36,375 nucleotides of DNA. It comes from an uncultured Nitrospira sp. Its GTDB lineage: Bacteria > Nitrospirota > Nitrospiria > Nitrospirales > Nitrospiraceae. This document shows positions 1 to 36,375 of this stretch, piece after piece (position 1 is the stretch's first letter; the number at the start of each line of letters is the position of its first letter). The notes under the pieces were generated by a model. The model searched no databases. It was not told the DNA's origin and was given only the letters and a program-made list of their open reading frames with translations. The position numbers were made by a program, and so were the translations under genes. The stretch lies in contig CABVRX010000023.1 in NCBI GenBank assembly GCA_902500825.1, forward strand, positions 1 to 36,375, in the 5' to 3' direction.

Positions 1-2
1 TC

Positions 3-254
3 GTCTCCACCAAGAAAGGAGAACCGATGGAGTTCATGACCTTGGAGGATCAGACAGGGATGTATGATGCCACCGTATTTCCCACCACCTACAGGCACTA
101 CTGTCATCTACTCGCAACGAACCACGCCTATGTGGTGACCGGTTTAGTGGAAGAACATTTTTCGACCGTCACGGTCACCGTGAACACACTACAACTCCTG
201 ACCAGCGGTGGAATCCCGGCATCGTGTGAGCCTCTTGAGGAGCTCCGCATATAG
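3..254 (+). CDS. DnaE-type DNA polymerase III alpha subunit, C-terminal end (partial)
   Basis: The frame is open from the window edge, so only about the last 83 residues are present. They read as the C-terminal OB-fold that follows the polymerase core in DnaE and DnaE2 proteins: TKKGEPMEFMTLEDQTG, then a strand ending VTVFPTTY-like, a VVTGLVEE strand and a final TVTVNTLQLL strand. In this family the OB-fold binds single-stranded DNA near the polymerase active site. The fragment cannot separate replicative DnaE1 from the damage-tolerance polymerase DnaE2/ImuC. DnaE2 is common in accessory cassettes, but that is inference. The DUF72 gene starts 19 bp after the stop on the same strand, so the two may be co-transcribed. 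An internal ATG at 27 is not the true start. Confidence 0.85.
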   Translation, partial: VSTKKGEPMEFMTLEDQTGMYDATVFPTTYRHYCHLLATNHAYVVTGLVEEHFSTVTVTVNTLQLLTSGGIPASCEPLEELRI

Positions 255-272
255 ACAGTACACTTTGATTCC

Positions 273-1169
273 ATGCCACTCTCTTCCCTGATTCGATTCG
301 GGACCTCCACGTGGACCTACGAAGGTTGGCAGGGCCAGGTCTATCTCAAGAAATACGCGAAGACGACGTTCGCACGGGAATGTCTCGGTGAGTATTGCCA
401 GTATCTCCATGACGGCGATGTGTGCTTCCGCACGGTCGGCAATGACTCCACGTTCTACCGCCCGCCGACAGCCAACCAACTGCGGCATTATCTCAATCAA
501 ATACCCGAAGACTTTGAGATGTGTTTCAAGGTGTGGGAAGAGATCACCATTCCGAACTACGCGAAGCAATCTCGGTACGGACTGAGGGCCGGACAACCGA
601 ATCCTCGCTTTCTTGATGCGAAGCTGTTTCATGATCTCGTGCTGACCCCCTATCGAGAAGCCAAGTTCGAGCCACACACCGGCCCATTCTTGTTTGAGTT
701 CCAACGCCATGGGATGTCGAGCGAAGAGTTCTGCTCACGACTGGATACCTTCTTCGGCCGACTCCCCAAAGACTTTCGGTACGCGGTCGAAATTCGCAAC
801 GCAGGGTTGCTGGGTCCTGGCTATCGCAAGATCTTGGAGCATCATGGTGTCGCCCATGTCTACAATCATTGGTCCTACATGCCGTCGTTACAGGACCAGC
901 ATCAACGGATGGAGGAACGCTTCACAGCACCATTCACCGTCCTGCGCCTCCTGACGCCGCGTAAGATGTCCTATGAAGCCGCGAAGACACGAGCAGAACC
1001 GTACACGAAGATTGTGGAAGAGTTGCCTGAGATGCGCCGAGATACCATCGCTCTCGTCAAGCAAGCTGTTGAAGAGAGTCGACGAGCCTATGTCTTGGTG
1101 AACAATCGGTCAGAGGGAAACGCCCCGTTGACGGTGCACGCTCTACGTCGTGCCATGGCCGGACTGTGA
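273..1169 (+). CDS. DUF72 family protein (YecE-like)
   Basis: A 298-residue protein of the usual DUF72 length. The N-terminus IRFGTSTWTYEGW matches the family opening (G-T-S-x-W-x-Y), followed by a segment with TVGNDSTFYRPP, as in the conserved N-S-T-F-Y-R motif. FEMCFKVWEEITIP and YAVEIRN fit the TIM-barrel-like core, and the C-terminal VLVNNRSEGNAPLTV is the family's N-N-x-x-x-G-x-A-P motif. The biochemical function of DUF72 is not established. The start was chosen because the conserved core begins seven residues in. No strong Shine-Dalgarno sequence precedes it, so translation may be coupled to the polymerase gene 19 bp upstream. Confidence 0.88.
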   Translation: MPLSSLIRFGTSTWTYEGWQGQVYLKKYAKTTFARECLGEYCQYLHDGDVCFRTVGNDSTFYRPPTANQLRHYLNQIPEDFEMCFKVWEEITIPNYAKQSRYGLRAGQPNPRFLDAKLFHDLVLTPYREAKFEPHTGPFLFEFQRHGMSSEEFCSRLDTFFGRLPKDFRYAVEIRNAGLLGPGYRKILEHHGVAHVYNHWSYMPSLQDQHQRMEERFTAPFTVLRLLTPRKMSYEAAKTRAEPYTKIVEELPEMRRDTIALVKQAVEESRRAYVLVNNRSEGNAPLTVHALRRAMAGL

Positions 1170-1251
1170 AGTGGAGTGCGCCAATCGATGCTCGATAGGC
1201 CGCTGGGTGGACATGAGAACTGATCTTAACGGGCCCATCCGATGACGGGCA

Positions 1252-1539
1252 TTATTTCTTTCCGAGAATCGCGTCTTTCGCGGCCTTGACGACTCGAAAC
1301 TTGACCACGCGTTTCGCCGGGATCTTTATTTCTTGGCCCGTCTGAGGATTGCGGCCGATGCGCGCCTTGCGGTTGGCGAGCTTGAGTTTTCCGAGACCAG
1401 GGAGGGTAAAGACGTGTTTCGCCTCGCGATAGGCCAAAGCGGCGAGCTCGTCGAGAAACTGCACCATCGCTTTTTTGGTGAGCCCAGATTTCTCAGCGAG
1501 ATGTTCGGCGACCTGTGACTTGGTGAGGGGTTTTCCCAT
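1252..1539 (-). CDS. HU/IHF-like DNA-binding protein
   Basis: A 95-residue basic protein of the bacterial histone-like (HU/IHF) family, which bends and compacts DNA. Visible hallmarks are MGKPLTKSQVAEHLAEKSGL (helix 1), a second helix ending in AALAYREA, VFTLPGLGKLKLANRKAR and the signature GRNPQTGQEIKIPAKRVVKF, the DNA-intercalating beta arm. A longer frame exists upstream, but the ATG at 1537-1539 is preceded by GAAAGGA at good spacing and begins exactly at the family start. A consensus promoter lies just upstream. The last residues (KAAKDAILGKK) are lysine-rich. It could equally be a chromosomal or a plasmid-borne histone-like protein. Confidence 0.92.
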   Translation of the reverse strand: MGKPLTKSQVAEHLAEKSGLTKKAMVQFLDELAALAYREAKHVFTLPGLGKLKLANRKARIGRNPQTGQEIKIPAKRVVKFRVVKAAKDAILGKK

Positions 1540-1572
1540 TGAGTGTTCCTTTCGCGTACAGGGTGAGCGATG

Positions 1573-1601
1573 GTTGTAGCGAGATGCGACAAGAGTGTCA
1601 A
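1573..1601 (-). promoter_or_regulatory. sigma70-type promoter of the HU-like gene
   Basis: On the minus strand a perfect -35 TTGACA (1596-1601) is separated by exactly 17 bp from a -10 TACAAC (1573-1578). This is 34 bp upstream of the HU-like ATG, with the GAAAGGA ribosome site between. Position, spacing and orientation all fit. Only sequence match supports it. Confidence 0.75.
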
Positions 1602-1988
1602 GGCGCATGGCGCGCTAGGGTGAAAGCGGACACTCCTCAGATAGGATCGAGCAGATCTGAAGAGACCCACACCAGTTTCCGCACCGTCCACCTCTCTTCT
1701 CATTTGTGTGTATTCAACCGCCCCAGCGCGGGGCACTCGGCCTCCTCTCGCATGTCGCCCCTGACTCGCCTCGATTCAGTCGCTTAGCGAACGACGACTC
1801 ACGGGCCTCACGTCCGCCTCAAAGCTGATCCTTCGACCATCTGTCTTGTGTGACGAGCGGTGTGGTGGCTGCTGCCGGTTGTACGGGCATAGCCTGATTC
1901 GCCGTACAGAATTGTGTCCTTCCCTCCCTATCGTAGGATTGTCTGACGGTGGCTGGCCCCATAGGATTGGGCATCTCTTGAGGTGGCT
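1602..1988. other. Intergenic stretch without a recognisable gene
   Basis: About 390 bp between the divergent HU-like and PilZ genes. Apart from the HU promoter just to its left, and a GAGG ribosome site at 1980-1983 five bases before the PilZ ATG, I see no convincing gene. Reading frames here lack ribosome sites or family similarity. It presumably holds the PilZ promoter, which I could not place. Confidence 0.5.
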
Positions 1989-2306
1989 ATGTCCTATAGG
2001 CTACGATCCTGCCATCGTGTTCCCGTCTGTTGTTCCGTCACATACGAGCATAAGCTCCGGGATGGGCGTGGGACGGTGTTCAATCTCTCCACACATGGCT
2101 GGCGTTTGTGCGGCGATCTCCTCTTGCAACCCGGTGATCTCTGCTCCCTGCGAGTGACCCTCCCCACTCGCCAGCGCGTCACCATGGCAGCGGGCCGCGT
2201 CCGATGGGTGCAAGGGACTGATTATGGGATCGAAACTCTTCTGATGGACACGCGGGATGAGGCGAGACTCGCCGCCTATATTCGAGAGACGATCACCGAG
2301 CTATGA
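1989..2306 (+). CDS. PilZ domain protein
   Basis: A 105-residue single PilZ domain, a family whose members often bind cyclic di-GMP. The N-terminal arginines (MSYRLRSCHRVPV) stand where the RxxxR ligand motif is expected. The strand GTVFNLSTHGWRL corresponds to the second motif (usually D/N-x-S-x-x-G), followed by the beta-barrel strands LRVTLP and GRVRWVQGTDYGIE. The ATG at 1989 is preferred over the GTG two codons earlier because GAGG lies five bases upstream of it. The stop overlaps the next start (ATGA), so translation is coupled with an unknown gene. Whether c-di-GMP is really bound cannot be decided, since the first motif is not canonical. Confidence 0.8.
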   Translation: MSYRLRSCHRVPVCCSVTYEHKLRDGRGTVFNLSTHGWRLCGDLLLQPGDLCSLRVTLPTRQRVTMAAGRVRWVQGTDYGIETLLMDTRDEARLAAYIRETITEL

Positions 2307-2653
2307 CCGACCGACCGAAACGTGAACGCATGTCCCTTGAGGAACTCGCGATCTCGAATATGTGGGAGATCGCGGCCATCGTCGAGCTGTTGGAGAAAAA
2401 GGGTCTCTGTTCCAAGCAAGATTTGTATGACATCATCGGAGAATTACGACAGAAAAACCCTCGAGCCCGACTGCCTGACACCGTGTTCCCGTCTCCCTAT
2501 CTCATGACGCAGACTGAAGAACAGATCATCAACGATCTCCTCGCGGTGATTCACACGCACGGCATAGATGCGAGACAGTCGTTGGAGCTGTTGGAACACC
2601 TTGGACGGATCATTGAAATGGGCATGAAAATGACCCGGGGAACGACGCACTGA
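2303..2653 (+). CDS. Conserved-looking hypothetical protein coupled to PilZ
   Basis: A 116-residue, mostly helical, soluble protein that I do not recognise. It has an acidic helical N-terminal half (MSLEELAISNMWEIAAIVEL and a KQDLYDII segment) and a second helical part (EEQIINDLLAVIHTHGI, then SLELLEHLGRIIEMG). The start overlaps the PilZ stop by four bases, which is the main evidence that it is a real gene. There are no cysteines arranged for metal binding, no signal peptide and no membrane segment. Co-expression with PilZ suggests a partner in the same signalling output, but that is inference only. Confidence 0.65.
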   Translation: MTDRPKRERMSLEELAISNMWEIAAIVELLEKKGLCSKQDLYDIIGELRQKNPRARLPDTVFPSPYLMTQTEEQIINDLLAVIHTHGIDARQSLELLEHLGRIIEMGMKMTRGTTH

Positions 2654-2780
2654 GCTGCCTCGGAAGTCCGCTCATAAGGCTACCTTTTATGAAGATACGC
2701 ACCTCGTTATCTCCAATTGCCGGACTGGGAACTATGGGAAGGAATGGGTCATCCAATGAAGACAAGAGCGGTCTTCTCTC

Positions 2781-3263
2781 TCAACCTTTGGCCCGCTTCC
2801 GCCACTCCCAGGGCGGGATAGGATGAGGATCGGCCCACAGGCCTTTGTGTGCCAGGCGTGCCGCTGCTTCTAACGCCGCGAGAATAATCTCTTCCGGTGC
2901 GTATTTCTGATACCACCAGCACCAACCCTCGGCAACCAATTCCCGGTTGACGTGTGTACCATCCGAGAGAAAGACATCGCCAAGCATGCGCTTGTACTTG
3001 TCCTGACCGTGACTTTCAATAGTGACGCTCTTGGCAAAGACTAAGTCCGATGTGGCGAGCTTCGCCCTGTTCCCAAAGGCTTGGGCCTTTTCCGGGCAGT
3101 CGATGCCCTGTAAGCGGACCCGTACCGCTTTCTTGTTATGCAGGACCTCAATCGTGTCGCCGTCAATGACTCCAACGACTTGGCCGGTGAAGTCATGCGC
3201 GAGGGCGGGTGTGAGGAGACGACTGAATAGCAGGAGAAAAGTGAGCCACAGGCGTAACCGCAT
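2781..3263 (-). CDS. Secreted staphylococcal-nuclease (SNase)-like protein
   Basis: A 160-residue protein with an N-terminal signal peptide (hydrophobic LWLTFLLLFSRLLTPALA) and a thermonuclease domain. GVIDGDTIEV supplies the calcium-binding aspartates. VRLQGIDCPEK carries Arg50 and Glu58, and DKYKRMLGDV carries Arg92, matching the catalytic Arg35, Glu43 and Arg87 of Staphylococcus aureus nuclease. VNRELVAEGWCWWY and HKGLWADP complete the fold. It should cleave DNA or RNA phosphodiester bonds outside the cytoplasm, with calcium. It stands alone between an unknown rightward gene and a MarR-type gene on the same strand. Such genes are frequent on plasmids near transfer regions, but its role here is open. 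Confidence 0.9.
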   Translation of the reverse strand: MRLRLWLTFLLLFSRLLTPALAHDFTGQVVGVIDGDTIEVLHNKKAVRVRLQGIDCPEKAQAFGNRAKLATSDLVFAKSVTIESHGQDKYKRMLGDVFLSDGTHVNRELVAEGWCWWYQKYAPEEIILAALEAAARLAHKGLWADPHPIPPWEWRKRAKG

Positions 3264-3325
3264 CGATGCCTATTGTAACCGATTGTTCGTGCTGTTGTTC
3301 CTCTAGAACGGTGTTCGCTCTGTCA

Positions 3326-3703
3326 TCAGGAAGCTGCTTTGAGTACCGTCCGCCGCTCCTTAAGACGCTTGTGAATCTTCCGTACCAGTGCTTGGCCATG
3401 CTGCGTCAGCGTGAGAGATATATACCGGTCATCCTGAGGTGCTCGTTGTTTTCTCACCCATCGCTTTTGCGCGAGCCGCTGGACGGGATGGCCAACGGTC
3501 CGGCTTGTCGGCCCTAAAGCCCGTGCACACTGTTGGAGGTAACACCGGGGATGTTGCTCGATATAGAGCAGGATTCTCGCCTGGCCCGGAGTGACCCCAA
3601 TGGCAAACAACTCGTCGTGATACTCACGCAGAAACGCCAACTGGACTCGCCACGCTGTCACGATCTTCGCTTGTGATCGTTGGAGAGGCGGTGCTGGGCG
3701 CAT
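3326..3703 (-). CDS. MarR-family winged-helix regulator
   Basis: A 125-residue protein with the MarR layout: an N-terminal dimerisation helix (AWRVQLAFLREYHDELFA), TPGQARILLYIEQHPRCYLQ, the recognition helix region LGPTSRTVGHPVQRLAQKRW, and the wing with the hallmark RAPQDDRYISLTLTQHG (D-x-R-x-x-x-L-x-L-T). A final helix VRKIHKRLKERR follows. It should act as a dimeric DNA-binding repressor or activator. The nearest gene downstream is the nuclease on the same strand, 62 bp away, which could be a target. An AAGG sits directly against the ATG, so the ribosome site is unusual and the true start is slightly uncertain. Confidence 0.82.
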   Translation of the reverse strand: MRPAPPLQRSQAKIVTAWRVQLAFLREYHDELFAIGVTPGQARILLYIEQHPRCYLQQCARALGPTSRTVGHPVQRLAQKRWVRKQRAPQDDRYISLTLTQHGQALVRKIHKRLKERRTVLKAAS

Positions 3704-3891
3704 CCTTGTATGCTGCCTCAGGACTGTACGCTAGACCAGTGATTCTGCAATTCAGGCCTGCCTCGTGCCCACACAACGGGCCTCTGTGATCGGCGCACCG
3801 TTTCAGGTCTCATTGGATGGAGTGGAGCGAATTGTGATGTGACGAATGCAGCTGGAAGTGGTTGTCGTTGGGCATCGCAAGGTGAAGTTCC

Positions 3892-4173
3892 TCACGCGAC
3901 GTGCAGGCGTCGGACTTTGATCTGGTCGCGTCGGACCTGGGCCAGCTCATAGTGCGCTTGTTGCACGAGCCACCCATCCTCGGTGCCGCCAAACGCCTTA
4001 GCCAGCCGCACGGCCATTTCCGGTGAAATCCCCCGCTTGCCGTTCACCAGTTCCGAGAGGGTGTTGCGCGTGACCCCCAGGGCGGTCGCCGCATCGGTGA
4101 TGCTCAAGCCGAGCGGTTCAATGCACTCCTTCAAGATAACCAGGCCAGGATGTGGCGGGTTTTTCATGCTCAT
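3892..4173 (-). CDS. higA: HigA-type antitoxin (XRE helix-turn-helix)
   Basis: A 93-residue protein with the HigA signature: [20 protein letters not shown] (the P-x-H-P-G-x-x-L opening), then the XRE helix-turn-helix [40 protein letters not shown] and the conserved [12 protein letters not shown] tail. HigA binds and neutralises the RNase HigB and represses the operon. GGGAGG precedes the ATG at 4173 at good spacing. In the normal order higB lies immediately upstream. Here that position (4188-4457) holds a broken higB, so this is an orphan antitoxin that may still act as a DNA-binding regulator or protect against related toxins. Confidence 0.93.
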
Positions 4174-4187
4174 GGTTCAGCCTCCCT

Positions 4188-4457
4188 TCAGTGATCATCG
4201 GGATAGTCCACGTCGTGTGCACCGGTGTCGAAACGGAAGATCACCCCCAACTAGCCCATACGGTGACGGCCCACCATCCTTTGTACGTGCCTTTCAAGAG
4301 ATGGAGCTGAAAACTCGGCATGTTCATATGTTCATGGTCGGCGCGGCGTCGAGCGATGCGAGAATGTTCTTGAGCTTGCCGACATGCTCCGATTTCATCC
4401 GCGCGCATCGTCGTCAAACAGCCGTTGCAGTCCCTAATGGCGAAAACTTTGAATCAC
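4188..4457 (-). pseudogene. higB: higB toxin, decayed (stop codon and frameshifts)
   Basis: Reading the minus strand piecewise gives a clear HigB sequence. A GTG start gives VIQSFRH, then an in-frame TAG where the family has lysine, then GLQRLFDDDARG. After a shift come MKSEHVGKLKNILASLDAAP, then after another shift MPSFQLHLLKGTYKGWWAVT and VWASW. One more base is missing before VIFRFDTGAHDVDYPDDH and the stop, 14 bp before higA. The pieces are in the right order and span the full family length of about 90 residues. One nonsense change and at least three frameshifts make a functional RelE-fold mRNA endonuclease impossible. Sequencing error cannot easily explain all of them. Confidence 0.88.
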
Positions 4458-4798
4458 GCAAAGCTGTAACGCGTCACATGGCGCATGTCAACATGGACAC
4501 TGAGCGCACGCCGATGCCTCCTCGTGTGTCCACTCCCTACTCACCCTCGTTCATACGCTCGCGGCAGCATCGGTGAGACCGGCATGGGTCGTGACGTGTG
4601 GTGCCGGTGCAGGTCCGGCCTCGGTCCGGGCTTTCCCCCGGCGGGCTGCGTCGATCACGCCAGCTCGCTGTCATTCCTCCGCATCGTGCCTGCCGGTTCG
4701 CCCGGTCGCCGAGGCCTCGTTGTCTCCTTTGTCGTCGCTGTGTGACCTCCACCGCCTGTGAGAGGTCAGCACAACAACTCTAACCAAAGGAGCTTTCT
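4458..4798 (+). other. Long GC-rich leader with no gene seen
   Basis: About 340 bp upstream of the small gene at 4799. Frames here have no ribosome site or family similarity. The segment from about 4600 is rich in CCGG runs (for example GGTCCGGCCTCGGTCCGGGC and TTTCCCCCGGCGGGCTG) able to form stems. The layout of long structured leader, strong ribosome site (AAAGGAG) and small gene recurs at 5401-5751, 21207-21705 and 22138-22572. Confidence 0.4.
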
Positions 4799-5047
4799 AT
4801 GGCACCTCACGATCAACCACCCAAACCCAAGCCGGTCATTACCTTCCGATGCAGCAGCATCAAGGCCAGCGTGTGGAAGAACGAAGGCGAGAAAGGTCCG
4901 TTCTACAACGTGACCTTTGCCCGCTCGTATAAGGTGTCCGATGGGACGTGGAAGCATGCTGAGTCCTTCGGGATGTCGGATCTGGACGCGCTCTTGGTCG
5001 TCATCGGCCAGGCGAAAGTCTGGATCACGGAACGGGCCGGGAAATAA
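4799..5047 (+). CDS. Small plasmid-type protein of unknown function
   Basis: An 82-residue soluble protein preceded by AAAGGAG. After a proline- and lysine-rich start (PPKPKPVITF) come alternating strands SIKASVWKN, GPFYNVTFARSYK and TWKHAESFGM, and a final helix DLDALLVVIGQAKVWITER. This pattern (x-V/A-x-V/I-W-x-N ... V-T-F-x-R-x-Y ... x-x-F-x-x-x-D-L-x-x-L ... A-x-x-W) recalls a family of small proteins often encoded on conjugative elements and phage-like islands. I know of no proven function, and single-stranded DNA binding is only a guess. A 44-bp hairpin repeat overlaps its stop codon. The gene at 5197-5400 may be a distant relative. Confidence 0.72.
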   Translation: MAPHDQPPKPKPVITFRCSSIKASVWKNEGEKGPFYNVTFARSYKVSDGTWKHAESFGMSDLDALLVVIGQAKVWITERAGK

Positions 5048-5088
5048 CTGGCCCTCGGACGCCTTCGGCCTTCGCGCCGGGGGCGTCC
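5045..5088. repeat. 44-bp hairpin repeat, left copy
   Basis: This segment is repeated in inverted orientation at 30621-30664, with 41 of 44 bases identical. Within it GGACGCC pairs with GGCGTCC and CGGC with GCCG, with two wobble pairs between, giving a strong stem with a small loop. It begins at the stop codon of the small gene at 4799 and lies between convergent genes, so a bidirectional terminator is likely, though no T-tract follows. It also marks one edge of the conjugative backbone. Confidence 0.85.
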
Positions 5089-5196
5089 ATCACACAACCT
5101 CGCTGTCTTCTTTCTCTCTCCTATCGGCAATCCGAACACGCCACATACAACCATCTTATCCGCATGGGCGCTGGAGACCGCTGTGTCCGTGCAGCC

Positions 5197-5400
5197 CTAG
5201 CCTGCACGATCACGCAGCCAGCGCTGGGCACGCCGTGTGACTAACAGAATCGGGCGTCGATCGGCAGGATTCGGCTTTGGTCGGCAACAGGACACCGATA
5301 GACACCACTCCGCTGTTGGACCACTCCCTACCCGCCAGACCGTGACCTCGACTCGTCCTAACACAAACCGTTTGACTCGTGTGTACCGTGTGGTGGCCAT
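5197..5400 (-). CDS. Small hypothetical protein with strong ribosome site
   Basis: A 67-residue basic protein read leftward. The frame is open far upstream, but the ATG at 5398-5400 is preceded by GGAGGG with five bases spacing, which decides this start. The sequence opens MATTRYTRVKRFVLGRVEVT, followed by VWRVGSGPTAEW, LSVSCCRPKPNP and a basic tail RRAQRWLRDRAG. The V-E-V-T-V-W-R strand resembles the I-K-A-S-V-W-K strand of the neighbouring gene at 4799, so a shared fold is possible. The similarity is short and unproven. It faces the 4799 gene convergently across the hairpin repeat. Confidence 0.55.
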   Translation of the reverse strand: MATTRYTRVKRFVLGRVEVTVWRVGSGPTAEWCLSVSCCRPKPNPADRRPILLVTRRAQRWLRDRAG

Positions 5401-5751
5401 GTATCCCTCCATCGTGAGTGTGAATGTGGCTCTCTCACCGGGACGTGGAGAGCCCAAGCACACGGGATGGAGGGAAGGAGCCGGATCGAGCAACGGAGGG
5501 GGCGCGGGCGCATGGCCCACGGACTGACGGGACGCGTCGGCCTGGCGGGAGAAGGCCAGCCCGCCCCGCCTCCGTGCGACGAGTCCGGCGAACCAGGCCA
5601 CTACACGGTACACCGTGGCATACGCGACAGAAGAGACAGAATAGGAACTTACCTGGTGGGATGGCTCAGTCTGCCTCTTGGGGCGAGGCAGTCGGCGGCG
5701 TCAAGACCTCACGTGAGCGTAACGGCCCTCGCTGCGGTGTGAACACGTTGG
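5401..5751 (-). other. GC-rich leader of the small leftward gene
   Basis: About 350 bp between the zinc-ribbon gene and the small gene at 5197-5400, both leftward. Open frames here are GC-driven and lack ribosome sites. A short hairpin (GCCAC...GTGGC enclosing ACGGT/ACCGT) lies near 5600. I see no gene. It may be an untranslated leader or contain a promoter I could not place. Confidence 0.4.
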
Positions 5752-6048
5752 TCACTGCTCAATCTGGCTCGTGAACCGTTTGTGGCACGTGGTGCACTGC
5801 CGCTCATGAAAGGACCATTGATTCACATGGTCGCAATGCGGGCATCCGGCTACCACTCTCGAACAGTGGGGACAGGTATAGGCCCATCCGACAAGGACGG
5901 GGCCGTTGCCAGACTGAGGCGGCGAGCCGCTGAGCGGCGTTGCGCTGGGTTGCGCGGCTTCGGAGCAGTACGCGTGGATTCGTTTCTTTTCGGAGTGTGT
6001 CGTGAAGATGCCGTGAAAGGAGCAATACGGACACGTTCCAACAGTCAT
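5752..6048 (-). CDS. Zinc-ribbon protein at the end of the trb operon
   Basis: A 98-residue protein with several Cys/His pairs. An N-terminal CPYC with a downstream H-x-Y-C forms one possible zinc site. Two treble-like knuckles follow in YTCPHCSRVVAGCPHCDH, and CTTCHKRF closes the last one. No catalytic domain or membrane segment is visible. It starts 25 bp after the stop of the trbN-like gene and is probably the last gene of the mating-pore operon, where RP4 carries trbO/trbP. I do not claim homology to those. A role as a small DNA- or protein-binding adaptor is inference. Confidence 0.72.
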   Translation of the reverse strand: MTVGTCPYCSFHGIFTTHSEKKRIHAYCSEAAQPSATPLSGSPPQSGNGPVLVGWAYTCPHCSRVVAGCPHCDHVNQWSFHERQCTTCHKRFTSQIEQ

Positions 6049-6073
6049 GGGATTGTTGCGGATCCTTCCTCTG

Positions 6074-6523
6074 CTATCTCACATCAGCGATCCGAGTGGT
6101 CCTGAATCGCACCGCGAGCCAGTCCGCCCACTCGGTGGCCTTCCTCATCAAGCCGACTCGGTACCGCGCATTCCGCGAGGGGGTGCGTGAATGATAATTC
6201 GCGGCTCGCGTCCAGAGATCACCGCGATCATGGAGCAAATGTTGACGCAATCGCCACGCCGCCAGGTCATAGGGATAACAGCCTGCTTGCCCCACATCCG
6301 CAGCCGTAATGCCGTACCGCTTCAACTCCTTGAGATAGGCGGTGTTGAATTGCAAGGCTCCCACATCATAGGTGCCGTTGGCGTTTTGCACCCATTGCCC
6401 CGGCTTCCCGCCTTCTTTCTCCGCCACGGCGAGGACAATGTTGGCCGGAATTTCATACCTGATCGCGGCTGCGATCGAGCACACCACTCGTTCCTGATGT
6501 TCGGGCGGGACATCGGCTATCAT
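6074..6523 (-). CDS. trbN: TrbN-like lytic transglycosylase of the mating pore
   Basis: A 149-residue SLT/lysozyme-fold domain. IPANIVLAVAEKEGG contains the likely catalytic glutamate (Glu37), and YDVGALQFNTAYLKEL is the G-x-x-Q-F/I-N motif. AAWRLRQHLLHDR and AANYHSRTP correspond to the A-x-x-Y-x-S-G-like segment. It should cut peptidoglycan to let the conjugation channel through the wall, as VirB1/TrbN proteins do. No signal peptide is visible with this start, although CGGAGGGG at eight bases supports the ATG at 6523. Export may therefore be atypical, or the start may lie elsewhere. Its place after trbM agrees with RP4 order. Confidence 0.82.
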   Translation of the reverse strand: MIADVPPEHQERVVCSIAAAIRYEIPANIVLAVAEKEGGKPGQWVQNANGTYDVGALQFNTAYLKELKRYGITAADVGQAGCYPYDLAAWRLRQHLLHDRGDLWTRAANYHSRTPSRNARYRVGLMRKATEWADWLAVRFRTTRIADVR

Positions 6524-6559
6524 CGAGCACCCCTCCGACGATCGATGGAGACGAACCGG

Positions 6560-6925
6560 TTACGGCGCAGAGATGACGGGACACATGGCTAAGAACGCAT
6601 GGCCCATCCCAAACCCTTGCGTCGCATGATAGATCGCTAAGGCTCGCGCACATTCAGCGGGCGCGGAACCAATGGCCGCCAGACACAACATCGCCTCGCA
6701 CGCATCACGGGCCGTTCCGATTAAGATATTGGAGTCCCCGCTGGCCGGTGTCATGTTGGCAGGCACACTCGTCGGCGGAGGAAAGGGTGTTGGCGTCGTT
6801 ACCGGCGTCAACAGGGGGTCCGGTGCCGGTGATCCTGGATCTCCGGCATGAACCAGTGTGGTCCCAAGCCCCACGCAGGACAGACAGAGCATCATGATCA
6901 ACGCACGTGCGGATTGGCTCGTCAT
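6560..6925 (-). CDS. trbM: TrbM-like conjugal transfer protein
   Basis: A 121-residue exported protein: signal peptide ALIMMLCLSCVGLGTTLVHA, then a proline-rich linker (residues about 30-60), then the TrbM core DACEAMLCLAAIGSAPAECA with spaced cysteines and a C-terminal HAFLAMCPV. TrbM proteins are periplasmic accessory factors of P-type conjugation whose exact role is unclear. The start overlaps the trbL stop (ATGA), and an AAAGGAGG site precedes it. The proline-rich spacer appears to be added in front of the conserved core. Together with the repeat-rich tail of TrbL just upstream it makes this end of the operon compositionally unusual. Confidence 0.85.
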   Translation of the reverse strand: MTSQSARALIMMLCLSCVGLGTTLVHAGDPGSPAPDPLLTPVTTPTPFPPPTSVPANMTPASGDSNILIGTARDACEAMLCLAAIGSAPAECARALAIYHATQGFGMGHAFLAMCPVISAP

Positions 6926-8352
6926 GTGTTGCCTCCTTTGAGATTCGTTGTTGGTGGGCGATCCCGAAACGCGGCGATTTCCGCCGCCGGATCAAACGTC
7001 TTGTCGCTTGTGCCCTTCGACAGGCTGTCGCCGCTGAACGTAGGCTCAGAGGGTGGTACCGTCTCAGCGGCCACCCGCCCCTTCGGTCCAGGTGATCCAT
7101 TCCCTCCTCGTGATGGTGGCGGATCGGGAAAGGGCGATGGTGGAATAGGCCCCCCCATCGCGGCCGTGAGCGGAAACCCGCCGGACGATCCGCCTCCACC
7201 AGCTGGCCCGCTCGATGGACCGCCCGCGACTCCCCCACTCGCGCTGCCGCCACCCATGCGCGGAGGCCCATCCGTACTCCCCGCCATGTTCCCCATGCCT
7301 GCCGCCGCGATCAACGCTTTCGTCCCACTCGCAACGTTGGCCATCCCCGCCGCCGCCATCGCGCCGGCCGTGCCCATCGTTGCGCCCATCATCATCGCCG
7401 TGCCGACCATGGAACCCAAACTGACGCCGGAGCCGAGTGCTCCGACCCCGCCTCCCATCGCCAGCCCCCCTAACAGTGGTGGGATCTTGTTGACTAATCC
7501 CAGCAGAATCACCGCCGCAATCATTAGTACCGCCATCTCTTGGGTCCTCACTTGGCCGCTCATATTCACGTAATAGTTATTGATGAACGAGTAGCCAATG
7601 CCCACTACCAGCACCATCCCCGCCAGTTGTGCGCCAAGCGCCAGTACGGTGCGGTAGTAGTTGATCGCCATATCGGAGGTCCAGCGCGATCCACCGAACC
7701 CTAAAAAGAAGATGCCCGCAAAAGCGAGAATCCACCCACTGACGAGCATCACCAACATGTTGACCCCAATGAGAGCCACTACAATAAGAACGACAAGGCA
7801 CACGATAAAATTTATAGCGCTAACTATCGGCTCCCAGACCGATGTTTGGATCATGACCTTATCAAGCAATTGAAACCCGATATCCACGAGCGAAGAGGGA
7901 TAGACGTTCGGACCTAATCCACTGGCATTGCCCGCGATCTGTCTCATCGAATTCATGATGGCGACCGCATAGGCCGGGCCGTTGGTCAACAGCCACCAGA
8001 AAAAGCCCGTCATGATGGAGAATGAGGCCACCTCTCCGACAAACTCGCCCAGTTCCGCGCGGCGCAGCGCCATCTGCCCCATCGTCCAGACGAGCGAGAT
8101 CACGGCCAGTGTCCAAAAGAGCCAGGACGCCCGCGTGGTGATATAGGTCGCCCAACCTGCGGCGGATGTCTGGAAATTTGTTAGGGCATTGTCGAGGAGT
8201 CCAGAAGAATCGATGGCCGCATGGGTATCACCAGGCGACCCAAGGACCATAATCACCACCCCGATCAGCGCCGATAGTGTAAAAGGCAACGACGATTGCA
8301 TCCCCGTTGCGCGACGACGAGCGATTATCATGAATGCTCGAAAAACCTTCAT
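6922..8352 (-). CDS. trbL: TrbL/VirB6-like inner-membrane channel protein
   Basis: A 476-residue polytopic protein of the mating-pore inner-membrane complex. A leading hydrophobic segment (SALIGVVIMVLG) is followed by helices at about residues 95-120, 180-235 (VCLVVLIVVALIGVNMLVML, then WILAFAGIFFLGFGG) and 250-290. SRWTSDMAINYYRTVLALGA is typical of TrbL. Residues about 300-470 form a low-complexity Gly/Ala/Met/Pro/Ser-rich tail, also common in this family. It starts inside the stop of the eexN-like gene (ATGA overlap) and ends overlapping trbM, so it is translationally coupled on both sides. Confidence 0.92.
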   Translation of the reverse strand: MKVFRAFMIIARRRATGMQSSLPFTLSALIGVVIMVLGSPGDTHAAIDSSGLLDNALTNFQTSAAGWATYITTRASWLFWTLAVISLVWTMGQMALRRAELGEFVGEVASFSIMTGFFWWLLTNGPAYAVAIMNSMRQIAGNASGLGPNVYPSSLVDIGFQLLDKVMIQTSVWEPIVSAINFIVCLVVLIVVALIGVNMLVMLVSGWILAFAGIFFLGFGGSRWTSDMAINYYRTVLALGAQLAGMVLVVGIGYSFINNYYVNMSGQVRTQEMAVLMIAAVILLGLVNKIPPLLGGLAMGGGVGALGSGVSLGSMVGTAMMMGATMGTAGAMAAAGMANVASGTKALIAAAGMGNMAGSTDGPPRMGGGSASGGVAGGPSSGPAGGGGSSGGFPLTAAMGGPIPPSPFPDPPPSRGGNGSPGPKGRVAAETVPPSEPTFSGDSLSKGTSDKTFDPAAEIAAFRDRPPTTNLKGGNT

Positions 8353-8621
8353 TTGCCAGTCAGGACCAATGAGCTTTCAGCTGCTTGCGCATTGACGCAG
8401 TTCGGCGTCGAGGCCAGTTGCCCAGGATTGTTATGGCACTTCTGCAACATGGCCATTCGTTCCGTATCATGGGTCTTGTACCATTCCACGGTCTGTACGG
8501 GATCAAGCGCTTCTTTTGTGCATCCGGTTAGCCCGAGAACCCCATCAAGGACAACCGTGACCATGAGGGTGCGGAGCATTCCGTTAAGAATCGCTTGCTG
8601 CTGATCGATCATCCACATCAT
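8349..8621 (-). CDS. EexN/TrbK-like entry-exclusion lipoprotein
   Basis: A 90-residue lipoprotein in the trbK position of the operon. The lipobox LTGC follows a hydrophobic segment LMVTVVLDGVLG. The mature part reads TVEWYKTHDTERMAMLQKC, then HNNPGQLASTPNCVNA, the EexN family pattern (W-Y ... C-x-x-N-P-G-x-L ... P-N-C-x-N-A). Such proteins sit in the inner membrane and stop a second mating-pore from delivering the same plasmid. AGAGAGG five bases before the ATG at 8621 favours this start over the upstream one. An internal ATG at 8579 would give a shorter, more standard signal sequence. Its stop overlaps trbL. Confidence 0.88.
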   Translation of the reverse strand: MMWMIDQQQAILNGMLRTLMVTVVLDGVLGLTGCTKEALDPVQTVEWYKTHDTERMAMLQKCHNNPGQLASTPNCVNAQAAESSLVLTGK

Positions 8622-8662
8622 CACAACCTCTCTCTTTCGATTGGCCATATGTTCGTTCGTCA

Positions 8663-9424
8663 TCACCACGCACGACGAGGGCTCGCCCGAAATGTCCCTT
8701 GACGGGACTCCTCACCAGCAACCAGGGCCATCGCTTCTTTGTCGGCGATGGTTTGGGCACGAGCCGCTTCCATATTCTGTTGCGCGATCAACAGCGCCCG
8801 AATCTGCAACAGTTGATTGGCTTCTTGGCTCGCGAGCATGTTGGCATACTGCATCGCTTCGACTTGGCCCTGCGTCGTCTGCGCGGCCAGTTGTAACCGC
8901 TTCAATCTGCCGGCATCCGCGTTGAGATTGTCTTGCTGCCTGGAGAGTGCGGCGAACGCGCGTTCGATCGCTTTCTTCTGGGATTGTCCTCCGATGGCCG
9001 CATTCTGCATGATCGCCGCCCATTGCCCTGGAGAACAGCCGGCTCCGGTAAAGCATTGCGACGTGCGATAAAACGCGGAATCATGGAACATCCCGGTAAA
9101 GTTCGCCACGGACCCGTACACGCTTTGATAGTAGCCCAACATATCGATCGTGTAGCGCAGGTCGTTCATCGTGGAGACGGCGTCGTCCCAGATGAATAAG
9201 CCGGGGTTCATTGTGTTCTGCAGCATGTTGACATACTGTTGGAGCTGCAGTCGGTATTGTTCGATTTGTTTCAAGGTGGACGCCACGCCTGAAATCGCCG
9301 AGCTGAGGGTCGGCGGCAACGAGGCCAAATCCACCGTCGGAATGCCCGTGGCGTGACTCGGGGTCGCGGGAGCCCAGCACACCGCCGTGAGGGTGAGCGC
9401 CACCAGATGCCGTGTGAGGTTCAT
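8663..9424 (-). CDS. trbJ: TrbJ/VirB5-like pilus-associated protein
   Basis: A 253-residue periplasmic protein with a signal peptide ending near ATPSHA, then a long helical region: TLKQIEQYRLQLQQYVNMLQ and NTMNPGLFIWDD, typical of TrbJ. It also has a cysteine pair (CFTGAGC) and a C-terminal coiled coil rich in Gln/Ala (LQLAAQTTQGQVEAMQYANM). TrbJ corresponds to the minor pilus tip component VirB5 and may touch the recipient. It lies 18 bp after trbI, and the eexN-like gene follows closely. Order agrees with RP4 Tra2. Confidence 0.9.
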   Translation of the reverse strand: MNLTRHLVALTLTAVCWAPATPSHATGIPTVDLASLPPTLSSAISGVASTLKQIEQYRLQLQQYVNMLQNTMNPGLFIWDDAVSTMNDLRYTIDMLGYYQSVYGSVANFTGMFHDSAFYRTSQCFTGAGCSPGQWAAIMQNAAIGGQSQKKAIERAFAALSRQQDNLNADAGRLKRLQLAAQTTQGQVEAMQYANMLASQEANQLLQIRALLIAQQNMEAARAQTIADKEAMALVAGEESRQGTFRASPRRAW

Positions 9425-9442
9425 CGCTCCGTCTCCTTTCGC

Positions 9443-10963
9443 TTACTCCGCTCGGTAATCAAATGCCTCGTACGGTTTCGGAAACACCAGGTCTTTCACC
9501 ACCACGACGTTGAGCCGATAGCCTGGACGAATGATGAGTTCGGGCGCGATGTTCATGTTCTTCGCGATCAGTTGGGCCGTCACTTGGCCCAATTGCTGCC
9601 CGAGCGCTTGGCTCATCGCCGACCCGGCGTTGTATTGCGGGATGCCGACTTGCCCGGCCGTGCCCAGCCCTTGTGTTTGTTGCTGGCTGATGGTCACGCC
9701 CGCCGTGATCGCGGACATCAACAAGGCTTGGCCGAACAACCTGACGTAATGATTATCGACGAGGTCTTTCAACCCGGACGTGCCACGGCCTGTCGCACCG
9801 GGCATGGAGCCGATATCCAAGGTTTTCCCATCGGGAAATTCCAAACGCTGCCAGGCCACCAGCAGCGCTTTCTGTCCGTACCCGACATCGTTGGCATAGG
9901 CTCCCACGATCTTCGTCCCCTGTGGAATCAAGAGCTGCGTTTTCGTCGGCGTGTCATACACATTCTGCGAGACTTGCGCGAGGATCTGTCCAGGGAGCGT
10001 GGAATTGATTTCCGTGATCGCAAGGGACGGCAACACATCTCCCGCTTGAATCACACACTCAGCGCGAGGCGGAAGTTGTTCGCCGGTGTGTTTCCATCGA
10101 TCGACAGGCGCAGCACTCATCACATTCGTGACGGTTCCCTTTCCACTCGTGCCGTTGAATCCGTTCGCTGCGGTTAATCCACTCGCTGTGCTCGTTGCTC
10201 CCAACGCTGTTGACTCCCCGCCTCCCATCCCAGCATTGAGCATTCCCGATTGTTGTAACTGCGCCACCTGGGCTTGGTACGCCCTCGTGGGATCGTCGCT
10301 CCTCGCCGCCGCCGCCAATTGTTGCATCGCGGTCGCGCGGCTCCTCGGATCATCAGTGGGGGACAGCTCCGACGGGCGGGCCTCCATCATGGGTAACGGC
10401 CGATCCTGTCGCGCCAACGTAAATGTGACCGCCGAGGGGGCCTTCAGCGCTTGTTGGACTTCTTGCAGTTTGGCTCGTCTCCGCGCCTCTTCCTCCTCTC
10501 TCGTGGTGCCTCCGAAAGGAGATTGCCCGCTGGGGAGCTGCAACGACGCGGGCCGCAGCGTGGGTGTCGGCGGTTGATCGAGATCCGGACGGGCGATCAG
10601 GATGTCCGCTTTGACACCCCCTGCCACCATCCCATTGCTGAAATCACCCGGTTCCTGTGGAGGTCTCGGCTGTGGTGGCGCCGCTGGAATCATGCCGATC
10701 CGATGTCCCCCGGCGATCTGTTCCGCCAAGGCGGACGATCCGCCCTGCTGGGCTCCCGGCGCCGTCACCGGCTTTGCCTTCAGCATCGCGTCTTGTCGCG
10801 CCGCGCGATCACTGGCCACGAGCGCCACGACGACGATCACGATGAACGCTAGATCGAGGATGATGGAGAGCGGCACCTTATTGGCCCGGCGGACCCCCGT
10901 GCGCGGCGAGAGCCGGCTCGGGGACATCCCCGGCGACATCGGATCGTTCGCCGACAGGCTCAT
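9443..10963 (-). CDS. trbI: TrbI/VirB10-like channel scaffold
   Basis: A 506-residue protein with a short cytoplasmic start, one membrane helix (VPLSIILDLAFIVIVVVALV, about residues 30-50), a long proline- and glutamine-rich periplasmic linker and a VirB10-type C-terminal barrel. The barrel shows QILAQVSQNVYDTPTKTQLL, IPQGTKIVGAY and WQRLEFPDGKTLDIG. It would span the inner and outer membranes and transmit energy from the ATPases to the outer pore. The start overlaps the trbH stop (ATGA). The linker, at about 230 residues, is the least conserved part. The size is close to RP4 TrbI. Confidence 0.94.
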   Translation of the reverse strand: MSLSANDPMSPGMSPSRLSPRTGVRRANKVPLSIILDLAFIVIVVVALVASDRAARQDAMLKAKPVTAPGAQQGGSSALAEQIAGGHRIGMIPAAPPQPRPPQEPGDFSNGMVAGGVKADILIARPDLDQPPTPTLRPASLQLPSGQSPFGGTTREEEEARRRAKLQEVQQALKAPSAVTFTLARQDRPLPMMEARPSELSPTDDPRSRATAMQQLAAAARSDDPTRAYQAQVAQLQQSGMLNAGMGGGESTALGATSTASGLTAANGFNGTSGKGTVTNVMSAAPVDRWKHTGEQLPPRAECVIQAGDVLPSLAITEINSTLPGQILAQVSQNVYDTPTKTQLLIPQGTKIVGAYANDVGYGQKALLVAWQRLEFPDGKTLDIGSMPGATGRGTSGLKDLVDNHYVRLFGQALLMSAITAGVTISQQQTQGLGTAGQVGIPQYNAGSAMSQALGQQLGQVTAQLIAKNMNIAPELIIRPGYRLNVVVVKDLVFPKPYEAFDYRAE

Positions 10964-11460
10964 TCGCGTGACTCCCCTTTCGCCCAGGCCCCCCCATCGG
11001 CCATCCGCTGCTGCTCAACGGTATAGACCCGGCTGACGGTATAGCGCCCGACAAAGACCGAGACCCGATAGAGACGGCCGTCCCACGGACCATCGACGAC
11101 ATAGCGCAGCGGAATCCCCGTCTCGTCCTTGTCCTCCGGCTGTTCCACCACCGTTGCGTCGGTGCGTGTCGGCGCGGGGGTCACCCATGTCGGAATGGTT
11201 CGGTACTCTGTCAGGGCGTATCCCTGCTGTCGGAGCCGTTCGGTCAATGCGGTGCCGTAGGCATCCGTCGCCGGATGCTTCAGCACCAGCCTGGTCGTCG
11301 CGGGGGGATAGAGGTCGAGCAGTTTCGTCACCGTGTCCTGCGCCAAGCGTGCCTGCATGGTGGGCGTCACCGTTCCATCGACAAAATTCCCGTACGGCGC
11401 CGAACTGACGCACCCGGCCAAGCTGAGCAGGACCCATAACCCGACTCTTCCCCTGCTCAT
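10960..11460 (-). CDS. trbH: TrbH-like lipoprotein
   Basis: A 166-residue outer-membrane lipoprotein: signal VGLWVLLSLAGC with lipobox LAGC. The mature part has ARLAQDTVTKLLDLYPPATT and a long strand TRLVLKHPATDAYGTALTER, ending with repeated beta segments. TrbH in RP4 is a small lipoprotein that helps anchor the VirB7/VirB9-like outer ring. It overlaps trbG upstream and trbI downstream by four bases each. Sequence conservation of TrbH is weak, so the call relies on the lipobox, the helical core and the position. Confidence 0.82.
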   Translation of the reverse strand: MSRGRVGLWVLLSLAGCVSSAPYGNFVDGTVTPTMQARLAQDTVTKLLDLYPPATTRLVLKHPATDAYGTALTERLRQQGYALTEYRTIPTWVTPAPTRTDATVVEQPEDKDETGIPLRYVVDGPWDGRLYRVSVFVGRYTVSRVYTVEQQRMADGGAWAKGESRE

Positions 11461-12341
11461 GGTGCTCTCCGTTCAATGGTGATCCGATCTTGATTCGAGC
11501 CCACTCCGGCCAGCAACACGGCTTTGTCGAAGACCGCATCGACGATGTACCGGCCCTCTTGGAGGTTGTAGTTCACCATCACTTCCTCAGCAGCACTGAA
11601 CAGGCCGCCGTCCTTCCGCACGATCAACAAGACCGGCGCTTCCATCTGGGTCATCGTCGGCGGCATCTGAATCACGGTCCTGGTCCCGTCGTTATAGACC
11701 CGATCCGGTTTCCACTTGGCGGACCCCGACACCGCATAGTTGAAGTCGAGTTTCGGCAAATAATCTTTGGTCCCGGTGATGGTGTGCTTCTTCAGGTCTT
11801 GCGCCCGGCTGGTCTGCAAGGCCTGAAACTTCTGCGTCGCCTCTTCGGGATAACTGAAGGCGATTTGCGGCATGAAGCGGGTCCGGTGCGAGCGCAGCCG
11901 CAGATGGTACACGCGGCGATCCGTCGTCACGACCACGGAGGTGTCGAGCCCCACTTCTCGCGTTTTGATGATGAGATGGTGGATTTCCTCAACCCCGCTC
12001 CCGCTTATGGCGGGTTCGATCGACCAGCGGACATTGTCGCCGATATTGATCGCGTGGAGATGTTCACCGGGTTGCAGGGCGATATCGCAGACCTGAAACG
12101 GCGCACAGACGATGCTGGTCTGGTGGTTGCCGAAGGGGACCTTCAGATAGCCACTCGGCGTGGCCATCGCCGGACTCCCGCCCGCCTGTTCTCGTTCGCC
12201 TTTGGTAATCGCATCCAGTTCTTGCTGCGTCAGCGTCGGATTCGAGCCGGTGAAGATGTCGTCGTCGCTCGGATGCTCGCCCACCGCCCCGGCATGCACC
12301 GGGATGAGCAGCACGACTACCGCGATGATCCAGATCAGCAT
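11457..12341 (-). CDS. trbG: TrbG/VirB9-like outer-ring protein
   Basis: A 294-residue protein with signal peptide MLIWIIAVVVLLIPVHAGA and a VirB9/CagX domain. VPFGNHQTSIVCAPFQVCDI and ALQPGEHLHAINIGD form the N-terminal part, and SVVVTTDRRVYHLRLRSHRT is the family's hallmark strand. The C-terminal lobe includes PDRVYNDGTRTVIQMPPTM and VNYNLQEGRYIVD. It would form the periplasmic and outer-membrane ring with TrbH and TrbI. The frame is open upstream, but the ATG at 12341 opens the signal peptide, has a GAGGTGA-type site and lies five bases after the trbF stop. Confidence 0.93.
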   Translation of the reverse strand: MLIWIIAVVVLLIPVHAGAVGEHPSDDDIFTGSNPTLTQQELDAITKGEREQAGGSPAMATPSGYLKVPFGNHQTSIVCAPFQVCDIALQPGEHLHAINIGDNVRWSIEPAISGSGVEEIHHLIIKTREVGLDTSVVVTTDRRVYHLRLRSHRTRFMPQIAFSYPEEATQKFQALQTSRAQDLKKHTITGTKDYLPKLDFNYAVSGSAKWKPDRVYNDGTRTVIQMPPTMTQMEAPVLLIVRKDGGLFSAAEEVMVNYNLQEGRYIVDAVFDKAVLLAGVGSNQDRITIERRAP

Positions 12342-12345
12342 CCCC

Positions 12346-13146
12346 TCACCTCGCTTCGAGTTGTTTCGACCAGGAGAAATCACGGACGTAGAGGAGTAAG
12401 GGATTGCGGCGCAGCTCCTCCTGCGTCGTGGCCGGGGTGGTCTCCGCCACATAGACGGTGACGAGCGCCCGCATCATCGTCGGCGCAACGGTCACATCCC
12501 CCTTCCGGTTCCACACCGTTTCTTTCCACGTCACTTCCCAGGTATCGGGCGTTTGTTGGAGCACGGTGGAAATTTCCACGCTTACGGTCTCCCGCTCCGC
12601 CCGCTTGAACGGGTTCGCCTCTTCGTTCCCGTTCAACCACTGATTCATCTTGGCGGTCGCCGGGTCATTGGTATTCAACATCGCGTAGACCTGAAAGACC
12701 GCCTTTCGCTGGAGCGCGACATCGACCGTCACGATCCGGGCCTGTTCGATAAAGCTCTCGATCGCGGCAGCCAGCACGCGCGAATCGGTTGGGCTGGCGG
12801 CTTCAACCGGCCCGACCGCCACGGCGTTGCCATGGGTATCGACGTGGTAGAGATAGGGAATGAACTTCGACTGGCTCCCGAGATAGGTCATGCCGCCCAC
12901 CGAGGCCAGCGCAATCAGCAGGCAGAGTATGGCGATTATTTCCCAGGACCGGCGCGAGGCCACTTGCGCCCGCATCAGATCGTTCCAGGTGCGCCGGGCC
13001 GCCAGATACGGGTTCGCGCCCTCTCCGGCCCGCCGTCCCTCCTCCATCGCCTCGTGAGACTGACGGGGATCGGCCGCGGGCGCGCGCGAGGGCGACCCCA
13101 TCATGCCGAAGACTTCTTTCAACGCACTACCGATGTTGGAATTCAT
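12346..13146 (-). CDS. trbF: TrbF/VirB8-like assembly factor
   Basis: A 266-residue bitopic protein: a cytoplasmic start, membrane helix SWEIIAILCLLIALASVGGM (about residues 65-85), then a periplasmic NTF2-like VirB8 domain (FIPYLYHVDTHGNAVAVGPV, VDVALQRKAVFQVYAMLNTN, WEVTWKETVWNR). The final segment ends with RRNPLLLYVRDFSWSKQLE. VirB8 proteins nucleate assembly of the channel. The frame opens at 13167, but the ATG at 13146 has GGAG at seven bases. Either way it overlaps the 3' end of trbE by about 20 bases, suggesting coupling. Confidence 0.92.
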   Translation of the reverse strand: MNSNIGSALKEVFGMMGSPSRAPAADPRQSHEAMEEGRRAGEGANPYLAARRTWNDLMRAQVASRRSWEIIAILCLLIALASVGGMTYLGSQSKFIPYLYHVDTHGNAVAVGPVEAASPTDSRVLAAAIESFIEQARIVTVDVALQRKAVFQVYAMLNTNDPATAKMNQWLNGNEEANPFKRAERETVSVEISTVLQQTPDTWEVTWKETVWNRKGDVTVAPTMMRALVTVYVAETTPATTQEELRRNPLLLYVRDFSWSKQLEAR

Positions 13147-15745
13147 AGCATGGCTCCATGACGCCATAATCGCGCAGGCTCAGCCCCCGGCCTGCCAACC
13201 ACTCGTCGATCCATCCATGGCCGTGTTGTTCTTTCAATTCGCGAATCGCCGCAATGGAGTCTTTGTCCGTCGCCCCCACAAACGCGAGGGCCAATCGTCC
13301 CAACGCCAGGTCGTACAACCGATGGCCCTGCTCCGAGGAATAGTAGTACTGCCGCTTCGGAATGGCGCCGGCCACGATCTCGATCTGGCGCGGATTCAGC
13401 CCCATGCGCCGATACAACGCCGCCGTCTCGTCCTCACGGGCAAAAACGTTCGGCAAGAAGATTTTGGTGGGGGTCGATTCCAGGATCACGTCCAAAATCC
13501 CGGAGTTCACCGCATCGGTGAGACTCTGCGTCGAGAGCACCACGAGACAGTTCGCCTTGCGCAGCACTTTCAACCATTCACGGATCTTGTCGCGGAACAC
13601 GGCGTGCGCCAGCATCAACCAGGCTTCATCGATGAGGATCGCCGCCGGTTGCCCGCGCAGACTGCGTTCGATCCGCCGAAAGAGATACAACAATGTCGGC
13701 AGCGCGTATTTGTCCCCCAATCCCATCAGTTCCTCGATTTCAAACACCGTGAAGTCGGCGAGCGCGAGGCCGTCTTGGTTGGCATCGAGGAGATGCCCCA
13801 TCGCCCCGCTCACGGTATATTGTTGTAGGGCTTCGCGGATTCTTTCGTCCTGGATCATGTTCACAAAATCAGAGAGGGTCGTCGGTGGAGGCTCCTCTCC
13901 GTGGGACGCCCGATACGTCTCGGCGTTGGCGTGCAAGACCATGACCGTTTCCGCGATCGCGTTTCGTTGCGCGGGCGTGGGCACGACGCCGTTGAGTCCT
14001 AAGATCGTCTCGATCCATTCCAACGCCCAGGCCCGATCCGGTTTGCTGTTGAGACAGTGCAGCGGACAAAAGGCCAGCTCGCTTCCCTCGCCCGCGATCG
14101 TGAAGTGGAGTCCGCTGGCTCCCTGGGTCGCGGCGTGGATCGCGGCGGCCAGCGGATACATCGACAGCCCTTTGTCGAACACGTAGATCGACATGCCGGG
14201 ATAGCGGCGCAGCTGCGCCGCGAGCATCCCCATCTGCGTGGATTTGCCCGATCCGGTCGGCCCTCCGACAAAGGTATGGCCCACGTCCCGCACATGCAGG
14301 TTCAAGTAGAATGGGGTGGCCCCGTTGGTGACGCACTGCATGAGCGGCGGGAGGTTCGGGGGATACATCGGACAGGGGGCCGTCGCGCTCCCCGTCCAAA
14401 TCGTGCTGGTCGGGAGGAGATCGGCCAGATTCATCGTGTTGATGAGCGGCCGCCTCACATTTTCCACGCCATGACCCGGCAGACTGCCGAGGTACGCCTC
14501 CATCGTGTTGAGGGTTTCGATCCGCACGGCAAATCCCAGTTGATGAATGGTTTTTTCCACGCGCCGGGCCATCGCGTCCAGCGCCCCCCGCTCCTCATGC
14601 ATGAGCACCACCACGCTCGTGTAGTAGCCCATGCCGACCACCCCGCTGTTCACGTCGGCAATCGCCGCGTCCGCATCGGCCACCATATTCACGGCGTCCT
14701 GATCGAGCGGCCCGGTCTGGGTATTCATGATCTGATCGAAGAACCCGCGAATCTTCTGCTTCCATTTGCGGCGATATTTCGTGAGATGCCCCACGGCTTC
14801 ATGTGGGTCCATGAAGATGAAGCGTGACGACCAGCGACATTCCCCTGGAAACTCGCCCAACGCCGAGAGGATGCCCGGCACGCTCTCCATCGGAAAGCCC
14901 TCGATCGCGACCGTTTGGATGTACTGACGTCCGATTTTGGGCACGACGCCCGTCCACAATTCTTGTCCCCCGAGGAGCACATCCAGATACATCGGATTGC
15001 GCGGCAACTGCACGGGATGGTTCAACCCGGTCACGCAGAATTGCAGCCAGCGCAGGAATTCATCGTGCGTGACGGTCGAGCCATCTTCTTGCACGACCGC
15101 TCGCGCCCCGAGGCGCTGCAGCCGAAAGACCGACGAGAGATGGGACTCAACGGTGGCGCAGTCCCGAGTGAACTGCTCCAGCAGGGCGCGGCTCCGCGCC
15201 TGCTCACTTGGAGCGTGCTGGTCGTCATCAAACATCAGCTCGACCAACTTGCGCTGCGCCATCAAGGGCGGGAGATAGGTCAACGTCACGACAAAATAGC
15301 CGTCGTACATCGCGCCCAAGCCCTCAAAGTAGCGGCGGCGTTCCTCGTCGATGGCCGCCGTGACCGGATCGGGAAAGTGGGACCGATCCGCCGACGCATA
15401 GCCGGGGGCCACTCGCCGGACGGCATCGACGTGCAGCATCCACCCGGTGCCTAAGGACCCCAGCGCGTGATTGATCCGGGCGGAGACCGCGTCGCGTTGC
15501 AGGTCCGGACTGCTGGCGTGATCATCGCCGCGATAGAGCCAGGCCGCCATCAACGCCCCATTTTTTCCGACGATCACGCCATCCTCGACGACAGCGGCGT
15601 ACACCAAGAGATCCGCCACGCCCGCATCCGGGGAGCGATGCTTCTGCAATGTCAGGTGGGCCTCTGTTTCGCGGACGCGCTGCATGAGCAGTAGAACCAA
15701 CAGTATCCCCACGATCGCCAGCATGATCGTCAATGCGACCATCAT
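13127..15745 (-). CDS. trbE: TrbE/VirB4-like transport ATPase
   Basis: An 872-residue ATPase. After a membrane helix (VALTIMLAIVGILLVLLLMQ) comes the TrbE start DLLVYAAVVEDGVIVGKNGA. The CagE/VirB4 N-domain is followed by Walker A GGPTGSGKST (about residues 494-503) and Walker B AAILIDEAWLML. Further motifs STQSLTDAVNSG and KIFLPNVFAREDE fit the C-terminal RecA-like domain. It powers pilus assembly and substrate transfer from the cytoplasmic face. The frame extends upstream to 15898, but the ATG at 15745 overlaps the trbD stop (ATGA), matching the operon's pattern. Length is near RP4 TrbE. Confidence 0.95.
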   Translation of the reverse strand: MMVALTIMLAIVGILLVLLLMQRVRETEAHLTLQKHRSPDAGVADLLVYAAVVEDGVIVGKNGALMAAWLYRGDDHASSPDLQRDAVSARINHALGSLGTGWMLHVDAVRRVAPGYASADRSHFPDPVTAAIDEERRRYFEGLGAMYDGYFVVTLTYLPPLMAQRKLVELMFDDDQHAPSEQARSRALLEQFTRDCATVESHLSSVFRLQRLGARAVVQEDGSTVTHDEFLRWLQFCVTGLNHPVQLPRNPMYLDVLLGGQELWTGVVPKIGRQYIQTVAIEGFPMESVPGILSALGEFPGECRWSSRFIFMDPHEAVGHLTKYRRKWKQKIRGFFDQIMNTQTGPLDQDAVNMVADADAAIADVNSGVVGMGYYTSVVVLMHEERGALDAMARRVEKTIHQLGFAVRIETLNTMEAYLGSLPGHGVENVRRPLINTMNLADLLPTSTIWTGSATAPCPMYPPNLPPLMQCVTNGATPFYLNLHVRDVGHTFVGGPTGSGKSTQMGMLAAQLRRYPGMSIYVFDKGLSMYPLAAAIHAATQGASGLHFTIAGEGSELAFCPLHCLNSKPDRAWALEWIETILGLNGVVPTPAQRNAIAETVMVLHANAETYRASHGEEPPPTTLSDFVNMIQDERIREALQQYTVSGAMGHLLDANQDGLALADFTVFEIEELMGLGDKYALPTLLYLFRRIERSLRGQPAAILIDEAWLMLAHAVFRDKIREWLKVLRKANCLVVLSTQSLTDAVNSGILDVILESTPTKIFLPNVFAREDETAALYRRMGLNPRQIEIVAGAIPKRQYYYSSEQGHRLYDLALGRLALAFVGATDKDSIAAIRELKEQHGHGWIDEWLAGRGLSLRDYGVMEPCYEFQHR

Positions 15746-16053
15746 GCGAACTGCCTGCTTTGTCTCGCGGTGTTCTCCCGCCAGGGGGTGCTCCGCGCGG
15801 GATAGTACGGTTTGTAGCGCAATTGCCGCAGATACACCGGCCGCATCTTGGGATCCGCCTTGGCCATCAATCGTAAGAGATACAGAATGAGGAACCACAG
15901 ACTGACGCCGACGACGCCGGCCCGGATCTCTTGCGCCGTGAAGGCCAGCGAAAACGCCACCAATCCGCAGAACAGCACCAGTTCACGATCACCGCCGAGA
16001 AACAGATTCTCCCGGTGCGCGACGCGCCGGATAGGGACCTTACGCAACGCCAT
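15742..16053 (-). CDS. trbD: TrbD/VirB3-like protein
   Basis: A 103-residue inner-membrane protein. It opens [20 protein letters not shown] (typical TrbD: basic, then N-L-F-x-G-G-x-R), followed by two close hydrophobic stretches, [14 protein letters not shown] and [19 protein letters not shown]. The tail [17 protein letters not shown] shows the family's R-Y-x-x-Y-Y-P-A-R-S. VirB3-type proteins associate with the VirB4 ATPase and pilus assembly. Its start overlaps the end of trbC by 14 bases, and its stop overlaps trbE. Confidence 0.93.
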
Positions 16054-16486
16054 GGTCTCCCCTCCCGTTGAGCGTCATACGCGTGGGGTCACTGGACCAC
16101 GCGACATCGAGGCGCTGTCCGAGCGACGCAATCTCGGCCCCTGCTCCGAATAAGGTGGTGAGCAGATTATTCGCTCCGACCAGAATGCCGACCACGAGGA
16201 CGAGGATCACCAGGGAGCGGATCACCCCCGTGAGCTCTCCGCCGAAGATCAGCACGCCACCGGCCACGACAATCCCCAGCAGCGAGAGGGTAAACGCCAC
16301 TGGGCCTGTGACGGACGCCCGGAGCTGCGTCAACGGCGCTTCGTATGGGAGGCCGCCTCCCCCGACGGCGGCAGCGGCAGGATCGGGCAGCAGAGCCAAC
16401 CCCATGAGTCCGAGACACCCGACCAGCATCCACCGCATCTGCTTGCCCGTCCATCGAGAGTCCCTCCGAGATTCCGTCGCATTCAT
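16040..16486 (-). CDS. trbC: TrbC/VirB2-like prepilin
   Basis: A 148-residue prepilin with a long signal ([20 protein letters not shown], cleavage likely in the alanine run). Mature pilin follows: [20 protein letters not shown], and two hydrophobic helices ([39 protein letters not shown]). RP4 TrbC is trimmed at both ends and circularised by TraF, and the traF gene at 30110 would do this. A strong GGAGG site (GGAGGATGC) supports the ATG at 16486. It sits 18 bp after trbB, as in RP4. Confidence 0.92.
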
Positions 16487-16504
16487 GCATCCTCCTACAG
16501 TGAG

Positions 16505-17479
16505 TTACATCAGTGGTTGTGTGAGGTAGTCTCCGTTGGCATATCCCGCGACATGCAGGATCTCCCCGACCCGTCGGCCGGCCGCACTGCGGGCGATATG
16601 GACCACCACATGCACCGCTTCCGCGATGAGCGGTTCAATGGGTTTCGGATATTCCAGATTCATGCTGATATACATGGCCAATTTGGACAGCCCGGCTCGT
16701 GCATGATTCGCATGCAGGGTGGCGAACCCGCCTTCATGCCCGCTGTTCCAGGCCATGAGCATGTCCAAGGCTTCAGGTCCTCGAACTTCGCCGACCAGGA
16801 TCGTATCGGGGCGCATGCGCATAGTGATCCGCAACAGCTTCGCCATCGGCATGTCGAGCGTGGTGTAGTACTGGACACAATTTTCGGCGGCGCAGCGGAT
16901 TTCCGCCGTATCTTCAAGAATGCAGACCCGGAGGTGGGGAAAGAGATCGACGGAGGTCTGGATGAGGGCATTGACCAGCGTGGTTTTACCCGATCCGGTC
17001 CCGCCGACGACGAGGATATTCTTGCGTGCCTGAATCGCGGCCATTAGCACGTCTCGTTGCCGCTCGGTCATGATGCCCTGCTCCACATACTGTTCCAGGC
17101 GATAGACCGCAATGGCGCGTTTTCGAATGGCAAACGTGGGTGCGGAGACGATGGGTGGAAGCTGGGCGGCAAAGCGCGACCCGTCCAACGGGAACAGGCC
17201 TTCAAAGAACGGGGCTTGCCTCGTAATTTCTTTCCGGTGATAGCCCGCGACGGTTTTGATGAGCGCTTCGGCGCGCGCCGCCGGGAGCGTCCCGATGCAC
17301 GCCATCCCTTCCCCGAGGCGTTCACACCACAGTTGCCCATCCGCGTTGAGCATGAGTTCGACGGTGTTGGGATCAGCTAATGCGGCCGTGAGGAGTGGTC
17401 CAAAGTTTCGCTCAATCGACACCAACGCGCGGTCCTGTGTGGTGGAGGTCTCTTCACTTGGGTTGAAGGTGGCTCGCAT
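16505..17479 (-). CDS. trbB: TrbB/VirB11-like traffic ATPase
   Basis: A 324-residue hexameric ATPase of the VirB11/PulE superfamily. Walker A GGTGSGKTT lies at about residues 159-167, with the Asp box CILEDTAEIRC following it. Walker B-like TILVGEVRGPEALDML and the His box GHEGGFATLHAN are clear. It drives pilus assembly and the switch to DNA transfer from the cytoplasmic side. It is the first trb gene of the leftward operon. An AT-rich intergenic island with a promoter candidate lies directly upstream, and 18 bp separate it from trbC. Confidence 0.96.
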   Translation of the reverse strand: MRATFNPSEETSTTQDRALVSIERNFGPLLTAALADPNTVELMLNADGQLWCERLGEGMACIGTLPAARAEALIKTVAGYHRKEITRQAPFFEGLFPLDGSRFAAQLPPIVSAPTFAIRKRAIAVYRLEQYVEQGIMTERQRDVLMAAIQARKNILVVGGTGSGKTTLVNALIQTSVDLFPHLRVCILEDTAEIRCAAENCVQYYTTLDMPMAKLLRITMRMRPDTILVGEVRGPEALDMLMAWNSGHEGGFATLHANHARAGLSKLAMYISMNLEYPKPIEPLIAEAVHVVVHIARSAAGRRVGEILHVAGYANGDYLTQPLM

Positions 17480-17515
17480 TATCCTCGCTGGAGCAAAATA
17501 ATAACTACAACCTTA

Positions 17516-17543
17516 ATGATAGTGTTACAAACTTAGTGATCAA
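17516..17543 (-). promoter_or_regulatory. Candidate promoter of the trb operon
   Basis: On the minus strand TTGATC (17538-17543) and TATCAT (17516-17521) are 16 bp apart, about 37 bp upstream of the trbB ATG, in an AT-rich island (17480-17640) that contrasts with the GC-rich operon. The -35 match overlaps a TGATCA word, which is also the core of the plasmid's iterons, so an initiator or regulator could occlude it. That link is speculative. Confidence 0.4.
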
Positions 17544-17696
17544 CGAATCATAATGATACGAACGTTTACTATTATGAGAAATATTTGTCAAACACATAAA
17601 ACGTGAAACAAAATGCATAACTGTATCTATCGGATAAAATATATACGGCGAGCTGTGGGCAAGAAAAGGATATGGCAGAACGACGCGACGACGAAA

Positions 17697-18026
17697 TTAA
17701 CGGCGGGGTTGGGTCATATACACGTTGATGATGGGAACATGTGAAATCCGGTGTGCGAGGTGTGCGGCGGCTCCCATGTTCGAGAACGTCCGTGGCTTCT
17801 TTTTGTTACGCGCGGTGGTGAGATACCACTCTTGTTCCTGATTTTTAATCCGAAAACTCAGGTGATACGTTTTATTTCCGATCACCCAAATGGAGACGGC
17901 ATCCACACCCGACGCTTGAGCTAATGTGCGGATGACCATCTGGCCTGCGCACACCACGGGCGTCTTCTTTCCTCCCTTTTCCTGACTAGGGGGTAATGAC
18001 GGGGTCATGGGGCGCGGATGATTCAT
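17697..18026 (-). CDS. Unknown plasmid protein upstream of trb
   Basis: A 109-residue basic protein. It has a proline- and lysine-rich start, then VVCAGQMVIRTLAQASGVDA, then a beta-rich part SIWVIGNKTYHLSFRIKNQE and WYLTTARNKKKPRTFSNMGA, and a C-terminal helix. The segment resembling L-x-T-A-R-x-x-x-x-P-R-x-F is found in small proteins of unknown function on other conjugative elements (from memory, not checked). It occupies the position of trbA upstream of trbB but shows no helix-turn-helix, so I do not call it TrbA. It lies between the trb promoter island and oriV. Confidence 0.6.
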   Translation of the reverse strand: MNHPRPMTPSLPPSQEKGGKKTPVVCAGQMVIRTLAQASGVDAVSIWVIGNKTYHLSFRIKNQEQEWYLTTARNKKKPRTFSNMGAAAHLAHRISHVPIINVYMTQPRR

Positions 18027-18387
18027 CTCTGGTTATTCAGAAAAGAAAAAGTATCATCTTGTTCGGTCGTCGAGGCTTACGATCACGGGATACATATTTG
18101 CGAAAAAGAAGTACAAATATAAATCTTGGGTAACGGTATCCATAGGTGCAAACGGATCTGTTGAACTGAGAGGTGAACTGCCACGAATTTGCAACAGAAC
18201 GCAGAAATTTAAGTATATCTACGTTTTTGAAGGATGTGAATACTCAATATTCCCTAGAGACCGGTGAACAAGATGGGATTGGAGGTCTTCGCAGTGGAGG
18301 GGGGTACCTGTGGAATGGAGTGAAGAATGACGCACACCCCTCTTTTCTTTTTCCGTGGATTTGTGAGGAAATGAAAAATTCGTATGA
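18027..18387. other. Non-coding approach to the replication origin
   Basis: About 360 bp with low GC and no convincing gene. One degenerate iteron-like word (ACGATCAC at 18079-18086, preceded by TT and followed by GG) suggests the initiator's sites extend here. An open frame at 18173-18400 ends in the DnaA-box palindrome and lacks a ribosome site, so I reject it as a gene. Confidence 0.45.
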
Positions 18388-18437
18388 GGGTTGTGGATAA
18401 TGGGGGCACGTCTTCGTGTCCGCGTTATCCACAACCC
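18388..18437. repeat. 13-bp inverted repeat carrying two DnaA boxes
   Basis: GGGTTGTGGATAA (18388-18400) and TTATCCACAACCC (18425-18437) are perfect inverse copies separated by 24 bp. Each contains a full consensus DnaA box: TGTGGATAA at 18392-18400 and TTATCCACA at 18425-18433. The spacer itself can pair (GGGGCACG with CGTGTCC), so an extended hairpin is possible. Paired boxes beside AT-rich repeats and iterons point to host DnaA loading at the plasmid origin. Confidence 0.85.
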
Positions 18438-18456
18438 ATTCTTTTACAGGAAGAGA

Positions 18457-18489
18457 ATTATAGGAAGATTATAGGATTATTATAGGATT
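18457..18489 (+). repeat. Three 11-bp AT-rich direct repeats (likely unwinding element)
   Basis: ATTATAGGA occurs at 18457, 18468 and 18479, each followed by AG or TT, giving an exact 11-bp period, close to one helical turn. The block lies between the DnaA boxes and the first iteron. This is where a DNA unwinding element is expected in iteron plasmids. Confidence 0.75.
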
Positions 18490-18491
18490 GT

Positions 18492-18753
18492 GCCGGTAAA
18501 TGATCACAGGAAAGTCCGGTAAACGATCACAGAGAAAGCCGGAAAATGATCACGAAGCAGCCGGTAAACGATCGTGTATAACTTGAATGATCCGCAGACT
18601 TATCACCAGATGTTAGAGGTGAAGTGATGAATGATCTCTCCCCTCCTCTCCCCTCACAGAGAAGGGCCGGTAAATGATCACAGCGGCGGGCCGGTAATTG
18701 ATCACAGTAGAGAAGGGCCGGTAAATGATCACAACGGCCGGTAAATGATCACA
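18492..18753 (+). other. Iteron array of the plasmid origin (oriV)
   Basis: Eight direct copies of a 17-bp word, consensus GCCGGTAAATGATCACA, occur in two groups. The first group is at 18492, 18515, 18538 and 18560 (the last ending CGATCGTG). The second group is at 18666, 18690, 18717 and 18737. Spacing in the first group is 23, 23 and 22 bp, about two helical turns. Every copy contains GATC. They should bind the RepA-type protein encoded next to them and control copy number. The array lies downstream of the rep gene's 3' end, 51 bp from its stop. Confidence 0.92.
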
Positions 18754-18803
18754 GCTAATACTTCAATAATAACCAATACTTAAAAGAGACGGTCCTATTG
18801 AGA

Positions 18804-19751
18804 TTACAGTGGGAGCTGAATAGTAACGGGAATGATGGCTCGTGGCTGAACTGGGGGCGGACTTTCATGGAGAAGATATCCTCGATTCGGCTCTTCGACA
18901 ATCTTCGCTGCGGGATATTGCGTTAAGACCAATCGGAGGGTTGAACGAAATGATTCTTTGAAGTGCTTCATTTTGACGTACCCCTGCCCGAATTGATCCA
19001 TCAAGGCGACCCAACTAATCCATTGTTCGACGTTCGAGGGAATCCGCCAGAGACGTTGGGCCAGCCAGCCGTAGATGTCCAGTGCAAGTGCATTGTTCTG
19101 CAGACTGCGTATCGCTCGGAGGTCGAGGGGTACACAATGGTCTTTGAGTTTCGAAAAATAGTCAGCTGAAAGGGTCACCGTATCTTGCCAATAGCGAGTT
19201 CCGCGAGGACTGCTTTCGGCCCGCGTGCGGTCATGGCAGGTCAGATTCAAGCGGTAATTATCCACCCTGCCGTCGTTACTGAGGTGCGAGAGGTGAAAGG
19301 TACAGTTTGTGAGACGGAGCAATTGTTCACGAACTAAATTAAGATTACGGCCATGATGCGCCAGACCGAGGCGACTGACAAACGCCCCAAGGCTTTTGGC
19401 GACATGGATTTCAGGATCCCCTGTCCTGATGGCCTCGCTATTGAGATACGTGAGGAGCAGACGCGGTTTTGGGCCGTACGGCAGCCCGAGTTCTTCGTAT
19501 CGCCCTTTCACCTGATCCGGTGTTACCCCCGCGTCAACTCGGAGCCAGGTGCTTCCGTTTGTGCGTTCCCACGATCGCACGGTTCCGGGGTTGCGGTACG
19601 GTAAAGCGGTTTGACAGAAAATCGTGTGCTGAAAGCGGATATCTGTTGGAGTAGGACGGGTGTCAGCAATGACTTCCGCGCTCTTCGCTCTAAGTTCCGG
19701 GAGCGACGGATAGCTTGAGGCGTCGCGGAACTCATCGAATACGTCGGTCAT
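18804..19751 (-). CDS. repA: RepA-type plasmid replication initiator
   Basis: A 315-residue protein of the plasmid RepA (RPA) family. Diagnostic segments are FCQTALPYRNPGTVRSWERT, then the helix region GLPYGPKPRLLLTYLNSEAI, TGDPEIHVAKSLGAFVSRLG and a C-terminal winged-helix part with LQNNALALDIYGWLAQRLWR. It should bind the eight iterons and recruit host DnaA, helicase and primase. The frame opens with TTG at 19778, but the ATG at 19751 has GGAG eight bases upstream. It points away from parA across a 385-bp AT-rich gap and toward oriV. Confidence 0.93.
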   Translation of the reverse strand: MTDVFDEFRDASSYPSLPELRAKSAEVIADTRPTPTDIRFQHTIFCQTALPYRNPGTVRSWERTNGSTWLRVDAGVTPDQVKGRYEELGLPYGPKPRLLLTYLNSEAIRTGDPEIHVAKSLGAFVSRLGLAHHGRNLNLVREQLLRLTNCTFHLSHLSNDGRVDNYRLNLTCHDRTRAESSPRGTRYWQDTVTLSADYFSKLKDHCVPLDLRAIRSLQNNALALDIYGWLAQRLWRIPSNVEQWISWVALMDQFGQGYVKMKHFKESFRSTLRLVLTQYPAAKIVEEPNRGYLLHESPPPVQPRAIIPVTIQLPL

Positions 19752-20136
19752 CGTGAGCTCTCCGTAGAGGTGAGACAATGAAACGCTTCGTGTCTATGCA
19801 GATATGTTGATTGTGGCGTGAACGACCTACCACTATGTATAGATCTGCTCATTATTCGTCAACCTATTCCTAGTAGCATAAACAACTAAGGATGTGAAGA
19901 AGTAATTTGGCCTGGATCGCCGGAGATTCACCCTCTCTACTTTTTAAGTATTCGTAGGAGTAATACAGAAGATACCAATATGCTAGTACATAGCTATACA
20001 CTATCAATAAGATAACATATAGTATTATTTGATTATCAATAAATTGAAATGTAACAACATTATTGACTATGAGATAGCTAGATGCTAGCCTTATAGTAGG
20101 TACAATCTAGTTATTTTATTATTTCTGGGAGGGAAC
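19752..20136. other. AT-rich divergent region between repA and parA
   Basis: A 385-bp AT-rich gap with no gene seen. It must hold the promoters for leftward repA and rightward parA and perhaps the partition site. TATCAATAA is directly repeated at 20002 and 20034, and GCTAG-ATG-CTAGC (20077-20089) is a short inverted repeat about 50 bp before the parA start. Either could be a site for the ParG-like protein. TTGACT at 20063 is a possible -35, with no good -10 at standard spacing. Confidence 0.5.
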
Positions 20137-20850
20137 ATGCCGACAATCGTTTTAGCGTGTCCCAAGGGTGGATCGGGGAAATCGACTTCTTCGCTGGTGC
20201 TTGCCACACAATTGGCGTTGAACGGTGCGGATGTGACCCTCATCGATGCTGATCCCAATAAGCCGCAGTCTCGATGGGCACGATTACCAGGGAAACCTGA
20301 CAATCTCACCATCGTAGTTAGTACGTCGGAAACGACCATCATTGACGACATTGAATCGGCTGAACACAGCACTCCATTTGTGATCGTGGATCTCGAAGGC
20401 ACGGCGTCGTTGTTAGTGGCGTATGCCATTAGTCGGGCTGACCTGGTGATTATTCCCACGCAAGGGTCACAACTCGATGCCACGGAAGCGGCCAAAGCCG
20501 TGACGCTCATCAAGCAACAAGAAAAGATGATTTCGAAGTCGATTCCTCATCGGATACTTTTTACTAGGACGAGTCCGGCGATCAAGCCAAGGACCTTGGC
20601 GCATATCCAGGAACAATTTCGGAAGTTTCACGTGGCTTCGCTGCAAACCCATTTGCACGAGCGTGAAGCGTTCCGAGCGATTTGGTCGTTCGGCGGAACA
20701 CTGAACAGTCTCGATCCTAAACATGTCGGTAATATTGATAGTGCCAAAGCCAACGCTCGCGCCTTAGCCGCCGAAGTGGTGAAGGTTTTACAACAGCTCG
20801 AATCGAACAAGCCGTTATCACAGGAAAAACCACATGAGGTCACGGTATGA
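20137..20850 (+). CDS. parA: ParA-type partition ATPase
   Basis: A 237-residue deviant-Walker ATPase. IVLACPKGGSGKSTSSLVLA (residues about 4-23) holds the P-loop with the signature lysine, VTLIDADPNKPQSRW is the A' motif, and FVIVDLEGTAS is Walker B. It lacks an N-terminal helix-turn-helix, so it is a type Ib (ParF-like) protein that works with a small ribbon-helix-helix partner. It should move plasmid copies along the nucleoid before division. GGGAGGGAAC precedes the ATG. The next gene begins four bases before its stop. Confidence 0.95.
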   Translation: MPTIVLACPKGGSGKSTSSLVLATQLALNGADVTLIDADPNKPQSRWARLPGKPDNLTIVVSTSETTIIDDIESAEHSTPFVIVDLEGTASLLVAYAISRADLVIIPTQGSQLDATEAAKAVTLIKQQEKMISKSIPHRILFTRTSPAIKPRTLAHIQEQFRKFHVASLQTHLHEREAFRAIWSFGGTLNSLDPKHVGNIDSAKANARALAAEVVKVLQQLESNKPLSQEKPHEVTV

Positions 20851-21206
20851 CTGAGCGCGCGTCGATATTCGACAATCCAGACGGGACGGACGGATCGATC
20901 GATGTGTCTGGTTTTAAGAAAAAGACTCATGATGAGAAGCCGCACGTGTCACAGGATGTCATTAAAGCCATTGCGGAAGGAGGCTCATTTCCTAGTCGAG
21001 AGCCGGTCGCAGCGGCAACGACCAGCGTTCTCAGGACACGCCGTCGGAAACGTCGTTCTGGACGAGATATTCAGCTCAATGTCAAAGTGAAGCAAGAGAC
21101 CTATGACGGATTCTGGGCTATCGCGAACAGTCAGAATTGGGTGTTGGCTGAAACGCTAGAACGGGCTTTGGACGCCCTCAAAGTCAAGCTTGCTCAGCAT
21201 GCGTAA
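20847..21206 (+). CDS. ParG-like partition partner (ribbon-helix-helix type)
   Basis: A 119-residue protein coupled to parA by an ATGA overlap. It has a flexible polar N-terminal half (ASIFDNPDGTDGSIDVSGFK), a central arginine-rich run RTRRRKRRSGRD, and a C-terminal compact domain IQLNVKVKQETYDGFWAIAN followed by WVLAETLERALDALKVKL. A strand then two helices fits the ribbon-helix-helix fold. Such proteins bind the partition site, repress the operon and stimulate ParA. The basic run may act as the arginine finger or non-specific DNA contact. The family is known from conjugative elements. The exact fold is inferred. Confidence 0.78.
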   Translation: MTERASIFDNPDGTDGSIDVSGFKKKTHDEKPHVSQDVIKAIAEGGSFPSREPVAAATTSVLRTRRRKRRSGRDIQLNVKVKQETYDGFWAIANSQNWVLAETLERALDALKVKLAQHA

Positions 21207-21705
21207 GCAGAATGTTCTTCTGTCGTCCGCTCACGAAGAGGGTAGGGGAGGGGATCTCTCCAGTGAGTCGTACTGAGAGCATTGAAGAATCGAATACCTG
21301 GTCGTCTCGCCGTTGGCGACCGCGCTGCTCCGGGTTCGCTTCCGCTCATCCCGCCAATCGGCGGGACTCTCGCCCTTCGTATCGCTGACGTGTCAGCCCT
21401 CAACTCCATCGTGCCTCTGATGGCACCGCGCACGCGCCGTGCCGGGTCCCTTGCACCGTCGCGCGCGTGATACTCGCGCGACCGTGCCGCTCATCGTCCA
21501 CGAGACAGTCCAGAACATCGAGCGGTGAAGCGTCTGTGTCTGTGTGTCGTCAGGCTATCACACCGTTCTCAGCGTCAAGGCCTCCGCGCGTGTCCTGAAC
21601 ACGTGCTCGCGAGCGTGCTCCGCACGGCCCTGACGCCTGCGCCTGCGGTGTGCCGAATACCCTCCACACAAGCAATTCCGCTTGTGACAACTCGGAGGGA
21701 ATGAC
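21207..21705 (+). other. Long GC-rich leader of the antirestriction gene
   Basis: Almost 500 bp without a gene between the partition genes and ardB. Hairpin potential is high throughout, for instance CCCGCCAATCGGCGGG near 21353 and the two-hairpin element at 21424-21487. Frames here are not credible. A GGAGGG site precedes the ardB ATG. The leader may control expression on entry of the plasmid. Confidence 0.5.
21424..21487 (+). promoter_or_regulatory. Two-hairpin leader element, copy A
   Basis: Hairpin 1 (21426-21446) has arms CCGCGCACG and CGTGCCGGG around CGC. Hairpin 2 (21453-21487) pairs GCACCGTCGCGCG with CGCGCGACCGTGC at 12 of 13 positions. The first 41 bases match copy B at 22247 with only three differences. 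Both copies precede small accessory genes in the same orientation. Whether it acts as RNA or as DNA is unknown. Confidence 0.7.
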
Positions 21706-22137
21706 ATGGAACACATCCATCACGATCAACAATCCGTCGTCGCTACGTTGGTGCCGGAGGAGGACCGACTGAACTTCTTGCCACGACACTTTGGCCAGCA
21801 CATGCTCACGGTGGAGAACTACCTCTACTCGCAGTTCGGCAATTTGTGTCCCACCTACACCGGAGGCTATTGGCATTTTTACGACTTGAGCAATGGCGGG
21901 TGTTACCTCGCGCCAAGTCAGGCCTCCTATGCGCTCGTTCATGCCGGAAATTACTTTGATGCGGCGGTCTCCGGCGATGCCGCTGGCGTCATCGTGTCCC
22001 TGTTCACGTTCAGCCAATTGTCCTTCATCCTCGAAGAGGATCCCCTCGGGTCTCGGATTGCCAACTACTTTCATTGGCTGCGTGAGTTCGCAGCCGACCA
22101 TCCCGAATCCCACCTGATCTTTCGCGCGATCGACTAG
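21706..22137 (+). CDS. ardB: ArdB/KlcA-type antirestriction protein
   Basis: A 143-residue protein of the KlcA/ArdB family. RLNFLPRHFGQHMLTVENYL, then TYTGGYWHFYDLSNGGCYLA is the hallmark Y-x-G-G-Y-W-x-F-Y-x-L-S-N-G-G. The C-terminal FSQLSFILEEDPLGSRIANY and HWLREFAADHPE are also typical. These proteins protect incoming plasmid DNA from type I restriction without mimicking DNA charge. GGAGGG precedes the ATG. It lies in the early-entry side of the element, behind a structured leader. IncP plasmids carry klcA in a comparable role. Confidence 0.94.
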   Translation: MEHIHHDQQSVVATLVPEEDRLNFLPRHFGQHMLTVENYLYSQFGNLCPTYTGGYWHFYDLSNGGCYLAPSQASYALVHAGNYFDAAVSGDAAGVIVSLFTFSQLSFILEEDPLGSRIANYFHWLREFAADHPESHLIFRAID

Positions 22138-22572
22138 CTCGATCGTGATGGCCGGCGGGCTTCCTGGCTCGTCGGCCTCCTTGTCTCCCTCTCTCATGTT
22201 TGTTCACCCGCTCTCATTTCATGATTCCGTTCAGATCTAAAGGAGGCACCGGGCACGCGCCGTGCCGGGTCTGTTGCACCGTCGCGTCGGTACAGCTCAC
22301 GCGACCGTGCGACGGACTCTCTCTGCCGTCGCCCGTCACGGTGTGTGGCACTCCCGGGTGCACACGCGCCAGCCAACGGCCCGGAGGGCTGTCACGCGTG
22401 CAGCCGTCCGTGGCCACAGACCTCGGACGTTTTGTTGCGCCTCCACGATTGGTGAGAGGCGCAACACATGTTGTTGAAAGAGACCGGTGGGCGGGTCGAG
22501 TCGGTGTTGCCGCTGTGCTCGTGTCTGGCTGTTCTCACGGTGAGGCAGCTTCAACCGTAAGGAGGAGGGGAG
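22138..22572 (+). other. Long GC-rich leader of a small accessory gene
   Basis: About 435 bp without a credible gene. It contains the second two-hairpin element (22247-22310) and a stem GTTGCGCCTC/GAGGCGCAAC around 22433-22463. It ends in a strong GGAGGAGGGG ribosome site for the gene at 22573. It resembles the leader of ardB in length and in the shared element. Confidence 0.5.
22247..22310 (+). promoter_or_regulatory. Two-hairpin leader element, copy B
   Basis: Hairpin 1 has arms CCGGGCACG (22249-22257) and CGTGCCGGG (22261-22269). Hairpin 2 pairs GCACCGTCGCGT (22276-22287) with ACGCGACCGTGC (22299-22310) at 11 of 12 positions. Compared with copy A, the innermost pair changes from C-G to T-A on both sides together, while the loop differs freely. 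That pattern suggests selection for the stem. Confidence 0.7.
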
Positions 22573-22839
22573 ATGAGGGGGACCACACTTGTTCAACAGA
22601 TAAGACCAAATGTCCGGCGCACGAAGAAATCGAGAAACGCCGTTCGTGCTGATCGCGTGGAGGAGGCTCTTCGCTACTATCGCGTGACGGGTTTGCGGGA
22701 GCCACAGACTTCACTGCGAACGACCATAGCCGATCTTCTGACGGATCTCCGGCACTTGGCCGACCGCGAGGGGTTCGACATGGCGCGGATCGATAAGGAA
22801 GCCCATCTCAATTATCTCGCGGAACTCACGCTTCGATGA
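22573..22839 (+). CDS. Small hypothetical accessory protein
   Basis: An 88-residue protein with a basic start (RPNVRRTKKSRNAVRADRVE), then ALRYYRVTGLREPQTSLRTT and two helices IADLLTDLRHLADREGFDMA and RIDKEAHLNYLAELTL. The last part recalls small proteins of unknown function found beside radC-like genes on conjugative elements (D-L-x-x-L-x-H-x-x-x-x-x-G-x-D). No catalytic motif is visible. A very strong ribosome site (GGAGGAGGGG) and the structured leader suggest high translation. The radC-like gene follows 78 bp downstream. Confidence 0.7.
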   Translation: MRGTTLVQQIRPNVRRTKKSRNAVRADRVEEALRYYRVTGLREPQTSLRTTIADLLTDLRHLADREGFDMARIDKEAHLNYLAELTLR

Positions 22840-22848
22840 CTGACGTAC

Positions 22849-22882
22849 GGGAGTCGGAACGGAGGCACCCGTTCCGGCTCCC
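22849..22882 (+). repeat. Hairpin before the radC-like gene
   Basis: GGGAGTCGGAACGG (22849-22862) pairs fully with CCGTTCCGGCTCCC (22869-22882), one pair being a G-T wobble, around the loop AGGCAC. No T-tract follows and the radC-like ribosome site comes about 25 bp later, so it could be a processing, attenuation or translation element rather than a simple terminator. A degenerate relative lies at 23501-23533. Confidence 0.75.
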
Positions 22883-22916
22883 TCACCATGCACCTCACAC
22901 AAGGGAAGGAACATAC

Positions 22917-23447
22917 ATGGCTAAGCAGGCATTACACCTCAAAGAAAACGCGAATGCAACGAAGGAACGGTGTATTCCGCTGTATCGGTTGCAGGTTGTG
23001 AAAGAAGAACATTCCCCGCTCTATGGCGCGCCGAAAATACATGCATCCAGCGATGCGTATCGGTTCGTGCGATCGCATTTTGATGGACGACCCCATGAGG
23101 AATTTGTCGCGATCTTCCTGAACGCGAAGAATACGCCGGTCGGGTATCACGTCGTCTCGGTCGGCTCACTCACGCTCTCGATTGTACATCCACGAGAGGT
23201 ATTTAAAGCCGCCGTCTGCATGAATGCCGCCGGACTGATCTTTGCCCATAACCATCCATCCGGTGATCCAACTCCGAGCGCAGAAGATCATCTCCTGACG
23301 ACACGTTTAGTGAGTGCCGGAGAACTCTTAGGCATTCGCGTGCTTGATCATGTGGTGATTGGAGAGGATCGGTATGTGTCCTTTGCTGATGAGGGATGGC
23401 TACAGAGGCAGGGGATGCCAAAGGATGATGTGGATTACTCCGGATGA
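22917..23447 (+). CDS. radC: RadC-like JAB/MPN-domain protein
   Basis: A 176-residue protein with only the C-terminal RadC domain. EEFVAIFLNAKNTPVGYHVV and VHPREVFKAAVCMNAAGLIF lead to the metal site AHNHPSGDPTPSAEDHLLT (H-x-H-P-S-G-x-x-x-P-S-x-x-D), followed by VLDHVVIGEDRYVSFADEG. The JAMM-type zinc site suggests hydrolase chemistry, but no function is proven, and a role in DNA repair has been doubted. The frame opens earlier, but GGAAGGAAC before the ATG at 22917 decides the start. Short RadC-like genes are typical cargo of conjugative elements. Confidence 0.92.
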   Translation: MAKQALHLKENANATKERCIPLYRLQVVKEEHSPLYGAPKIHASSDAYRFVRSHFDGRPHEEFVAIFLNAKNTPVGYHVVSVGSLTLSIVHPREVFKAAVCMNAAGLIFAHNHPSGDPTPSAEDHLLTTRLVSAGELLGIRVLDHVVIGEDRYVSFADEGWLQRQGMPKDDVDYSG

Positions 23448-23500
23448 ATTGCCGGACTTCACAATGTGCGATCGGTCGCCATTGATCGATCCGGCGATAC

Positions 23501-23533
23501 CGGGAGTCGAATAGGTGGTACCCCGTTCCGGCT
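23501..23533 (+). repeat. Degenerate hairpin before the zinc-binding small gene
   Basis: CGGGAGTCGAATAGG and CCCCGTTCCGGCTC repeat the outline of the perfect hairpin before the radC-like gene, with several mismatches, so the stem is weaker. It lies about 40 bp before a small gene in the same orientation. It may be an older duplicate of the 22849 element. Confidence 0.5.
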
Positions 23534-23569
23534 CTTGCTGTTCTTTGATATGAACGAAAGGAGAAGACG

Positions 23570-23818
23570 ATGACACACGAACAGGTCATGCACCACGCAT
23601 CACCGAATACGAATTGTTTAGAGGGCTGGCAATGCCCGGATTGTCACAGTGGGGGTCCGTTCAGTGTTGAAGCCACGGTACAGGTGCTTCTCTACGACGA
23701 TGGAACGGAGTGGTCTCCTTCGTCTGGTGATACGGACTACAACACCACGTCGTCTGCCACCTGCGAGGCGTGCGGGAAAGCGGCTACGGTGGGCTACTTT
23801 TCTGCAGAGGAGGCCTGA
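23570..23818 (+). CDS. Small putative zinc-binding protein
   Basis: An 82-residue protein with CPDCHSGGPFSVEATVQVLL near residue 23 and CEACGKAATV near residue 65. The two Cys-x-x-Cys pairs are likely to bind one zinc ion, forming a small ribbon. Between them is an acidic loop (YDDGTEWSPSSGDTDYNTTS). Similar small proteins occur in accessory clusters of conjugative plasmids, function unknown. AAAGGAG precedes the ATG. The following gene starts two bases after its stop, so the two are expressed together. Confidence 0.72.
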   Translation: MTHEQVMHHASPNTNCLEGWQCPDCHSGGPFSVEATVQVLLYDDGTEWSPSSGDTDYNTTSSATCEACGKAATVGYFSAEEA

Positions 23819-23820
23819 CC

Positions 23821-24045
23821 ATGACCAAACGAGAACAACACCGCTTCGTTCGTGCTCTGCTCAACAGTATTCACCGAGACATTCGGGTCGCCATCCGCAC
23901 GAACGTGATTCCGCGTTCATGGGACGGTATCGAGTTACGTGAATACATCGCGGAGAAGGGGAGAGGGGCCGCAAGGCTCCCTTTCTTCTCTTCAGACCGC
24001 AGGCCAGGAGAGGTGCGCATCACAACCTCCTTTCTACGGGCGTAA
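23821..24045 (+). CDS. Small hypothetical protein coupled to the zinc-binding gene
   Basis: A 74-residue basic protein: MTKREQHRFVRALLNSIHRD, then IRVAIRTNVIPRSWDGIELR and EYIAEKGRGAARLPF. The W-D-G-x-E-L-R-x-Y-I/L-A segment is found in other small plasmid proteins that I know only as hypothetical. The ATG at 23821 lies two bases after the previous stop, with GAGG nearby. Its 3' end overlaps the 3' end of the convergent traM-like gene by 12 bp, so the two operons meet here. Confidence 0.6.
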   Translation: MTKREQHRFVRALLNSIHRDIRVAIRTNVIPRSWDGIELREYIAEKGRGAARLPFFSSDRRPGEVRITTSFLRA

Positions 24046-24471
24046 GGTCCAGTACAGGACGACGGTTGCAAGAAAGGTCACCAGTGCCGCGAAGAGATTC
24101 CAATAGGCCATCCGTTCGGCCGTCTGCAACCGATCCGTGGCCTGCTCCAATGCGCCGGCGACTTCTTTTCGGATGGCGCTCGCGGTCTCGGAGACACTTG
24201 CGGCCAGCTCGTTCTTCATCGCCTCGATACTGGCCGTCACCGAGGCCAGAATGACGCGCTCCGCTTTCTTATTGACGTCCACCCCCCATTGCTGCAACAG
24301 GGCGTCTCCCTTCTGGTGAAACTCCGCCAGCAGGGCGTGCTGCGCCTTCGTCTGGTCATCCTGCAATCGCGCCAGGACCGTCTGGAGCATCAGCAGGGGA
24401 TCATGCCGGTCGAGCACTACGCCGTGTTTCGCGGCAATGTCTTGAATCAGGGCCTCGTGGTCCTCCGCCAT
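24034..24471 (-). CDS. traM: TraM-like conjugal transfer protein
   Basis: A 145-residue protein with a long helical, coiled-coil-like body (LQTVLARLQDDQTKAQHALL, VILASVTASIEAMKNELAAS, VSETASAIRKEVAGALEQAT) and one C-terminal membrane helix, AYWNLFAALVTFLATVVLYW. This matches the layout of IncP TraM. Its function in RP4 is auxiliary. The ATG at 24471 overlaps the traL stop (TGATG). It is the last gene of the traK-traL-traM operon that runs leftward from oriT. The call depends strongly on gene order, as sequence conservation is modest. Confidence 0.8.
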   Translation of the reverse strand: MAEDHEALIQDIAAKHGVVLDRHDPLLMLQTVLARLQDDQTKAQHALLAEFHQKGDALLQQWGVDVNKKAERVILASVTASIEAMKNELAASVSETASAIRKEVAGALEQATDRLQTAERMAYWNLFAALVTFLATVVLYWTLRP

Positions 24472-25196
24472 CACAACACCGGTACGGCAGCGAAGTGTTC
24501 AAACAACTGCTTTTTGATGATCGACAACCGTTGCCGCGCCATGATGGTCAGCGAGGGCTGGGCAATCGCTTCATCGAAGGTGAGATGCGCTTGCAACATC
24601 TCGCTCAAGTCTCGACCGAACGTTTCTTCTTTAAGGTCCGGGAGCCGCACAATCGCGGAGACGCGATCCTTATTCGACAGATAGGCTTTCATCTGCTCAA
24701 AGGGTTTCCCCTCGTGCTCGATCGGGCCCCAGTACGGATTGAGCCACACCACAAACGACACGTCTGCGGGAAACTGCTTCACGAGCTGCGTAAAGCCATG
24801 CAGGGTATCTGACTGGGCTTGGCCGCCGGTGATGACCGTATGCACCACCACCTGATGGCCCAGGCTCTGCAACAAAGCTGGCACTTGGTTGGTGATCAAA
24901 TAGGCAGACAACGGGACAAACGAACTCGCCCCATTATCGATCACCACATCCTCCTTGGTGTTCGCGACGCGCTCGACCAGCTGATCAAAACTGCGCGGAT
25001 CGATCTCGTCACCCTGCATGATATGCAGACGGGTCACCTGTAAGCTCCGATACGCCTGAAACGACGCGTTCACGGGGTCGGTATCGAGGCACAATGGATG
25101 TTGCCCCTTGGACAGTTTGTATTGCGCCACGAAGGCGGCAATCATCGATTTCCCGACCCCGCCTTTGCCCTGTAAGACCAGATGAATCGTTGCCAT
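24471..25196 (-). CDS. traL: TraL-like ParA-family ATPase
   Basis: A 241-residue P-loop ATPase. HLVLQGKGGVGKSMIAAFVA (residues about 5-24) is a deviant Walker A, CLDTDPVNASFQAY is the A' motif, and VVIDNGASSFVPLS is the Walker B region. IncP TraL has the same form and position, between traK and traM. Its role in transfer is accessory and poorly known. It differs from the parA gene at 20137 in length and C-terminal part, so it is not a second partition gene. The start overlaps the traK stop (TAATG). Confidence 0.9.
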   Translation of the reverse strand: MATIHLVLQGKGGVGKSMIAAFVAQYKLSKGQHPLCLDTDPVNASFQAYRSLQVTRLHIMQGDEIDPRSFDQLVERVANTKEDVVIDNGASSFVPLSAYLITNQVPALLQSLGHQVVVHTVITGGQAQSDTLHGFTQLVKQFPADVSFVVWLNPYWGPIEHEGKPFEQMKAYLSNKDRVSAIVRLPDLKEETFGRDLSEMLQAHLTFDEAIAQPSLTIMARQRLSIIKKQLFEHFAAVPVL

Positions 25197-25561
25197 TAGT
25201 ACAAGTCCTCCTCATTCGGAACGGGATTGAAGGTGAACCCACTGCCTTGTGATCCTGCCGGAGTAGGCGTGAGAGGTTTCTTCGCCGTCGATGCCCCCTG
25301 CGTGGCCGGACGGGGAGCGGGGCGTCCCTCCGAGGGTTGCTGCATCAGTGAGCGGACATGGGATCGAAACGTTTCATACCCGCACGCAAGCGTGCCTTCC
25401 TCATGCAAGGTATTCCAAATCATCGCGAGCGAGCACCCATCGGTCAGGGCCTGGTCAATCTCCGGCAGCAGGGCGACGATCTGGGCTCGATTGCGCGCGG
25501 CGGGCGACACCCGTTGCGCTCGGGCTTGCACTCTGGCCGACAAACTTGTCTTCTTGCCCAC
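25196..25561 (-). CDS. traK: TraK-like oriT-binding protein
   Basis: A 121-residue protein, if begun at the GTG at 25559-25561. It reads VGKKTSLSARVQARAQRVSP, then AARNRAQIVALLPEIDQALT, then a core CSLAMIWNTLHEEGTLACGY with ETFRSHVRSLM, and a proline-rich tail. This is the TraK family pattern (A-x-I-W-x-x-L-x-x-E-G-x-x-x-x-x-Y-x-x-F). TraK wraps oriT DNA beside nic to expose it to the relaxase. The frame extends to 25681, but that start would run through the nic region, so the later GTG is preferred although its ribosome site is poor. It diverges from traJ across oriT. Confidence 0.82.
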   Translation of the reverse strand: MGKKTSLSARVQARAQRVSPAARNRAQIVALLPEIDQALTDGCSLAMIWNTLHEEGTLACGYETFRSHVRSLMQQPSEGRPAPRPATQGASTAKKPLTPTPAGSQGSGFTFNPVPNEEDLY

Positions 25562-25656
25562 GGCCGGATCATACCGTATCGTCTCTGAGAAATGACAGAG
25601 AAAACACAACAGACATCCAGCTAGACTCCCAGAAAAGAACCGTGTATAGTGCCGGG

Positions 25657-25704
25657 CAGGATAGGTGAAGGGGGCCCCCAAGTGTCTTGGTGTCCCCCTT
25701 CACC
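25657..25704 (-). other. oriT: Origin of transfer (oriT) with RP4-type nic core
   Basis: On the minus strand CTTCACCTATCCTGCCCGG (25652-25670) equals the RP4 nic region. The expected cut lies after CCTATCCTG, between 25657 and 25656. Next to it are two 19-bp arms in inverse orientation, GGTGAAGGGGGCCCCCAAG (25664-25682) and CTTGGTGTCCCCCTTCACC (25686-25704), identical at 17 of 19 positions around TGT. RP4 has a 19-bp inverted repeat at the same place, where TraJ binds one arm. The site lies between divergent traK and traJ, as in RP4. Confidence 0.95.
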
Positions 25705-25786
25705 CTCCCTGCTTCGCGCGTCGCGCTCAACGGGAGTCCTGCTCGGCGAGGCTGACGGCTCCCGCCGTCTCGGAACGAGGAGAGGC

Positions 25787-26188
25787 ATGGCAGGTCGTTC
25801 ACGGCCGAAGAAAAAGGACCAGGCGCCGATCAAGGTCTACTGTCTTCCGGAGGAGCGAGCGGTGATCGAGGCGAACGCCCGCGCTACCGGATTAAGCAAG
25901 TCGGTCTATTTGCTCCGGGTGGGGATGGGGACTCCGATCCCCAGTATCGTGGACCATGAACGGATCGAGGAGTTGCTGAAGATCAACGGTGACGTGGGAC
26001 GTTTGGGGGGCTTGCTCAAATTATGGCTTTCACGCGAACAGTCTTTACAAGGGATCGATGCCCGCACCGTCCGCACCACCCTCAAGACGATTGAAGCGAC
26101 CCAAGACACGATGATGAACCTCCTGCGCACGGTGTTGCGACCCAAGGCCGAACCACCGGCTCAGCGCGAACTGGACCAAGACAGATGA
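25787..26188 (+). CDS. traJ: TraJ-like relaxosome protein
   Basis: A 133-residue DNA-binding protein. A basic start MAGRSRPKKKDQAPIKVYCL leads to the ribbon-helix-helix (PEERAVIEANARATGLSKSV), then the MobC/TraJ-like segment ELLKINGDVGRLGGLLKLWL (N-x-x-x-N-Q/G-L-x-x-L-x-x-x-x form). TraJ binds the oriT inverted repeat and positions the relaxase at nic. The frame runs back to 25649 through oriT, but GAGGAGAGG before the ATG at 25787 settles the start. Its stop overlaps traI by four bases. Confidence 0.93.
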   Translation: MAGRSRPKKKDQAPIKVYCLPEERAVIEANARATGLSKSVYLLRVGMGTPIPSIVDHERIEELLKINGDVGRLGGLLKLWLSREQSLQGIDARTVRTTLKTIEATQDTMMNLLRTVLRPKAEPPAQRELDQDR

Positions 26189-28143
26189 TTCTCAAGCACG
26201 TCCCCATGCGCTCGGTGCGGAAAAGCAATGTGGTGGAGCTCGTGCACTATCTCACCAACACGCAGGGCAGGCAGGAACGGGTGGGGGACATCACGCTGAC
26301 CAACTGCGCGAGCGATCACCACGAAGCCGCTGCCCTCGAAATCCTGAATACTCAGGCGCAGAACACCCGTGCCAAATCCGATAAGACCTATCATCTGATC
26401 CTCAGTTTCCGGGCGGGCGAAACGGTGCCCGCAGACATCTTGAGGACACTCGAAGCCCGCGTGTGCGAGGGACTGGGATTTGGGGAGCATCAACGGGTCA
26501 GTGTCACGCACTCTGATACGGACCATGTGCACCTCCACGTCGCGATCAACAAAATTCATCCGGTTCGGCACACCATGCACGACCCGTTCAACGCGTATCA
26601 CACCATCGGACGGCTCTGTGCCACCTTGGAGCAGGAATTCCGCCTCGGACAGGACAACCACCAGGCAAAGAAGACCATCTCGGAGACTCGCGCCACGGAT
26701 ATGGAGCGGCACACGGGCACCGAAAGCTTGATCGGCTGGATTCAACGTGAAGCACTCACGGAATTGCGTGAGGCGCGAAGCTGGGAGGACTTTACTCGTG
26801 TGCTCCATCAGCACGGGCTGTCGCTCCAATCCCGTGGACAAGGATTTGTGCTCACGGACGGGGAGGGGACGTTCGTGAAAGCCAGCTCAGTCGCACGGGA
26901 TCTGTCGAAGGTCTCGCTCGAACGCCGCCTCGGTCCTCGTGAGGCTTCGCACACACCGCGTGCGGCACAGCCGCCGCCGCGAGTCGAACCGAGACGACCA
27001 TCGCAGGTGACATCCATCATGCCACGATATGAACCGCGCCCGCTCCGCAGTCGGATGGACACCCGCGCCCTCTATGCCCGCTATCAGCAGGATCGAGTGA
27101 CCCGCGTTCAAGGCCGATCCCATGCCTTCCGGCAGGCGAACACCAAGAAGACGCAGCAAATGTCCGCCGCGAGACGGGCCTGGCAATTGAAGCGCGGCAC
27201 GATCAAGTTGACGAAGACTACGCGTCTGCACAAGACCGCCCTCTATCTTCTGGCGTCCAGAAATTATCGTTCTAACATGCATGAGATCCGCTCGCAGTAC
27301 GGTCGAGAACGGGCGGCGCTCACCGCGCGGTTTCGACACCTCACCTGGGTGGACTGGCTCCGGCAGCAGGCTATGGGAGGCGATCAGGAGGCGCTTCGCG
27401 CGTTACGCGCTCGCGACTCCACGCACGGACTCCAAGGGGACACACTCATGGCGTCTGGTTACCCCGTGCTGAAGGCCGCGGTTGGAGCCTATCAAGATTC
27501 CGTGACGAAACAGGGGACGATCATTTATCGCGTCGGGGCATCCGCAGTCCGCGATGATGGATCGAAATTACAGGTGTCGCGTGAAGTCACCGACGAGGGG
27601 ATTGTCGCGGCCCTCCGGCTCGCGATGGGCAAGTACGGGACCCACCTGGCTGTGAACGGCTGCGAGGTCTTCAAGGATCGTGTTGCCCGTGCGGCCGCAC
27701 AATCGGCCTTCGCGGTGCGATTCACGGATGCCACGGTGGAAACTCGCCGTGTGCGCTATGCCCAGGAGTTCAGCCAGCAGTCCGTTCAGGCTCCATCACC
27801 GACAGAACAGGGTTTGCCACGGACGGACGCGCCGCCGGACACTCGCACGCCGACGGACCGCGCCATTGACGCCTATCTTGCTGAGCGCAACGCGACACGA
27901 AAGCGGGTCACCGATATTCTCCCCCATCGGCGGTTCGAGGCGCGTGATGTCGGACTGCACCCGTTTGCCGGGCTTCGGACGATCGACGGCATTGATTTAG
28001 CCCTGATCCATCACAATCATGAAATCGTGGTGGTCGGCATCGATGCGCGGACGGCGCAACGCCTCACGCGCGTGACACTCGGAGCGTCCATTCAGGTTCG
28101 TGAGTCCGGCTCCATTCGAATTGGGAAAGGACGACGGCTATGA
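26185..28143 (+). CDS. traI: TraI-like relaxase (MOBP type)
   Basis: A 652-residue relaxase closely following RP4 TraI in its first 150 residues. MILKHVPMRSVRKSNVVELV ends just before the catalytic Tyr22. Motif II has KTYHLILSFRAGE with Ser74. Motif III, VSVTHSDTDHVHLHVAINKI, holds His109, His116 and His118. It would cut oriT at nic, stay bound to the 5' end and be pumped with the strand. The C-terminal part (residues about 270-650) is basic and less recognisable. It is shorter than RP4 TraI and shows no primase or helicase motif. Confidence 0.96.
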   Translation: MILKHVPMRSVRKSNVVELVHYLTNTQGRQERVGDITLTNCASDHHEAAALEILNTQAQNTRAKSDKTYHLILSFRAGETVPADILRTLEARVCEGLGFGEHQRVSVTHSDTDHVHLHVAINKIHPVRHTMHDPFNAYHTIGRLCATLEQEFRLGQDNHQAKKTISETRATDMERHTGTESLIGWIQREALTELREARSWEDFTRVLHQHGLSLQSRGQGFVLTDGEGTFVKASSVARDLSKVSLERRLGPREASHTPRAAQPPPRVEPRRPSQVTSIMPRYEPRPLRSRMDTRALYARYQQDRVTRVQGRSHAFRQANTKKTQQMSAARRAWQLKRGTIKLTKTTRLHKTALYLLASRNYRSNMHEIRSQYGRERAALTARFRHLTWVDWLRQQAMGGDQEALRALRARDSTHGLQGDTLMASGYPVLKAAVGAYQDSVTKQGTIIYRVGASAVRDDGSKLQVSREVTDEGIVAALRLAMGKYGTHLAVNGCEVFKDRVARAAAQSAFAVRFTDATVETRRVRYAQEFSQQSVQAPSPTEQGLPRTDAPPDTRTPTDRAIDAYLAERNATRKRVTDILPHRRFEARDVGLHPFAGLRTIDGIDLALIHHNHEIVVVGIDARTAQRLTRVTLGASIQVRESGSIRIGKGRRL

Positions 28144-30083
28144 GTACCGCCTATAATAATGCGATCGGTCCGCAAGTGCGTACTCCGCCACCGAAACCAG
28201 GCCTCGTCATTCCTGTTCTGGCCGTGCTGTCCCTCGTCCTGGGCCTCCAATCGGCCACGCAATACTTTGCCTCCATCTTCGCGTATCAAGACATCTTAGG
28301 GACACACCTTAACCATCTCTATCCGCCCTGGGCGATCGTCGGGTGGGCGCAACAGTGGGCGAACGACTATCCGATGCAATTGAAACAAGCTGGGGGATTG
28401 GGGATGATTATCGCGGCGACCGGGCTGCTCGGTTTGGTGATCGTGCGGGTACTGCAGGCCATGCGCCCGCGTCCGAATCCCTATCTGCATGGCTCGGCGC
28501 GATGGGCCAACGAAACGGATCTTGAACAGGCCTCGTTGCTGCCTCGGTCGAGAACCCTGTGGGATGTCATCCGAGGTTCCTCCACGTCTGCAAATGATGG
28601 GGTCTACGTCGGAGGCTGGCTCGATCCAAATGGGCGACTCCAATATCTCCGGCACAGTGGGCCGGAACATGTGTTGACCTTCGCGCCGACGCGCTCGGGG
28701 AAAGGCGTGGGCTTGGTGATCCCGACGCTCTTATCCTGGCCCCACAGTGCGCTGATTTCAGACCCGAAAGGGGAGTTGTGGGCACTCACGGCAGGCTGGC
28801 GGCAACAACATGCTCACAATAAAGTGCTGCGGTTTGAGCCTGCGGCGAAAGAGGGGACGGTGCGCTGGAACCCGCTGGACGAGATCCGCATTGGGACGGA
28901 CTATGAAGTGGGTGATGTGCAGAATCTCGCCACGATGATTGTTGATCCAGATGGACGCGGCTTGGAGACCCATTGGCAGAAGACAAGCCAAGCGCTCTTG
29001 GTCGGGGTGATTCTCCATGCGCTCTATCACGCTCGCCACGACGGGACGACGACTTCACTGCCTGCGGTGGACGCGATGCTGTCTGATCCGACCAAGAAGA
29101 TTGACGACCTCTGGAAGGCGATGACCACGTATGGCCATGTGAACGGGCAGGTGCATCCCGTCGTGGGGTCTGCCGCACGCGACATGATGGACCGACCGGA
29201 GGAGGAAGCGGGGTCGGTGCTCTCGACCACCAAATCCTACTTGGCGCTCTACCGGGATCCGGTGGTGGCCCACACGGTCAGTGCGTCGGAATTCAGGATC
29301 ACGGATCTGATGCACCATGACCATCCGATCAGCGTCTATATCGTCACGACGCCGAATGATAAAATCCGACTGCGCCCGCTGGTCCGGGTGCTCCTCACGA
29401 TGGCCGTTCGGTTGCTTACGGACCACAACACCTTCTGTCGGTCGTCAGCGCCCGTGTCTCCGGCAGGGCCGCTACAGTCCGCCCTCACCGCCTCGTATCA
29501 ACATCGCTTGCTGGTCATGCTCGATGAGTTCCCCAGTCTCGGCAAGATGGAGATCCTGCAAGAATCCCTCGCGTTCATGGCCGGATACGGCCTGAAGTTC
29601 TATTTGATCTGTCAGGACATCACGCAACTGAAGAGTCGGGACACCGGCTACGGCCATGATGAGTCCATTACCTCCAACTGCCATATCCAGAATGCGTTTC
29701 CACCCAATCGCATAGAAACCGCTGAACATCTGTCGCGCCTTACGGGGCAAACCACCGTGGTCACGGAACAACTGACGGTGAGTGGTCGGCGCACCAGCGG
29801 ATGGCACGGCCATGAATCTCGCACGACGCACGAGGTGCAACGGCCGCTGCTCACCCCCGATGAATGTCTGCGTATGCCGGGACCGAAGAAAGATCCGCAG
29901 GGCCAGATCACGGAACCGGGCGATATGGTGATTTATGTCGCAGGCTTTCCCGCGATCTACGGCCGTCAGCCCCTCTATTTCCAGGACCCGACCTTTGCGG
30001 CGCGCGCCGCGATCGCGCCTCCTGCAAGCAGCGACACGCTCAGAGATGTACGGGACACCAAACCGGTCACGGTCACGCTTTGA
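28140..30083 (+). CDS. traG: TraG/VirD4-like coupling protein
   Basis: A 647-residue type IV coupling protein. Two N-terminal membrane helices (PVLAVLSLVLGLQSA and GMIIAATGLLGLVIVRVL) precede PYLHGSARWANETDLEQA, Walker A FAPTRSGKGVGLVIPT (about residues 181-196), LISDPKGELWALTAGW and Walker B LVMLDEFPSLGKM. The motor would link the TraI-bound strand to the Trb channel and drive DNA export. Start and stop overlap traI and traF respectively. Size and motifs match RP4 TraG. Confidence 0.96.
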   Translation: MSTAYNNAIGPQVRTPPPKPGLVIPVLAVLSLVLGLQSATQYFASIFAYQDILGTHLNHLYPPWAIVGWAQQWANDYPMQLKQAGGLGMIIAATGLLGLVIVRVLQAMRPRPNPYLHGSARWANETDLEQASLLPRSRTLWDVIRGSSTSANDGVYVGGWLDPNGRLQYLRHSGPEHVLTFAPTRSGKGVGLVIPTLLSWPHSALISDPKGELWALTAGWRQQHAHNKVLRFEPAAKEGTVRWNPLDEIRIGTDYEVGDVQNLATMIVDPDGRGLETHWQKTSQALLVGVILHALYHARHDGTTTSLPAVDAMLSDPTKKIDDLWKAMTTYGHVNGQVHPVVGSAARDMMDRPEEEAGSVLSTTKSYLALYRDPVVAHTVSASEFRITDLMHHDHPISVYIVTTPNDKIRLRPLVRVLLTMAVRLLTDHNTFCRSSAPVSPAGPLQSALTASYQHRLLVMLDEFPSLGKMEILQESLAFMAGYGLKFYLICQDITQLKSRDTGYGHDESITSNCHIQNAFPPNRIETAEHLSRLTGQTTVVTEQLTVSGRRTSGWHGHESRTTHEVQRPLLTPDECLRMPGPKKDPQGQITEPGDMVIYVAGFPAIYGRQPLYFQDPTFAARAAIAPPASSDTLRDVRDTKPVTVTL

Positions 30084-30109
30084 CCGTTCGCCTTCCACGC
30101 GGGGTCGTC

Positions 30110-30616
30110 ATGGCGCTGAGTGTGTTCGTGTGTCTCGCCCTCGTCGTCGTGCTGGCCCATCAAGCCGGGCTCCGCGTCAACACCACGCGCAGCATCCCGC
30201 TCGGGCTCTATGTGCTGTCGAATGAGCCGATTGAGAAAGGGGCGTACGTGCTGTTCTGTCCACCGGAGCGCCCGGAGTTTGATTTAGCGAAGGAGCGGGG
30301 TTACATCGGAGCGGGATTCTGTCCCGGTGGATACGGGAATATGATGAAGAAGGTCTTGGCCGCTCACAACGATGTGGTGAGCGTGACGGATGGAGGGGTC
30401 ATGATTAACGGGATGCTTATTCCCGCAAGTCAGCCCATCGAGGCGGATTTGATAGGACGACCGCTCCCACGGTTCCGTGTCACCGCTCATGTGCTGGATC
30501 CAACGGAACTCTTGTTGATGTCGGACACCAACAGCCGTTCTTTCGATGCCCGCTACTTTGGTCCCATTGATCGGGATCACATTCAAGGCCTCATCTATCC
30601 AATTTTCACTTGGTAG
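30110..30616 (+). CDS. traF: TraF-like pilin-processing peptidase (S26 type)
   Basis: A 168-residue membrane peptidase. One N-terminal helix (ALSVFVCLALVVVLAHQAGL) is followed by NTTRSIPLGLYVLSNEP with the nucleophile Ser28 and by GNMMKKVLAAHNDVV with the general base Lys80. A C-terminal MSDTNSRSFDARYFGPI completes the signal-peptidase-like fold. The Ser-Lys spacing of 52 equals that of RP4 TraF (Ser37, Lys89). It would trim and circularise TrbC pilin. A TTG at 30080 overlapping the traG stop is an alternative start that gives ten more residues. A hairpin repeat follows the stop by four bases. Confidence 0.92.
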   Translation: MALSVFVCLALVVVLAHQAGLRVNTTRSIPLGLYVLSNEPIEKGAYVLFCPPERPEFDLAKERGYIGAGFCPGGYGNMMKKVLAAHNDVVSVTDGGVMINGMLIPASQPIEADLIGRPLPRFRVTAHVLDPTELLLMSDTNSRSFDARYFGPIDRDHIQGLIYPIFTW

Positions 30617-30620
30617 GAAC

Positions 30621-30664
30621 GGACGCCTCCGGCGCAAAGGCCGAAGGCGTCCGAGGGCCGGTTA
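30621..30664. repeat. 44-bp hairpin repeat, right copy (inverted)
   Basis: The reverse complement of this segment matches 5045-5088 at 41 of 44 positions. GGACGCCT pairs with AGGCGTCC and CCGGC with GGCCG in a stem of about 13 pairs. It begins four bases after the traF stop and lies before the convergent caspase locus, so it probably ends traJ-I-G-F transcription. It marks the right edge of the conjugative backbone. Confidence 0.85.
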
Positions 30665-30739
30665 GTTGTATGGAGTGTGGGGTATTTGACACCCACCTTT
30701 GCGCTCTTGAATCATGCGAATTCTGCACGAGTGCAGAGG

Positions 30740-30853
30740 ATGAAACAGCATCGATACTATGGGGACATTGAGATGTACGTGGAGGAGATCCAGAAACTGT
30801 TGGAGAGGACGGAGGAGGCAGTGGCGTGTGGATTGTCAGATGGATGTGGTTAA
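30740..30853 (+). CDS. Possible 37-residue small protein or gene remnant
   Basis: An ATG frame reads MKQHRYYGDIEMYVEEIQKL, then LERTEEAVACGLSDGCG and a stop. The charged, helical composition and codon choice look like coding sequence, and the frame is open a little upstream of the ATG. AGAGG lies directly against the ATG, too close for a good ribosome site. It could be the remains of a longer gene at the plasmid edge or a real small protein. I do not recognise it. Confidence 0.25.
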   Translation: MKQHRYYGDIEMYVEEIQKLLERTEEAVACGLSDGCG

Positions 30854-30898
30854 TGAGCGGTGTGGCGGTTTATCGTACATTCTGTCCCATCGCCCCCG

Positions 30899-32500
30899 TT
30901 AGGGAAGGTCCTGGGCGAGGCGGAAGCCGATGCTGTTGTACCGAAAATCAGCGTTGTCACTGAGTCGACGCAACGTACGCAAGTGCTCCGGATTGTTATC
31001 CCAGGAACCGCCCCGGAGTACGCGTCGAGCGCAGTCGCCGCGATTCGTTTCGATCCAGGCCGAGCCATTCGGTGGAGCTCCGTCGTATTTCTCGTGCCAG
31101 CAATCCTCCACCCATTCCCACACATTCCCGCTCATGTCGTTAAGGCCCAGTCTAGTGGGTTGCTTACTGCCGACCGGCTCCGTGCGGTTCGAGGCATACA
31201 CCGCATAATCCTTTAACTGCTTCATGTCGGAAGTCCCAGCCCACGTCTGGTCATTTCCACCGCTTCTCGCGGCATATTCCCACTCCGCTTCCGTCGGGAG
31301 TCGGTATCTCTTCCCGGTTTGTTGGGATAGCCACTGGGCATAGGCGTTAGCATCTTCCCAGGATACATTGATCACCGGACGAGACCCACGACCCCATCCT
31401 CTGTCCTTGGGCAATGCGCGTCCCGTTGCCTGAGCAAAACGGTCATACTCGTCAAACGTGGTTTCATGTCGTGCGATGGCAAATGGTCTGATGAATTGTA
31501 CGAGGTGACTCGGAGTTGCGTTCTCCTCCGTTCCCCCCCCCATCATGAATGATCCAGGCTCAAGCCTGGCCATAGCTGGGCTGGGAACCGAAGAAGACGG
31601 GGGGAATGGAATTCTGGCTGGCTGTACTTGCTGTGCTTGACCGGGAAACACAAACTGTCCCTTAGATCCGGGGCTAAGCGACCAGTATTGTGGCCGTTGT
31701 TTGTACCCCCGCCACACCGCTTCCTTCCACACTCGTAGCTCAAGGAAATGGTGGAGCTCCGATGCGGTAATATTCCCATCGGCATCCAGGTCGGCTGTCT
31801 TATCCCTGCCTAAGCCTTCCAGAAGAAAGTGGGTGAGCAAGCTTTGCCCCCATTCCCCGACCTCCAGGACTTCTTGATCCGCCTCGCCGGCAACAATCAG
31901 TTGACGACCCGGCTCCCGAGTAATTTCTTCGCGGAACATTGATGTCATCTCGGGAACACTCTTCGTGTTTTCACCAATGATTCCGCTGTAACAGGAGTCC
32001 ACGATAAAGAGGACATGCTTTGCAGGCCAGGCATTAGCCCACTCTCGAACCCGGCCCATGCTGATGGCGGTTGCAGAGAAGTTCTTAGGATTCGCGTCGA
32101 TCGGGAGTAGATAGCCCGTCCGTTGGCCCGTGCCGAACTGCTCATCTTTACCATGGCCTGAAAAGAAGATCAGCACGCGATCATTGGCACCCAATTTACT
32201 GGGCAGCTCCGTTCCCAGTACAGTTTCGATTGATTGACGGGTCGTGTCCCCCGGGGAAACCTTACGATTAACTGTAAACCCCTGCTGCTCCAGCAGATCG
32301 CCGATGGCCGTTGCATCCTGGATAGCATAATGAAGCCGTGGTGCCTTCTGGTAGTCATTAATGCCGATGACGACCGCCCAGTCCTTGCCCTTGGCTGGTA
32401 CTACTTGTCCGCTTGTTTCAGCAGTTGAAGGAACCCCGAAATAGCCTTGAGTCGCAAGCAGAATAGTTAGGACAGCAAGAACAGGGATACGGCCACTCAT
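30899..32500 (-). CDS. Exported caspase (C14) protease fused to an FGE/sulfatase-modifying domain
   Basis: A 533-residue protein beginning with a signal sequence (RIPVLAVLTILLATQGYFG). The caspase-like domain spans about 38-270: WAVVIGINDYQ, catalytic His116 in IFFSGHGKDE and Cys170 in LFIVDSCYSG. A canonical EF-hand loop, DLDADGNITASE (237-248), follows and could bind calcium. After a proline-rich linker the C-terminal domain (about 310-533) is of the formylglycine-generating-enzyme type: LEPGSFMMGG, RLPTEAEWEYAAR, NDMSGNVWEWVEDCW, RVLRGGSWDN and YNSIGFRLA. FGE-like domains often serve as binding or C-type-lectin-like modules. The ATG at 32500 lies 13 bp after a small exported partner gene. 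The Shine-Dalgarno sequence is weak. Confidence 0.9.
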   Translation of the reverse strand: MSGRIPVLAVLTILLATQGYFGVPSTAETSGQVVPAKGKDWAVVIGINDYQKAPRLHYAIQDATAIGDLLEQQGFTVNRKVSPGDTTRQSIETVLGTELPSKLGANDRVLIFFSGHGKDEQFGTGQRTGYLLPIDANPKNFSATAISMGRVREWANAWPAKHVLFIVDSCYSGIIGENTKSVPEMTSMFREEITREPGRQLIVAGEADQEVLEVGEWGQSLLTHFLLEGLGRDKTADLDADGNITASELHHFLELRVWKEAVWRGYKQRPQYWSLSPGSKGQFVFPGQAQQVQPARIPFPPSSSVPSPAMARLEPGSFMMGGGTEENATPSHLVQFIRPFAIARHETTFDEYDRFAQATGRALPKDRGWGRGSRPVINVSWEDANAYAQWLSQQTGKRYRLPTEAEWEYAARSGGNDQTWAGTSDMKQLKDYAVYASNRTEPVGSKQPTRLGLNDMSGNVWEWVEDCWHEKYDGAPPNGSAWIETNRGDCARRVLRGGSWDNNPEHLRTLRRLSDNADFRYNSIGFRLAQDLP

Positions 32501-32512
32501 GCGAGACAACGG

Positions 32513-32998
32513 TCAGGGCTGCTTCGCGGTTACCAGCAGGCTTGCGATGATCGACGACAATTCCGAGCTGGCCCCAGACTTCTGCACGGGGGATTCCACA
32601 TCCCCATTGGGCATCCGAACGAGGACCTGCCCCCGCGCTACGGATTGGCTTTCGATAATCTTGATCGTGGGGCGCTGCGTGTCCACGATGAGCCCGCCAT
32701 GCTGGGTATCTTTCAATGTCTTGACGATCGCATCAGCCAGTGCTGAACGCGTGGCAACACCGATGGTCACATATATCAAGGCAGCCAGCGGATTCTTCGT
32801 GTCCGGATCTTTCTCCAGCACCGGTCCTACTTGGCCCCCTTGTGCGTGGAGGAAGTTCCGCTGAGCATTCAGCAACGCAGGGTCCCTCGATTCCCATTGG
32901 AACTGAACGGTACTGGGGCTTGACGCGAGAGGCTGTCCGATTGCGAAAGGAGAGAGAATGAGGGCCAGAGCGAGCAGACATACAATAACGAATCTCAT
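32513..32998 (-). CDS. Small exported protein, possible EACC1-like caspase partner
   Basis: A 161-residue protein with a signal peptide (FVIVCLLALALILSPFAIG). The mature part has VQFQWESRDPALLNAQRNFL, then a hydrophobic helix NPLAALIYVTIGVATRSALA followed by DAIVKTLKDTQHG, then strands PTIKIIESQSVARGQVLVRM and PNGDVES. A helix with small residues, then A-L-A-x-x-I-x-x-x-L, then strands ending in x-P-D/N-G recalls the effector-associated constant component EACC1, known beside caspase and trypsin-like proteases. This is a pattern-level guess. GAGG seven bases before the ATG at 32998 sets the start. The caspase gene follows directly. Confidence 0.6.
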   Translation of the reverse strand: MRFVIVCLLALALILSPFAIGQPLASSPSTVQFQWESRDPALLNAQRNFLHAQGGQVGPVLEKDPDTKNPLAALIYVTIGVATRSALADAIVKTLKDTQHGGLIVDTQRPTIKIIESQSVARGQVLVRMPNGDVESPVQKSGASSELSSIIASLLVTAKQP

Positions 32999-33023
32999 GT
33001 CATGACCTCTCACAAGCGTAGGG

Positions 33024-33054
33024 TAGTTAGCCGGAACAATGACTAAGTTGTCAA
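33024..33054 (-). promoter_or_regulatory. Candidate promoter of the leftward caspase operon
   Basis: On the minus strand a perfect TTGACA (33049-33054) and a TAACTA (33024-33029), 19 bp apart, lie 25 bp before the first gene's ATG. The spacing is longer than ideal, so confidence is moderate. The rest of 33055-33192 shows no gene. Confidence 0.4.
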
Positions 33055-33192
33055 GTGCGGTGTCTGCATCATAGATGAGATTACAACACGACCCTGATGA
33101 TTAGCGGTCTTGGGGATCGCTCTAAAAGACAACGGAACACGGTGCCGCTTTCAAAAGGGAACAACTAGGAGTCGGGGCGTGTGATGGCAGAT

Positions 33193-33483
33193 CTATTTCC
33201 ATTCGTAATAGGCAACCCAAAGCGTCTCAAGATCAAGCGTCCCGGTGTCGGACTCATAACATTCTTCTGTGTGGGTGCGAGCGACGTGTTCGACAGCGCC
33301 GGTGAGCTTGGGGGAAAGCACAAGCTGCATGCCGTGACGTTCGTCGTTTAAGGGTAGGTTTCGTTCACATCCCACCGAGTGACGATATCCCGTGCGGTGA
33401 ACTGTTTGAGAACAACCTTGGCCCGGGGTGGCACATCAAGCGCATCGACTTGGATCTGATCCGCCGGATGCCTCAGCGTCTAG
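33193..33483 (-). pseudogene. Remnant of an integrase-core (IS481-like) transposase
   Basis: Two pieces of a DDE transposase remain on the minus strand. The upstream piece (about 33363-33483) reads LRHPADQIQVDALDVPPRAK, then VVLKQFTARDIVTRWDVNET and a stop. The QVD aspartate and the FTARDxxTRW segment are typical of the integrase core. The downstream piece, in another frame, reads SPKLTGAVEHVARTHTEECY and ends LETLWVAYYEWK. About 60 residues that should connect them are missing, with a frameshift, and the N-terminus and the C-terminal end are gone. No terminal inverted repeats are seen. It indicates past insertion activity between the two caspase loci. Confidence 0.8.
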
Positions 33484-33746
33484 TCCTAAGACTTGCTAAA
33501 AGTTTACGTAGGCGTTTATAAGACCATGGGTTGCTTTTGAGGTGTCTTGGCTCATGGACATGGTTCGTGTCGGTACAAGACGTGTTCAACAGACAGTCAC
33601 TCATCGAGAGAATGTAACAGAGAGGGACACAATACGATTGTATACAGAGGTAACGTGACTATCGGAGCTCAGTACCGAACGAAGTTCTGGACCGTCCTAA
33701 CCATCCTAGGATCTGAGTCTCCGGCTAGCTAAAGGAGCACCGCCAC

Positions 33747-35048
33747 ATGGTTTCATCTAACCCTGTCAAAGCATTCGCACAGTGGGCATCAGTTCGAGCT
33801 GCCTTTCTCGGACTGCTCTTTCTTATCGGGTGCGCGTCAGCGGATGTTCTGAAATTTCAGGATGGCAAGCGCCTCGCTCACAATGACAAACCACAAGAAG
33901 CGATCCAAGCCTACAGGGATGCGCTTGAGGAGAACCCACGCCTCGTCCAAGCGAGTCTAAATATCGGGGTTTTGTTTTATCAGCAGGGGCAATTAGCACA
34001 GGCGGCGCGGGAGTTCAAACTGGTCCTTGAACAAGATCCGGAATATGCTCGAGCGCGAGAGAATCTTGCGATTACACTCGAAGCGAAAGGCGACACTAAT
34101 GACGAAGCCAAGATCGAAGCCTATGCAGAAGCCTATAAGCACTGGCAAGTGGCGATGGCCAACGAAAACCGGGCTGAGTGGAAGGCCTATGGCAAACAGT
34201 CGATCGAGCGACTGAAAGAGAAATTGCGAATGGCAGGGGAACCAGACGTGGATATCCCACCATCGGATGTCGATACGACCGTGCCGACGTTTGCGGTGGC
34301 CCCGCGTCCCCATGACATCGCATTAGTCATCGGCATTGAAATGTATAAGAATCAGAGCCTGACGGCATCCCCATTTGCCCGTGCTGATGCAGAACGGGTA
34401 GCCAAGTATTTGGGTGAGCTCGGCTATGACTCGCACAACGTGGCGGTGCTGATTAACGAGCGAGCGACGCTGGCCACGATTCGATCGAGGGTGGAGTATT
34501 GGGTGTCGGAGCGTGCGAAAACTGACAGCCGAGTCCTGATCTACTATTCTGGCCATGGATCGACGAATCCCACAACTGGGGACACCTATCTTGTGCCGCA
34601 CGACGGCAACCCGGCTGATCTACTCAATACGGCCTATTCGACCAAGAGACTGTATCGCGATTTAGCCGACCTCAACGTGAACCAAGTCGTGGTGATGTTG
34701 GATTCCTGCTTTTCCGGGAAGGGGAGCCGCTCCGTGTTAATGGAAGGCGCACGACCCGCTTCCGACAAGATTGCGGATCCGGTGTTGGCCTCGCGGCGCC
34801 TGGCTGTGCTAACCGCGGCGTCTGGCAGCCAGGTCAATATCGTGTCTCAGCCCAAGCAGCACGGGCTTTTCACCTATTACTGGCTGAAGGCTTTACTGGA
34901 TGGCCAACAAGATCTCGCCGCGATCTATGACTATGTGAGTCCTAAAGTCCAGAAGGAGGCCAACCTTCAGGATGTCCAGCAAGCGCCAAGCTTGTGGCCA
35001 GGGCCGGAGCAGATTCGGGGAGAGTTTACGCTGTGGGACAAACCGTGA
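33747..35048 (+). CDS. TPR-caspase (C14) lipoprotein
   Basis: A 433-residue lipoprotein with signal and lipobox AAFLGLLFLIGC (Cys29). TPR-type repeats at about 35-165 begin with GKRLAHNDKPQEAIQAYRDA and ASLNIGVLFYQQGQLAQAAR. The caspase domain is at about 185-430: DIALVIGIEMYKN, catalytic His270 in VLIYYSGHGS and Cys321 in VVVMLDSCFSG. A late LTAASGSQ and HGLFTYYWLKALL are typical of C14 proteases. It is expected to be anchored in a membrane with the protease outside the cytoplasm. AAAGGAG lies eight bases before the ATG. It heads a rightward group with a FlgT-like fragment, a one-helix protein and an RCC1 lipoprotein. Confidence 0.92.
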   Translation: MVSSNPVKAFAQWASVRAAFLGLLFLIGCASADVLKFQDGKRLAHNDKPQEAIQAYRDALEENPRLVQASLNIGVLFYQQGQLAQAAREFKLVLEQDPEYARARENLAITLEAKGDTNDEAKIEAYAEAYKHWQVAMANENRAEWKAYGKQSIERLKEKLRMAGEPDVDIPPSDVDTTVPTFAVAPRPHDIALVIGIEMYKNQSLTASPFARADAERVAKYLGELGYDSHNVAVLINERATLATIRSRVEYWVSERAKTDSRVLIYYSGHGSTNPTTGDTYLVPHDGNPADLLNTAYSTKRLYRDLADLNVNQVVVMLDSCFSGKGSRSVLMEGARPASDKIADPVLASRRLAVLTAASGSQVNIVSQPKQHGLFTYYWLKALLDGQQDLAAIYDYVSPKVQKEANLQDVQQAPSLWPGPEQIRGEFTLWDKP

Positions 35049-35180
35049 GAGGAGGCCTCGTGCTCCTCGCCCCGGTCCTTCTGCGGATCGTGCTGACGAT
35101 GATGTAAGGTGCTCATTCCAGAAATGACGAAGGCCACACGCGCCCTTACTGCCGACTGTGTCTGAGTGGAAGGAAAGGAA

Positions 35181-35336
35181 GTGGTATCCAGCGATCAGCT
35201 CACACCACAGGAGGCCAAACATCCGACGTTGCGCCAGGCCCGGGCGCAGGCCATTGAAAAGGCCGTGGGAGTGGAGGTGCGTGTGGAAACGCTCGTGAGG
35301 GAGTCCGTGGTGGCCAATCCCATTATGGGAAGGTGA
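35181..35336 (+). CDS. Short FlgT/LPP20-like fragment or small protein
   Basis: A GTG-started frame of 51 residues with AAGGAAAGGAA before it. LTPQEAKHPTLRQARAQAIE and KAVGVEVRVETLVRESVV match the N-terminal pattern of FlgT/LPP20-type exported proteins (A-x-x-x-A-I-x-x-A-V-G-V-x-V-x-x-x-T-x-x). The usual remainder of more than 100 residues and any signal peptide are missing, so it is probably a truncated gene. It may also be a real small protein. It lies between the TPR-caspase and the one-helix membrane gene, close to both. Confidence 0.5.
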   Translation: MVSSDQLTPQEAKHPTLRQARAQAIEKAVGVEVRVETLVRESVVANPIMGR

Positions 35337-35360
35337 CTCATGCAGATTGGAGGCGAAGCC

Positions 35361-35687
35361 ATGTCGGGGATGGGTGCTTGGCGAGCGATCGCGTTGCTGG
35401 TGATGCTGGTATGGAGCGTTGAAGTGAGTCTTCCTGTCGGTGGCTATGCTCATCAGGATGAGGGCTCAGCGCCCACGCCAGTGATGAGTCTCAAGAAGCA
35501 GAACCTGCCTCCCATGCAAGAGGCGGAGTCGGTTGATGAGCGCAAGCCCTATTACAAAAAATGGTGGTTCTGGGCGATCGTCGGTAGTGTGGTGGCAGGC
35601 GCGGCAGCAGGAGCAGCACTCGCTCTGGGTGGGAGTGAGCCTAGTCCGACCGGCACTGTCACGATTACCGGGCCGCCTCCCCGTTAG
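35361..35687 (+). CDS. One-helix membrane protein of the caspase locus
   Basis: A 108-residue protein with an N-terminal signal or anchor (AWRAIALLVMLVWSVEVSL), a polar segment and a second hydrophobic helix after KPYYKKWWFWAIVGSVVAGA. It has a short Pro/Thr-rich C-terminus. The K-P-x-Y-K-K-W-W-F-W motif before a glycine- and alanine-rich helix is common at the ends of exported caspase- and TPR-associated proteins in environmental bacteria, from memory. GGAGG seven bases before the ATG at 35361 favours it over the ATG at 35340. The RCC1 gene starts 18 bp after its stop. Function unknown. Confidence 0.68.
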   Translation: MSGMGAWRAIALLVMLVWSVEVSLPVGGYAHQDEGSAPTPVMSLKKQNLPPMQEAESVDERKPYYKKWWFWAIVGSVVAGAAAGAALALGGSEPSPTGTVTITGPPPR

Positions 35688-35705
35688 GAGTAAAGGAGCA
35701 GGATT

Positions 35706-36375
35706 ATGAGGCACGTGGGAATAGTCAGAAGTGTGTTGGTGCTTATAGGCCTGCTTCTGGCGGGAGGCTGTAGTGGAGGGTCGTCAAACACTGGAGCAAC
35801 GGGGCAGGTCCGCCTCGACACACCGGCGGCAGCCCTCGCGGCCCAAGCGGCGTTGGGGCAATGTGCCACGCCGCATTTATCTGCCACGCTGGATATTGTC
35901 GGGGTGCGGACTGGGATTCCCATGACGATTAACCCCGACTGCAGTGTCGTAGCGACCGTACCGGATATTCCAGTTGGGACCTGGACGTTTCGGATCCTCT
36001 ACCGGTCCTCGAGTGGCGGGGTTCCAATGGTCATCGGCGAAGCCAGTGGGATCGCGACCGTCACGGCGAATACAACGACCAGCGTTCCACTAGTCCTCAC
36101 AAAAATCAGCGGCCCTGCGACTGCCATTGCCGCAGGGGCATCTCACAGTTGTGCACTCTTGGCTGATGGAACCGTTTCTTGCTGGGGAGCCAACGAACAA
36201 GGCCAGCTGGGCAATGAGACGACGGATGATTCAGCGGTGCCCGTGCCGGTAACCGGATTGAGCAACGCGACTGCTATCGCCACAGGTGCCGGCTATAGCT
36301 GTGCACTCGTGATCGGGGGAACGGTGAAATGTTGGGGAATCAATGACCGAGGCCAGCTGGGCAATGGGACGACGG
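35706..36375 (+). CDS. RCC1-repeat lipoprotein (partial, runs off the window)
   Basis: The frame opens at the ATG at 35706, about eight bases after AAAGGAG, and stays open to the window edge (223 codons). A signal SVLVLIGLLLAGGC with lipobox AGGC is followed by a beta-rich domain of about 110 residues (VRLDTPAAALAAQAALGQCA, then DIPVGTWTFRILYRSSSGG). RCC1-type repeats come next: ATAIAAGASHSCALLADGTV, CWGANEQGQLGNETT, and a second copy with ATAIATGAGYSCALVIGGTV and CWGINDRGQLGNGTT. RCC1 repeats form a seven-bladed propeller used for protein binding. Here it would be exposed outside the cell membrane, next to a caspase lipoprotein. Confidence 0.9.
   Translation, partial: MRHVGIVRSVLVLIGLLLAGGCSGGSSNTGATGQVRLDTPAAALAAQAALGQCATPHLSATLDIVGVRTGIPMTINPDCSVVATVPDIPVGTWTFRILYRSSSGGVPMVIGEASGIATVTANTTTSVPLVLTKISGPATAIAAGASHSCALLADGTVSCWGANEQGQLGNETTDDSAVPVPVTGLSNATAIATGAGYSCALVIGGTVKCWGINDRGQLGNGTT

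Follow-up and report, generated by a model that had tools for sequence, protein, structure and literature searches.

Promoters and priming sites that act on incoming DNA while it is single-stranded are known from a few enterobacterial plasmids and from Gram-positive elements. The leading region of the F plasmid contains two near-identical sites, Frpo1 and Frpo2, which are separated by about 5 kb of DNA that includes toxin-antitoxin genes and which drive early expression of the leading genes (PMC9849209). Anti-defence genes of leading regions are oriented such that the T-strand serves as their template (PMC11541004). The sso sites, such as sso1 of ICEBs1, are orientation-specific and promote second-strand synthesis (PMC4595007).

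The Nitrospira element described here shares with the Frpo/ssi sites of F and ColIb-P9 (PMC9849209, PMC11541004) its location in the leading region, the T-strand template orientation, and stable hairpins on the T-strand. As in those plasmids, several near-identical copies lie in one orientation upstream of antirestriction or establishment genes, with toxin-antitoxin genes between them. Unlike Frpo/ssi, it is GC-rich, has no sigma-70 boxes above chance and no sequence match in PLSDB, and comes from another phylum; it is a strict two-hairpin module with conserved C.C mismatches (G.G on the T-strand) and is also found on integrative mobilizable elements (IMEs). Membership in Frpo is not claimed, as the -35 and -10 boxes are at chance level and there is no sequence match. 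With sso1 of ICEBs1 (PMC4595007), the element shares orientation-specific stem-loops on a conjugative or integrative element, a multi-hairpin structure, and an expected activity only in the single-stranded form. It differs from sso in the lack of a detectable sequence relation, in having several copies per element, in its Gram-negative host from Nitrospirota, and in that priming is here a predicted activity.

Element copies and gene order in the window

The window, i.e., the whole analyzed stretch of 36,375 nucleotides, corresponds to contig 23 in a draft Nitrospira genome of 3.79 Mb and carries an IncP-like conjugation module. Its genes are arranged in the order Trb genes (on the minus strand), RepA, ParA, ardB, orf88, radC, traM/L/K-like genes, NikA, TraI (MOBP), and TraG. 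The features that bear on the element are as follows.

21422-21487, plus strand: element copy 1, 66 nt, two hairpins
21422..21443, plus strand: hairpin 1 of copy 1, GGCAC-C-GCG-CACG-CGC-C-GTGCC
21453..21487, plus strand: hairpin 2 of copy 1, GCAC-C-GTC...GAC-C-GTGC, with a variable apical stem and loop
21706..22137, plus strand: ardB, antirestriction protein (PF03230, 3.8e-27)
22245-22310, plus strand: element copy 2, 66 nt, two hairpins
22245..22266, plus strand: hairpin 1 of copy 2, GGCAC-C-GGG-CACG-CGC-C-GTGCC
22276..22310, plus strand: hairpin 2 of copy 2, carrying a C-G to T-A double change
22573..22839, plus strand: orf88, a small accessory gene without a known family, conserved in synteny
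22836..23447, plus strand: RadC-like leading-region gene (PF04002, 1.9e-42)
24034..25681, minus strand: traK, traL, and traM-like genes on the leading side of oriT (TraL NF010461, 8.4e-129; synteny)
25641..25665, minus strand: oriT nic region, TTCACCTATCCTG^CCCGGCAC, with the nick between 25657 and 25656
25649..28143, plus strand: NikA/TraJ-like protein and TraI relaxase (MOBP) on the lagging side (TraI_MobP_relax, 1.1e-148)
25654-25753: traJ-II RNA (RF01760), overlapping the nic region

The oriT sequence TTCACCTATCCTG^CCCGGCAC is that of the RP4 nic. Since this RP4-like nic is on the minus strand, the minus strand is the T-strand, with its 5' end heading toward lower coordinates, and the leading region is everything below 25656. 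Both element copies are therefore placed in the leading region, 4.2 kb (copy 1) and 3.3 kb (copy 2) from nic, and ardB, orf88, and radC are transcribed with the T-strand as the template.

The first-pass annotation had described a duplicated two-hairpin element in this region, and such an element is indeed present at both sites. The two copies are 83% identical, are 823 bp apart, and represent the top repeat family of the region. The earlier count of 38 identical bases among the leading 41 is exact when started at position 21424 (3 bases differ). The compensatory C-G to T-A change and the varying loop noted in hairpin 2 are found as well: the stem reads GCAC-C-GTCGCGC..GCGCGAC-C-GTGC in copy 1 and GCAC-C-GTCGCGT..ACGCGAC-C-GTGC in copy 2, with divergent loops. 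An 18-mer core shared by the copies occurs twice in the window versus 0.11 times expected (0/100 shuffles), and a whole-genome scan finds no further site with fewer than 3 mismatches.

Several other features of the window are of note. In related plasmids, orf88 (22573-22839) likewise lies between the second element and radC and is a candidate early-establishment gene. The traJ-II RNA is found at the equivalent place in the related plasmids L134, L135, L136, L142, L143, and L145, and a DUF3800-IX RNA (RF02968) is present on the same plasmid family (L136:13026-13096, L142:16000-16070). Two caspase-domain genes (30899-32509 and 33747-35048) lie beside the transfer genes, one of them fused to an FGE-sulfatase domain and the other to TPR repeats.

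Family size and distribution

A covariance model, as proposed in the first-pass annotation, was built and recognizes 109 copies of the element in the DNA fetched for 33 Nitrospiraceae genomes, the window included. Model R1, with which accepted copies score 40 to 81 bits, detects the element in 33 of the 79 genomes searched within the genus and, in a sample of the phylum, in 2 of 169 genera; with model R2, 35 of the order's 235 genomes are positive, representing 3 of 37 genera, all in one family. The carriers, which account for ~40% of the Nitrospira genomes searched, have 1 to 10 copies each, which lie on conjugative plasmids and on IMEs. DNA searches within the family show that the arrangement element-ardB-element-orf88-radC is common to many genomes.

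A pattern scan of 84,980 genomes yielded 91 stretches, of which those outside Nitrospira score at most 39 bits with R1, come mostly from high-GC genomes, and look like chance matches. Rfam contains no family matching the element; elsewhere, only traJ-II, DUF3800-IX, tRNA, group II intron, and fluoride riboswitch are recognized. An ArdB-based search of viral contigs found no relatives. The search of plasmid databases, also proposed earlier, shows that PLSDB (72,556 plasmids, many of them reported to carry Frpo) contains no match to the element, only similarity to ParA.

Conservation and covariation of the hairpins

In an alignment of 23 distinct copies (A1), used for the covariation test, 91% of the cells pair in the two hairpins. 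Changes on both sides of a pair are seen in 33 cells, versus a mean of 13.3 in shuffles (0/500) and no more than 12 in slid registers. The covarying pairs of hairpin 2 are A1 columns 48-69, 50-67, 54-63, and 55-62, and the core displays 21 double changes between Watson-Crick pairs. The C.C apposition of hairpin 1 is conserved in 98 of 101 distinct copies and that of hairpin 2 in 103 of 109 copies. The element is thus a discrete two-hairpin module that is conserved with genuine covariation, and the refuting outcome named in the first-pass annotation, a lack of additional covarying copies, did not occur. An outer AGACCG/CGGTCT stem around the copies upstream of ardB (type A) was noticed by eye.

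Placement relative to the mob genes and nic

The chromosomal copies sit on IMEs whose relaxase (PF03432) differs from that of the window. These IMEs carry an integrase gene (in several cases beside a tRNA), the element, toxin-antitoxin or AbiE genes, a DUF6908 gene, a mobC-like gene, and the relaxase gene. Their oriT motif, GGTTGCAGGATATGGC, is conserved 5' of mobC and is the complement of GCCATATCCTG^CAACC, a nic of the IncP type carried by the strand that lies opposite the element.

A mobC or relaxase gene is within reach of 62 of the 109 copies (47 loci, 28 genomes), and in all 62 the element is upstream of it and on the same strand. For the second batch of loci, mostly downstream DNA was fetched, which could hide upstream mob genes, not opposite-strand ones; in that batch, therefore, only the agreement in strand is free of bias. 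For 38 of the 62 copies, the fetched DNA also extended at least 4 kb on the other side. A nic was found for 53 of these 62 copies, between the element and the mob genes and on the opposite strand, at a median distance of 4.3 kb from the element (range, 0.4 to 9.5 kb). Two copies with mob genes that were obtained later, one of them in another genus, agree with this placement (2/2). The genome that contains the window has an IME of its own on contig 14 (L011, about 15.4 to 16.4 kb), with a second ardB, 71% identical in DNA to that of the window, between two elements and adjoining mobC/relaxase genes.

Eight copies (in L197, L218, L220, L235, L237, L191, L245, and L211) have at least 8.5 kb of downstream DNA without recognizable mob genes and represent either decayed islands or exceptions to the placement rule; a nic-like motif remains in L211. 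Across the family, the element is a leading-region feature with a single orientation relative to the mob genes and nic, which extends the observation of two copies in one window to a leading-region family in Nitrospiraceae.

The Nitrospira IMEs form a large family (L190-L209 and others, e.g., L196) with diverse tyrosine or serine integrases and toxin-antitoxin/AbiE cargo. An AT-rich block, GGCACTTATGAGAGGGTTCAGAATTTATGACCATACCGAAAAAGTAGGGG, is found upstream of the chromosomal copies, e.g., ~250 nt before the element in L197, and is common to islands with unrelated integrases. This block is perhaps a promoter of the integrase/excisionase genes.

Downstream leaders

The stretches that follow the element fall into leader class A (19 copies, upstream of ardB), the mutually homologous classes B and C (68 copies), and others (17 copies). 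In the window, leaders A and B are represented by the following features.

21488..21705, plus strand: leader A, between the element and ardB, structured and ~80% conserved in related plasmids
about 21558-21652, plus strand: long imperfect stem of leader A, seen in the alignment and in folds
21660-21700, plus strand: hairpin of leader A that pairs the ardB Shine-Dalgarno sequence, CCTCC-ACACAAGC..GCTTGTG-..-GGAGG
22311..22572, plus strand: leader B, with hairpins 3 and 4, homologous to the stretch after the chromosomal copies (66 aligned copies)
22433-22466, plus strand: hairpin 4 of leader B, TGTTGCGCCTC..GAGGCGCAACA

The B/C leader thus adds to the element hairpin 3 and the near-invariant hairpin 4, TGTTGCGCCCC..GGGGCGCAACA. 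On plasmids, the downstream co-directional gene is always ardB or orf88; on IMEs, the picture is mixed. In some islands, the nearest recognized gene is on the opposite strand and encodes PemK (L204), AbiEii/AbiEi (L194), or HTH_37 (L205). The pairs of the Shine-Dalgarno hairpin vary as C-G, A-U, and U.G across plasmids (columns 319-358 and 326-345), which suggests a separate control of ardB at the mRNA level.

Strand of action and alternative explanations

The first-pass annotation had proposed a structured RNA or a single-stranded DNA hairpin, for example, a promoter active on the incoming strand. There is strong support for a conserved element that folds in the leading region, and the T-strand, i.e., single-stranded DNA, is favored over RNA by the orientation found in 62 of 62 copies, by the folding energies, and by the lack of a G.U excess. 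The proposed promoter did not fare as well: sigma-70-like promoters are found in 3 and 2 of the 104 copies on the two strands, versus 2.6 per strand in shuffles, when searched with the sigma-70 consensus, which may not be that of Nitrospira; the boxes in the region of the window are likewise at chance level, and several islands have their nearest recognized gene on the opposite strand.

With DNA parameters, the minus strand has the lower folding energy in nearly all cores (100/104), all B/C leaders (33/33), and most A leaders (16/18), and after correction by a dinucleotide-block shuffle it remains the better one in 92/104, 30/33, and 17/18, respectively. For the minus strand folded as DNA, z is about -4.3 in the core and -7.7 in the B/C leader; the copies are related, so the nominal p-values are inflated and only indicative. 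With RNA parameters, the same cores and leaders show no significant difference in fold energy between the strands. The non-Watson-Crick appositions that are conserved in these hairpins read C.C (three), C.A, C.T, and T.T on the plus strand, with A.C in leader A, and G.G, G.T, G.A, and A.A on the T-strand, with T.G in leader A. It is these T-strand mismatches that make the T-strand the more stable one as DNA.

The best-surviving alternative, which we nevertheless consider unlikely, is a structured 5' leader RNA (a riboregulator or attenuator) in early leading-gene transcripts, with hairpins of the plus-strand mRNA and gene-specific leaders controlling translation. Such an RNA would be consistent with the common strand of the element and ardB/orf88 and with the folding of both strands, as RNA, well below shuffles. 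The hairpin that pairs the ardB Shine-Dalgarno sequence makes sense only in mRNA, and its pairs vary in the manner described above. Known leader RNAs of conjugative elements (traJ-II, RF01760, and the DUF3800 RNAs) are similar in that, on the same plasmids, they place covarying hairpins ahead of genes, whereas the Nitrospira element has no Rfam match and no G.U excess, and its nearest recognized gene is not always co-directional, as in L204, L194, and L205. A selected RNA helix would be expected to show more G.U than A.C on the plus strand, but parsimony counts in the B/C leaders are 56 versus 53 events, and the core wobble events (38 versus 25) display a mild, non-significant plus-strand bias; this strand test is a non-deciding one, with only 1 versus 2 cells in the tRNA control. 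The conserved C.C, C.A, and C.U mismatches would be unfavorable on the RNA strand, and an RNA leader does not require the 62/62 placement relative to nic.

It is improbable that the element is a site in double-stranded DNA, such as an operator, a cruciform, or a binding site of a relaxosome or partition protein, built of four GCACSG half-sites. The GCAC..GTGC arms do recur in both hairpins, and palindromic operators are common on plasmids. However, the paired positions change together (the 21 double changes, with the slide and shuffle controls), which a double-stranded site does not need, and the C.C appositions break the dyad symmetry yet are retained in 98/101 and 103/109 copies.

A recombination or cassette-boundary site similar to integron attC, which would shuffle ardB and toxin-antitoxin modules, is very improbable. 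As with attC, these are folded single-strand sites that flank gene modules and adjoin integrases, and homology among copies often starts and stops exactly at the hairpin pair. However, ordinary homologous recombination between copies explains this mosaic, the stems contain mismatches and not extrahelical bases, and the copies on conjugative plasmids have no adjacent integrase. The neighboring recombinases are unrelated (varied phage-type tyrosine integrases or a serine recombinase) and include no IntI, and the integron-cassette model was rejected on these grounds.

A simple recent duplication within the plasmid with random changes, the null explanation of the first-pass annotation, accounts for two copies 823 bp apart with 83% identity but is refuted by 109 copies with covariation and conserved mismatches in 33 genomes and by the separate lineages to which the A and B copies of each plasmid belong.

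Proposed function and implications

The Nitrospira element is, on balance, probably a cis-acting single-stranded-DNA element of the leading region, similar to ssi/Frpo or to sso. The T-strand would enter the recipient with its 5' end first, and the element hairpins would fold on the single strand, where they might recruit RNA polymerase or primase. The outcome might be priming of the complementary strand and/or transcription of ardB, orf88-radC, and the toxin-antitoxin cargo before the DNA becomes double-stranded. Priming is at least as likely as transcription, and perhaps slightly more so, because it needs neither -35/-10 boxes nor a co-directional gene, and some islands have their nearest recognized gene on the opposite strand.

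A broader proposal, put forward only tentatively, is that control sites of this kind might have evolved in Nitrospirota independently of Frpo. They would be recognized through hairpins with conserved G.G mismatches ~5 bp apart and not through -35/-10 boxes, and would be common to conjugative plasmids and to mobilizable islands whose integrases are unrelated and whose relaxase differs, allowing incoming DNA to be primed or expressed at once.

The element represents a sequence-defined candidate, in a globally important nitrifier, for plasmid expression before second-strand synthesis outside the enterobacterial and Gram-positive groups. The question of single-stranded DNA can be tested with short oligonucleotides. 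The element alone marks leading regions in draft genomes, and it exposes a large family of mobilizable islands in Nitrospira with toxin-antitoxin and phage-defence cargo.
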